Shown here one piece after another: positions 1-64,000 of a stretch of 64,000 nucleotides of DNA (positions within the stretch are counted from its first letter, which is position 1; each line of letters opens with the position of its first letter). The translations under genes and the position numbers were made by a program. The notes below the pieces were generated by a model that was not told the DNA's origin, searched no databases, and saw only the letters and a list, made by a program, of their open reading frames with translations. The stretch is from Paratinospora sagittata (lineage: Eukaryota > Streptophyta > Magnoliopsida > Ranunculales > Menispermaceae), in contig CM069603.1 of NCBI GenBank assembly GCA_035771175.1, positions 25,148,286-25,212,285 on the forward strand, in the 5' to 3' direction.

Positions 1-720
1 GCCTTGTCTGTGACGAAGATGACTGATTTTTCCACAGTGCTCCAGAGGGCCAAAAAGTATGAGCTGGCTGAGCGAGTTAATGGTATGTCTACACAGGCAG
101 CTCAGAGTGTGTAGACTTCGCAGACAGAGTCTGGGGGACAGTTTCAGACTCCATGAAAGAAGGGCAACCGGAGGAAAAATATGAAGTTTTATAAGGGAGC
201 ACAGTTCGAGGGTGTGAGGCATCCCAGATCCAAATTGGCGTGATGGCCACACCAGTGGTTTCCTCTCCTACCCCAATTTTTTCCCAGGCACCGAGTGCGT
301 CGAGACCCCCATTTCCACAGACTGCTGGCTGAGGTAGAGGCAGACGCCGTGGAAGCTATGTGACGACATCTCAGACTGGATCATCTGTGCCCAGGGCTCC
401 ATTTGTTTGTTATTAGTGTGGATAGGCTAGGCATAGGAAATCAGATTGTCTGAACCTTCTGAGGGCTCAGGGATTTGGGCAATAATTGAGTGCCAAAGAG
501 ATAGCAAAGGCAGCTACTAAAACAAACCCGACAGCATCCAGGACCTTGGTAGAAGGTATTCTTATTATTTGTGGTGCTTCTATGCATGTGTTATTCGATT
601 AATGATTTTGAAATGCCTGTGGACCTTAGAGTCCTTGCATTTTTAGAGTTTGATGCGATTCTAGGGATGGATTGGCTCACGAGTTATCATGCAGTTGTTG
701 ATTGTTTCGTGAAAAGAGTC
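1..720 (+). pseudogene. Tekay/Del chromovirus gag C-terminus and protease, decayed
   Basis: This is the 3' part of gag and the start of pol of a plus-strand Ty3/gypsy chromovirus whose 5' end lies outside the window. A nucleocapsid zinc knuckle of CX2CX4HX4C spacing is readable at 408-449, but two of its codons are now TAG stops. A protease-like segment follows: a strand ending VLFD near 583-600, then the downstream ILGMDWL motif near 658-678 that precedes RT in this lineage. The stretch between them, which should carry the active-site Ser-Gly-Ala and flap, is shortened. Several in-frame stops (about 111, 154, 361, 485, 727) rule out a working protein. The lineage is assigned from the domain order and the chromodomain further downstream. 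Confidence 0.85.
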
Positions 721-1800
721 ATTTTCTAAATCCCCAGACACCCAGTGTTTACACTACATGGTAAAGCTTCTGACCACACAATCATGAGAGGTAGATTTCT
801 GACTAATGGAGATAGGGAAATTTTGGCTGAGTTAGCGCCTGATGAGGGGGAGACTAGTGAGGTGATACTTGAGGATATTGCCATTATTAGGGACTTTCCA
901 AATATATTCCCTACGGATCTTCCCAGATTTCCACCGAAGTGGGAGATTGACTTTATCATTGAACTAGTCCTTGAAACGAAGCCTATTTTCATAGCACCAT
1001 ATATAAATGCTCCAGCAGAGTTGAGAGAGTTGTAGAAACAACTTGAGGAGTTGTTGGCTAAGGGCTTTATTTCCCCAAGTGTGTCACCCTGGGGAGCTCC
1101 AACTCTTTTTGTGAAAAAGAAAGATGGGAGCTTGCGGTTGTGCATCGATTATCGGTAGTTGAACAGGGTGACTATCAAGAACAAGTATCCTTTTCCATGG
1201 ATTGATGACTTGTTTGATCAATTGAGGGGAGCGAGGTATTTCTCGAAGATTGATTTGCGCTCTAGTGACTGAGATCAGAAGCTTTTGTGGGTTAGCTAGT
1301 TATTACAGGAGATTCGTTCAAGGATTCTCCAAGATAGCTACACCTATGACTAGGCTCACCCAAAAAGATGTGTCCTTTCTATGGGTTGATGAGTATGAGA
1401 ATGTCTTTTTAGAGCTGAAGAAAAGATTGACATTTGCGCCGGTGTTGATTTTGCCAGAGCCTGGTTAGGAGTTGGTTATCTACACTGATGCCTCTCTTAT
1501 TGGCTTGGGTTGTGTGTTGCTGACTTAGAACTGGCCGCAGTTGTATTTGCTCTGAAGATTTGGATGAATTATCTCTATGGTGAGATATTCACTTTGTATT
1601 CTGACCACAAGAGCCTAAAGTACTTGTTCTCTCAGAAGGAATTGAACATGAGGTAGAGAAGGTGGTTAGAACTCCTAAAGGACTATGATTTCACATTGGA
1701 ATACCACCCTGGTAAAGCCAATGTAATGGCTGATGCGTTAAGCAGGAAGCGGGTAGAGACAGTTATGGTAGTGCGCCAGCTGTCTAGGAGTGGAGACTAC
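721..1800 (+). pseudogene. Tekay RT and RNase H with the RT core deleted
   Basis: The RT N-terminal half is recognisable: the segment around 1040-1160 contains [15 protein letters not shown], and KIDLR is at about 1243-1257. The sequence then jumps directly to the RT C-terminal region ([16 protein letters not shown], about 1266-1315). The whole palm core with the catalytic YxDD box is therefore missing, by a deletion of roughly 130 codons with no foreign sequence at the join. RNase H follows: YTDAS near 1481-1495, the SDHKSLKYL block near 1600-1626 and ADALSRK near 1731-1752, with stops in several places. The element could not reverse transcribe itself. Confidence is high for the domains and for loss of the core. 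Confidence 0.9.
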
Positions 1801-1899
1801 TTGAGGCGGCTACAGTGATGAGTATATGTGCTACCCCTTCGGATCGGGTTGTGATATGTGCTCAGATGAGGGCTCAGCCTACACAGGTCTAGGAGGTTA

Positions 1900-3330
1900 T
1901 TGAGTAGCAGAGATCAGATGTTGATTATGTGATGTACAAGTCTTGGGTTGAGAGCAACGATTATGTTGATTGGCACGTGTCATCCGATGATGCCTTGAGG
2001 TTTAGGGGACGTTTATGGGTTCCCGCAGATCCATGGCTGAGACAGAGTGTGCTTCAGGAGGCTCACAGATCTTATTATGCTATTCATCCTGGCGGAACCA
2101 AGATGTATCATGATATGAAAAGGATGTATTGGTGGCCCGACATGAAAAGAGAAATAGCTCAGTTTATTCAGAGGTGTGAGATCTGTCAGAGAGTCAAAGC
2201 TAAGCATCAGAGGCCTGGAGGGTAGATGCAACCACTTGCCATCCCTGAGTAAAAGTGGGAGCATGTCACTATGGATATTGTTGTAGGACTACCCAACACC
2301 CTGAGGAAACATAATGCTATTTGGGTCATAGTTGATCGCTTGACCAAGTCCGCTCACTTCTTACCAGTGAACATTAAGGATTCTATGGACAAGCTTAGCA
2401 GGTTGTATATGCGGGAGATAGTCAGATTACATGGGGTGTCAGTTTTGATTGTATCAGAGGGATCTGAGATATACGTCAGTATTATGGCAGGGGTTGCATA
2501 GGCAGCTCGGCACTAGGCTAGATCTCAGTACCGTTTTTCACCCTCAGATGGATGGCCAGTCCGAGAGGTTGATATCAATATTGGAGGATATGCTGACTGG
2601 GACGAGTACATACATTTGTGTGAGTTCGCGTACAACAACAGTTATCAGTTCAGTATTGGCATGGCTCCCTATGAGGCATTGTACGGCTGACCTTGTAAAT
2701 CTCTGGTCTATTGGACGGAGGTAAGGGATGTTGCGGTGATGGGACCAGAGTTTGTACAAGAACACACAGAAAATATTAAGCGAATCAAGCATAATATGAA
2801 GGTAGCTCAAGACAGGCAGAAAAGTTATGCTGATGCCAAGCGGAAGGTCATAGAGTTTGAGGTGGGTAACCAAGTTCTGTTGAAGGTCTCTCCTAAAAAG
2901 GGCTAGACTATTGGGATAAAAGGCAAGCTCGCTCTATTGGGTCGTTCGAGGTTTTAGAAAGAATTGGCTTCATTGCTTACCGACTGGCCTTGCCACCTCA
3001 GCTTGCAGCAGTCCATAATGTCTTTCATGTATCAATGTTGAGAGTGTACAAGATGATTTTGATCACGTCTTGGGTTGGAGAAACATTGAGCTGAGGCAGG
3101 ATGAGACTTATGATGAGGAACCTATTAAGATACTTGACCGGAAGGTACAAAGGTTGGGTAACCGCGAGATTCCGGTGGTCAAGGTGAGATGGCAGTTCCA
3201 TAGCGAGAAACAGGTTACTTGGGAGCGCAAGGACTACATGATGGAGCACTTTGCCGAATTCATGGGCTTAGGTAACTTTTTAACCTTAAACTTTGAGGAC
3301 GAAGTTCCTTCTAAGGTGGGTGTGATGTAA
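1900..3330 (+). pseudogene. Tekay integrase with C-terminal chromodomain, decayed
   Basis: The integrase HHCC zinc region is well preserved in one reading stretch (1929-2225: two His, then CEIC). The catalytic core starts at 2271 with MDIVVGLP and WVIVDRLTKSAHF. The segment that should hold the second catalytic Asp now reads SEGSEIY, so this residue is lost, and frames change near 2450-2500 and 2690-2700. The 3' end (3070-3330) encodes a chromodomain-like tail (KILDRKV...VKVRWQFH...TWERKDYM), the mark of chromoviruses, which in this group is thought to guide integration into heterochromatin. The last codons are GTG ATG TAA, and the TAA is contributed by the first bases of the 3' LTR (TGTAA). 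Confidence 0.9.
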
Positions 3331-4404
3331 TGCCCCGAAATCATTTCATCTTGCCCATAACCCATTTGCACTTGCACTTTGCCCAAACTCTATGTGTTTG
3401 CCTTGTTGTGTTATTTTTGTGTTTGATTTTGATTTGTGATTATAGCTTATATAAAAAAAAGTATTATTAATGGTGTTATTATTTTTATTAATATCATTTG
3501 CCATATTATTACTATAGTGAGTGGCTTGTTGGAGAAGCTACATATAAGTAACTTGTTGAACAAGTCATCATCTTGACTTGTGACTTGTTGAAAAAACCAC
3601 ATTAAATGTTTTCATTTAATGCACTTTTTTCATTTATGGGAAGGTTGTATCTCAACACATGGTAAATATGACAATTATATTGGAATATGTTGTGTGTATG
3701 TGTTGATTTTATGATAATTAATTATTGGTGCGTCAAATGGACGTGGGGATATTAGAAATGAGTCTGAAATGCATTTTTACATAGAAATCGACTGGTCAGA
3801 CTTGAAATTCCGATGAATATTGAGCGCGTAGTGAAGAAACGAAGTTTAGGTGCTCTTTGTGAGGGAGTAGCGCGCTCATCACTTTTCTCGGCACGATTGT
3901 TTTGTGAAAAATAGCCAATTTTTCGTTGTTTTAAAGGGGGGGAAAGGTTGCTACTTTGCCCATATGACTTAAGGACGAATTGGAGAAGGAAGAAGAGAGG
4001 AAAACTAGGGTTTCAAAGGGGAATCTTCACCATCTACACCTTAGGTAAGTGTTTTTCTTCATTTGTTTCCATGAAATCCCCATTGAAGGTGAGGGTAAGC
4101 TTTCTAATGGTGTGGCTTTCTCCATGGGTAATAGTTATGGGTGTTCCCAAACCTAGGGTTGACTGATTTTTTGCTCTTTTGAGCTTGTTTATTATAAAAA
4201 CAACCCTCTATGACCTAGATCTACACCCAATGTGCATTTTGCAAGCACTTCACCACATTTTCGGTTGGTGCATGGGTTAGGGTTTTGTTGGAAACCCTTA
4301 GGGCCGAGATGCATGTTAGGGATTTGGGTTCTTAGGTTGATTTGGAACCCAGTGGCACCATTTTCCCCAATTTCTAGCAAGAAATTGTTGGAGTTAAGTG
4401 TAGT
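3326..4404 (+). repeat. 3' LTR of the first Tekay element, part 1
   Basis: The LTR begins TGTAATGCCCCG directly after the pol end. Its start is homologous to the LTR at 54477 and, on the other strand, to the LTR starts at 7115 and 33588 (shared phrases such as 'tagcccataacccatttgca' and 'cccaaactctatgtg'). It is interrupted after 4404 by a minus-strand solo LTR and resumes at 7121. The segment around 3940-4100 is the usual region where the LTR transcript would start. No gene is present; short ORFs here are chance. Confidence 0.85.
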
Positions 4405-4407
4405 TGT

Positions 4408-4818
4408 CACACCCTGGGTTGCACAGCGTGCCCCCTACCCAAGTGTGGGCGCACCCCCTCGGAGCGAACGCCTAAGCCATTATGGATCCATAATATTGTC
4501 ACATCTAGCCGAATTCGCGATACCCAACAGAGCCCTAGTAAGGGAGTAGATCATTTACCCCCACTATTCATGAATAGTGAAGGGCCTCCCCCAAGTCGAA
4601 CTCGTAACCTCCCCTTTAAGAGGTTAGATTTCGCACTTGGAGTAACCACTATTCATGAATAGTGGGGGTAAATGATCTACTCCGTTACTAGGGCCCTGTT
4701 GGGTATTGCGAATTCGGCTAGATGTGACAATATTATGGATCCATAATGGCTTAGGCGTTCGCCCCGAGGGGGTGCGCCCACACCTGGGTAGGGGGCACGC
4801 TGTGCAACCCAGGGTGTG
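4408..4818. repeat. 411-bp fold-back: 172-bp inverted arms around a 67-bp spacer
   Basis: Arms 4408-4579 and 4647-4818 are reverse complements of equal length. I counted five substitutions and no gaps (about 97% identity). The spacer is 4580-4646. Each arm itself contains two perfect palindromes: ATTATGGATCCATAAT (4479-4494 and 4732-4747) and CACTATTCATGAATAGTG (4562-4579 and 4647-4664), the latter at the loop-proximal tip. The outer edge lies 3 bp inside the TG...CA terminus of the solo LTR, so the last 400 or so bases of the LTR are a hairpin. It could be an inverted duplication of the LTR's own 3' end or a separate fold-back element that landed near the LTR edge. Confidence 0.95.
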
Positions 4819-6087
4819 CAAAAAGGCCTCATGATTAAAAGGCCTCAATGTGTAGCATGATTAAAAGCTCATAACATATAGATATCAAGCATTTATAATA
4901 AGTTCGATGCAAGTAAAAGCTTATCAATTTGGATCCACATTCCACATGCATTGGGTTACTAGTGCACGTCTATTTCATCGTACCGTTGACCCCAATCATT
5001 TCCTTTCCTAAAACCCTCCTATGACAAGGTTAAGTCCTCCTATTAGCCAGATAGATGGGCCCAACCAAAGTCATAAGGTTTTCTCAAATCAATGCATCAT
5101 TAAAAACATTAGAACACATTCATGCTTTCAACATACAATATATATAAGTGATATGATGACATAAAAGATATAATCATAAATGAAGTCTACTCACAACCAA
5201 GCCTCGCGAGAGTATTTAACCACACACGACCACCAAACCGAATCAACCCAATCAAGATCCTGAAACATTCATCAATATCCTACCATACATCAATTTCTAT
5301 GCTCAATCACATAGACATTACACATCAACCCTAAATCAGCCCACATATAGACAATAGGCCTAAATCCCATTTAATCCCATCAATCAACTCAAATCACATG
5401 ACTTAGGCCTCTAATGCATAGTTCTCATACATAAACCATTCTATTAATCAAAAATACTGATTTTCAATTCCTTAGGCATAAACATGCCCAAATTGGGTCA
5501 CTTGATCACAAGTAGGCATAACCCATGATATGGTCACAACCACCAAATCAGTAGGATAATCAACCCTAATCATGCTTAATTAAACATAAGTTGCATCAAT
5601 TCAATGATTTTAGGCCAAAAGCATCAAAAGCCCTAAAATATGCAATTTTCCATACTTAGGCCATATTGTCGATTTACACTAGGTCACCATGTTCAGCCAT
5701 GTATATCACTGATTTTGCATCATGGGTTCATCAACAATGGCAACTAGGTCAACATAGTTGACATGCAAGCTATTTGGAAAGGTCTAAGTTCATATTCTAA
5801 ATTTGGGTCTACTACAAGCAACCCTACCAATTCTTCATTTAATATTTTGTTCAGATGTATCAATCTACCAACAGAAATATGTAATCAGAAAATCAACCGT
5901 ACAGATTGAAGTATGTGAAGAAACAAACCTTCTGTCCAAATATCAGCCCAATCCAACGGTGGACCGAAAAGATAAGTATCTTTGATGAACAAGTCTCTAA
6001 TCTGACAATTTCTCCTTTCCTGCTGCAAATACTCAAACTCCGATGACTATATCACACAATATAATTAACTCATAAACATCTCCACAG

Positions 6088-6440
6088 TTCAGAATGCAGA
6101 AATATCAGTTGTAAACTACATACCCAAATTTGATATCCATCCAACGGTAGATTGAGGAGATCTATAAGTTTGAGCGAAACGGCGCGAGAAATCCAAACTT
6201 TCTGATCAGCTTTGTTTGAGAGGTTAGATCTCTTAGACGAAACCTTAATGAAGATCTCCACCGTTCAGAATATATAAATATCGGTTTTAAACTACATACC
6301 CAAATTTGATATCCATCCAACGGTAGCTTGAGGAGATCTATAAGTTTGAGCGAAACGGCGCGAGAAGTCCAGACTTTCCGACCAGCTTTGTTTGAGAGGT
6401 TAGATCTCTTAGACGAAACATCTGATCAAGATCTCCACCG
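6088..6440. repeat. Two tandem copies of a 176-177 bp unit inside the solo LTR
   Basis: The unit starting near 6088 (ttcagaa...) repeats at 6264 and its edge is seen again near 6441. Both copies contain the phrases 'tacccaaatttgatatcc', 'atctataagtttgagcg' and 'gagaggttagatctctta'. The copies differ at scattered sites, so the duplication is not recent. Confidence 0.85.
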
Positions 6441-7120
6441 ACCAGAATGAATAACCATAAGCTACGAACTTGCTGACAAATGTTGAGCTCAATCTGACCA
6501 TATATCCCAGAGATCCAGCACTTTGATGAAAACATCGCAGAGATCTTCCTTCTGCAACTCCCTCTTTCTTTCTCTTCTTCTTTCCTTTCTCTTCTTTTCT
6601 TTTATTTTTTTCCTTTCTCTCCACTCACCTCTCTTTCTAGCAGTTCTTTGATTCCCTCCACTCACCTCACTTTCTAGCACATTCTTGGATAAGAGAAGTA
6701 GGCATGGGACACTTGTCCACTTTCATGCATCAACCTTCACATGTGTTGGTCTCATACTACCCATACCAACCACATGTACTTTAACCAATCTCATGCTTCC
6801 ATGTATTTTAAATGTCCAATCCATTTAATACACCAAATTTTCATTCTCATTTATCCTTTTATTCAATCAATCCTAACCCATATCAATTCATGGTTTAATG
6901 GACCCACGCATAAATAATAACATATGCATTATACTTTAATTTAACATGACCCATATACAATTTATAATACTCATATTTATATACATTATCAAGCATCAAC
7001 CATACAAACATTAAACAACCATCAAACAAACACCAACCATATCAAGGCAACACATAGAGTTTGGGCAAAGTGCAATTGGTTTATGGGCTAGATGAAATAA
7101 TTTTCGGGGCTCACAGTAGT

Positions 7121-7656
7121 GGCCCTAAACCTAGAAAATGAACTTAGGGTTTTCCATTGAACTTGCATATAAACTATGTTGAATAAATGAGCATTGTTTA
7201 TGTATCCTTGTTGCTAAATCAGTGATTATCATGGCTGAACATGATGACTTAGTGTAAAATTGGCCTAGGGCTTAATTTTGGAACTTTGCCCAAAATTGGG
7301 TCTTTTGACCAAAATCAAGTCAGTTGATCAAATTGACTTGAAAATTGTCTAATTGAATCCTAATTGAGTTTGAATATGGGTTTATGATGGTTAGACTTGT
7401 ATGGGAATTGAATGAGTTAGTTCAATTTGACTCTATGCCCTATTGTAGAGACTTTTCCCAAATTGGGGCATATGCCTTGTATTGGCTTAAATTGGGAATT
7501 TCTATTGATTGTGATCAAACTTTTTGTGGATTTATCTTTTGTCTTGAATTATTATTAATGGTAGAATAGTACATGTTTATCAGGTTATGTTTTGGGTTTG
7601 TCTTAGGCTCGTAGGGCCTCAACCGCCTCGGTTGTGTTGTGGGGAGGTTGGAGGTG
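7121..7656 (+). repeat. 3' LTR of the first Tekay element, part 2, and its unresolved join to the Tat element
   Basis: Resumes the LTR interrupted at 4404. The phrase 'atcatggctgaacatgatg' near 7227 has counterparts in the LTR at 61797 and, reversed, near 5690. No LTR 3' end (TGACA) is found before the Athila insertion. From about 7570 the sequence becomes richer in G+C ('aaccgcctcggttgtgttgt') and reads into the leader that continues at 13846. The LTR is therefore truncated, and the exact boundary with the Tat element is not resolved. Confidence 0.6.
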
Positions 7657-7661
7657 CCTAC

Positions 7662-9207
7662 TGATAAGTTGAGTTTTATACATAGTAATTTGTGGGATTT
7701 TTATTAATTTTTTAGAAGCATTTTCCCAATTTCAAGGTATTTTTGACATATTTTGCATATTTTGTGTCTTTGGTTCATTTTAGTAATTTTAATGAGTTGT
7801 ATAGGTGAGTTTTAGTGGTTTTCATGAATAAAATGCATTAGGTTAGTTTAAGAAAACAAATATGATTGTTAGGAATTTTTTCTAAAATTATTAGTGTCAT
7901 TTTCAAGTTATCATGTTTCATATTGCATTTTTAGTACATAGTTGCATTTCGAGTTCTAGCATGTGATTAGTATGATGGATTTACTTGCTTTTGTGTGATG
8001 TTTTGTATGTGAATAAGAGCTTTAAAGTGTGGTGAAATGAGGTTAAAACGATGAAGAAAAGTTGCCAAGAACATGTGCAAGAAGTATACAAGGAAGTGTA
8101 CAAGAATGAAGAATAAACAAGAAGAAAAAAATAGAAAAATACTGTTCTTGGCGCTGTAGCCCTTGGGAGGGCGTTGCAACGCCCAAAACATGAGAAAATT
8201 AGTATTAAATTTTACCTCAGAGCGCTGCAGCGCTACCCTCTCGAGTGTTGCAGCGCTACTGCGCATTTTTGGATTTTTCATCCTTGTATTTTGGCAATTT
8301 CGACAATTCAAGTCTTAGGCGAAGTAGGGAATATTATATAACATTTTTTAGGGTTTTTCGAGGGGAACAGACTTAAGAAGAGAACAAGGCGGCTCAGAGG
8401 TGAGGAACGCGAAGATTCCACTTGGAAACAAGGAGAAGATTCAAGTCCCAGGATTTTGAGTTTGCTATTCAATGTTTATTATTGAGTGTTTCTCCATATC
8501 TTGTGTTGTTTCCATTCAAACTATGAACTAGTTTTGTTTTATAGAGAGGAGATGGATCTTAACTTGAATATTATGGTTTAATATTAGATTTTGTTTATTA
8601 TCAATAAAATTTCCATAGTTTATTCATGATTTCATATTCTTAATGCTTTCGGTTTCTTGGCCACAAATCGAATGAGTTTAGACTTGGGAAGAGGTACTCG
8701 AAAGAGAGTTTTCTAGGTTGGAACCAGGGGATTATGACATGAAATCGTTGTAGAATCCAAAGGTTTACAAGGTTTCATAAAGTTGTAGGAAAATCATAGA
8801 GTTTATTGGGTTGTTAGGAATTAGGGTTTTATAGAGATCGAATCTTCATCTTAATGATACGTTCAAATTCGGCACTCGAGAGAGGGAATTAGAGACGAGA
8901 GGATTTAGACTTATAGACTAGGAAATTGATTTGGTGATAAGCATGTCTAAATTACGTAATTGAAGGGTTAGGTGAAATCGATTATCTAGATATTCTCGTA
9001 TATATTGATCTTTCTCACAATTCGTTCACTTTAATTAGTTTTATTTGTTAGTTAAATATTTGAATCCCTACAATTTGATTGCTAGATAAAGTTAGAAATT
9101 AGTGAAAATGGTAATTGGTGAGGTAAACAATTCCAGAGGACGACAACCCAATCTTCATCGGTTATTACTACTATCTGTCACCGTACGCTTGCGGTTTTCA
9201 GTGAACA
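7662..9207 (+). repeat. 5' LTR of Athila-1
   Basis: Starts TGATAAGTTG and ends CAGTGAACA, directly before the primer site. The last 670 bp match the truncated 3' LTR at 13175-13845. It contains two perfect CG-rich palindromes, GGGCGTTGCAACGCCC (8169-8184) and AGCGCTGCAGCGCT (8221-8234), about 100 bp before a TATA-like 'attatataac' near 8332. Confidence 0.9.
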
Positions 9208-9213
9208 AGTTTT

Positions 9214-9231
9214 TGGCACCGTTGCCAGGGA
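9214..9231 (+). other. Primer binding site, tRNA-Asp type
   Basis: TGGCACCGTTGCCAGGGA matches the complement of the plant tRNA-Asp 3' end (TGGCGCCGTTGCCGGGGA, from general knowledge) at 16 of 18 positions. Both changes are G to A at CpG sites, as expected from cytosine-methylation decay. This is the primer type known for Athila elements. Confidence 0.85.
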
Positions 9232-9450
9232 TTGATTCACTTTAGTTTCATCAATATCGTTGGTAATTGATTTTGATTTTAATCTAGTATTTTTTCTGAA
9301 ATTCTCTAAATTTTTTTCTCTGTTTTTTATTTGAATGATTGATTGAAGTTTATGTGACGATCTAGAAGTGCTGAACTAGTACCGTTAGATCCTGAGAATG
9401 AGCTTACTTTGGGACAGAGGCGAAGAGAAAGAAGAGTAGAATAAGAGGCC

Positions 9451-11794
9451 ATGGAGCCAGAAAATAATCTTCTTCTTCGGGACTACTTCAACCCCGTCAT
9501 TCATGACAACTACTCCGGGATCGTGAGAGCACCCATTGCAGCCAACAATTTCGAAATGATGTCAGAGTTAATCACAATGGTTCAGCAACATCAATTTCGA
9601 AATGAAGTCGGCGTTAATCACAATGGTTCAGCAACATCAGTACGGGGGCTCTCCAATAGAAGATCTGATGACCCATATACAACCATTCTGGGAGAAGTGC
9701 AATACAGTCAAGTTGAATGGCGTGGCTGAAGATGTGGTTTGACTGAGATTGTTCCCATTCACTTTGAGGGACAAGGCTAAGTCATGGTTGCAAGGCTTGC
9801 AACCTGGGAGTGTTGCCACATGGGACGAGTTGATACGAAAATTTCTTCAAAAGATTTTCCCACCAGAAAAGACAGCTCAACTACGAGTAAAGATTGGTCA
9901 GTTTAAGCAATTGGACACTGAGTCACTCTACAAGGCGTGGGAATGGTTTAAGGAGTGTCCACAACACGACTTCAAATATTTTATAATGGGATGACTGTTT
10001 CCACGCATACTTTGGTAGATGTCGCAGCTGGTGGCACTATTATGAGTAAGACGGCTGAGAGAGCTCTTAATTTCTTGGAAGAGATGGCTTCCAATACATA
10101 CGAAACTCTTAGTGAGAGATCTTTGGCGAGAAAAGTTGCTGGAGTGCTTGTGCTTGATCCGATGTCTAAAATTTCGGCACAGTTAGCCACATTGTCTAAC
10201 CAAATAGCATCGATTCAAAGTGCACAACAACCATCCATTAAGAGTGTAGCGGCAACAAGTATGGGATACTTGGTCGAGGAACCATTAAAGAGCAAGTAAA
10301 CTACTTGAATAACCGGGGATACAACTATAGGAGCAATGTCAAGTTCCAAACCAATATCACCCGGGGATAAAGAATCATGAAAATTTCTCATATTCCAACA
10401 CTAGGAATGTTCTGAACCCACCACCTGGTATATCTATGCCATCACAAGATAAGAAACCTTCATTATAGGAGCTTTTTAGTGAGTATATAGAAAAATCTAA
10501 GGCAAAGCAAGATAGGGTTGATTCAAGGATTGATAGCTTGGAAGCCTCCATGAAAAATATGGAGTTGCAAATTGGGCAACTTGCTTCAGCCATAAGTGCC
10601 CAACAAAGAGGCTCTTTCCCGAGTAACATAGAGATGAACCCAAAGGAGCAATGTATGGCCATCAAACTAAGAAGTGGTAAAGAAGTTGAAAGCGGTTCTC
10701 CACTACCTATTCCCTCTTCATCATCTATACCATCGTCGCCATCACCACCTATGCAAGAAAAAGTACAAGAGGAGAAAAGTTTGAATAATAGCAAAGAAGT
10801 TGTCATTGAGACAGAGAAAGAGGCAAAGAAGAATGACTGTGTTCTGGGTCGTATCACTTTTCCGGACAACCCACCTACTCTTAAACCTCCCTTGCCTTTT
10901 CCCCAACGTTTTGCAAAGAAGAAATTGGATGATCAGTTTGCAAAATTCTTAGACATTTTCAAGAAAATTAACATCAACATTCCTTTTGCAGATGCACTGG
11001 AGCAGATGCCTAATTATGCAAGATTCTTGAAGGAAGCGATGATGAAAAGGAGAAAGTTAGAAGAATTTGAAACAGTCAAGCTCACAGAGGAATGTAGTGC
11101 CATCATACAGAAGAAGTTGCCCCAGAAACTCAAGGATCCAGGGAGTTTTACTATCCCTTGTGTCACTGGTTCTTCTTCTTTTGATAATGTGTTATGTGAT
11201 TTAGGTGCTAGCATTAACTTAATGCCTCTGCACATTTTCAGGAAGCTTGGACTTGGTGAGGTAAAACCCACCACAATCTCATTGCAACTGGCGGACCGAT
11301 CAATCACCTATCCTTGGGGGATTATGGAAGATGTGCTTGTGAAGGTGGACAAATTCATCTTCCCAGTGGATTTTGTAGTGCTGGATATGGAAGAGGAGGA
11401 AGATGTTCCTCTTATACCTGGGAGACCGTTCCTTGCCACCTGGCGAGCTTTAATAGACGTAGAGCTTGGTGAGCTTACTTTGAGGGTGAATAAAGAAAAA
11501 GTGATGTTCAACATTTATAATACCCCCAAAGCTCCTGAGAAGAAGAATAGTTGCCACCGGATTGATGTGAAGGGAAGAAGTGGAGAGTGTTCTCTCAAGG
11601 TTTATGACAAACCTACAAAGAAAGATGCCTTGGAGAGCTATAAGCAGAATTTGGAGAGTTTAGATGACCCACCTCCTTTAGTGTGGACGAACCCCTATTG
11701 GCTACCACATGCAGAAGACGATCAATTGCACCATCATTTAGAGGAGGTCAAGAAAAAAAATGGCTATCTCCTTTGGCCAAGAGGAACCAGTTAA
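9451..11794 (+). pseudogene. Athila gag and aspartic protease, frameshifted
   Basis: The start MEPENN, then RDYFNPVIHDNYSGI, marks the Athila gag N-terminus. The retrotransposon gag domain follows (DKAKSWLQGLQPGS near 9770-9810, FPPEKTAQLR near 9862). A 46-bp tandem duplication (9548-9593 and 9594-9639) breaks the frame, and further shifts lie near 9735 and 9960. The 418-residue stretch 10538-11794 is open: a charged linker, then a pepsin-like protease with active-site CDLGASINLMPL (about 11190-11230) and the ILGRPF-type motif, here IPGRPFLAT (about 11415-11440). The reading stops at 11794 and nothing of RT follows. It is a relic, although the protease stretch is intact. Confidence 0.9.
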
Positions 11795-13174
11795 AGGAAC
11801 ACTTCGGCAAGGACCCAACCAATGTCAAGGCAGTACTTCATGATGAGCCACCTTGATGAGAAAAGTGAAAGTCTAGCTAATGACTATAAAGAAGCGCTTG
11901 TTGGGAGGCAACCCAACCGGTTTGTTTTTATGTTTTGTTTCTTTTTAATAATTGTAGTTAGATGTTTAGTTTTTGTTTTTCACTAATGGTATACATTTTT
12001 GTCCTTTCTCAGGTTTTGATTCAAGTTTGGGGGTCCTCATAGTTGCCAAAAGTAAGAGCCATTGTGGAGCCTTCTACCCATATGGGCTAGGGAGTTTCAT
12101 TGCTATTCTCTTTTTATCTTGCTTTCTATATGTGGATGTTTTTGCATTGAGGACAATACATATTTTAAGTTTGGGGGGCATTTGAGCTTTTTGGTGTCGT
12201 TAGTGAGAATTTTAAAAACTTTTGTGAGAAATTTTTGTGAAAATTTTTGTTTTTATACATTTTGATCAATGAATAATTCCATATTCCATTATGAGCTTTG
12301 ATTTGATTTGATCTTGTATGGATGATCTAGGATAGGATTTGCACTCATTTTTAGTAAAACCCTTGGAAAACTAGATTGTACTTTTTAGTCTGTGTACTTG
12401 ATCTACTTAGCCATGTTTATTGGACATTCTCATTGACTTTTGAGCATGAAATTAGGACCATGAGTTCCACTTGCTCGCTTAAATCGAGATTATGCAAGTT
12501 AAGTACCTTTAGATCTCATTTTTAAACTGAACTCTATAACTTGTTTGATCTCTTCTTGAGGCGAAATCCTACGAATCACACCAAGAAAGATATGATTTAG
12601 GCCATTTTTGGATAGATTGAGCCATAAAGCCTACCTAACTATTATATTACCCCTAGTCACCCTATTTTGAGCCATTTACCCTGTTTATTGTCACCAAAAT
12701 TGATTAGCCAAGGCCTGTGATTAAATTTTCCTTGTTTTTACCTAAGCACTCTTAACTCCTTGAAAAATGTGAGTTGTGTTTGGTTTGAGTATTTTTGCAT
12801 GGGAAACTATGTGAATATTGGCTTTGGAATGAAAAAGTATGAGAAGGTGATAAAAAAAGGTTCAAAATGTGTGTTTCATGTGAAAAAGAAAAGAAAGAAA
12901 AAAATGAAGAATGAAAAGAATAAAAAGAAAAGAAAATTCAAGTTTCTTCATCTATGTATGGAAATGACTTAAGTTTGGGGGTGTATATGTGGGTAATGTG
13001 AATGAAAAATGTGAAAAATCTAGTTTTGGATAATATGTGGTTTTGGTTCATGTGTAAGGCATGGGATGTGTGCAAAATATATGTATCGAAGATGTTTTGG
13101 GTGTATTGAACTTAAATTTTATCCATTTTGACATACCTTTAACCCTTGGCCTTACATTACAAGCTTAACTTGTA
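11795..13174 (+). other. Non-coding 3' region of Athila-1
   Basis: Holds 'cgcttgttgggaggcaaccc' at about 11894, which also follows integrase in Athila-2 (near 42147), showing that pol was removed between protease and this tail. Three polypurine-like AAGTTTGGGGG motifs occur near 12022, 12164 and 12970. A lysine-codon-rich A/G tract lies near 12880-12945. No gene. Confidence 0.8.
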
Positions 13175-13845
13175 TTCTAGAGAGGAGATGGATCTTAACT
13201 TGAATATTATGGTTTAATATTATATTTTGTTTATTATCAATAAAATTTCCATAGTTTATTCATGATTTCATGTTCTTAATGCTTTCGGTTTCTTGGCCAT
13301 AAATCGAATGAGCTTAGACTTGGGAAGAGGTACTCGAGAGAGGGTTTTCTAGGTTGGAACCAAGGGATTATGACATGAAATCGTTGTAGAATCCAAAGGT
13401 TTACAATGTTTCATAAAGTTATAGGAAAATCACAGAGTTTAATGGGTTGTTAGGAATTAGGGTTTTATCGAGAGATTGAATCATAATCTTAACGATACGT
13501 TCTAATTCGGCACTCGAAAGAGGGAATTAGAGACGAGAGGATTTTGACTTATAGACTAGGAAATTGATTTGGTGATAAGCATGTCTAAATTACAAAATTG
13601 AAGGGTTAGGTGAAATCGTTTCTCTAAATATTCTCGTATATGTTGATCTTTCTCACAATTCGTTCAGTTTAATTAGTTTTATTTGTTAGTTAAATATTTG
13701 AATCCCCACAATTTGATTGCTAGATAAAGTTAGAAATTAGTGAAAATGGGAATTGGTGAGGTAAACAATCCCAGAGGACGACAACCCGATCTTCATCGGT
13801 TATTACTACTATCGTTCACCGTACACTTACGATTTTCAGTGAACA
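13175..13845 (+). repeat. Truncated 3' LTR of Athila-1
   Basis: Matches 8548-9207 of the 5' LTR closely, ending CAGTGAACA next to the TSD CCTAC. The first 870 or so bases of the LTR, including the promoter half, are absent. Confidence 0.9.
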
Positions 13846-13946
13846 CCTACGACGGCCGTCCCGCCCCGGCGTTCCGCACGCCGCCCCCCGTGGGGTTGGT
13901 GGTCCGGGGTGTGGGGTCGCCAAACAAAGTCTGTTGTCCGAACACC
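13846..13946 (+). other. GC-rich leader of the Tat element
   Basis: About 100 bp rich in C and G (ggccgtcccgccccggcg, then ggtccggggtgtgggg), unlike the AT-rich surroundings. It continues the sequence before 7662 across the Athila-1 insertion and leads to an ATG at 13947. Confidence 0.6.
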
Positions 13947-14720
13947 ATGAGTGAGAGTAACATCCAACCCCCTCAGGAGGATGCTGCAAACCAAGAACCA
14001 GTTCGCCAACTCCGTCGCAGGAGACCCCTTAGGGTATTGAGCCACCCAACTCTAACTTGGGAGCATTGAACAAGGGATGTGAATGGTGGTTAAGAAACTC
14101 AACAGAATGGCAGGGATCCTAGAGTGGATCGAGTAAGCCCATCATGCGATGCCTGCGAGTGGTGAATCCTTAGTGGTTGAAAACGAGTGTTGAGACGAAA
14201 ACGTTGTGAAGCCCGCATGAAACCTGACAGAACAAGATGAACAAAGTCATCTGGGCCTAGTAATCATGGAACAGTCTTCCACCTCCCGCATCCAAGAGTC
14301 AAGTAACAAGAAGTTTCCCCCAATGACATCGAAGATCAGTAGTGGTACGTGTAGGAGCAGATCTCGACCTTGGTTAACGTACAAAGGGGTATGTTTAACG
14401 CAGGGGCTGCGAACACCACCCGTCAACTAGACCCCACGACAATGAGGACAAGGGAATTAGCTTTAGACTATCCAAGTTGTGGAGGGATCAAGACCTTTGT
14501 CATCTATAAACGGGATCTTAGGGGAAGCGGAATTGCCCTTCGTGTATGAGATCCAAAATGCTACCCTACCCGACAGGATTAAAATTCCCTAGAAGGACTT
14601 ATACGACGGGAATAAGGATCTGGTCAATCACTTGACCAAGTATAACTCATTGATGAAGTTGTACGGAGTAATTGATCAGACCCTTTGTTTGACTTTCCAG
14701 CACACTTTGACCGACGCAAG
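13947..14720 (+). pseudogene. Tat gag, N-terminal part, decayed
   Basis: An ATG at 13947 opens a short frame (SESNIQPPQEDA..., ending 14069), then stops accumulate. From about 14535 the conserved Tat gag core is legible: FVYEIQNATLPDRIK, DLYDGNKDLVNHL and KYNSLMKLYGVIDQ, ending at QHTLTDA, where an Athila solo LTR is inserted. Gag of this lineage forms the virus-like particle. Many in-frame stops make it non-functional. Assignment rests on the order and spacing of these blocks. Confidence 0.8.
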
Positions 14721-16159
14721 TGATGCTTGCAAAACGCAAGTGTACTGTTGCCAAGTTATAATATAAACTGATGAGAATCGGGTATCGTCCTCAGGGTTTA
14801 AATTACTACACTAATTATATCGTTCCTAGCCCTAATTTTATCTAGAAAACCAGATTATGATGATCAGTGAACTAAATAATAATTAAACTAAAGCACTAAT
14901 TAAAATAGCAATTTATCATAATTTTTGTGGAGAAAAATCAATATTAAAAGCATCTAAAGATTAGATTTCACCTAATTATCAATTATGCAATTTTAGACAT
15001 GATTGTTATCAAATCCTTATTCAAGTTAATAAGTCAAAATCCTCTAATTTCTAACACCCTCTGTCGAATGCCGCGATAGAATCTATTTCCAAAACACTAG
15101 TTTTGATCTATCAATAAAAACCAATACATTAGCAATGCATTAAGGCTTGTGATTTTCCTACAACTTCATAAGACATCGCATATATGTCGATACTATGACC
15201 ATCCCATGTCATATTTCTCATATTCGAACCTAGATAGCCCTCTATCGAGTGCCGCCCCCCAAGTCTATGATCATTCGATCCGTGGCCAAGAAATCAAAAG
15301 CATTAAGCATGGAGAAATATAAATAAACTATAAATAATTCATTGATAATAAATAAAAACTAATGTTATTACATAATCTCTAATATAGGATCCATCTCATC
15401 TCTAGACTAACAAGTTAGTTCATAACTTGGAATAACAAAAACCAAAATATGTAGAGAAACAAGAAAATAAACATAAAAACCCAAACTAATTGCTATTAAA
15501 CTTATAAAATCCTCCTTGTCTCCAAGTCATCTTCTAGGCGTTCCCTTGCTCCTAGCTGCTGTTTTCTCTTCTCTAGTGTATTCTCCTCGAAAAACCCTAA
15601 ATTTTGATATATAATACTCCCCAAAGTCATTTGGAGTTCGAATTGGAAAGTAGGGAAAAATCCCAAAATAACTTGCTAAAATCGCAAGTTTTTTTTCCTT
15701 TAGCGCTGCGACGCTCATTTCCAGCGACGCAGCACTCAGAACCACAACTTCTTTTCTTTTCTTTTTTTTTGTTTCACCACCCCAACGCCGTGACGCTCAC
15801 TTTCAGCGCCGTGGCGCTCAGAACATTGCAATTCGCCTGATTTATTGTGGACTTAGCCAATTTTTTCCTCTTCTCGACTTTGGTTCTTCTTGCTTCTCTC
15901 TTGCACTTTCTTGTACATATGTTCATCATTCAAAACCATGACTAACATATCTAAATACCTACAAAACAAAGCAAATCAAATTAATAACACACTAAAATAT
16001 GAAATGGATCAAATCATAAACTAATAAACCAAATTAATGCCAAATTATCCTAAAATAATAATTGCATCAAAACTAACATAAACACATGAACTAATGCATA
16101 AAATGTCCTAAACCACACCTAAATAATTCTCTAAAACCTATCTAAATATGCAACTATCA
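14721..16159 (-). mobile_element. Athila-type solo LTR in Tat gag, minus strand
   Basis: On the minus strand it starts TGATAGTTGCATATTTAG and ends GCATCA. TSD is GCAAG (14716-14720) against GCAAC (16160-16164), one mismatch. It is the same subfamily as 38370-39877 and related to the Athila-2 LTR, whose start also reads GTTGCATATTTAG. It holds paired GCG/CGC boxes near 15702-15820. ORFs here are chance. Confidence 0.88.
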
Positions 16160-17060
16160 GCAACCTTGAGTTGTTTTCAATGGCTACTGCCCATATTTGA
16201 GTTGTTTTCGACCAGCTCGGACAATTGTTCATAAACCAGTTAGTGGGGCTTCACGAGACGAGGAAACCCTCCACGCACCTTCTGTCGGTCAAGTAAGGGA
16301 AAAATGAGCCCCTTAAGGACTACATAGCATTCACGCATGAAGCATCCCAGGTGGAAGGATATTAGCCCAACGTGAGGCTGACAGCTATAATGGTGGGACT
16401 TCTAGCAAGCAGATTCTAGTGGTCTTTAGCCAAGAGCCTAGCTAGAAGCTATGAAGAGTTTCTCATCCGAGAGAAGAAGCACATGAACAACGAAGAGATG
16501 AAGACAGCGAGGGATGTCCAAACAAAAGACGAGACACCCTCAAAGAAAAAAAAAAGAGAAAAAAGATAAAAGAAAGGCCTAGAGAACACCGGGTGCCCAC
16601 AAGGAGAACTCCGTTCTCAACGGGTTAGGTTGGCATACACCCCGCTCACCGTCCCCTGTCGAGTAGGTCCTTACAAAGGAAGAATGTCAAAACTTAATAC
16701 GGCTTTCACACCCTATGAGAGCAGAAACAGAATGAAGAAATCGGATGAAGTACTGCAAGTACCACCGTGACCACGGTCATAATACCGCTGATTGCTATGA
16801 CCTAAAGGACCAAATCAAAGACTTGATCAACCGAGGAGAGTTGAGGGAATATGCCACGAACGAGGCAACCCCTCCGGCACATAGAGACATGCCTCCCCGA
16901 CCCCCATTATGGGAGGATTAGTCTTGGGCGGCGATTCGAATAGGGCAAGGAAAACATACGCCCATAAGGCATAAAACCCACCCCTCGACTCACATTTCAT
17001 TTTTAGCACGAGGAAACAACCTCGAAATGACCCGCACATCATCACGTTCACTGATGACGA
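16160..17060 (+). pseudogene. Tat gag, C-terminal part with zinc-knuckle-like motif
   Basis: Continues gag after the solo LTR: NEPLKDYIAFTHEASQV (about 16303-16353), then the KKHMNNEEM-type helix near 16476. At about 16750-16840 the sequence reads [19 protein letters not shown], the characteristic His/Cys motif of Tat gag that binds nucleic acid, then [11 protein letters not shown] purine run at 16535-16575 marks a basic linker. Stops are scattered, so this is a relic. Confidence 0.8.
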
Positions 17061-17500
17061 CGTCTGCGAACTCCAATTCACACACCCAGACACCCTGGTC
17101 GTGACTTTGGACATTGCCAAAAATAAGGTTCTCAAACTATTGATCGACGGAGAACGTTCAGCGGACATATTGTTTAGCTCAGCCTTCAAGCGCATGAGCA
17201 TAAAGGACTCGTGCCTACAACCGTCGATAAAGCCCCTGATTGGGTTTACCGGCCACTTTGTTAACCCTGAGGGAATGATCACTTTACCTCTGATGGTAGG
17301 AGAGTTCCCATTTCAATCTATGGTGATGATCGATTGTCTGGTGGTAGACTGCCCCTCCAATTCAATGAGATCATCGGACGCCCGACCTTCAACGCATTAA
17401 AAGCAGTAGCATCGCATACCATCTAACCATGAAGCTCGCCGTAGGAGAAGGGACTAGGATCGTGCGAGGTGATCGAAAGGATTCAATTGAATGTTATGCA
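17061..17500 (+). pseudogene. Tat aspartic protease, frameshifted
   Basis: The stretch 17101-17400 reads LVVTLDIAKNKVLKLLID, then ERSADILF, GFTGHFVNPEGMITLP and MVMIDCLVVD, which is the retropepsin of Tat elements. The active-site triplet after LLI reads D-G-E instead of the usual D-x-G, so catalysis is probably lost. Near 17362 the frame shifts; the IIGRPTFNALKAV segment continues in another frame. After about 17500 similarity fades and RT is not found. Confidence 0.85.
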
Positions 17501-17726
17501 TTCGCTCTTCTTAAAGTGTGACTGACCGATGACAGAGGGGCGACACCACAAAGGGCCCAAGAAGACTTGAACAAGGTAGACCTTTAAAAACCGAAGGTTG
17601 TTTTCTACGTTCGGTGCAATGTACTCAGGGCCAAATAAGAAAAAACTCGAATAAGGCCCGGTGATGTATATGAGAAAATTAATAAATAAACTATGAATGA
17701 TATTTTGAAATTCTAAATAAAGTACT
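17501..17726 (+). other. Post-protease remnant of the Tat element
   Basis: AT-rich and without recognisable coding sequence. It joins, across the Sirevirus solo LTR, to 19921, where the minisatellite begins. Pol is missing here. Confidence 0.5.
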
Positions 17727-19920
17727 TGTTGGCCCAGATGTGTCCAAAAGGGGGGTGAATTGGACAATGACAGAATCCTTTCTTTAAAAAATAGTTAATA
17801 ATATTCAACAGGTTATGGCAGTATTCAGAGAACATGCAACAAGAAACAATATGTAATAGTACACAAAGGATTTATAGTAGTTCAGCCTCGCCTACATCCA
17901 CTACCTAACCTCCCAGTTAGGATTTTGTTCAAACTCTATTACCTGATCTCTTACGGGTGAGAATCAAACTGTTACACCTTCTAAACTTATGAGTATGAGA
18001 AAACTGTTATAACATGAGAAATACTTGCTCAAACCAAGTGACACACACAGTTACTTAATAATCTGAAATACAAGTATAGAGTTTTGATTCCTTTACCAAG
18101 AATCAACGAAATACTTACTGAGCTTTCCTTGAACCCTAGTTGACACTGATTCAACAGAAAATGTATTATGAAGATCGGTTGAAATACTGAAGGTTCCAAG
18201 CTATTCTTTTCTTCAATAGATTTGAGAAAGTTTTGTAATGAGAATCAATAAATCCCAAAGAGAAATGTATCAGAGTTTTCGCAAAATGATCAGAGTTTTT
18301 ACTGCGAAAATGATAGTAGAACTTTCAATTTTTTTTTCGCTCAGATAATTTCATAGATACTCAGTTGTATATATCAGTTGTTCTATATGCTCAAAAACTT
18401 GAAGTGCAGTATGTATAGATAGCACTTAATCTCGGTCTTCAAGAAAGTTTTTGGCGCTCAAATCCATTTAAAATCAAACATTCAAATTGTTTTACGGAAA
18501 TGGATTGATTTAGATAGTGCAAAAACACCTGAATCCTCTGTGCTTTCACAAAATAAAAAGCTCGGAAAATAGCACATGTTGGCACAGTTATCAGCTTTTT
18601 GACAGTATTGTGTGAGCGTCCTGACGCAGAACACACCGTTTTGTCGTTTCTGCCTTTGAGGGCGCTCCTAGAGTGTGAGCATCTTGATGGACTTGAAGAT
18701 TTTAAAAACCAGAAAACAATGAGGGCGCTAATTTGCTAGTAGCGTCTTGATGCGTGTTAAACACAAAAATCCCAGAAATATGTAAGTGCGCTAACGCACA
18801 ATCAACGTCTTGACGTATCATTTGGTTGGTTCTATGAGGGTACTCCTCGACGAGTAGCGTCCTGACATGAATAGAACACATTCCAACTATCACGACCCAT
18901 GACCAGTGATGTCATGACCGGCACGGAACCCCCGGTGTCCCGTCAGCCTCATATAAACAACCTAATAAACATAAATCTCATACAAGCATCAAACTATATG
19001 GACGTAATCTATTCATTAAGATAATTACATCTTCCAAAAATGAAAACCATAAAAGTCCATAAGTCCAAAATATACAAAACATACATAACCATAAATACAA
19101 CCCATCTATGTGTTAAGTATACATATAATAGGTGTTATTAATTGCATATTTTCCAAAATACAAAAATGTACAAACACCTACATCACCAAAAATACAAGTA
19201 GCGCTCCAAATTCAAGCCTTCCCCTTCCCCTACTTATCTGAACCTCAAATGATAAGAATGAGGAGTGAGCTACAACAAGCTCAGTGAATGTTTTCTACAA
19301 GTCAAAATGACGTCATCCTAGGGTACGGGCTTTACACCAACCTATACACCATCAGCATCCTAACATTCTATTAGAGTCCTAACATGCTGGCTCCTCACTA
19401 AGTGATTGACCATCACATGAGCGTCTTGATGAGCTGTTAGCGCCCTGATGGAGCACTGAAAACTGATTTTTGATTTTTGATATTTTTTGATCTTTTCAAA
19501 GCTCGATTAATCGGTTTAAAGCTCGATAAATTTGGATCAAACTAATCATTGAAAGATTCATCAAAAGTGATAAAAAACAAACAAAAATCCTTCAAAAACA
19601 AATTGATCAAAATGTTTTCCTTTTGAAACTCATGCAAATATGCAAATATGCATCATAAGTAGTGTCTGCTGAATCAAGTGACATTAGAGATTTTACAACC
19701 CTAAATGACTCTAAAAACATAAAGATTAAATCTCGAACGATCGTGGTTTTCAGTCTGAAAATTGTCTTGATAGCTCTTTCACCATGCATCATCGAACTTG
19801 AGCAATCTTCATGCATAATTGAATGTGCAATATATATGCAATAATATCTTAATGAGAATGTGGTTTGTAATCATCAAAATATCTTTTCTTGTACGGGACA
19901 TGAGGGCAACTAGATTAACA
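17727..19920 (-). mobile_element. Sirevirus-type solo LTR, minus strand
   Basis: The minus strand begins TGTTAATCTAGTTGCCC and ends GATGTGTCC...GGGCCAACA. TSD is GTACT (17722-17726) and GTATT (19921-19925), one mismatch. Its length without the inner insertion is about 1740 bp. It shares the CACGTCCC-type start and the GGGCCAACA end with the LTRs at 46696, 51726, 53675 and 55400. The conserved hairpin block (CCTAAC...GTTAGG) lies near 17905-17922. Repeated 'gcgtcctga'-type boxes occur near 18610-18870 and 19415-19455. Confidence 0.9.
18888..19336 (-). mobile_element. 449-bp internally deleted chromovirus solo LTR
   Basis: Flanked by TSD CCAAC (18883-18887 and 19337-19341). On the minus strand the first 40 or so bases (TGTAAAGCCCGTACCC...) match the start of the 3034-bp solo LTR at 60524, and the remainder matches that LTR's final 400 bp. 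The terminal CA has decayed to TA. A complete TSD around both ends shows that it inserted as a retroelement and lost its middle, before or after insertion. Confidence 0.85.
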
Positions 19921-19931
19921 GTATTGTGCCC

Positions 19932-20108
19932 AATACACGTATCGAATAGCAAAGGTCGTAAGCCCAATGTGAGCTATACACGTATCAAAATAGCAAAGGC
20001 CATAGGCCTAACGTGAGCTATAAATGCATCAATAACAAAGGTTGTAGGCCCAACATGAACTATACACGTATCAAATAGAAAAGGCCATAGGCCCAATATA
20101 AGCTACGC
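19932..20108 (+). repeat. Minisatellite, four copies of a 42-45 bp unit
   Basis: The unit resembles 'tacacgtatcaaatag' + 'aaaggccataggcccaac' + 'gtgagcta'. Four diverged copies are followed by a degenerate fifth near 20109-20140. Minisatellites between pol and the 3' LTR are common in the Tat/Ogre group, which fits the surrounding element. Confidence 0.85.
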
Positions 20109-20630
20109 GTGCATCGAGTAACAGAGATAACGAGCGGCTTAAGCGAACAAAACTTATAAGGCCCGCGAATCATGCCGATAAAAGAGCTGCAGAACCTATT
20201 CCTTCATATGCACGAGATAACAATAAAAATGAGGGTAGAAAAGTAAGACGATCAAAGGGGCTTGACCGCAACTTAGCCAAACTGCCCCCCGAGAAGACAA
20301 GGCAACAATAGATCTCTACAAGAAAAAAGAACCAAGAACAAATAGTGGAGAGACAAGCCATCCCCAGCAACAACTAAAAGGATACAAAGGTAAGAGTACA
20401 GAAACACATAGTTAAACATGTCCACATACATATAGAGACTATCTTATACAAACAAGCATGAAGTTTAGATTCATAATCCAAAGGTGTCAACATTAAAAAC
20501 ACCATTAAAAGTCGTTAGTAAAGTTAGGGCCACAAACATTCAACCCTCCAACCAAAGTTAACACATAATCCAAGTAAAGCAATGACCAAAACAATGAAAA
20601 ATATTAGCCTATATCCTTAAGGTCCCTAAG
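20109..20630 (+). other. Non-coding Tat sequence between minisatellite and solo LTR
   Basis: No recognisable coding region. It ends at CTAAG (20626-20630), the TSD of the next insertion, and continues at 33589. Confidence 0.5.
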
Positions 20631-22806
20631 TGTGGCTACCCCGACCACTATCCCCTACGAGATAGCATGCAAAATGTCGGGGCTGGATGCTCGGTGTAAG
20701 TATCCCCAACCATCCCATTCCATTCATGGAATGATCGAGACCCTACAAGTCGTAGTACAATATCAAACACCTATAGGTACCTGTGACAGTTCTATTATCC
20801 ACAACTAAAATCCATAACAATCCACAATAAAAGAACTACAAAATACAAGATGTTCATATCACGTAGTCCATCAACCTCAAAAGTCCAACATGCATAAGTC
20901 TAAGGCCACAAGGCCATCACCATAGTGTTTATACATCCTCACAACTAAGTTATCCATGTGGGTTAGGAGTTATAAGTGTGTACTTAAGTGCTCAAAATAA
21001 CAAAGTCAAGTACATATGTCATACATATCTACAACGTATACAAAACACTCATTCCACACTCACATCCACAAATCTTAACTCTGCAGTGGCTAGATCCTCA
21101 AGCAGTGATAACTCTCTTACCTTTGTCTAAGGGACCTTGAAAAGGGAAATAGAGTGAGCCAACTATGTCTAATGAATAGCCTTCAAATATGCCATTAGTT
21201 ACTCATCGATATAAGAACTATGTATGCACGAATGATGTTCATGAATATACAAAACATACAATACATAACACAAGAAGCATCCATAATACCATTATGCAAG
21301 TTAAATCCATTCACATTTCTTTGTTCTAGTTCAAGCTTCCGCTATATTAACCAACAAATCAGTCCTCCCATGTCAGGGTATAGCTTCCTCTCAAAGATCA
21401 TCCATCACACATAATGATCCTCCCTGGCGAGGCGTTAAGACAACTTAAAGCCATTTGGGGTACTACAGGACATAGAACATTGAAAATCCCACCTGTGGAA
21501 GGTCCTACCGTGCCTCTAGAAAACCTAGCCTCATCTAGAGAGCCAATGAATACCAAACCACAGGGTTTTACACACATGCAGTTTCACAATAAACCAATTC
21601 ATGATTTTCAGCATACACATATAATTTGATAAGATGACATAGAAGATATACATAAGGAACAACTACTCACAACCAAGCCACGCAAGCAATGCTATCCACA
21701 CATGGTATCCAACACACTATCAAATCCAATTAAGATCCTGTAAAACATGTCAATGCACATATACATATCAATTCATGGTCAACACACACAACTCATATCC
21801 AATTTCCCAACATAGCCAATTAGGCCCATACACATTCTAATCCAATCATAAATCTCAATTGCCATGTCACAGGCACCACATATGCCCAATATTATGATGC
21901 AAGCCCGTCACTTAGGCCTAGGTCTCTACATGGTCATCATAGGCCAATTTCATCATAAATCAATCTAATTCATGCCAAATTAGTCACCATTCACAAAGAT
22001 CCCCAATTCATATCAAGTTACAACATAAGCCCCAAAATTGGAAAATTCTCTACAATATGCCAACATGGCTAATTTGAACTAACTAACATGCACATCATGG
22101 AAAAACCCAAATTAGCACCATAAATCATCTAAGCATGCTAACTTAATCCACTAGGTCACATGCAACCACTATGGAATACCCTAGTGTTGATGTAACTACT
22201 CTCACCCAATTTTGTTTTGATGATTACAAACAACATACCTATGTTATCTAATCTCTTTGACGTAGTTGTTTCAGTGCAAACTAGATATATCTAATGGATT
22301 TAACTGCAATGTCAAAGCATGTGGAAGGAACAGTACTTCACGAAGATTCGAGAGCTTCATGGTTGTATTACTTTACTAGAATCTTAGTGTTGTAGAATAA
22401 CTGTTACTTGTTCCAACCACACATGATTTGCATCTCTTCAAAAATCATTCATATAGTTTAATACACATATGCATATACATTACTATATGATTAATCGTGC
22501 ATTCACTTTTTTTAATTTAATAATAATGCTATCGCTTAGTCATAATTTTTTATCATACATATAATGTTCAGTGTTTAACATGCATCTATCTTGTCAACTT
22601 TGCACGGTTTTATTATCTCACATGTTATGTACTTATTGCTTTTATCATTGGTTTAATCGATTAGATTGCTCATGTTTTAACTGTGTTAATTATACCTTAA
22701 TCGTGTCCAAAATGTTTTAAAATGTTCTTAAAATGTTAGTCTATGTTTTTGGCAATGTCTTAAACCCAAAATGATAAAAAATCAAGTCTCTTTCACTTGT
22801 TAGTGA

Positions 22807-23055
22807 AGGAATGCGCTCCTATAATGAGGAACACGCTCCTGAGCTTTTTCTCGAGACTCAATGATTTTTTATCAGGGTTAAGGAACGCGCTCCTTAAAGG
22901 AGGAACGTGCTCTTGTTGCCAAGGGAAAAATGTGAAAAATTTAAGAGTTAGTGGTTTTTGTTGAAGGAACTTGTTTCTATGCCCAATAGAGGAAATCTGA
23001 GACTTTTTAGATTTCAAACCAGAAACGCGTTCATGTGTTAAGGAAGGCGTTCCTT
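22807..23055. promoter_or_regulatory. Array of CG-rich dyads in the Sirevirus-I LTR
   Basis: Copies of a palindrome-like box, about AGGAACGCGCTCCT, lie at 22807, 22827, 22881, 22901, about 22964, 23021 and 23041. The same array is in the 3' LTR (31106-31425). Its place upstream of the TATA box suggests enhancer or repressor binding sites. That role is inference; the repeats are seen. Confidence 0.75.
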
Positions 23056-23996
23056 TGCCTCGGTGTGGTAATTTTCTTGCTCTATGTAGAGCAACTTTTG
23101 CAAAATCAAGAAAACTTGTGCAATTTTCTCTACATTATTTATACTCGTCCTAAAAAAGTTCTTAATCCATTTAATCCTTTATTCAAGGAAAAAGTTCACT
23201 TCATTTGTGTTTTTGATTCAATCTTTTGAAGAGTTCTCCTAACCATTCCAAAATTTTTGAGAAACTAAAAAGGAGTTCTAGAGTGTTGATCAAGGTGTTC
23301 TTAAGTGTTTTTCATCACATACTCGTTGTTCTTAATCATTCTTGGAAGAGAAAACTCTCAACCACATACACCTTGGAGAATCGACGATCTTCATCTTACC
23401 TAAGTTGGGTAACTTTTCTTTTAGATTCTAGTGTTTGTGCTTTGAGTAGAAACAATTTTTATTGCTTGTTTTTAACATATTATCAAAATTGTTTTTCTCT
23501 ATTGTGTGAAACCATACTTGCGCTTTTATCTTGTATTATCTTTATAATGGTTTCATGTGGTTTGATTAACGTCGATTCTTGTGCTTAATACGTATAATGT
23601 TTGAATCAATTGTTTTGATCATAACTTGTGTATATTGATTCACATGCTTGAACATTGATTATTTTGAATCGATAAGTTTTGATCAACAACTTGCATATTG
23701 ATTCTTGTGCTTCATTAATCATACTTAAAATCAATATTTAGAAATACATGTATGCATACAATTCTTGAACTTGCACAAATATACTTTGAATCGGTTGCTT
23801 GTATTTTTGAGAAACTATTTCAACATTGCACTTCATTTAAAATCATAGTGGTTGGAATAGTGATTGTTGATTCATTCAAGATTGTAAGCTTAAATTGTTG
23901 AGAGTGTTGTTATTCACTTCTCTATATCGTTGTAATCTTGATGTATTGTTGACTTGGTTAAGTCAACCGGTACATTACCTTATTTGTACGACACGT

Positions 23997-24167
23997 AACC
24001 ACGCCTATAAGTTGGTTGCAAGTTGTGGCTTACTAGCCAAGCTCCGATGTAGGCTAGATTGTGGATTTCTAACCAAGCCTTCGTGTAGGTTAGCATTGTA
24101 GTTGTTTTCTAACCAAGCCCTGATGTTGGTTAGTGTGAACGGCTTCTAATCCGCCTGTAAGTGATTA
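23997..24167 (+). repeat. Five tandem stem-loops with covarying stems, Sirevirus-I U5
   Basis: Stems and loops: AACCA/TGGTT (23997-24017, loop CGCCTATAAGT); CTAGCC/GGCTAG (24033-24057); CTAACC/GGTTAG (24069-24093); CTAACCAA/TTGGTTAG (24109-24133); TAATC/GATTA (24147-24167, loop CGCCTGTAAGT). The first and last loops are 11 nt and match the loops of the Sirevirus-II array. The middle three are 13 nt counted from a 6-bp stem and share an AAGC...TGT pattern. The array lies about 230-400 nt before the primer site, within the predicted RNA leader. Confidence 0.85.
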
Positions 24168-24399
24168 ACCAATAGTGGATTGGGAAATCCTGATCGGTGT
24201 GATTGTGTAGTGGATGTAGGTTTAAGGGGAACTGAACCACTCTAAATCATTTGTGCTCATTTATTTTCCTATATCTTTTTATTTGGATTGTTACCCATTG
24301 CGCATTGTAATTGTTTAATTAAAATATTAGAAAGGTAACACAAAAATCCGCCAAGTCCAATTCACACCGCTTCTTGAATGGTTATACTAGGCCAACAGG

Positions 24400-24409
24400 T
24401 GGTATCAGA
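24400..24409 (+). other. Primer binding site, initiator tRNA-Met type
   Basis: TGGTATCAGA, two bases after the LTR end, complements the plant initiator tRNA-Met 3' end. This is the usual primer of Ty1/copia elements. Confidence 0.9.
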
Positions 24410-24484
24410 ACGGGTTTTTGCACTCAAGGTTATCTAACAATTTCTTTGAGTAAGATGGCATGAAAGTACTCAACTAGTTATGCT

Positions 24485-25632
24485 ATGGACAATAGTAGAT
24501 ACACCGACAGACCACCCTTGTTTAGAGAGGAAAATTTTCATGAGTGGAAGATACTCATGAAAACTTTTATGAGATCACAAGATGTTGATCTTTGGGAAAT
24601 GGTGGAAAATGGCTATACTCTTCCTAACAAGCCAACCGAGCTTTGGACAACACAAGAAAAAGAAAGGTATCGTCTAAATTCCAAGGCAGTATATGCCTTA
24701 TTTTGTAGTCTCCCGGATAATGAATTGGAACAAGTTAGCCACTGTGAGACTGCAAAGGATGCTTGGAAATTGCTTCATTTGGTTCACTGTGAGCCACTTG
24801 ATAACAGAGAATCAAGGATCAAGGATACAAATAGACGATTTGAAGATTTCAACATTCCTAAAAATGAACCAATCGAAGAGGTGTGTTCCAGATTCAAATT
24901 AATTCTTGAAGACTTAAAGGATCTAGATCAAGAGTTACCCCCTGGGATTAGCCTCGTCTGCTTTGCTGACAAACTTCCATGATATTGGCCTGAAAACTTA
25001 CAAGCATAGCAGAAGTGTTTCATCCATGGGAGTTCACTTTGGAAGAGTTTTGCAACTTATTGACATCTATAGAAGCCAATGATGAAACAATAGTAAGAAT
25101 TGAAGTGCTTAAAAGATCACGTGAAAATTTTAAGTTCTTGCATGAGGAAACAGTTGATGAGGGACTTGATAGGTTGATGGAATTAGCAAGTGATTTGCAA
25201 AGTAATGAAATACCTTATCCTCATCAGACTTTAGTCAAGTATTTCTTAGAAGGTTTCACGAACAAATGGAAATACAAAGTCAACTTTATCGAGACGTTTT
25301 GTGATCTGTTTAATAGTAGCTTTGAGAGAATTTTTTATGTGTTAAGCGGACTTGAGACCTCCTCAGAAGACAGTGAAGCTTCATCTGAAGGAAGAGAAAT
25401 ATTTGCTAACTTACCAAGTGATGATGACAGAGATAGAATGGATGAAAGTAAAACATCATCATTGGTAAACGATTAGTACGATGAAGAAGAACAAGTTGAA
25501 GATGATCAACCAGTTAGTGCCATATCCAGTGGTTCACTCATTGACACCTCAACTGATGAAGACGAAGTTCAGAATATTCAAGTTCACATTCGAAGGTTTC
25601 CAAAGATTCCTAGATGGAAAATGGGGATTTGA
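24485..25632 (+). pseudogene. Sirevirus gag, frameshifted and lacking a zinc knuckle
   Basis: An ATG at 24485 opens MDNSRYTDRPPLFREENF, then HEWKILMKTFM, the start of copia-type gag (DUF4219/UBN2-like region). The first frame ends at 24982. After a shift near 25005 the reading continues (FTLEEFCNLLTSIEAND near 25033) to a stop at 25474-25476, then a short acidic tail to about 25632. No CCHC knuckle or protease motif follows, so gag is truncated. It lies 88 bp after the LTR, as in other Sireviruses. Function would be particle formation. It is a relic. Confidence 0.85.
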
Positions 25633-27016
25633 AAACTACTTGGATGCAACAAGGACCTGAACAACACAACTGATGATCAAAATGCAAGTTTGGAGGTTCC
25701 TTGAAGTGCTACATGATCGGTCTTTGCTTGTGGGTAACACTTCTATTTAAATTCAAATATTTCTATTGTGTTATTCCACGAATGGCCTAAACATATCCTC
25801 TTAAGCATAAATTAATTGTGTATTAAGAGGTATGTCTTTGTTGATGCATTTCATTTCTCTCAAGCATGATTTTTATCATATATTGTTTGATGTTTGAGTT
25901 GAATGATTTTTAATGTCATACTATGCCTAATTATAATATTTGTATGATTTTGAAAATATCCTAGGCATTAATTGAAATGAGTATTAAATTTCATTGCCTA
26001 TGCTTCAAACTTAATTGATTTGATCTTATTATGAATGATGTATATTTTGATCATCAATTAAGATATGTAATGCGTACATGTGTATCTTGTGAGCTTGCTA
26101 AAATTGATTATCATATGTTCACATGTGTCTCAAGTTTTATGTCTATTAATCCATTTAATATTGAACTATGTTATTGAGCATTGACACTTAATTCATATTA
26201 TGATATCTGCTCAATTCGAATGGAAGTATGTATTTTGAATCTTACATATTATATCACTTCCAATGTATTCATGTGAATGTGTGTATGATGATTATGTTCA
26301 CTTGAATATACCATCTATGATAATTTTACATGTGTTATTCCTAATCATGTATGAATTATTATTGATGTACATATGAGTGTTAATTTGGTGAGAATGATCT
26401 TGATTAAAATGTTTTTATCATTTGACGTGTGTATCATTCACTTAGAAATGACCAAACATTTCTTGAATAATCATAAATTATCAATTTAATCAAAGTGAAA
26501 TTCAAGAAAATAAAAAAATAAAGTATTTTAGTGTTATGTGTTCTTAAGGAATGCGTTCCTACTAAAAGGAGCACGCTCCTCTACATGAACACCAGAAAGT
26601 GTTTTGCAAAGAACACAGAAACGCGCTCCTCTTAAGAGGAGCGCGTTCCTTAAGACTGATATGTTATTAGTCGAGCAGACAGAGAGTTCACTCTCTCCTC
26701 TCACACCCGATTTTCCTATTTTGTTTTTACGGTGTTTTGATTGTTCTAAACTCATTCCCCATCATTTATATCATCAAATTCATCGTTTTTAATCTCAAAA
26801 ACACCTTTTAATCCATTCATCATTCACCTAAACTGCATTTTTTCACAAAAGTTTCTTCAATTTTCATTTCATCATTTCTCCATTGATTTCCAACGAAAAT
26901 ACAAGTTTTATAGTTTGTTTTTCTAGTTGGCGTCACCTCATCGACATTCCATCATCGTGTCGATCCATTCTATTCCCGCTTTCACCACATTTTCACTCAA
27001 AACCCTTTAGTTCATT
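25633..27016 (+). other. AT-rich non-coding stretch where pol would be expected
   Basis: No protease, integrase or RT motif in any frame. A cluster of four CG-rich dyads like those of the LTR lies at 26547-26655. A pyrimidine-rich, leader-like stretch (about 26680-27015) with 'catatatagtg' near 27023 leads into the third ORF. Confidence 0.7.
26547..26655. promoter_or_regulatory. Internal cluster of CG-rich dyads before the third ORF
   Basis: Boxes AGGAATGCGTTCCT (26548), AGGAGCACGCTCCT (26567), an AACGCGCTCCTCTT box (26621) and AGGAGCGCGTTCCTT (26637) mirror the LTR dyads at 22807-23055. The last two form a longer dyad meeting at CTTAAG (about 26632-26637). They may be a second promoter region or a captured LTR piece. 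Confidence 0.75.
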
Positions 27017-28931
27017 TTGTTTGCATATATAGTGTTTGACAAAATTCCTCCAAGAAAAACAATTGTTTCTAAACGTCGATTGGAGATCGGTGAATCATCT
27101 ATGCCAGCACCCAGGCCTACACGGCGACGTGTAGAGGTTGGAGAGTTCCCCACACCCACTCCACTATCCACGAGGCGACCCCGTGCCTCACAACCACCAC
27201 CTCGCGAGCCCTCACCACTATTATCTTCATCCTCATCGGATGATGATGTTACACTTTTTGTACCGCGACTTCACCCACATCACGACCTCCACTTCTTGAG
27301 GTAGTCGTCCGACCATTTGACACTTGACGTCTCGCTTCGAGCCTCCAAGTTGATTTTGACGACTTCACGAGGATTCACATGCCTCTATTCACCTACTTCA
27401 CCGAGATGATATGGGAGCAGTTCCTTTCTCATGACACCATCTACACTGAGTTAGTCTGAGTTTTCTACTCCGAGCTTGCTCTTGTTCCTGTCCTGTCGAT
27501 GACCCACTTCACTATCGCTCCTGGATTTTGGGCATTTACATTGACATATCTTCGTTCACTTTGGATGAGATATTTGAACTTTCCTCTGTTGATCATGCTT
27601 TCTCCTACTCTGGGGAGCACGATGAGATCGTCTTTCCTAATTATGATCGGATTACAGCTTTGAGGACCATGTCAGGAATGGAGCTTGGACATGGGGTGTT
27701 GATAGCGTCCAACACCATTCTTGGACTGCGGCTCAAGATCTTTCACAACATCATCTCCAGAGTTATCATTCCCCACTTGAGCTCTCGTGCGAAAGTAGAA
27801 CCTTTAGATGCTTTTCTTCTTTGGCGCATGAACAGCCGTACTAGTATTCGCCTATCCAACGTCATCATTAATCACATCATTGGGACACGACACTACACTA
27901 AGGCATTTCCCTACGGTGCTTTGGTGACATTGCTCCCCAAGAGTGCAAAAGTTGATTTCACGGGCTTCAGGGTGTCGATGAAGCCGAATAAGAATAACTT
28001 CAATGGAGAGAACACTATCCGATCACTCAGATATCAGTGGGTAGGACACATCTGTGATTGAGTGCACATATCCAGGAGATGTCAGGGCGAGGGCACCAGA
28101 TTCATCAGTTTTGATTCGCAGACAACGCCACCCGAGGAGAGAGAAGGGGGTGCAGCACCAGTAGCTCGTCCGCGTGGATGACGAGCAGCACCAGCTCCAG
28201 CACGGGCTGAGGCACATCCGGGACTTGTCCATGGTAGAACGAGATTCTCATATGCCAGGGGTTTATCTTCGGGTACTGCGCTACCAGTGGATATACTATG
28301 CCCCTCCCTTTCAGCTACTTTAGATGTCATTCTACAGACGCTGACAAAGACACGAGACCAGCAGCAGATATTGTTTCCTTCTTTTTTTTCCATAGAGAAA
28401 AAATGCGATGATCTGGCCTCAGATGTTCATGCTCATGGAGTTTTGCTCCAGATTATTCTTGATCGACTACCGGTTGAGGAGCAACATGAGTACAGCTTCA
28501 GTCAGGAGGATGTTTTTGGCGACAGAGAGCAGCCCGCACCATCACCAAGATTTCATCAGCCTACTTTGCCTGTTCATCACGATTCAGCTTTCGCTCCCTC
28601 ATCCAGTTCTCCACCAGTGACCACTGCCTTAGCTCTGATCCCTTTATCAGTTGCACCTCCAAGGATTCCCATTCCCAGGTTGCATCTTTTGTTCGCTTTG
28701 GCAGACTCAGCTCTTGATCTAGTTTTCTCACTTCCACGCATTTCTCCACCATCTCTGGGACGTTATCTAGTTATTCACTCAGGATCCACTTTAGCTACTT
28801 CATATGTTGCCACCGTTTTCATACCTGATACAGATGTTGGTACCACCCCCATGGAGGACAATGCCCCGACATCATCGGATATAATCACTGGGCTCGAATC
28901 TCTTGATCCTCAATCGTCACCTCAGTCATAA
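27017..28931 (+). pseudogene. Third ORF with plant-transposon-protein-like domain
   Basis: The N-terminus is basic and proline/serine-rich (RRLEIGESSMPAPRPTRRR; near 27176-27240 PPPREPSPLLSSSSSDDD). The central part, about 27370-28060, reads HMPLFTYFTEM, a stop at 27458, VFYSELALVP, then in another frame IYIDISSFTLDEIFEL and DAFLLWRMN...FPYGALVT. This layout resembles the 'putative plant transposon protein' domain found in plant retroelement accessory ORFs. The C-terminus (28287-28931) is a helix-forming then proline/serine-rich tail. Two or three frame breaks are visible. It could be the env-like third ORF of Sireviruses or a captured sequence. Domain assignment is by recognition only. Confidence 0.6.
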
Positions 28932-29317
28932 TAAGCACACCCTCTTTTTGATGTTTCAAAAGGGAGAGAGATTAGTATGATTGGTCTAATCTGATTGACT
29001 AGATCATTTTGTGCACATACTCGGGGGGAGTGTTTGGAGTTGGACATATATTGGAGATGTTTTGTATTTTTTTTTTGTTTACACTTTTGTATTTTTTTGT
29101 GTACTTATGTTATTTGTTTTGTATTTTTGATGTATACATCTATGATGATCACATGTATATGTTTGATTTGTCTATATTAATATACATGTACATTTCGAGC
29201 TTATTGATCATATCTTTTGAGTATAATGTTATTGGTATCTGATTGATTATTCCACATGGTATTCAATGTTAAATCGTTTATTAAGTGGTATATTCTTAAA
29301 AGTTGCAAGATAATATT
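28932..29317 (+). other. 3' untranslated part of Sirevirus-I
   Basis: AT-rich, with purine runs (aaaagggagagagatt at 28958 and cggggggagtg at about 29023) resembling polypurine tracts. It continues after the nested solo LTR at 30403-30497. Confidence 0.6.
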
Positions 29318-30397
29318 TGTAACACCCTCCACTTTTTCTACTGTAAAACTAATTTAACTGCCTAAGAACCCCCCAGATGTAATTGCAACTAGTGAAAGTA
29401 GCCTTAAAAGACCCCCATAATGGGACGGTCCCAAGGAAAAGACCGTCCCCATGGGGGGCCAGCCCCCCTCAGTACTCCTCGCTGGCCCATCATTTTTTTC
29501 TTTTTCCCTCGTCCCTTTTTCACTTTCCTGCACCCCTGCACACTCCAAGAAGTTAGAAGAAAACATTACACCACTACAAGTGTGTTAAGGTGGGGAATGA
29601 AGGCTAGGTTTGTATTTTTTACTTGTTTAATAATGAATTACATAGCATCATGCATCATATTTGTTACCATTCTTTACTTCATGCATAAGGTTATCTATCA
29701 TAAATGTTAAATTCATAAGCATGGGTGCTATGCTGTTAAGTTGGACCCGGAGGTGACACTGTCACTGGTTAGCACTGGAAGTCATGAGACCTCTCAGGTA
29801 CTGGATATTGTATCGGTGCCTCGGGTCACAAGTTGAGAGTGCATGGTGCCTGGCCTATGATGTCGTGTTACCACATTTCATTCATATCATTGCTTCATTG
29901 TATTTTTGTGGCATAACTTTCTAATGATTGTTGTTTTGTACTTGTTTTGCAAGACTTGTTTATCCTGCTTGATCTCACTGAGCTGCTGAGCTCACCCCGT
30001 TGCTAATCTTTGCAGGGAATAAAGATGGGTTAGGGTGGATTTATTCCGATGGTTATGGCCAAACCTGGTCCATGTAGGGACTCTGGTGTATGTACTCTCC
30101 CAGGTCCTGTCAGATCGGTTTAGCTATGGTGGTGGTGGGTTTAGGCTTCTAGATGCCGCTCTTTGACTACTTTTATTTTGTTATTTTGATACTTTTGTAA
30201 GGGTTTCTCCCTTGTTATCTTTCTCTTGCCTTTTTGCTGTAAAGAAATGTAATAATTAACAAACTCTGTGTTTTCAGTACAATAGTATTTCCCTTAATAG
30301 TTTCCACTGTATTATTGTTAATGTGGGCCACTATGCTTCTGTATGTGCAACCCTGATAGAGTGGTGTGAGCACTGAATCAATGAGGGGGGTGTGACA
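29318..30397 (+). mobile_element. Solo LTR, chromovirus-like, 1080 bp
   Basis: Starts TGTAACACCCTCC and ends GGGGTGTGACA, with perfect TSD ATATT (29313-29317 and 30398-30402). The 3' part holds 'gagctcaccccgttgc' near 29990, a phrase typical of chromovirus LTRs. It is unrelated in sequence to the other LTRs here except at the termini. Confidence 0.92.
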
Positions 30398-30480
30398 ATA
30401 TTATTCACTTAACTCATTCATTCATTTGAGATATCATGCTTCATGCTTCAATCAGACCAATAGTAAATTTGTTTGAAATC

Positions 30481-30497
30481 ATCAAAAAGGGGGAGAT
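30481..30497 (+). other. Polypurine tract of Sirevirus-I
   Basis: AAAAAGGGGGAGAT directly precedes the 3' LTR start at 30498. This is the plus-strand primer position in LTR elements. Confidence 0.9.
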
Positions 30498-32756
30498 TGT
30501 TGATGTAACTACTCTCACCCAGTTTTGTTTTGATGATTGCAAACAACATACCTGTGTTAGCACTTTGACGTAGTTGTTTTAGTGCTAACTAGATATATCT
30601 AATGGATTCAACTGCAATGTCAAAACATGTGGAAGGAACGGTACTTCACGAAGATTCGAGAGCTTCATGGTTGTATTACTTTACTAGAATCTTAGTGTTG
30701 TAGAGTAACTGTTATTTGCTCCAACCACACATGATTTGCATATTTTCAAAAATCATTCATATAGTTTAATACACTTATGCATATACATGACTATATGATT
30801 AATCATGCATACACTTATTTTAATTTGATAATTATGCTATTACTTAGTCATAATTGTTTATCATGCATATAATGTTTAGTGTTTAACATGCATCTATCCT
30901 GTCAACTTTGCACGGTTTTATCGTTTCACATGTTTTGTAATTATTGCTTTTATCATTGGTATAATCGATTAGATTACTCATGTTTTAACTGTGTTAATTA
31001 TACCTTAATTGTGTCAAAAATATTTTTAAATGTTTTTACAATGTTAGTCTACGTTTTTCACAATGTCCTAAACCCAAAATAATAAAAATCAATTTCACTT
31101 GCCAGTGAAGGAACGAGCTCCTATAGTGAGGAACACACTCCTGAGCTTTTTCTCGAGTCGTAGTGTTTTTTTGAATAGGGTTAAGGAATGCGCTCCTTGT
31201 AAGAGGAATGCGTTCCTATGGCATTTCCCGAGACTCAGATTTTTTCTAATCAGGTAAAAGGAACGTGCTCTTGTTGCCAAGAGCAAAATGGAAAAAATTT
31301 AAGAGTTAGTGGTTCTTGTTGAAGGAACCCGTTCCTATGCCCAACAGACATATTGAAGAACGCGCTCCTTGATTGGAGGAAAATCTGAGATATTTCAGAT
31401 TTCAAACCAGAAATGCGCTCCTGTGTTCGATGTGGTATTTTTCTATAAATACCACACTTGCTCATTTAAAAAATAACTTTTGCAAAATCAAGAGAACTTG
31501 TGCAATTTTCTCTACATCATTTATACTCATCCTAAACAAGTTCTTGAGTTGTTTAATCCTGTAATCAAAACAAGAGTTCACTTCATTTGCATTTTTTATT
31601 CAATCTTTTGAAGAGTTCTCCTAACCATTCCAAAAATTTGAGAAACTAGAAAAAGTTCTTGAGTGTTGATTAAGGTGTTCTTAAGTGTTTTTAATAACAT
31701 ACTTATTGTTCTTGATCATTCTTGGAAGAGAAACCTCTCAACCACATACACCTTGGATAATCGACAATCTTCATCTTACCTAAGTTGGATAACTTTTCTT
31801 TTAGATTCTAGTGTTTGTGCTCTAAGTAGAAACGGTTTTTATTGCTTGTTTTTAACATATTATCAAAATCATTTTTCTCTATTGTGTGAAACCATACTTG
31901 TGTTTTTATCTTGTATTATGTTTATAATGGTTTCATGTGGTTTGATTAACACCGCTTCTTGTGCTTGATACATATATTGTTTGAATCTATTGTTTTGATC
32001 ATAACTTGTGTATATTGATTCACATGCTTGAACATTGATTATTTTGAATCGATAAGTTTTGATCAACAACTTGCATATTGATTCTTGTGCTTTATGAATC
32101 ATACTTAGAACCAATATGTAAAAATACATGTATGCATACGATTCTTGAACTTGCATAAATATACTTTGAATCGATTCCATGTAGTTTTGAGAAACTATTT
32201 CAACAAAACACTTCATTTAAAATCATAGTGGTTGGAATAGTGATTGTTGACTCATTCGAGATTGTAAGCTTAAATTGTTGAGAGTGTTTTTATTCACTTC
32301 TCTATATCATTCTAATCTTGATGTATTGTTGGCTTGGTTAAGTTTACTAGGACATACCTTATTTGTACGACATGTAACCACGCTCGTAAGTTGGTTGTAA
32401 GTTGTGGATTACTACTATTGTGGCTTTCTAACCAAGCCCTCATGTAGGTTAGCGTTGTAGTGGTTTTCTAACCAAGCCCTGATGTTGGTTAGTGTGAACG
32501 GCTTCAAATCCGCCCGTAAGTGATTAGCCAATAGTGGATTGGGAAATCCTAATCAGTATGATTGGGTAGTAGATGTAGGTTTAAGGAGAACCGAACCACA
32601 CTAAATCATTTGTGCTCATTTATTTTCCTGCATCTTGTTATTTGGATTGTTACCGACTGCGCACTTTAATTGTTTAATTAAAATATTAAAATGGTAACGC
32701 AAAAATTTGCCAAATCCAATTCTCCCCCTCTCTTGGATGGTTATGTTGGGCCAACA
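30498..32756 (+). repeat. 3' LTR of Sirevirus-I
   Basis: 2259 bp, same ends as the 5' LTR. It keeps a TATA box (CTATAAATACC, TATAAATA at 31444-31451), CG-rich dyads 31106-31425, and stem-loops at about 32377-32550: AACCA/TGGTT with loop CGCTCGTAAGT, and two CTAACC/GGTTAG units. One stem-loop of the 5' LTR array is missing here. Confidence 0.93.
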
Positions 32757-33588
32757 CCTAGGTCCAAATTCTAGGGCCAAGTCATTTACATGGAACCCCA
32801 TCAATTTCTCATCAAAAATTGGGGGAAATGCCACCAATGGGTTCCAAATCACCCTAGGATTCCTAATTCCAAGCATGCATTTCAGTTCTTAGGGTTTCTA
32901 TGGAAACCCTAACCTTAGGCTTCTCCAAAAACAAGGAAAAAGCCATGGAAAACAAGGTTTGGGCATGATTCAAGCCTTACGATACCTAATCCCACCATTA
33001 TCTTGCTCTTTCAAGCACATGTAACCCAAACCCTAGCCTAGGTTTCCCCCAAATCAGAAACCCATGGCAATATCTAGGTCATATTGGAGCTTACAAACAC
33101 ATTTCAAGGAGACTTCACTTACCCTAGGTGAGGTTTGAGCAAGATCACCTTTGAGAAGCACCAAGGTTCTTTTTCCCTTCTCTTCCCCCTTCTCTAGTGT
33201 CTTAAGGCACAAAATGGGTGAGATGGGCGAAAAAAGAGGCTATATGTGCGAGTTGGGCCTACACATGGCCGAACTTAAAACAAATTTTTCGCAACCTCAC
33301 AATCTAGTCCAGTTGACTAGTTTTCCCCTGTCACCCAACTTTTCCTCTTTTTCTTCTTCATTTCATCACCTTTCATTAACCCACTTTACACAAAATTCCC
33401 ACACATCATTTACACTTATAAGACATGTCAAAACACTAACATACATGCATACAAATCATCCAACAAACAACACACATGGCATATAACATGGACACATAAG
33501 ATGCATCACACCAAGAACTAGCACATAAAGTTGGGAACTTATGCAATTGGGGCATGGGCTAGACGGGAAAAAGTTTCAGGGCGTCACA

Positions 33589-34291
33589 CTAAGCGCCGCC
33601 CTTCGTCCCAAGGTAGTCTTCTTCTAGGAAATCAAGATTCCAGTCTAAACAGTGGTTCTCGATCTCCGACCGCAGGTCCTTCATACCCTCGTAATACCCC
33701 TAGTCGTTCACCTCATTGCCAACTCTAGCAACCTCGGACTCATATCTGGCGTGCATGTCGTCCATTATGCAGCCGACTCCGCTCTGTCGGGCTCAGCCTC
33801 CCGACGGGCTATGGCAGAATCCTTCTTGCTCTCAGCAGCCCTGGCAGCATGCTCTTTGACTAACATGCGCTGTTTGAACATGTGTTGCTCCGACATGCAC
33901 TGACCGCAACCATCTTGCACTTCCTGCAACTTCTCATTTGACTTCTCACGAGCAATACTCATCGAATAGGTTGCCTACAAATCAACGACACAAGTTAAAA
34001 TCCCAAGGAAGTAAGGTCACAAAAAAAGGGGAGCACTAAGGAAAATCACCTAAGTGAGCTGAGCAATCGTGTCCTCCCACAGGGTCTCCAACTCAGTGTC
34101 CCGGATCTCCTAGGCCTTCACGCTCTTAATACTTACCTTACAATTTTGGTTCACATACTTGACATATTCCTCGACCTCCTTCATGGAGGTAGGACCCGCA
34201 AACCCCGAGCAAGGGGCTTTCTTCTTTTTCTGAGGTGAAGAACTCGGCATAGCCTTATTCTTCCCCTTCCCGAATGATGGAGCCGACAGAG
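33589..34291 (-). pseudogene. Antisense accessory ORF of the Tat element, 3' exons
   Basis: On the minus strand from 34291 the frame reads SAPSFGKGKNKAMPSSSP, then MKEVEEYVKYVNQN, and stops near 34111. A probable 75-bp intron follows (GT at 34049-34048, AG at 33976-33975). The next exon (33974 downward) is alanine/glutamate-rich and helical: MSIAREKSNEKLQEVQ, AARAAESKKDSAIARREAE. The frame joins directly to 45245 when Athila-2 is removed. The coiled-coil-like exon and splice sites suggest a spliced antisense transcript. Stops near 34108 and 34052 suggest decay. Confidence 0.65.
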
Positions 34292-35686
34292 TGTTGAGTT
34301 GCATATTTAGATATGATTTAGAGTCTGTTTTAGGTGTGTTTTAGGACATTTCATGCATTAGTTTCATATGTTTATGTTAGTTTTAATGCATTTGTCAGTT
34401 TAGGAATAATTTGATTTTTATGCATTATTTTAGTTTATTAGTTTATGATTTGATTCAATTTATGTTTGAGTGTGTTGTTAACTTGATTTGGTTTGTGTTT
34501 GTAGGTGTTTAGATGTGTTGAAGTTAACTAGGATGATGGAAACATGATACATAAATATGCAATGAGGATACGTGAAGAATACAAGTTAAGGAATGCATAG
34601 ATTTGGCTAAGTCCACACAAGAGAAAGGCACCAACGTGCAGAAAACAGGGGCTGGACGCCGTGGCGCAAAAGTGGTGGAGTGATGATGATGCTAGCCGAG
34701 ACTGGGTGTCGCGGCGTCCACTGTGGGCGCCGCGACACTGGGTTGCGATATGAAAATAACAACTTTCTAATTTTTTGGGGTTTTTACTATTCCACTTGGG
34801 ACTTTGCAACACGACTTCCTATGGGCTTGGGCACTTAAATAGAAGATTGTTTAGTGTTTTCAAAACATCTTACATTGGAGACGAGAACAAAACGGCTAGG
34901 AGCAAAGGAACGCGGAGATTCGACGTTAGAAACAAGGAACAAGATTCAAGTTCCAAGATATTTAGTTTTGTTATTCATGTCTATTATTGAGTTTTTCTCC
35001 ATGTTTTGTGTTTTTTTCATCCAAAGTATGAACTAATTTATTGTTCTAGAGAGGAGATGGATCCTAAACTAGAGATTATGGTTTAATTTTAGATTTTGTT
35101 TATTATCAATGCAATTTTCACAGTTTATTCATAATTCTCAATGCTTCATGCCTTTAATCTTTTGGCCACTGATTAATTGAACCTAGACTTGGGAGAAAGG
35201 GTTTCCTAGGTTGGAATAAGGGATTTATGACCTGAGATTATCGTAGAATCCAGAGATTTACGGTACCTCTTGAAGTTGTAGGAAAATCACAAAGTTTAAT
35301 GGGTTGTTGAGAAAACAGGTTTTATGGGGAGATCGAATCGCATTCTAGACAATATGATCTAATTTGGCACTCGAGAGAGGGAATTAGAGACGCAAGGGTT
35401 TTGACTTATAGACTAGGAATTTGATTTGATAATAAGCATGTTTAAATTACATAATTGAAGGTTAGGTGAAGATGATTCTCTAGATTTTCTCATATTGGTA
35501 TTTTCCATAATTCATTCGTTTTAATTAGTTTTATTTGTTGTTTAACTATCTGAAATTCTATAATTTGGTTAGATAGATAAAGTTAGAAATTAGTGAAAAG
35601 GTGTTCAATCCTAGAGGACAACAACCCGACCTTCATCGATTATTACTACTATTTGATATTGTACACTTGCGATTTTCTACTGAACA
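34292..35686 (+). repeat. 5' LTR of Athila-2
   Basis: TGTTGAGTTGCATATTTAG...CTGAACA, 1395 bp. It has an inverted repeat GTGTCGCGGCG/CGCCGCGACAC at 34706-34716 and 34728-34738; the 3' LTR copy near 44253-44290 is decayed. Confidence 0.95.
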
Positions 35687-35692
35687 AGTTTT

Positions 35693-35710
35693 TGGCGCTA
35701 TTGTCGGGGA
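35693..35710 (+). other. Primer binding site, tRNA-Asp type
   Basis: TGGCGCTATTGTCGGGGA matches the complement of the tRNA-Asp 3' end at 15 of 18 positions; all differences are C-to-T or G-to-A. Confidence 0.82.
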
Positions 35711-35930
35711 TTGTTTTACTTTATTTTCATCAATATCATTAGTAGTTGATTTTAATTTTAATCTAGTGTTTTTGCTGAATTTTTCTGAATTTTTTTTTCT
35801 TTGTTTTTATTTCGAAGGTTGATTGAAGTATGTGCGACATTCTAGAAGTGTTGAGTTAGTATCGTTGGATCTTGAAATTGAGTGCACTTTGGGACAAAAG
35901 TGAAGAGAAAGAAGAGTGGAACAAGAGGCA

Positions 35931-37570
35931 ATGGAGCCTGAAAACAATCAACGTCTTCTTCGGGACTACTTCAAGCCCGTCATCCATGATAATTACTCCG
36001 GGATAGTGAGAGCACCCATTGCTGCAAACAATTTTGAGTTGAAGCCGACGTTAATTACAATGGTTCAACAACATCAATATGGAGGCTCTCCAATAGAAGA
36101 TCTGATGATTCATATACAATCATTCTTGGAGAAATGCGATACGGTCAAGATCAATGGCATGACTGAAGATGTGATTCGACTTAGATTGTTCCCATTTTTT
36201 TTAGGGACACGCTAAGTCATGGTTGCAAGGCTTGAAACCTGGGAGTGTTGCCACATGGGAAAAATTGATACAAAAATTTCTTCAAAAGTATTTCCCATTG
36301 GCAAAGACGACTCAACTACAAGTAGAGATTGGTCAATTTAAGCAATTGGAGAATGAGTCACTATATGAGGTGTGGGAACAGTTCAAAGAATTGTTGAGGA
36401 AGTGTCCACAACACGACTTTCAGGTGTGGATGCAACTTCAAATATTTTATAATGGGATGACAATTTCCACACGTACTTTGGTCAATGCCGCAGTTGGTGG
36501 CTTCCAATACATATGAAGCACCTAGTGAGAGATATTTGGTGAAAAAGGTTGTTGGAGTGCTTGAGCTTGATCCGATGATTGCAATTTCGGCACAACTATC
36601 TACATTGTCTAATCAAATAGCTTCGCTACAAGGTGCACAAACTTCCATTAAGAAAGTAGCAGTTGCTAGCATGGGATATTCGGGTGGAGAGAACATTGAA
36701 GAGCAAGCAAATTACTTGAATAACCAAGGATACAACTATAGAAACAATGTCTCTATTCCAAACCAATACCATATGGGGATAAGAAATCATGAGAATTTCT
36801 TCTACTCTAATAGTAGGAATGTTTTGAATCCTCCACCGGGCATGTCAATGCCACCACGAGAAGAAACTGTCTTTGGAAGACCTTTTGAGTGGGTTCATAG
36901 CAGACTCGAAGGCAAAGCAAGACAAAACCGAGTCAAGAGTAGATGGGTTGGAAGTTTCACTCAAGAACATTGAAGTACAAATGGGGCAACTGGCTTCATC
37001 AATTAGTTCCCAACAACAAGGCTCATTTCCTAGCAACACTCAAGTCAATCCTAAGGAGCACTGCAAGGCCATTACACTCAAAAGTGGAAAATAAGTTGAA
37101 GGGGGTGAAGTGAAAAGCAAGAATGAGAAGACTATGCCATCATCATCATCAAGCAACTCAGAGAATGAGGCAAATCAAGACGAGCACAAGCAAGAAGAGC
37201 CAAAGGAGAGGCCATACCGATCGGGTTCCATTACCTTCCTAGGTAACCCTCCCAATCTTAAAGCCTTTTCTCCCTTTTCCTCAACGTTTTCAAAAGAAAA
37301 GACTTGATGAACAATTTGCAAAATTTTTGGACATGTTTAAGAAAATTCATATAAATATTCGTTTTGCAGATGCACTGGAGCAGATGCCCAATTATGCCAA
37401 ATTCATTAAGGACGTCATGTCAAAGAAGCGCAAGCTTGAAGAGTTTGAGAGGGTGAAACTCATAAAAGAGTGTAGCGCCATCTTGCAAAGGAAACTACCT
37501 CAATAGTTGAAAATTCCAGGTAGTTTCACTATACCTTTCATTATAGGAAAAGGTTTTATGTGATCTAGGG
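35931..37570 (+). pseudogene. Athila-2 gag, frameshifted
   Basis: The N-terminus MEPENNQRLLRDYF opens at 35931 and is nearly collinear with Athila-1, including SPIEDLMIHIQSFLEKC (about 36088-36138). A frame break near 36205 (an extra base in a T run) separates it from the WLQGLKPGS block (about 36216). A second break or loss near 36500 removes residues present in Athila-1, and others follow near 36880 and 37290. Late gag contains a serine/glutamate-rich linker (37110-37250), then the FADALEQMPNYAKF segment near 37365. Role: particle protein. Relic. Confidence 0.88.
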
Positions 37571-37909
37571 GCAAGTATTAATTTGATGCCATTGTCTATT
37601 TTCAGGAAATTGGGCCTTGGCGAAGTGAAGCCAACTACCATCTCTTTGCAATTGGCGGATCACTCTCTCACCTATCCTCATGGAATTATAGAAGACGTTT
37701 TGGTGAAGGTCGACAAATTCATTTTCCTGGTAGATTTTGCGGTGCTTGATATGGAGGAAGATGGAGATGTACCTTTGATACTTGGGCGACCCTTTTTGGG
37801 TACCGAGCAAGCTTTGATAGATGTCCAAAAGGGTAAACTTAGACTAAGGGTGAATGACGAAGAAGTGCTCTTTAACATCTACAAGACCTCAAGTTCCCTT
37901 CTGAGATGA
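37571..37909 (+). pseudogene. Athila-2 aspartic protease
   Basis: The active-site region DLGASINLMPL (37561-37593, partly upstream of the open stretch) is followed by KLGLGEVKPTTISLQLAD, VDKFIFLVDFAVLD and ILGRPFLGT (about 37780-37806), matching the intact protease of Athila-1. A stop at 37504-37506 and a break before 37560 separate it from gag. Confidence 0.88.
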
Positions 37910-40380
37910 GCACATGCAACAGAGTTGATGTTATTGATGTGGTAGGTTGTTGTGTTAAAGAGGAGCATGAGATGGCTACACCAGTGGATGCATTAGAAAA
38001 ATGTCTTGTGAACTCAGTTGTTAGAGATGGGGTACTAGATGAAGATGTCCAGCAGTGTGTGTTGTCACTTGAACCTTCTCCATTGGATTTTTCTCAAGGC
38101 AAGCAAGAGATTATGAATGATTCCACTCCAAGTGAAGAAAATGAGCCTAATCCCAAATTGAAGCCTCTTCCAGACCACTTGAGATATGCGTTCTTGGGAG
38201 ATAAGTCCTCTTATCCAGTCATTGTTTCTTCATCTCTATCTTATGTGCAAGAAGAGAAATTGTTGAGAATATTGACGGAGTACAAGTCTGCCTTAGGATG
38301 GTTGATCAAAGACATCAAAGGAATAAGCCCTTCAATATGCATGCACAAGACACTTATTGAAAACACCTATGATGCATGTAAACCGAAAGTGTACGGTTGC
38401 CAAGATATAATATAAACCAATGAGAATCTTTTATCATCCTCAGGGATAGTGTTACTACACTAATTATATCGTTCCTAGCCCTAATTTTATCTAGAAAACC
38501 AAATTGTGAAGATCAGTGAACTAAAATACTAATTAAACTAAAGAACTAATTAAAATAGCAAGTTATCAGAATTTGATGGAGAAAAATCAATATTAAAAAC
38601 ATCTAGAGATAAGATTTCGCCTAATTATCAATCATGCAATTTTAAACATGATTATTATCGAATCCTTATAGTCAAAATCCTCTAATTCCTAACACCCTTT
38701 GTCGAATGCCACGTTAGAATCTATTTCCAAAACACTTGTTTCGATCTATCAATAAAAACCAATACATTAGCAATGCATTAAGCCTTGTGATTTTCCTACA
38801 ACTTTAGAAGACATCGCATACCTATAGATACTATGACCATCCCATGTCACATTTCTCATGTTCTAACCTAGAGAACCCTCTATTGAGTGTCGCCCACCAA
38901 GTCTATGACCATTCGATCCGTGGCCAAAAGATCAAAAGCATTAAGCATGGAGAAATATACATAAACTAAGAATAAATCATTGATAATAAATAAAAACTAA
39001 TGTTATTGCATAATCTCTAATATATGATTAATCTCCTCTCTAGACTAACAAGTTAGTTCATAACTTGGAATAACAAAAACCAAAACATGGAGAAAAACTC
39101 AAAAATAAACATGAATAACAAAACTAAAAATCCTGGAACTTGAATCTTCTTCCTTGTTTCCAACGTCAAATCTTCGCGCTCCTTTGCTCCTAGCCATCTT
39201 GTTCTCTTCTCCAGTGTATTCTCCCCTCTTAAAACCCTAAACAGTGATATATTTATGTGCCCAAGCCAATAGGAAGTCGTCCAAGAGAAGTCCAAGTCAA
39301 ACTAGGAAAGTTTGCAACAAAATTAGAAAGTTTCTATTTTGAATCGCACATCCGCTTTCTTCCTTGCCGTTTTCCTTATTTTCCTCCACTCCAAATCAAC
39401 CTCAAAACCCTTCCATCCTCTATTATTTCAAGTAAGGAATCCATAGAAATAAACCACGTCCAATTCGGAGTTAAATTGAAAAAGCTATGCCGAAACAAAA
39501 AAGTCGCGTACTTAGCTTTTGTGTAGCGGCGGGGCGCTCAAAACGTATTTTGGGCGTTTTTCTTGTGGACGTAGGCAATTTTTAGCCCCTTTTTTGCATG
39601 TATTCTTCATGCTTCTCCTTTACAACTTTTTGTACATGTTTTCATCATCCAAAACCATGACTAACACATCTAAACACCTACAAAACAAAGCAAATCAAAT
39701 CAATAACACACTTAAATTTGAAATGAATCAAATCATAAACTAATAAACCAAAATAATGCATAAAAAACAAAATTATCCTAAACTAACATATGTATAAAAA
39801 CTAACATAAGCACATCAAACTAATGCATAAAATGTCCTAAAACATTCGCTAAAACTTGTCTAAATATGCAACTATCAACTTACAAGCCTTCCATTGAACA
39901 TCAAAGAAGGCTTAATCTGGAGATGAAAAAAGTGGTTCAAGGTGAAGTTATGGAAGTCTTCATGGATGACTTTTCAGTTTTTGGTTCCACTTTTGATCAA
40001 TGTTTGCACAATCTTGCTTTGGTGTTGAAGCGATGCGAGGAGATTAATCTTGTACTCAATTGGGAGAAGTGTCATTTCATGGTACAAGAAGGCATTGTTC
40101 TAGGCCATCGGGTGTCTTCAAAGGGTCTTGAAGTTGATCGGGCCAAGATTGTAATTATTGAGAAGCTTCCACTTCCAAAATGTGTCAAGGACATAAGAAG
40201 TTTTTTGGGACATGTCGGGTTCTATAGAAGATTCATAAAAGATTTCTCCAAGATCACGAAGCCACTCTATAATCTTTTAGAGAAAGATGTTCCTTTTTGT
40301 GTGAATGATGAATGTGAGAAGGCTTTTGAGGTATTAAAAGATGCATTGATTTCAGCTCCTATTATGGTGGTGCCGGATTG
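37906..40380 (+). pseudogene. Athila-2 RT, core deleted and split by a solo LTR
   Basis: The N-terminal RT region runs to 38369 (KPLPDHLRYAFLGD near 38161; CMHKTLIENTY). A solo LTR intervenes, and coding resumes at 39883 with KPSIEHQRRLN. The sequence then passes within about 10 codons to VMEVFMDDFSVFGS (39950-39991), so the palm region before the FMDD box is missing (roughly 130 codons), while the catalytic FMDD itself is kept. The C-terminal part (SFLGHVGFYRRFIKDFSKI) is intact to 40380. Confidence 0.88.
38370..39877 (-). mobile_element. Athila-type solo LTR in the Athila-2 RT, minus strand
   Basis: 1508 bp. Minus strand starts TGATAGTTGCATATTTAG and ends GCATCA. TSD is ACCTA (38365-38369) against ACTTA (39878-39882). 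With one TSD copy removed, the RT frame reads through. Same subfamily as 14721-16159. Confidence 0.92.
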
Positions 40381-40750
40381 AAACCTACACTTTGAGATTA
40401 TGTGCGATGCTAATGTTGGAGCAATGCATGGACAACGACATGAGAAGATGTTCAGAGCTATATATTATGCTAGTCGTACCCTAGATGTGGCCCAATGAAA
40501 CTACACTACAACTGAGAAAGAGTTGTTGGTGGTTGTGTTTGCATGCGATAAGTTCCAGTCATACATTATTGGGTCTAAGGTCATTTTTTATACCGACCAT
40601 GCGGCAATCTGATATTTGTTTGAGAAGAAAGATGCCAAGACAAGGTTGATTCGATGGATTCTTCTATTGCAAGAGTTTGATCTAGAGATTCGGGACAAGA
40701 AGGGGAGCGAGAATATGGTGGCTGGTCACTTATCATGGCTACAGCCTGAA
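40381..40750 (+). pseudogene. Athila-2 RNase H
   Basis: Reads through LHFEIMCDAN (about 40388), YASRTLD, TEKELLVVVFA and YTDHAAI near 40590, with stops at 40379, 40497 and 40609. The continuing frame 40616-40740 ends VAGHLSWL. The first catalytic Asp (in CDAN) and the DH pair are visible. Confidence 0.85.
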
Positions 40751-42061
40751 GGCACAAAGGATGTGATTTCGATTGAAGAGTCGTTCCCAGATGAACAACT
40801 ATATAGTTTGGGGGTAAAAGCCCCTTGGTATATTGATTTTGTGAATTTCTTAGTGTGTGGTACATTACCCCCATATCTCTCTTATTCAAGGAAGAAGAAG
40901 TTCTTGCATGATGTGAAAACCTATATGTGGGATGAGCCATTACTATTCAAGAGGTGTAATGACCAAATGATTAGAAGATGTGTACCAGAGGATGAGTTTC
41001 AAGATATTCTTCGAGGGTGTCATTCTTCCACTTATGGGGGTCACTTTGGTGCTCAAAGGACGACGGAAAAAGTACTTGAAAGTGGGTTCTATTGGCGCAC
41101 TTTATTCCGAGATTCTTATGTTTTCGTGAAGACGTGTGATCCTTACCAACGTTTGGGTACCGTTTCGAGGAGACATGAGCTACCCTTAACCAATATTATG
41201 GAGGTTGAGCTTTTTAATGTTTGGGGCATTGATTTCATGGGGCCATTCTCGTCTTCGTGTGGCAAATCCTACATCCTTCTCACGGTTGATTATATTTCCA
41301 AGTGGGTCGAGGTGATTGCTACGCCTACCAATGATGCGAGAGTGGTGCTCAATTTTTTGCAAACGAACATCTTTACTCAGTTTGGCACCCCTCGAGCTAT
41401 CATAAGTGACGAGGGTTCCCACTTTTGCAATAAGCTTTCTAATTCGTTACTTGCTAAATATGGTGTGAAGCACAAGAGAGCCCTTGCCTACCACCCTTAA
41501 TCCAATGGGCAAGCCGAGATAAGCAACCGGGAAGTAAAAAGAATTTTTGAGAGGACGGTGAATGTGAGAAGAAAAGATTGGGCACTTAAGCTTGAAGATG
41601 CTTTGTGGGCATATCGGACTGCATTCAAGACACCTATTGGGATGTCTCCCTACCGCCTTGTTTTTAGGAAGAGTTGTCACTTACCGGTGGAGTTAGAGCA
41701 TTGTGCTTATTGGGCAATTAAAAAGCAGAATTTTAACTTGAAAGCTTCCGGAGAGCAACGATTGTTACAGCTTATGGAGATGGAAGAATTCTGAAACCAT
41801 GCATATGAGAATGCCAAGCTCTACAAGGAGAAAACCAAACAATGGCATGACAAGTTGATTTTGAAGCGGGACTTCTTACCGGGCCAACAAGTTCTTTTAT
41901 TTAATTCCAGATTAAAGCTCTTTCCGGGCAAGTTGAAGTCTAGATGGTTTGGGCCCTTTATTGTGGAGAAAGTTTTTCCTCATGGTGCGGTGGAGTTGAA
42001 AAGTGCCGATGGATCTTGCTTTCTAGTAAATGGCCAACGGTTGAAGCATTACTTAGGCTAA
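40751..42061 (+). pseudogene. Athila-2 integrase, nearly open
   Basis: The HHCC zinc region lies at about 41020-41150, but its last Cys is replaced (CDPYQR). The DDE core is visible: WGIDFMGPF (about 41223), IISDEGSHF (about 41398) and, after a stop at 41498, SNGQAE (about 41501). The C-terminal domain, with [19 protein letters not shown] and [21 protein letters not shown], runs to 42061. A stop lies at 41792 and a shift near 41850. It would insert cDNA into the genome; it is now inactive. Confidence 0.9.
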
Positions 42062-43803
42062 GAGGAGCGGCATGATGAGAGCATCACTCTTGGGGAGCCT
42101 TGAAGGCATTATGAAGGAAAGTCGGGCCGACGACTCTAAACCAAGCGCTAGATGGGAGGCAACCCATCGATTTTGGAGTTTTATTATTTCTTGTGCTTTA
42201 TGTTTGTAGTCATTGTAGTATAGGATTTGAATTTCATGCATTGACAGATTTGGTTACTTGTCCTTTCTAGGTTCTAAAACAAATTTGGAGGTTTCCTGGG
42301 AGCCTCTAGGAGAGACGCAGGGCATGCATTATGTGGCATCATCACCCATTTGGGTTCAAAGAATTTTTCTAAAGGCCTCTTTCTCTTATATGCCTCTATT
42401 TTTTCTAGTCTTTATTTGTTTATTTCATGCATTGAGGACAATGCTTGCTTTAAGTTTGGGGGGAGAGTTTTGAATTTTTGTCACGGTATTTGCTGAGTAT
42501 GCATTAGTTTCGGCTAGGTAGTCACATTCTTTTACAACTTTAGACTTACTTATGGAGGGCCAATGACAAGAAAACACTTTAGAGATATGAAACGATAGGA
42601 GAATGTCAAGAGTTACCTACATGTTTGTGTGCTTGATCCAATTTTCTGTTGGGAATTGTTAGAGAGACTTAACCATTTGTACATGGTTCTGACCATTAGA
42701 TTATGATTGTTTGAAATGGACCTTTGCTTGCTAAGTCATGTCTTAGATCTCTAGGGATTCTAGAACAAGTTTGATCACCACTCGAGGCGAAATCCTAGAA
42801 AACACACTATGAGAGAAATGATTTAGGCCATGTTTGAAAAAGTTTGAGCCAAATAGCCTACCTTTCTTTTGATTATATCCATAGTACCCATGTTGAGCTA
42901 AATGTCTTTTCTTTGTTTCCTATGCATTATGAACTTTTAAGTTTTATTTATTTAAATTCCTTGTTTCAACCTATGTACCTTATACACTTTGATCATGTTG
43001 GAGTGTTATTGTTTAGAAGCAAGAACAATAGGAAAGAAAATGAGAAAAAAAAGGGGAATAAAGAAAAGAAAAGATTTGAAGTTTGCTCATGAGCTTTATT
43101 GAAGGAAGAAAAGGGTGTTACACTTATGTGTTGAAAAGAAATAAGTTTGGAGGTGTAACATTTATTCAAATAAAAAAAAATTAGCAAACGAAAGAATGGG
43201 GATTGAATGAAAGAAAAAGTTGAATATTTGAGAAGATATATGTGTTAAAAAAGGGGTTTTTGGTTTCAAATGTAATATAGTGGATGCTAGTAATTGATCA
43301 AAGTGTTTAAGGTGTTTTGAGCTACAATTTTCCTATTTTTCCCTACCGTTGAACCTTGGCCTCACATTAAAACCTATAGAAGACCTATTGATTTTGATTG
43401 GTGTGTGATCTACATTAGTGGAGAGTGGTGTGAAAGACTTGCCTATGGAGTTCCAACCTAAAATTATATATTTTGAGATCTCACACTTAACACTTGTTTG
43501 CACTTGTTCATGACTTACATGATTAGTTTGATGAGATTAGCTATCTACTTATGTGTGAAAGAATCAAAAGTGAAACTTGGAGACAGTTGGGTTGAAATTC
43601 TAGAAAATTTTATACTCTTGAAATTCTTCTTAGAAGTGAATATTATTTTTTGTGTAATCTTGGAGGCCACGTATGTGTTTATAATGTTGAGTTAAGTCTT
43701 TAATTCTGTGAGATTGTGACTATAGAAGGGTTGTGTTAATCATGAGTTTTAGTTTTATTTTCCCTTTGCTCGGGATGACCAAAGTCCTAAGTTTTGGGGC
43801 ATT
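42062..43803 (+). other. Non-coding 3' region of Athila-2
   Basis: Includes 'agatgggaggcaaccca' near 42150, polypurine-like 'taagtttggggggaga' near 42452, 'ataagtttggaggtg' near 43141, and the tract adjoining the LTR (aagttttggggcattt, 43789-43803). No env-like frame was recognised. Confidence 0.8.
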
Positions 43804-45239
43804 TGTTGAGTTGCATATTTAGATATGTTTTAGAGCATGTTTTAAATGTGTTTTAGGACATTTCATGCATTAGTTTCATGTGTTTATGTTAGTTTTAATG
43901 CATTTGTTAGTTTAGGAATAATTTGGTTTTTATGCATTATTTTAGTTTATTAGTTTATGATTTGATTCAATTTATGTTTGAGTGTGTTATTAACATGATT
44001 TGATTTTTTTTGTAGGTGTTTAGATGTGTTAAAGTTAACTTGGATGATGGAAACATGATACATAAAGATGCAATGAGGATACATGAAGAATACAAGTCAA
44101 GGAATGCATAAATTTGGCTAAGTACACACAAGAAAAGTGAAGAAAAATGGTGAAAATTCGGCTAAGTCCACAAAAGAGAAAGGCACCAACGTGCAGGAAA
44201 AAAGGGCTTGGCGCCCAAGTGGTGGAGTGATGATGATGTTGGCCGAGACTGGGTGCCGCGGCGTCTACTGTGGGGGCAGCGGCGCTGGGTTGCGATACAA
44301 AAATAACAACTTTCTAATTTTTTCTGGTTTTTGCTATTCAACTTGGGACTTTGCAACACGACTTCTTATGGGCTTGGGCACTTAAATAGAAGATTGTTTA
44401 AGGTTTTCAAAGCATCTTACATTGGAGAAGAGAACAAGACAGCTAGGAGCAAAGGAACGCGGAGATTCGACGTTTGAAACAAGGAAAAAGATTCAAGTTC
44501 TAGAATTTTTAGTTTTTTTTCATGTCTATTATTGAGTTTTTCTCCATGTTTTATGTTCTTTTCATCCAAAGTATGAACTAATTTATTGTTCTAGAGAGGA
44601 GATGGATCCTAAACTAGATATTATGGTTTAATTTTAGATTTTGTTTATTATCAATGCAATTTTCATAGTTTATTCATAATTCTCAATGCTTCATGCCTTT
44701 AATCTTTTGGCCACTGATTAATTGAACCTAGACTTGGGAAAAAGGGTTTCCTAGGTTGGAATAAGGGATTTATGACCTGAGATTATTGTAGAATTGAGAG
44801 ATTTATGATACTTCTTGAAGTTGTAGGAAAATCACGAAGTTTAATGGGTTGTTGAGAAAATAGGTTTTATCGAGAGATCGAATCGTGTTCTTGACAATAC
44901 GATCTAATTCGGCACTCGAGACAGGGAATTAGAGACGCAAGGGTGTTGACTTACAGACTAGGAATTTGATTTGGTAATAAGCATGTTTAAATTTCTTAAT
45001 TGAAGGTTAGGTGAGGTTGATTCTCTAGATTTTCGCATATTGGTATTTTTCATAATTCATTCGTTTTAATTAGTTTTATTTGTTGTTTAACTATCTGAAA
45101 TTCCACAATTTGGTTAGCTAGATAAGTTAGAAATTAGTGAAAATGGTATTTGGTGAGGTGTGCAATCCTAGAGGATGACAACCTAATCTTCATCGGTTAT
45201 TACTACTATCTGATATTGTACACGATTTTCTAGTGAACA
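43804..45239 (+). repeat. 3' LTR of Athila-2
   Basis: 1436 bp, same termini as the 5' LTR (TGTTGAGTTGC...GTGAACA), clearly diverged by point changes and small indels. Confidence 0.95.
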
Positions 45240-46038
45240 CAGAGCTAGGGTGGTCGCAGGATTAGAAGTTGGGAGAGCGAAACCGACTATGCTAGATTGA
45301 GTGGAAGCAAGACTATAGGCTTTCCAAACCAACCATTGTCGAGCAAGCAAAAAAACATCCTCATCCGTCATAGCTGGCAGTGGAGCCATCCTCAACTTGG
45401 ACCGAGGGCGATCAGGAACGCCTAGCGGGTTCGAGGGACAAAACATTTGAATTTCTACGACAAAAACAAACAATTAGCAAAGCAAATCGGGAAACACCAA
45501 GTGTGATACAACCTAAAAATAATCACCAGACTCACCACGAGGAGGGCTAGAATCAGCAATCACTGATAAGGCCGTGAGATGACTCGAAGAAGTCAACTCA
45601 ACATAAGCATGCTTAGACGATCGCAAGCTACGCAATTAATCAATCCTCTCCTCCAATTCTGAGGAAATAAGAGGGTGACACGTGTTACCTACATGCAACA
45701 AGGGTGAACTAATAAGAATGGAAAAAATGAGCATAAGTAGAAATATCCAAACACCCTCCCCTTTGCCTTACCCAGCAAACGAAATCTCTGACAAATCTAG
45801 GGCTTCTGACTCTCATCCACCCAAGCCTCGCTAACAAAAAACCATTTTCTCTTCCAAGAAAGACCATACGAAAAACTCATTTCAATCAACTTATCACGAT
45901 GATGCGACATAGCCCCATACCAACCACAAGTAGTGCCATGTTGAACCAACTTATAACTCAAGGAACTCCCGAAGACTGAAATCTTCAAGACCATGCTTCA
46001 TACTTTGAACGATGACCATTCACACCCAGAAACCATCA
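45240..46038 (-). pseudogene. Antisense accessory ORF of the Tat element, 5' exons
   Basis: Minus strand, reading from 45994: SSLSYKLVQHGTTCGWYGAM, then LIEMSFSYGLSWKRKWFFVS. This resembles the 'putative gypsy type transposon' domain (GWY...KRFFFV pattern). After a probable 81-bp intron (GT at 45535-45534, AG at 45456-45455) the next exon reads CPSNPLGVPDRPRSKLRM, PAMTDEDVFLLARQ and NPATTLAL, then continues at 34291 across Athila-2. Antisense accessory ORFs with such domains are known in Tat elements. Stops show decay. Confidence 0.65.
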
Positions 46039-46039
46039 G

Positions 46040-46696
<657 letters not shown>

Positions 46697-47039
46697 ATCT
46701 CCTCATTTTCGATGATTTCAAACACATTATTATAGGCCTTGAAGCATAAAACTAATATGAATGCATGAACCTGCAATGGATAGATGAAAGTGACATGTCA
46801 TTGATCAAATGAGTAAAAATATGTTTTATGCACTTTAATCTCCCCCCCCCTTAGTTATGGATTTATTCATTTTCATGATCATTTCTCCCCCTAACTAATT
46901 GCTTAATACTTTTCTTGCTTACTTTACTTTTCCCCTTTTGAAAACATAAAAAGAAAAGAAAAGAAAAAATGAATTAATAATATATGGGTAGTGTAAGCAT
47001 CAAGAAGTGGATAGGTTTGATTCAGAAAACATTCCTAAC
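46697..47039 (-). other. 3' untranslated part of Sirevirus-II with polypurine tract
   Basis: On the minus strand AAAATGAGGAGAT directly precedes the LTR (46697-46709). A second purine run, read as GGGGGGGGGGAGAT on the minus strand, lies at about 46840-46852. No coding sequence. Confidence 0.75.
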
Positions 47040-48460
47040 TCTCTCCTGATAAAAATAAACTAGTCTTTTGGTAAGGCTTTAATAAAAATATTTGCCAATT
47101 GAACTTTAGTTCCAATGTGAACAAGCTTCACATCAACGTTTTGCACATGGTCCCTTAAGAAATGATGGCGAATTTGAATATTTTTAGTTCACGAGTGCAG
47201 TATGGAATTTTTTGATATGTTGATAGCGCTTGTATTGTCACATAGTATGTCAGTGCAGCCAACATGAATGTGGTAATCTTGAAGTTGTTGCTTCATGTAT
47301 AAAACTTAAAAACAACAACTACCAGCTGCAACATATTCAACCTCAGCTGTGGATAAAACAACTGAATGTCTTTTTTACAAAATCAGGAAATTAAAGAATT
47401 TTCTAGAAAATGACAGAATCCAAAGGTACTTTTTCTATCTATAAGACTCCCATCATAGGCAGAGTCTACATAACTTTTTAATTCAAATGATGTACCTTTG
47501 GAATACCAAATTCCAAGATCAGTTGTACCATTTATGTATCTAAATATTCGTTTGATGCATTTTAAATGTTATTTTTTGGGATTGGACTGAAATCTTGCAC
47601 ACAGACAGACATTGAACATGATATCAGGTCTACTTGTTGTGAGATAAAGTAAATTGCCAATCATACTTCTGTATAGTTTAGAATCTACAGGTTTTCCTTT
47701 ATCATCTTTGTATAACTTGATTGTTGAGTTACAAGGAGTATCTATAGACTTCAGATTATCCATCTGGAATTTTTTAACCATTTTCTTAGTTAGCATACTT
47801 TGATTGGCTTATAAGAGTTCCACCATACATTTGTTTGATTTGCAAACCAAGAAAGTATGTAAGTTCTCCCATCATATTCATTTCAAATTCATCTTGCATT
47901 AGCTTGGAAAACTCTCTGCACAAGTCTTTATTTGAGGCACCAAATATGATATCATCCACATATATTTGAATAATAAGCATATCATCATTCTGGTGTTTGA
48001 TAAACAAAATTGGATCAAGTTTTCGTTTTTAAAATTTATGATCTAAAAGAAATGAACTGATTCTATCATACCAAGCTCTAGGAGCTTGTTTGAGTCCATA
48101 TAAAGTCTTGTGGAGTTTGAACACATGTTTCAGGTTATGAGCATCCTCAAAACCTGGAGGTTGTTCCACATATACCTCTTCAATGATGTAACCATTTAAA
48201 AATGTAATTTTTACATCCATTTGGTATAAGGGAAAGTATTTGTAGCAAGCATAGGCAAGTAACATTTTGATTGTCTCTATTCTTCCTACTGGAGCAAAGG
48301 CTTGCTCGAAGTCTATGCCTTCTTCTTGATTGTATCCTTGTGCAACCAATCTAGCTTTATTTTGCACTATGATTCTTTGTTCATCCTTTTTGTTTCTAGG
48401 TACCCATTTGGTTCCTATAATTGATTGATGAGTTGGTCTAGGAACTAATTCCCAAACTTT
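47040..48460 (-). pseudogene. Sirevirus-II RT and RNase H
   Basis: Minus strand. RT begins near 48460 and reads [37 protein letters not shown] and [17 protein letters not shown] (48367-48060). A stop near 48030 interrupts it, then IQIYVDDIIFGA (about 47970-47935) keeps the catalytic YVDD. After a break near 47800, SMIGNLLYLTTSRPDIMF (about 47670-47617) leads into RNase H to about 47040 (STAEAEYVAA-like block near 47330). Role: cDNA synthesis. Inactive through stops. Confidence 0.9.
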
Positions 48461-49440
48461 ATTTTTGACAATGTCCTAGTTCTTCTTGCACAGCAAGAAT
48501 CCAGTTCTCATCCTTCAATGCATCTTTCACTTTTGTTGGTTCAATTTGAGATACAAAGGAAACAAGCTCTTGATCTCTATGAATTGAAGATCTAGTGGAT
48601 ACACCTCTTGATGGATCACCCAAAATTTGATCTTTGGGGTGACTTAGAAGTACTCTAGAGTTTCTTGAACCTTCTAAGGGTGTTTCATTATCAATTTCTA
48701 AGTTTTGAACTATCTTGGGATCGTCATCATCATCGAGATTCATTTGTTTAATTTCATCTCCAAGTTTCTTTCCAACTTCACATTCATCAAAGTTGACATG
48801 AATTGACTCTTCTACAGTTTTGGTTATTTTGTTGAACACTCTATATGTTCTACTGTGAGAGAATATCCAAGAAATATTCCTATGACTGATTTAGGTTGAA
48901 ACTTGTCAAGATTATCCTTGTCATTGAGAATAAAACATTTGAATCCAAAGACTCTAAAGTAACTGATATTGGGTGTTCTACCCTTCTAGAGTTCATATGG
49001 AGTCTTCTTCATGTTTTTTCTAATCAATGTTCTATTCATCACATGAAATGCAATATTAATTGCTTCTGCCCAAAAATAGTTTGCTACTTTATATTCACTG
49101 AGCATTGTCTTGCACATTTCTTGCAATGCTCTATTCTTTCTTTCAACTACGCCATTTTGATGTGGTGTCCTAGGAGCTGAGAATTGTTGAGTGTATCTAT
49201 GATTATTAAAAAAAAATTCGAGATTTTTATTAAAAAATTATCCTCCTCTATTACTTCTAATGATATTTATTTTATATCCCTTTTCATTTTCAACTTTTCT
49301 GCAAAATTTAATAAACAAATTGCATGCTTCTGATTTTTGGGCTAGAAAGATTACCCGTGTAAATCTTGAAAAGTCATAAACAATAACAAACACATAAGAT
49401 TTTCCACCTAATCTTTGTGTTTTGGTTGGTCCTAAAGATC
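48461..49440 (-). pseudogene. Sirevirus-II integrase core and C-terminal part
   Basis: Minus strand. The core shows IIRSNRGG (about 49265-49240), where the second catalytic Asp is expected but Asn is read, and PHQNGVVERKNRALQEM (about 49165-49115), keeping the catalytic Glu. WAEAINIAFHVMNRTL follows. The linker region (48839-48460) is acidic (NLDDDDDPKIVQNLEID) and ends near LKDENWILAVQEEL, before RT. Several shifts are present, including A/T-run slips near 49210. Confidence 0.85.
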
Positions 49441-50040
49441 CATGTGAATTAATTCAAGAGTTGTAGTAGTAAATAAATATTTTTTGCTCTTAAATGATGA
49501 TTTGGTATGATTTCCTAATTGACATGGTTCACAAACCTTGTCTTTTAAGTATTTTCCTTTTGGAATTCCCATGGCAAGATCATTATTTACTAACCTAGAT
49601 ATATTATCCATACTAATGTGTGTTAGTCTTCTATACCAAAGTCTTGCATCATAACAAGATATAAAATACTCAAACATGTAACATTTTATTTTTCAATACC
49701 ATTAAGATTCGTGCAATATACGTTTTTATGTCTAGATGCTATGAATGCAATTGAATTATCACAATGCCTAACTATGCACCTATTTTCTTCAAAAGAAATT
49801 TCATAACCCTTGTCACATAATTGACTTATACTTAAGAGATTATGTTTTGGCCCTTTAACATAAAGTACATTAGAAATAGAAAGAGAATCATTACCAATGG
49901 TTCCAATGCCTTCTATTTCACCTTTGTTGTTGTCTCCGAACATCACGTTTCCTTCTTTCTTCTTTTCCATGTGCAAGAACTTGGACTTATCACCAGTCAT
50001 GTGTCTTGAGCATTCGCTGTCTAGATACCAGATTTCTCAA
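49432..50040 (-). pseudogene. Sirevirus-II protease and integrase zinc region
   Basis: Minus strand. The protease active site reads DSECSRHMTG (about 50018-49989), where the family has D-S-G; Gly to Glu should inactivate it. The GIGTIGNDSLSISNVLYV and HNLLSISQLCDKGY blocks follow to 49686. After a stop comes the pre-integrase domain: LWYRRLTHISMDNISRLV and CEPCQLGNHTKSSF (to 49432), forming the HHCC zinc site. Confidence 0.9.
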
Positions 50041-51660
50041 TGTTTGTTCATCTACATAACATAAAATACTTTTGATTTTGGTACTCATGTTGCCTTGAGT
50101 CCATGCATGTTCGCATCAATGAGAATACTTCTTTACACCCATGCAAGCTTTTTCCTTTTTACATTTATAACATTACATCTTAATATGGTATGCCCTTCTC
50201 TATGACATTTACGACATTTAGGTCTTTTGGTCAACAAAGTGTTATAATACTTTGGCTTTGATCCTTGAGTATGACCTATGCCTGCTTTATCAAATGCACA
50301 CTTCTGTGATCCTAGCATCATGTCAAACATTTTTTGTCCATTCATAAATTTAATCACTATACTATTTAGGTCTTCATTTTTCTTCCTAAGCAACTCAATT
50401 TCATTTTTCAATTGTTTGAGCATTAATTTGAGTTCTTCATTATCCAAAGATAGCTCATCAAGATCCTCCTGTTGAGACTCAATCTCTTCAAGAGATTCTT
50501 CTAAGTTTTTCTTAAGCTTTTCATTCTTCTTAATTTCTCTACTTAATTTGGTTTTTACTACATCACAAGCATGAGAATTAAGAACATCAAAACTATCAAC
50601 AAATGGTTTGGATTTTACCTCGGTGCTTGCCACAAGACAAATTGCAGCTTTGTGGTCTGAATCTGAGTCACTCTCACCTGAGCTTGTGTCATCCCATGTA
50701 GCTTTCAACACTTTCTTGCCCTTCCTCTTTGAGTTGAAATTCTTGTTATACTTGTTGGGACAGTCATTCTTAACATGGCCTGGTTTATTGCAACCAAAGC
50801 AAATAAATTCAGTGGGTTTAGCTTCAATTTTTTTTCCTTTATGGAAGTTAGTGCTTGTGCTTTCCTTTCTTTCTCTTCTAATCAACTTGTTGAACTTTCT
50901 AGACAACATAGCTATATCCTCATCCGTGCTCTCGTGTTCTGAAGTGTTTTCAGATTCGGTATCTACATTCAAAGCTATGGTTTTCTTTTCTTTATCCTCA
51001 ACCTTGGTTTGGACTTTGTTATTTTTCAGTTTCATTTCATGAACCATTAATGAACTACATAGTTCATCAAAGGTATACTCGGCTAGGTTCTTAGCTTCCT
51101 CTATTGCATTGGCTTTGGGTTCCCGTACTTTAGGTAAACCCCTTAGAATCTTTCAGACAGTTTTTTCCTGCTCATAAGTTTTTCCTAAAGTTCTCATTTC
51201 ATTCAAGTTTTTAGTAAACCGAGCAATGGCCTTTGCTATAGTTTCAGTTTCCTCCATTCTATAAGTTTCATAGGTTTCGATCAGCATTTGGAGCTTAACC
51301 TTCTTGACTTGCAAGGTTCCCTCTTGGGTTACTTCAAGTCAATTCCAGATTTCTCTAATAGTTTCACACGCACTAATTCTATTGAACTCATCACCAGATA
51401 AACTACAAAACAATATATTAATAGCTTGGTTGTTTAATAATTCTCTATTCTTCTTCTTTGGGGTCCATTCTTCTAACTCTTTGGGAACTGTAACACCATT
51501 TACAGTTTTGATAGGTGTAGGACAACCGTTTATCACAACATCCCACATTTCTAGGTCTTGGGCTCCAAGGTAGAATCTAATCCTACTTTTCCAATGAAGA
51601 TAGTTATCTCCTTTGAAAAATAGAGGTCTATTGGTAGAGTTTCCTTCACCAAGAATGGTG
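50041..51660 (-). pseudogene. Sirevirus-II gag with two zinc knuckles
   Basis: Minus strand. The N-terminal part (about 51650-51340) reads STNRPLFFKGDNYLHWKSR, then LNNQAINILFCSLSGDEF. A break follows. The long open stretch 51047-50133 (304 residues) has an acidic region (STDEDIAMLSRKFNKL), a first knuckle CFGCNKPGHVKNDC, a Lys-rich linker, a long coiled coil (KNLEESLEEIESQQEDLDEL to LLRKKNEDL) and a second knuckle CRKCHREGHTILRC. This two-knuckle, coiled-coil layout fits Sirevirus gag. No ATG is seen at the expected start near 51660. Confidence 0.9.
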
Positions 51661-51725
51661 TCTCTGTGACTTTGGTCTACCGTAGATAATCAAAGATTGT
51701 TAGATCTTTTGATAGGCAACCTGCT
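51661..51725 (-). other. Leader between primer site and gag, Sirevirus-II
   Basis: Short leader. The plus-strand CTGCT at 51721-51725 is one TSD copy of the solo LTR inserted beside the primer site. Confidence 0.8.
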
Positions 51726-53658
51726 TGTTGGCCCAGATATGTCCAAGAGGGGGTGAATTGGACACTTAGACAATTTAAAAATAATTACAATGGATAAATT
51801 AAAGTGCGGAAATTAAACAAATGTGAACAGTCGATTTATAGTGGTTTAGCTACTTGCTTATGTCCACTACCTAACCTCCTCAGTTAGGATTTTGAACCTT
51901 ATCACTAAGGGATTCTCTTACGGGTGAGAATCAAACCGTTACACCTTTTCTCAACTTGCAAGTGTGAGAACAACCGTTACACTGCTCAACTTACGGGTGT
52001 GAGGCAGACCTAAGCTTTCTCAACTTACGGGTGTGGAAAGACCGTTTCTCAACTTATGGGTGTGAAAAGACCAAACCTTGTTTAATATAAGACTATCAAC
52101 TCAGTAGTTTATCTAACTATTGTTACAACCTTGATATAGTATACAAGATATGGAATTGAGTACAATTGTATCCTATGAACTATCTCTCAAGTTTCCCTTT
52201 CAGCAAGAATGATATAAGTTAAAACAGTGTTGAACAATTTGAGTGAAAATAGTTCGAAATCTCAAATGGATTTTTAGATAAATATATAAATTTAGCTCAG
52301 TATGAAAATCATTTGAATACATAAAGTTTAAAAGAAAACTCTTTGAAAACAAAGTGACTTAAACTTTTTTGGCCAGATAAAAATTCAACTAGCTTTTAAA
52401 AAGTGTTTTCGCTCAGAGAATTTTCGGTGGTCTTAACATGTTAAGTGCCTGTATATATAGACTGTAGAGATGAAGTTGTTGCTCATTTGAATTTGAATTT
52501 CAAATATGAACGTTTACTCACAACAGCTAGAATATATCACGAAAATGGCAACTTTACATTTCATGAATATTTTGATTTTCTCCAGATACATGAATAAGGA
52601 AAGTTTTAGAAGACGTGGTTCGTGAATCAGAAAATATCTCATACAAATATAGAAGGTTGATTTTGTACGAAAATTTGTTCTAAAATGGTGGCCAAAAAGG
52701 ATGTACATGTCAGAACAACAAAAATATCATTTTTGTCGTTTTGTTCCTTTGAGGACGCTCATAGAGCATCAGCATCCTACTGAACAATGAAGTGACGGTA
52801 TTATTGAATCGTAAGCTTCCTAACTTACTTTGACAATTAAACGACTTAAATCATGAGGGCGCTACTCGATAGTAAGCATCCTGCTTTGTTTTAAAATCAC
52901 TTAAACGCACGAGGGCGCTACTCAAGAGTTAGCTTCCTGATATTTAAAATTAGTTTTAAAACAAACATAAAAGATCTTAAGTTCTTTGATGGACAGTAAG
53001 CGTCCTGAAAGTTATTAAGTTGATTCTAAAGATGAGGTCGCTCCTACACAAGTAGCGTCCTGATAGTTTATTTAACTTATAACTATCAGCGTCCTTAAAG
53101 ATAGAAATCACTTAAAAAGAAATAGAACTTTCAGAGAGCTAAAATTGAGTCAGCATCCTGACATTCTTAACGGTTGACAAAAAAAATGTCGCTACTTACA
53201 AATAAGCTTCCTTGTGAATCATTCTAATTCAACCTTGAGCGTCCTAATATTTTTATCAGCGTCTTGACTCGTCAAGTCCAGGAGGGCGCTGCTAAAACAT
53301 TAGCGTCCTGAGAAACTCTATAAAAGCGGTTGTTGGTTTCTCGATTAGAGCTCGATAAAGCATGATATTTTTGAATTAAATCAAATACTTTAAAAAATCA
53401 TAGAAATACCTTTAAGATCCGATGATCAAAATATGAAAATGATTAAATCTTGCTGAGAGCAAATTGATCGATAGACATTACATTCTAAGTACTGACAGAC
53501 TCAGAACTTTACTTGAGATGATCAATAGGCTTGTAAGCTCAGTTCCTTTATCTTAGTTTTTGATAAATTTGAAACACTTGACAAGATCATTAAAAACACA
53601 GATTGGAGATATTTGGAATCATCAAAACATTCATGTCATGGGGTTCATTGAAATAACA
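51726..53658 (-). mobile_element. Sirevirus solo LTR inserted next to a Sirevirus primer site
   Basis: Minus strand start TGTTATTTCAATGAACCCC, end TGGGCCAACA, 1933 bp, perfect TSD (plus strand CTGCT, 51721-51725 and 53659-53663). It contains a TATA-like TATATATAG (plus strand, about 52451), CG-type boxes 52750-53300, and U5 stem-loops at 51915-52075, including GATTCTC/GAGAATC (51911-51932) and TTCTCA/TGAGAA (51949-51971). Confidence 0.95.
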
Positions 53659-53660
53659 CT

Positions 53661-53672
53661 GCTCTGATACCA
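53661..53672 (-). other. Primer binding site of Sirevirus-II, initiator tRNA-Met type
   Basis: Minus strand TGGTATCAGAGC, two bases after the LTR end. The adjacent TSD overlaps its downstream end, so the nested solo LTR landed at its very edge. Confidence 0.92.
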
Positions 53673-53674
53673 AT

Positions 53675-54476
53675 TGTTGGCCCAAATATGTCCAAGACGG
53701 GGGGGGTGATTTGGACAACGAAGCAAATATGCCTTTTTAATAAAATAATTTGCAGATAAAAAATATAGTATAAGTTGATAAACAAAGGCAGAAAAATATC
53801 AGATAAGTAGCACAATGCACACAAATTTAGAGTGGTTCGGCTCTTGCCTACCTCTACTACCTAATCTCCATAATTATGATTTTTTCAAAACTCCAATATT
53901 GAATCCTCTTACGGGTAAGGATTAAACCGTTACACCGTTTCTCAACTTCACGGGTGTGAGAAAAACCGTTATACACTTGAACAACACTTGCTTAACCACA
54001 GTGACAAACACAATCACTTTTACAAACTAAATACAAGTTTGAGAATTTGATTCTCTTACCAAGAATCAAAGAAATACTTATAGAGAAATTTATAAACCTC
54101 ATACCAACACTGATTCAGCTATGAATGTATGATAAAGCTCGGCTGAAATTGTGAGGTAGATTGCTCCTCTTTCCTTCGATGAATTTGTAAGATATGTGAA
54201 GTTGAATCGATAAATCCAGAAGGTGATTGTAAATCAGAGTATTTTCAGAAGATTATCAAGAGTTTTTGCAGCAAGAAAATGATTGAATAGCTTTCAAAAG
54301 TTTATGCTCAAAAGACAAAATTATCTTTATTTTGTTTCAACGGTTCAAAAAGTTATTTATAACATACGCTCAGATTTTATTCTAAAAACGTTTTGGCCTT
54401 CCTTTTGAATTCAAATCAAACGGTAAAATTGTCTCATCAAAATGTGTATATTCAGACTGTTCGAGAAAACCAAAAG
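53675..54476 (-). repeat. Truncated 5' LTR of Sirevirus-II
   Basis: Minus strand 3' part of the LTR, ending TTTGGGCCAACA at 53675. It keeps the last hairpins: AATCCT/AGGATT (53904-53925) and TTTCTCA/TGAGAAA (53938-53963). It is cut off at 54476 by the LTR that starts at 54477. Confidence 0.85.
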
Positions 54477-54700
54477 TGTGACGCCCGAAAGATCTTTTCA
54501 TCTAGCCCATAACCCATTTGCATTTTGCCCAAACTCTATGTGCTTGCATTGATGTGTATGTTTGTGTATTTGATGCTTGGTATGTGTAGTTAAAGTGTTT
54601 TCGCATGTTCTTAAGTTGTTTAATCCGTATGAAAAGTCACGGGTTGATCAAAGGGCCGTAGGGTGTCGGAAAGGGCCAAAAACAATGTCTCAGTGCTGAT

Positions 54701-54838
54701 GAACGAGCTCCTTGCACGAGATCGAGAACGAAAAATTGTCTCAGCACAAGAGGAACACACTCCTTGCGCAAGGCCAAGAGCTGGGAATTTTCTCAGTACG
54801 AGAGGAGTGCGCTCCTTGGGGAAGGAACACGTTTCTTG
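54701..54838. promoter_or_regulatory. Four CG-rich dyads in a chromovirus LTR
   Basis: GAACGAGCTCCTT (54701), AGGAACACACTCCTT (54751), AGGAGTGCGCTCCTT (54803) and AGGAACACGTTTCTT (54823). Each is close to self-complementary and matches the box of the unrelated Sirevirus-I LTR. Confidence 0.75.
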
Positions 54839-55773
54839 TGCGAAATGCAGCTTTTTTTAAAGTTTTGTTGTGGGCCCAGCTCGTGGTTTAGCTTGTGTAA
54901 ACCCTTTAGAAAGAGGGGAAAGAAGTGGAGAAGAGGGAAAGAGAAGGAGTTGGAGCTTTTGAAGGTGTTCTAGCTCAAATAAACTACCATTGAAGGTGAA
55001 TGAAAGCTCTTTAATGGTGTAACTTTCACCACGAGCCACGGTTTTGGGTTGACCTAGGTTAGGGTTTTGGTTGCATGTACCCGAAATAGCTTAGAAATTG
55101 CTTGAATGTGTATCTTTGACCCTTAGCTATGCCCAATGTGTGTTTTCCAAACACTTGACCACGTTTTTGACGTTGTATGAGGTTAGGGTTTTGATGGAAA
55201 CCTTAAGAACCGAGATGCATGGTATGGAAATGGATTCCTAGTATGGATTTGAGTTCAATGGTAGCTTTTTCCCCAATTCCATGGTGAAATTGATGGAGTT
55301 TCATACATAGTGACCTAGCCCTAGATTTTTACTTAGGGTTGTGCTATGGGAGTGCATGTGACTTATGTTGGTTATCTTGGCATGCTTGAATGGATTATGT
55401 GTTGAACCAATTATCCTCACGTCCCTTACGAAGAATATGTCCCTGATATGAAAGATGTTTTGATGATTACAAACTACATTATGTTTATGATATTACTACA
55501 CATATGGCATATCTAATCTTACTTGAAGGTTTCAAAGAATAAATGATGGATGGCGAACGTATTAACAGATCTTCTTAGAGACCATGATCGTTTGAAGATG
55601 TTTAGTTGTATGATTAGATTCTGATAGGTTGTAGGACCTTCTATGTCATGTGATTCAGCAATATGCATGCCTGCATGTTTTAATCGATTGGTTGCATATT
55701 TGATTTAATCTGGTTACATTATGTTTTATCGAGCTTTAATCGAGAAATCAAAACCGCTTTTATAAAAGTATTT

Positions 55774-56260
55774 CAGGAAGCTAATGTTTTAGCAGCTCCC
55801 TTCTGGACTTGATGAGTTAGGACACTAATAAAATATTAGGAAGCTGAAAGTTAAATTGAACTGATTAATAAGGACGCTTACTTGTTAGTAGCGACCATTC
55901 TTTTATCAACCTTTGAGAATGTCTAGACGCTGATAAGTTATAAGTTGAATAAATTATCAGGACGCTACTTGTGTAGGAGCGCCCTCATCTTTAAAATCAA
56001 CTTAAATAACTTTCGTGATGCTTACTGTCTTCAGCGCACTTAACATTATTTTTTAAATACTACTTTTAAATATCAGGATGCTTACTCTTCAGTAGCGCCC
56101 TCGTGTGTTTAATGTTTTAAAACAAAACAGGACACTAACTATGAAGTAGCCCCCTCAAGATTTAAGTCGATTAATTGTCAAAGTAAGTCAGGATGCTTAC
56201 TATTTAGTAGCGCCCTCACTTCATCATTCAATAGGACGCTAATGTTCTATGAGCTCTCTC
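55774..56260. promoter_or_regulatory. Array of 28-bp dyads upstream of the Sirevirus TATA box
   Basis: Units of the form AGGAYGCTWACT + 4 nt + AGTAGCGCCCTC occur at about 55774 (weak), 55871, 55959, 56075, 56129, 56190 and 56233. Left and right halves are imperfect inverted repeats. Related boxes occur reversed in 52750-53300 and 18610-19455. Confidence 0.8.
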
Positions 56261-56558
56261 AAAGGAACAAAATGACAGAAAATATATTTTTGTTGTTCTG
56301 ACACTACTGTTATTTCTGATAACATTTTCAGAAACGTATGAATACTTTTCAGAATCGTACAACAACTTCATAATTTTTTAAACATTCTACAACTTCGTCA
56401 AAACATTCCTCTTTCATGACAAGATCAGATGATTCAGGTGCTATTGTCGTAATATGCATTAAGCTGAATCAATCCATTTCGGGAAAGAATGTTAACGTTA
56501 TATTTGAAATAACCTAGAGTGCCAAAAATCATCAAGTCCATTGTGCCTCTGTTATTCC

Positions 56559-56567
56559 TATATATAC
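56559..56567 (+). promoter_or_regulatory. TATA box of the Sirevirus LTR
   Basis: TATATATAC in 'attcctatatatacgcg'. Equivalent TATA motifs occur in the LTRs at 51726 (minus strand, near 52457) and 31444. Transcription would start about 30 bp downstream. Confidence 0.75.
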
Positions 56568-56967
56568 GCGTTGCCTTAGAGTAGAAAAACTAACTAATGA
56601 TATACGAAACTGACATTCATTCAAAACGTATTAACAGTTTTCATTTGTGTTAAAACACTTTTTGAAAGTCAGTCTTCGTTCACTTAGAATGTCAAGTCTT
56701 CTTGCTTGATCTTACAATCTTTTGAAAGAAAAATTTCAAGTCTTCTGGGTTGATTGATCTTCATGTTCACTATTTTGAAAACCCATAGAAGAAGACAAAA
56801 GTTATTTGAACCTGGGTTCAGAATAAACTTCATCATACATATTTTGTTGAATCTGTGATTACAGAAGGTTCAATCCAAAGCTTTGTAAATATCACTTTGA
56901 TTCTAAGTAAAAGGAATCGTACTTCATCTTGTATTTAATCTGTAGTGACTGGTTAGTCATTGGGCAA

Positions 56968-57172
56968 GAGCACGTGTTGCTCATAGTTGTAAATGGTTGT
57001 CTCACGCCCGTAAGTTGAGAAAAGGTTCTCTCTCACCTGTAAGTAGAGAATAGGTCTTCTCATACCCACAAGTTGAGAAACGGTCCTCTCACACCCGTAA
57101 GTTGAGAAACGGTAGTTCTCACACCCGTAAGTTGAGAAAGTGCACCGGTTTGATCTTACCCTTAAATAGGTC
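56968..57172 (+). repeat. Tandem stem-loop array with invariant 11-nt loops, Sirevirus U5
   Basis: Six units (stem/loop): TCTCA/TGAGA CGCCCGTAAGT (57000-57020); TCTCT/AGAGA CACCTGTAAGT (57029-57049); TTCTCA/TGAGAA TACCCACAAGT (57057-57079); TCTCA/TGAGA CACCCGTAAGT (57087-57107); TTCTCA/TGAGAA CACCCGTAAGT (57116-57138); GATCT/AGGTC TACCCTTAAAT (57152-57172, one G-T pair). A GAGCA/TGCTC hairpin precedes at 56968-56982. All six loops are exactly 11 nt, and stem changes are compensated. Confidence 0.9.
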
Positions 57173-57180
57173 CATAGTGG

Positions 57181-57246
57181 AGTTTGAAAAAATTCAAACT
57201 GAGGAGGTTAGGTAGTGGATGTGTAAGCGCAACCGAACCACTATAA
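57181..57246 (+). repeat. Conserved hairpins at the LTR 3' end
   Basis: AGTTTGAA/TTCAAACT (57181-57200), then TAGTGG...CCACTA (57212-57243). The second hairpin recurs in Sirevirus-I as AGTGG/CCACT (24209-24241) and in the LTRs at 17727, 51726 and 53675. Confidence 0.8.
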
Positions 57247-57988
57247 ATCTTGCTTGCATTGTCCCATTTACATTTGCTGTATTTAAATTGCTATACTTTG
57301 TTTAATCTGCTGTCATTATTCCGCACAACTTTATGAAAGGTTAAAATCTGCTAAGTTCACCCCCCCTCTTGGGCATATTTGGGCCAACATTATGATGTTA
57401 ATTTGAGTTTCCCCATGGTGTAGCATGTTGTTTAGTGCAAATTGGCCAAATTGCTAATGTAGAGATTTTCCCCCAAATTGGGGCATATGCTATGTATTGG
57501 CTTAATTTTGGGATTTGAGTTGTTTATGATCATTCTTTCATGGTTTGAATGTTAAATGATGCATTGGCCTTGATGATCATGAGTAGACCTAGGCTAAGTG
57601 TTAGACTTAGGTCTTGGAATTGGGCATGAATGGTTTCCATATGTTGAAGATTATTGATCATGGTATGAATGGATTCATTGGCTATGTTGGGAAGTTGGGT
57701 ATGAGTTTTATGTGTGAAATATGATGTTGATCATGAGATTAATTTATATGTGATTGTTTATATCACTTCAGGGCCATGATTGGATTGGATTAGTGTGGAA
57801 TCCTTGTGTGGATAACGTTGCTTGCATGGCTTGGTTGTGAGTAGTTCTTCCTTATGTTTATCACTTGTGTCATCATATTAAATTATACTTGTATGTTGAA
57901 AGTCATGAAATATTATTATGGAATTGCATGTGTGTAAATCATTATGAATTAGCATGCATTGAACATCTAGAAGGCTTGTGCTAGAGCA

Positions 57989-58584
57989 TGTTGACCTAAG
58001 CGGTTCATCACTTAGCACGTCCATGAGTATACTTGATGAAGTATATTTTGATGATCACAAACAAAATCTCTTTCAGTGCTAACGAGCTTTAATCAAGAAC
58101 CTTTCTCAGCACCTCAGGAAAGCAAAAAGAAAAGTCAAAGAATGATTCGATCAAGGAATTCAAGATTATAATAGACGTTCAAGATCGTTTCAATCAAAAG
58201 ACCTCAAAGTTCATATCATGATTTCAAGATCACACCACACGAATGATTCGATCAAAAGCTTCAAGACTACATCATTCGATCAACGTTCACGAAATTCAAC
58301 TCAAGCACGAAGTTCATCGAAGATCTCATAATGTAGAGTTTGATTTAAAGATTATGAGAAATATGAGTAATACACAGTATTTAAGGTACATATTTCTCTA
58401 ATCGATATTACTCAAACGTTTTTCAAAACCATGCAGAAATCACTTGCTATCTGCATGTTTTGATCATACGCTTTACGGTATTTCAATTGATTCAATTGTC
58501 TATGTTTAATTCAAAATTTATCAAGTTTTTATTCGCATTCATCATATTTTTAATTGCGAGTCAAAACTACTTTTCAAGAGTCTT
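57989..58584 (+). repeat. First 596 bp of another Sirevirus LTR
   Basis: Starts TGTTGACCTAAGCGG, followed by CACGTCC and TTTTGATGATCAC, as in the sister LTRs. It is cut at 58584 by insertion of the minus-strand chromovirus; the TSD candidate is GTCTT (58580-58584). Confidence 0.75.
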
Positions 58585-61500
58585 TGTCACGACGCCCTCC
58601 GTAAAGTGACGTCATGATCGACACAGAATGTCATATATACCATACCTAGACATATACGATACTCTGTCAGCCTCGTCCTTTAAGACAAAAACTCAAAAAT
58701 CACTAAATATTTTGGCAGAACCTCCCCATAAATCAGAGGTTCCACGAAATCCCTAATAATTACAAATTGCACATAAACAAATACAAAATCACATATGAAT
58801 CATATGTATCAATTCCATATTATCCCACATACATCAACAATATGTGACCATTCATATACACAACCACTATTCATTTTTCTTTCTCACAGGACTTATATAC
58901 ATCTAAGTCCCCAAAACATATACAACATTTAAACCATACACTAACTATTACACATTGTTTGGTGTTATATATATATATATATATACATATACTAAAAACA
59001 AAAGTGTATATACCCATCTCCCTGAACACACCACATACTCACACAGCAAAAAAGCAAGCTCAATCAATTCTCTGGAGCCTTACCCTTGCCCTTGTGATCA
59101 ACACCTATAATAAAAAGGGAGTGGGGTGAGCTACAACAAGCACAATGAGTAATCTAATATTGAAATTACATATGCATCAATAGAAAACATGACATTCAAA
59201 TCATCATTAAAACTCATATGCAAATCAATGTAATTATCAATACATGATTTAAATACTTTTCTCGCCTCTCTATACATATCATACAATGCATAAAGCTAAA
59301 ATATTCACCCTCAGGCATGTAACTGAGTATGTATCCCTATTTTGCATTTATAGGGATAATTCATCTTAGCAAACCATCCTCTCGATCATTCCAAGGTCTA
59401 GTCAACAAACTTCCCTCCTTGGAAATGATCACATACTTTCCTTACTTCGAGTAAGTCTAAGTATGTTCGATCTTAAAACCAAAGAATTTAAATGCATCAA
59501 CTAAACAATGCAATATGGCAATCATACATTCACATCATTATCAAAACAAAGTTTATTTAATACAATGTCATACATGAAAACCAAATTAGAAATACTCACC
59601 AATACAGGATTTTGTCTAAGTCCACAACATACACACTTAATCAATTTTCACCAACAATTACCACACAAGCACCTCACTTGTACGATGTACAATTCTCAAT
59701 TCACATCAACTCTCTACAAATTTAACATTGCAACACCTAAGCATGAATTCCAGCCACAAAAATTCAGTCAAGTTAATCGCTAAATTAATCTCAATGCATT
59801 AATAAATACCTTACCAATGCATTCTTAACATTTTAAATTTCCAGCACAAGTAGCACACTTGTGCTCATCACCAAACCCAGAATTTATCAGTTTTGTATCT
59901 CAATTCTCTGAAATTTACCATCACCAATCATCCATGATCAATTTCCAGCCATAAAACACAACAAATTACAACAATTCACCATTAAAATTTAGTTCCCAAA
60001 ACTCCTACCCAGAAATTCTGGAACATCAACTTCAACCATGAACAATCAATATTTAAACCATCAATCAACTTAGAATAATCAAGAGAACAATACCTTACAA
60101 TTGTACTCTACAAATCTCATATTCTCCAGCTTAAACCCATGTCTAACAATATTTGGAAAACATGATTCTGGCCATGCAAAATCAGTCCAATTATCACCAA
60201 ATGAATCACAAAACAACCATGAATTACTTACCCAAAGTTTCTTCCAGCAATTCATTTAATTCCTAGCTGAAGCCCTCTTGTTCCAGCTTGCAATCTAACC
60301 ATTGAAATCATTTGCATGTCACATATGTGAAACAAAGTGAAGAAAGGAATCCAAATCTGGAATTTTCAGCTCAAAACACCCATTCTTACCTTGGGTTTTA
60401 GCTTTCCAAGCTTCTCCTCTTCTTCCTCTTTCGTTTCCTCTTCCTTAGCTCTACAATTTTCCCAGTCCAGCAAGTTTAGAATGAGCTGAAAACAACTCTA
60501 AATGGCTGAAACTGGTCGTGAGATGTAGCACCCGTGCCTTTAGGTGATGTCATTTTGACCCATAGTGTACCCGTAGAGTACACGTATACATATGTGTATA
60601 TGTATTTTGATGCCCGAAGCACGTAAGTTCGAGTGTCTTTCCATGATTTTAGGTCATAAAGAGTGCGCATGAAGTTTCGGTACCATCGGAGACCCGTTCG
60701 ACGTCAAAACATGTCGAAAACGGTGTTTTGGATCCAGTGGAGCTCTCTCCATGGAGGAAGAGATTTCTGTCACAAATTACATCAATGGTTTGTTCTCATA
60801 GATCCGTGGTCCGATTGAGCTGAAATGTTGTCAGCTCATTCTTAAATGATAGATATTCATTATGAACGGTGACGATCTTGATAGGAGTTACCTAGTATGA
60901 GTTTTAAGACTCCAAACACTGTTTCACAGATTTTCAGATTTTCTTACGCAGTTTTGATAAAATAGATAGATCTCGTAATCCCACCGTTGGATTGAGTGAA
61001 AAGTTTACCAGAATGTTTATAACGTACTAAGGCAACGTTTGTACGGTTACGATGTTAAATTCGTGGGTATTTTGCAATAAATGGACTATCTAAGTGCAAG
61101 TATTGCAACAGAAAACTATTTTTTGATAGTTTTTGGGCAACTTTTAGTTGTGGGCCCAAGCTTATCTATTTAAGCAACCAAAACGTAATTTTAGGATCAT
61201 TTGCTCATTTCTCAGCCAGAAAAGAGAGAAAGGAGCTAGAGAAGAGAGAAAGGAGCTGAAGAGGAGAAGAGGAGAAAAGGAGAGGAAACCTAGGGTTGGT
61301 GGATTTTGCTCAAAATCCCTAAGGTTTGCATGTTTTTCCTCATTGTTCTTCCTTGAATCTCTTTGGTTCATGCATGCTAGTGTTGTTTTGATGCATGCAT
61401 TGTATGAAACCCAGACTTGAAGGGGTAGTGGAAATCAAATGTTGTTCAAATGCTTTGCATGTTTGATATGTGTGTTTAGAGTGTGTTGGGAACCCTCTAA

Positions 61501-63917
61501 AGGCAAAAACCCCAATTTCTAGCAAGAAATTGGTAGGGTTTAGTACAAATGACCTAGTCTTGGATCATTGACCTAGACTTTGACTTAAGCTTTGCATGCC
61601 ATCTATGATGGACTGATCAGTATTAGGGATTGATTCATGTATTTAGCTTGAGATTTTAATGGTGAAATCATATGGTTTAGTGTAAATGGTCATTGTTTGG
61701 TTCATGGCCTTAGGCTTTTCCCAAAGTCATGCATGTCAACTATGTTGTTCTAGGTGGCATTGTGGATGATTCCATGTTGCAAGATCAGTAAAATTCATGG
61801 CTGAACATGGTGGCCAAGTGTAAAATTGGCAATATGGCCTATGTATGAAAATTTCCATATTTGGGGCTTTTGATGCTCTTGATATAAAATCTGGAAAATT
61901 ATGCAATGTAGGTCTAATTGGACATGATTAGGGTTGTTTGATGATTGAATTCAGTGGGTTCTCATAATGGACACCCTAAGGTTGACTAATTTTGATCTAG
62001 GCTAAGTATTTGGTATTTTTCATGTGCTTTGGCAATTTTGCATGTAATTTGGGGATTTTGCCCAAATTGGGACTTTTCACCCAAAGCAAGTCAATTTATG
62101 AAATTGACTTGGGGATTGTTTAATTGGACCCAAATGGAGTAGAATCATGAGTTTAAAATGTTAGAACCTATGTTAAATTGATATGACTTAGTTCATTTTG
62201 ATCTTATGTTTTATATTGGCCTAATTGGGGATTTTGACCAAGACTTGGTCAATTGATAAAATTGACTTGATGTATAGTCTAATTGACCCTAATTATAATT
62301 GAATGTCATGTATATTAGTGGTTGGATCATGGGATCACCCTATTACATTCAATTAAGGTCAATCTCAGTTTAATTGAGTCTAAATGATTAAGTTGAGCAA
62401 TATGGAAATTGGCTCAAGGGGGTAATCAATTTAGAATCTAGTTGACTTTAGATTGGGTTTGAACATGGGGTTTTGACACACTTTATGACTGATTTTCAAT
62501 TGTGTGAACCGTGTTATTTCCAGGTCTTGTGATTGATCTTGAACCCGTTTAGTCAATTGGAGAGTGTTGGTGATTGGATTGGCTAGCCTTAGCCAATCAA
62601 GGGTGAGTGTTCTTTTACTTTTGGATTATTTATATGTGGAATTGTAGTATAGAAATGTTTTAAATGCTTATGTATGATGGTATGCATGTTTTAATATTCC
62701 ATGAAATACATTTGAGCATAATTCATTGGGATGACAATTTGGGTTGAGGCTCCTAGTTGGAATTTCCTCTTTTTGGGAATTCTCGTAAGTTTAGCGGCGA
62801 TCCCAGTTGTGTACCTGGCAGAGGGTTTTATGGCTTGTGTATGGGTAGGTTTGTTTAGGCTAATCTTACGTGCTGCACAGCCCCAGAAATCCTATTAGGA
62901 TACGAGTATTGAGTGTGTGTTCAGGTACTGTGTGTAGCGCACCAGCCTTGAACCCCCGTACTCAGGAGGTGTTAGGATTGCATGAGCATGACTATAAATG
63001 TTATGCATTGTCTTATGTATGACTTGATCCATTATGTTAGCATGTATGTAATCTATTTCGTCATCATGATATTTCAATGATTTATGATCTTACCATGTTT
63101 TATAAATGCACGTATATGCCACTTGTAAATAACATTCACTGAGCTGGCTGTAGCTCACACCACACCATCTTCTTTCAGGATCTGATAGAAAAGGAAAAGG
63201 GAAGGCTTGACTGCGGAGCGTCCCTTGTTTTTGTTTCATGTAGGTGTTGTACATTTAGTTTTGTATTTTGATAATTATGTACGTGATAACACCTAGTAAT
63301 TGTATATTTAACACATAGTTGGGATGTGTTGGATTTTGTATCATTTTGAAGACTTTGAAATTTTATATTTGGTAATTTGGAGAAGTAATATTTTATTTCA
63401 TTATGATCATGTTAGTTGGTTGTTAAGGATGTACTTTTATTTCTTTTTGGGGATTCGTATATGTATTTTAGGCTGACGGGACGTCGGGTGTACTGACTGA
63501 GGGTATACTAGGAGGTTCCCGTGCCAGTCATGACGTCACGTATAGTGGGTCGTGACATGAGATGTGGCTTGCAACATGCAACCGCCTCACCGACCAAAAT
63601 GTACTGCAAGCCCACAGAGAAGCGCGTTTCTTCCTTTAGGAAATGCGCTTCTTTGCAGCTCCCAGAAATGGTGCTCTCAGGTTTGCCATAGAAGCGCGTT
63701 TCTCCGCTTAGGGAGCGTGCTTCTTGCACCCAAATCTGAATTTTTTCTAAGTGTTAGGCATTTTATGATACGACTAGCCTCTTAGGGTACCAATAGCCCT
63801 AAAATACACGCCTTTACACTATCTAAAGGTCATGTACATACGTATACGCATACAAATATGTCTGACAATACGTATAAGTCAATGTACAAGTTTGACTCGT
63901 ACATACGGGGCGTTACA
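58585..63917 (-). repeat. 3' LTR of a minus-strand chromovirus that extends past the window
   Basis: Minus strand start TGTAACGCCCCG (63917), end GGGCGTCGTGACA (58585). Without the nested solo LTR it is about 2294 bp. It contains GCGCGTTTCTTCC-type boxes at 63616-63732. Reading frames inside are chance. Confidence 0.85.
60524..63557 (+). mobile_element. Chromovirus solo LTR, plus strand, 3034 bp
   Basis: TGTAGCACCCGTGCC...GGGTCGTGACA with perfect TSD TGAGA (60519-60523 and 63558-63562). Full-length relative of the mini LTR at 18888. A TATA-like 'tctatttaagc' lies near 61164, followed by a purine-rich leader (61200-61290). Confidence 0.95.
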
Positions 63918-64000
63918 ATCTCCCCAACTTAAAGGATTTCGTCCTCAAAATTTAAATCAAGGAACATACCTCAAGTGATGAACAAATCAAGAAACTGCTC
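63918..64000 (-). other. 3' end of the internal region of that chromovirus
   Basis: On the minus strand 'ttgaggacgaaatccttt' then 'aagttggggagat' precedes the LTR start. This is the polypurine-tract neighbourhood typical of Del/Tekay elements (compare 'tttgaggacgaagttcctt' near 3292). Too short to contain recognisable coding sequence. Confidence 0.85.

What the first reader, a model, noticed from the sequence alone, without database searches (positions are those of the whole stretch)
56968..57172. Tandem RNA-like stem-loops with covarying stems and a fixed 11-nt loop in the Sirevirus LTR
Six consecutive units have exactly 11-nt loops of consensus YRCCYGTAAGT, while stems differ (TCTCA/TGAGA, TCTCT/AGAGA, TTCTCA/TGAGAA, GATCT/AGGTC) and remain paired. 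The last unit covaries between LTRs: GATTCTC/GAGAATC at 51911-51932, AATCCT/AGGATT at 53904-53925, GATCT/AGGTC here. They lie about 440-610 nt after the TATA box and about 220 nt before the LTR end, so in the genomic RNA leader. Covariation suggests selection on structure, for example a Gag-binding packaging or dimerisation array. Conserved palindromic motifs in Sirevirus non-coding regions are known; I cannot tell whether this array is among them.
Basis: partly seen in the sequence, partly recalled or inferred. Interest (0 to 1): 0.88.

Follow-up and report, generated by a model that had tools for sequence, protein, structure and literature searches.

The report
Hairpin array in Sirevirus LTR leader
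A family of plant retrotransposons carries, near the start of its predicted RNA, a row of small hairpins whose stems change sequence but stay paired while the loop keeps a common core, which suggests a selected RNA signal, perhaps for packaging the element's own RNA.

Summary
The array is real and not unique to this copy, which lies in a solo LTR (55400-57389). Six LTRs of five Sirevirus families in the window carry it, and 35 of 40 LTR anchors sampled on one contig have at least one such hairpin. Stem letters differ between families yet pair: in 243 distinct units 84% of pair cells are standard against 58% (maximum 69%) in a tree-based null; the three strongest of 300 column pairs are stem pairs (E 0.002, 0.002, 0.011 for the given structure; 0.06, 0.06, 0.37 over all pairs). 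Stems vary less than loops and spacers in five families. Two details of the finding are wrong: the loop is not rigid, and the last hairpin usually has a 7-bp stem and 8-nt loop, damaged in this copy. Published Sirevirus repeat boxes lie upstream of TATA; this array lies downstream. Sense-strand preference is modest and folding energy ordinary. Best reading: a multi-copy RNA hairpin signal in the genomic-RNA leader, perhaps bound by Gag; function is inferred and the transcription start unmapped. The open-access searches I ran showed no description of it.

The parts
55400..57389 (+). solo LTR (family F1), flanked by target-site duplication TTATG (55395-55399, 57390-57394)
   Evidence: sequence; no PBS after the LTR end
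56558..56566 (+). TATA box CTATATATA (predicted promoter)
   Evidence: 438-440 nt upstream of the array
56961..56983 (+). upstream hairpin H0, TGGGCAA/TTGCTCA; in many F4 copies TGAGCAA-GTG-TTGCTCA
57000..57020 (+). repeat unit 1, TCTCA-CGCCCGTAAGT-TGAGA
57029..57049 (+). repeat unit 2, TCTCT-CACCTGTAAGT-AGAGA (A-T to T-A double change)
57057..57079 (+). repeat unit 3, TTCTCA-TACCCACAAGT-TGAGAA
57087..57107 (+). repeat unit 4, TCTCA-CACCCGTAAGT-TGAGA
57116..57138 (+). repeat unit 5, TTCTCA-CACCCGTAAGT-TGAGAA
57152..57172 (+). last hairpin L, shortened in this copy; the commonest form in its relatives is GATCTTC-ACCCGTAA-GAAGGTC
57213..57248 (+). downstream conserved motif TAGTGG...CGAACCACT with CTATAAAT (hairpin; possible second TATA or 3'-end signal)
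   Evidence: a related pattern occurs 2982 times in the genome, 0 in the reversed control; this copy itself does not match that pattern exactly
57351..57372 (+). polyC integrase signal, in the loop of a weak stem CTAAG/CTTGG
51911..52068 (-). array of family F2 (4 units plus L) in a solo LTR 51726-53658 with duplication AGCAG
53904..53962 (-). family F3: 1 unit (12-nt loop) plus L, in a 5' LTR followed by PBS ATTGGTATCAGAGC
17945..18001 (-). family F4: 1 unit plus L, in an LTR with near-matching flanks AATAC/AGTAC (probable solo LTR)
23996..24168 (+). family F5 5' LTR array, stems AACCA/TGGTT, CTAGCC/GGCTAG, CTAACC/GGTTAG, TAATC/GATTA
32375..32527 (+). family F5 3' LTR array

Best explanation
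It is a set of small hairpins acting as RNA in the leader of the Sirevirus genomic transcript. Each displays a loop with the core RCCYGYAA on a stem whose letters may change as long as they pair; in the commonest form the loop folds further into a one-base 5' bulge, two pairs (R-C with G-U) and a six-base loop. Copy number varies (1 to 5 repeat units before a last hairpin of its own type). Shown: pairing is kept while letters change, stems change less than loops and spacers, the array has a steady place near the LTR 3' end, and the loop core recurs across families. Inferred: that the unit works as RNA, that it lies after the transcription start, and that a protein reads the loop; the likeliest reader is the element's own Gag, so that several copies give avidity and mark genomic RNA for packaging.
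For: Window units: in 20 (19 distinct), 6 of 8 pairs have double changes (28 of 500 shuffles do as well on that count) and 90.8% of cells pair (0 of 500 shuffles); slid structures reach at most 40.1%. RNAalifold, not given the fold, predicts 7 of these 8 pairs. Pooled: 243 distinct units from F1, F2, F5, F6, 84.1% paired against a tree null of 57.9% (maximum 69.2% of 300); pairs 3-23, 4-22, 5-21 E 0.0019, 0.0019, 0.011 for 9 given pairs. Stem heterozygosity 0.060-0.102 against loop 0.131-0.190 and spacer 0.096-0.145 in five families. Motif-only sample: of 106 core motifs upstream of 40 anchors, 81 have a stem of 5 bp or more (best of 12 offsets) against a mean of 34%, maximum 44% of 200 runs, when flanks are swapped between loci. 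A model from F1, F2, F4 ranks the F3 unit and 3 of 9 F5 units above every non-LTR stretch of the window; the other 6 F5 units are missed at E 10. Distance from the array to the LTR end is 185-229 nt (sequence); a TATA-like site lies 387-440 nt upstream in F1-F4. Majority G-U rather than A-C at 4 to 0 of 127 family pairs. The gag ORF at 50133-51152 (-), which I assign to the F3 element, has a CCHC zinc knuckle.
Against: Over all 300 column pairs, not only the given ones, the best E is 0.063. No pair is significant inside any one family (0 of 127); for 79 distinct last-hairpin rows the tree test is not significant (82.3% against a null maximum of 83.5%; rows contaminated by neighbouring units). 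Folding energy is ordinary: z -0.07; local-fold z -1.54 to 0.08 in seven LTRs; with the region free to fold only 1 of 6 F1 hairpins has pairing probability above 0.5, with a 32-nt span limit 4 of 6; in F1 the antisense strand scores better, z -2.4. Within families the loop varies more than the stem, against a loop that must stay fixed; decay of its CpG may explain this (inference). In F2 the upstream flank (0.094) is as quiet as the stems (0.099). Strand preference is modest: 51 to 32 changes to G-U and A-C, p 0.048, while outside the stems C>T also exceeds G>A on internal branches (163 to 111). F2, F3 and F4 have further TATA-like sites at other distances, and F5 has none at this distance. 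No transcript, probing or Gag-binding data. F3 and the 21 F4 copies show only one repeat unit, so an array is not obligatory.
Confidence: 0.4

Rival explanations
1. Structured R-region element for reverse transcription or 3'-end formation: hairpins shared by the two ends of the RNA help first-strand transfer or control polyadenylation, as TAR and poly(A) hairpins do in retroviruses (recalled).
For: The array is one part of a chain of hairpins (H0, units, L, CCTAAC/GTTAGG, AGTGG/CCACT, polyC stem) that runs to the LTR end. CACTATAAA follows the array in 26 of 40 anchors, CACTCTAAA in 10.
Against: The R/U5 border is not known; does not explain why the unit is multiplied.
Confidence: 0.2
2. DNA-level regulatory array: repeated dyad sites bound by a host transcription factor downstream of the start.
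For: Plant LTRs often hold palindromic cis-regulatory repeats (PMC2829016; PMC10760457 passages). The stem test alone cannot tell DNA dyads from RNA stems; strand bias is modest. Within a family the half-sites are steadier than the spacer.
Against: Between families the half-sites differ and the spacer core recurs, the reverse of a dimer site. Loop positions 2 and 11 are A-T or G-T in 21 of 21 window units and 221 of 243 genome units, which fits an RNA pair.
Confidence: 0.17
3. Neutral by-product: tandem duplication of one chance hairpin plus template-switch repair that re-matches imperfect inverted repeats.
For: Unit number varies 1-5. Such repair also yields paired double changes (mechanism recalled, not from a call).
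Against: Stems change less than loops and spacers; steady position and recurring core across families; majority G-U pairs are not made by exact re-matching.
Confidence: 0.13
4. Array of splice-donor-like sites (GTAAGT) that recruits U1 snRNP.
For: GTAAGT lies in 9 of 20 11-nt window loops.
Against: GT at loop positions 6-7 is in 9 of 20 window loops and 122 of 243 genome units; position 6 is the least conserved of the window loops.
Confidence: 0.03

Closest known systems
Sirevirus repeated motifs (RM boxes), Bousios et al. 2010, PMC2829016 (text parts 2 and 3 and passages seen)
   Same: Multi-copy palindromic repeats in Sirevirus LTRs.
   Different: RM boxes lie upstream of TATA, are palindromes with few intervening bases and mostly a CGG-CCG core; this array lies downstream of TATA with 8-13-nt loops of shared core and variable stems. 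F1-type LTRs also hold RM-like repeats upstream of TATA (my reading).
Ty1 and retroviral packaging signals (PMC8396678, passages)
   Same: Structured cis-acting RNA near the 5' end of an LTR-element genomic RNA.
   Different: Ty1 has a pseudoknot and palindromes, with a proposed packaging region at +230-580; no tandem hairpins with a repeated loop in the passages seen.
BARE two-promoter system (PMC3735527, abstract and passages)
   Same: Plant Copia LTR with TATA1 (packaged RNA) and TATA2 (translated RNA).
   Different: No such hairpin array in the passages seen; a second TATA in these LTRs is only a sequence guess (CACTATAAA in 26 of 40 anchors).
RNA-phage coat-protein operator hairpins (MS2, PP7; recalled, from no call)
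   Same: Lower stem of free sequence, one 5' bulged base, short upper stem, conserved loop.
   Different: No relatedness claimed; loop and bulge letters differ; works-like comparison only.

Membership tests
Sirevirus LTR retrotransposon | 5' LTR/PBS junction CA/ATTGG-TATCAGAGC | tested here: met
   F3: CCAACA-ATTGGTATCAGAGC near 53673 (-); F5 has a variant, CCAACA-GGTGGTATCAGAAC. Not applicable to the solo LTRs F1, F2, F4.
Sirevirus LTR retrotransposon | polyC integrase signal near the LTR 3' end | tested here: met
   57360-57366 in F1; runs of 5 to 8 C also in F2, F3, F4, F5b; broken in F5a
Sirevirus LTR retrotransposon | PPT AGGGGGAG followed by AT/TG | tested here: met
   F5 at 30488; not testable for solo LTRs
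Sirevirus RM boxes | located upstream of TATA in the upper LTR half | tested here: not met
   array downstream of the TATA-like site and in the 3' part of the LTR
Sirevirus RM boxes | CGG-CCG palindromic core | tested here: not met
   stems TCTCA/TGAGA, AACCA/TGGTT and others
Retroelement packaging signal | lies in the genomic-RNA leader | tested here: inconclusive
   downstream of a predicted TATA in F1-F4; start not mapped
Retroelement packaging signal | binds Gag and is needed for packaging | not testable with these tools
   no binding or transposition data
Conserved structural RNA | covariation above phylogenetic expectation | tested here: met
   between families, for the given structure: 3 of 9 pairs E below 0.05; over all 300 column pairs best E 0.063; within families none of 127; home-made null, not R-scape
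Known Rfam family | match at gathering score | tested here: not met
   0 matches in 64 kb

The most novel reading that the evidence does not exclude
The array lies between two promoters (TATA at 56558 and a TATA-like CACTATAAA at 57239 after the array), so that only the long transcript meant for packaging carries it and the shorter mRNA lacks it: a multi-copy, phage-operator-like Gag-binding tag that tells genome from messenger across Sirevirus families of this plant.
Probability: 0.12. Interest if true: 0.85.

Novelty: new variant of a known kind. Interest (0 to 1): 0.62.

Why it matters
How plant LTR retrotransposons pick their own RNA for packaging is little known. A short repeated hairpin that can be found by sequence in many LTRs gives a direct target for binding and probing experiments, a marker for the RNA leader, and a second kind of Sirevirus inverted repeat besides the promoter-side boxes.

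Tried and rejected
Splice-donor (U1) array: disfavoured, GT not conserved. Kissing-loop dimerisation: 20 of 21 window loops have no self-complementary stretch of 6. Known Rfam RNA: none. Relatives in viral contigs and in bacterial and archaeal genomes: none found by one protein query and five patterns; the 3 matches lack stems, the 7 matches were not inspected. Argument from folding energy: fails. Last-hairpin tree test: not significant. A first extraction of last hairpins failed from a scripting error at the end; pair counts were then made. The scan used pairing in its score, so its stems are not used as evidence; the sequence-based alignments and the motif-only sample are. Rows dropped: 17 units of wrong length; matches covering under 60% of a reference, identical rows and rows of 99% identity or more; the 12-nt-loop F3 unit left out of A2 and of the pooled test; last hairpins of F1-F4 not pooled, while that of F5 was (and those of F1 and F5 are in A2). 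Family F4 (20 fetched copies) came after the pooled test and is only.

Full report
What is there. The stretch 57000-57172 holds six stem-loops in a row. It sits in a 1,990-bp LTR, 55400-57389, flanked on both sides by TTATG and not followed by a primer-binding site, so it is a solo LTR. The polyC integrase signal and the CCAACA end match the published Sirevirus description (PMC2829016; I saw its outline and abstract, parts 2 and 3 of 7 of the text, and search passages).

The same array in the window. A motif scan and a covariance model find it in six LTRs of five families, which I label F1 to F5: F1 here, F2 at 51911-52068 (-), F3 at 53904-53962 (-), F4 at 17945-18001 (-), and F5 in both LTRs of one element, 23996-24168 and 32375-32527. 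The model R1, searched over both strands of the 64-kb window, puts its 20 training units and the F3 unit, not in training, above everything else, all in LTR sense orientation; the next hit scores 17.8 bits against 20.4 for the weakest unit. A model trained on F1, F2 and F4 alone finds the F3 unit (E 1.8e-4) and 3 of the 9 F5 units (E 0.031, 0.058, 0.84) ahead of any non-LTR stretch; the other 6 F5 units do not reach E 10. For the two best F5 units the structure adds about 10 bits over the sequence-only model, and lowers E from 0.17 and 0.42.

Structure. Twenty gap-free units (A2) give 90.8% standard pairs in eight pairs, six of them with changes on both sides; no shuffle of 500 reaches the percentage, 28 reach the six; sliding one arm drops pairing to 40.1% or less. 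RNAalifold gives the same fold less its outermost pair: stem, one unpaired 5' base, two more pairs, six-base loop. In the 21 window units loop position 2 is A (11) or G (10) with T at position 11, and C3-G10 is kept in 20 of 21. A tree-based null, my own script in the style of R-scape and not R-scape itself, gives 146 of 160 cells paired against 88 +- 14, maximum 125 of 2000, but only one pair with E below 0.05.

Genome-wide. The window lies in a 1.29-Gb genome in 4,049 contigs. Searches with five LTR 3' regions gave 40 to 44 matches each, a capped list. A sixth family, F6, was met by chance in the flank of one locus and searched too. From sequence-based alignments of 28, 22, 28, 24 and 20 rows of F1, F2, F3, F5 and F6, stem columns vary less (0.074, 0.099, 0.075, 0.060, 0.102) than loops (0.131, 0.190, 0.173, 0.137, 0.189) and spacers (0.142, 0.145, 0.106, 0.096, 0.144); they are also below both flanks except in F2, whose upstream flank is 0.094. 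Pairing is kept at 94.7-96.1%, above all 400 null runs in each family, but no single pair is significant within a family (0 of 127). Double-changed cells are 5, 6, 0, 1 and 12; null runs reaching them are 57, 16, 400, 338 and 3 of 400, so an excess is clear only in F6. Pooling 411 units, 243 distinct, from F1, F2, F5 and F6 gives 84.1% paired against a null maximum of 69.2%; the three strongest of 300 column pairs are all in the structure, with E 0.0019, 0.0019 and 0.011 for the nine given pairs and 0.063, 0.063 and 0.37 over all pairs.

Sampling by an outside anchor. A conserved motif downstream of the array, TAGTGGATGTAGG...CGAACCACT, occurs 2,982 times, and 0 times when read backwards. I took 320 nt upstream of 40 of the 100 listed places, all on one contig, 20 picked for different inner letters and 20 spread down the list. 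Of 106 loop-core motifs there, found without regard to stems, 81 have a stem of 5 bp or more at the best of 12 offsets; when 3' flanks are swapped between loci the mean is 33.9% and the maximum of 200 runs 44.1%; on the other strand 3 of 19. At least one hairpin is found in 35 of 40 anchors. A further type, F7, read by eye, has stems such as TTCCTT/AAGGAA around AGCCCGCAA and TTGCCTTT/AAAGGCAG around AACCTGTAA.

The last hairpin. In F1 the commonest form is GATCTTC-ACCCGTAA-GAAGGTC, in F2 GATTCTC/GAGAATC, in F3 GATCCTC/GAGGATT, in F4 GATTCTC with GAGAATC or GAGGATC. Counted from outside, pairs 4 and 5 are C-G or T-A by family. The tree test on 79 distinct rows of this hairpin is not significant.

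Which strand. G-U is the majority state at four family positions, A-C at none, of 127. Tree-counted changes are 51 to G-U and 32 to A-C (p 0.048), but outside the stems C>T also exceeds G>A on internal branches (163 to 111), so this is weak support for RNA on the sense strand.

What speaks against. The array region folds no better than shuffles (local-fold z -1.54 to 0.08 in seven LTRs). Each unit alone is weak, -0.9 to -9.5 kcal/mol. Within families the loop varies more than the stem. TATA-like sites at other distances exist in F2, F3 and F4, and F5 has none 350-500 nt upstream. Where transcription starts is unknown.

Reading. A DNA-binding dimer would hold its half-sites between families and let the spacer drift; here half-sites differ between families and the loop core recurs, the pattern of an RNA hairpin read at its loop. 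Repetition and position suggest a leader signal for a multimeric protein; the element's zinc-knuckle Gag is the natural candidate. An R-region role in strand transfer or 3'-end formation, and a DNA regulatory role, remain open.

Novelty. Searches for Sirevirus with palindromic, stem-loop and hairpin, SIRE1 with inverted repeat, BARE1 with packaging signal, copia with R region and stem-loop, plant retrotransposon with packaging signal, LTR retrotransposon with Gag and covariation (0 papers), and retrotransposon with hairpin array showed no such array in the listings. I opened six papers, by passages or sections only (PMC2829016, PMC3601003, PMC10760457, PMC3735527, PMC8396678, PMC12786077). A key paper on Sirevirus palindromes and host response (Genome Research 2016) was seen only as a citation, so prior mention cannot be excluded.

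Noticed in passing
57351-57372 and the LTR ends of F2-F5: The polyC integrase signal lies in the loop of a stem whose outer pair changes together in one family (GTCCAA/TTGGAC, ATCCAA/TTGGAT).
   Followed up: partly
57213-57248; related pattern at 2982 places in the genome: TAGTGGATGTAGG...CGAACCACT forms a hairpin with a variable inner stem (GGC/GCC, GGTTC/GAACC) and is followed by a TATA-like CACTATAAA in 26 of 40 anchors.
   Followed up: partly
51721-53673: F2 is a solo LTR inserted just after the primer-binding site of F3 (duplication AGCAG).
   Followed up: partly
55761-56240: RM-like repeats upstream of TATA: AGGATGCTTACT...AGTAGCGCCCTC arms in several copies.
   Followed up: no
4408-4818: A 411-bp foldback, 90% identical to its own reverse complement.
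   Followed up: no
27450-28061: ORF inside the F5 element with a Transposase_32 match below the cut-off (32.9 bits, cut-off 45).
   Followed up: no
17.7-57.4 kb of the window: Five pieces (LTRs F4, F5, F2, F3, F1) have copies shown as 100% identical, in the same order, at C2:33.325-33.365 Mb of the assembly: recent duplication or two assembled haplotypes.
   Followed up: no
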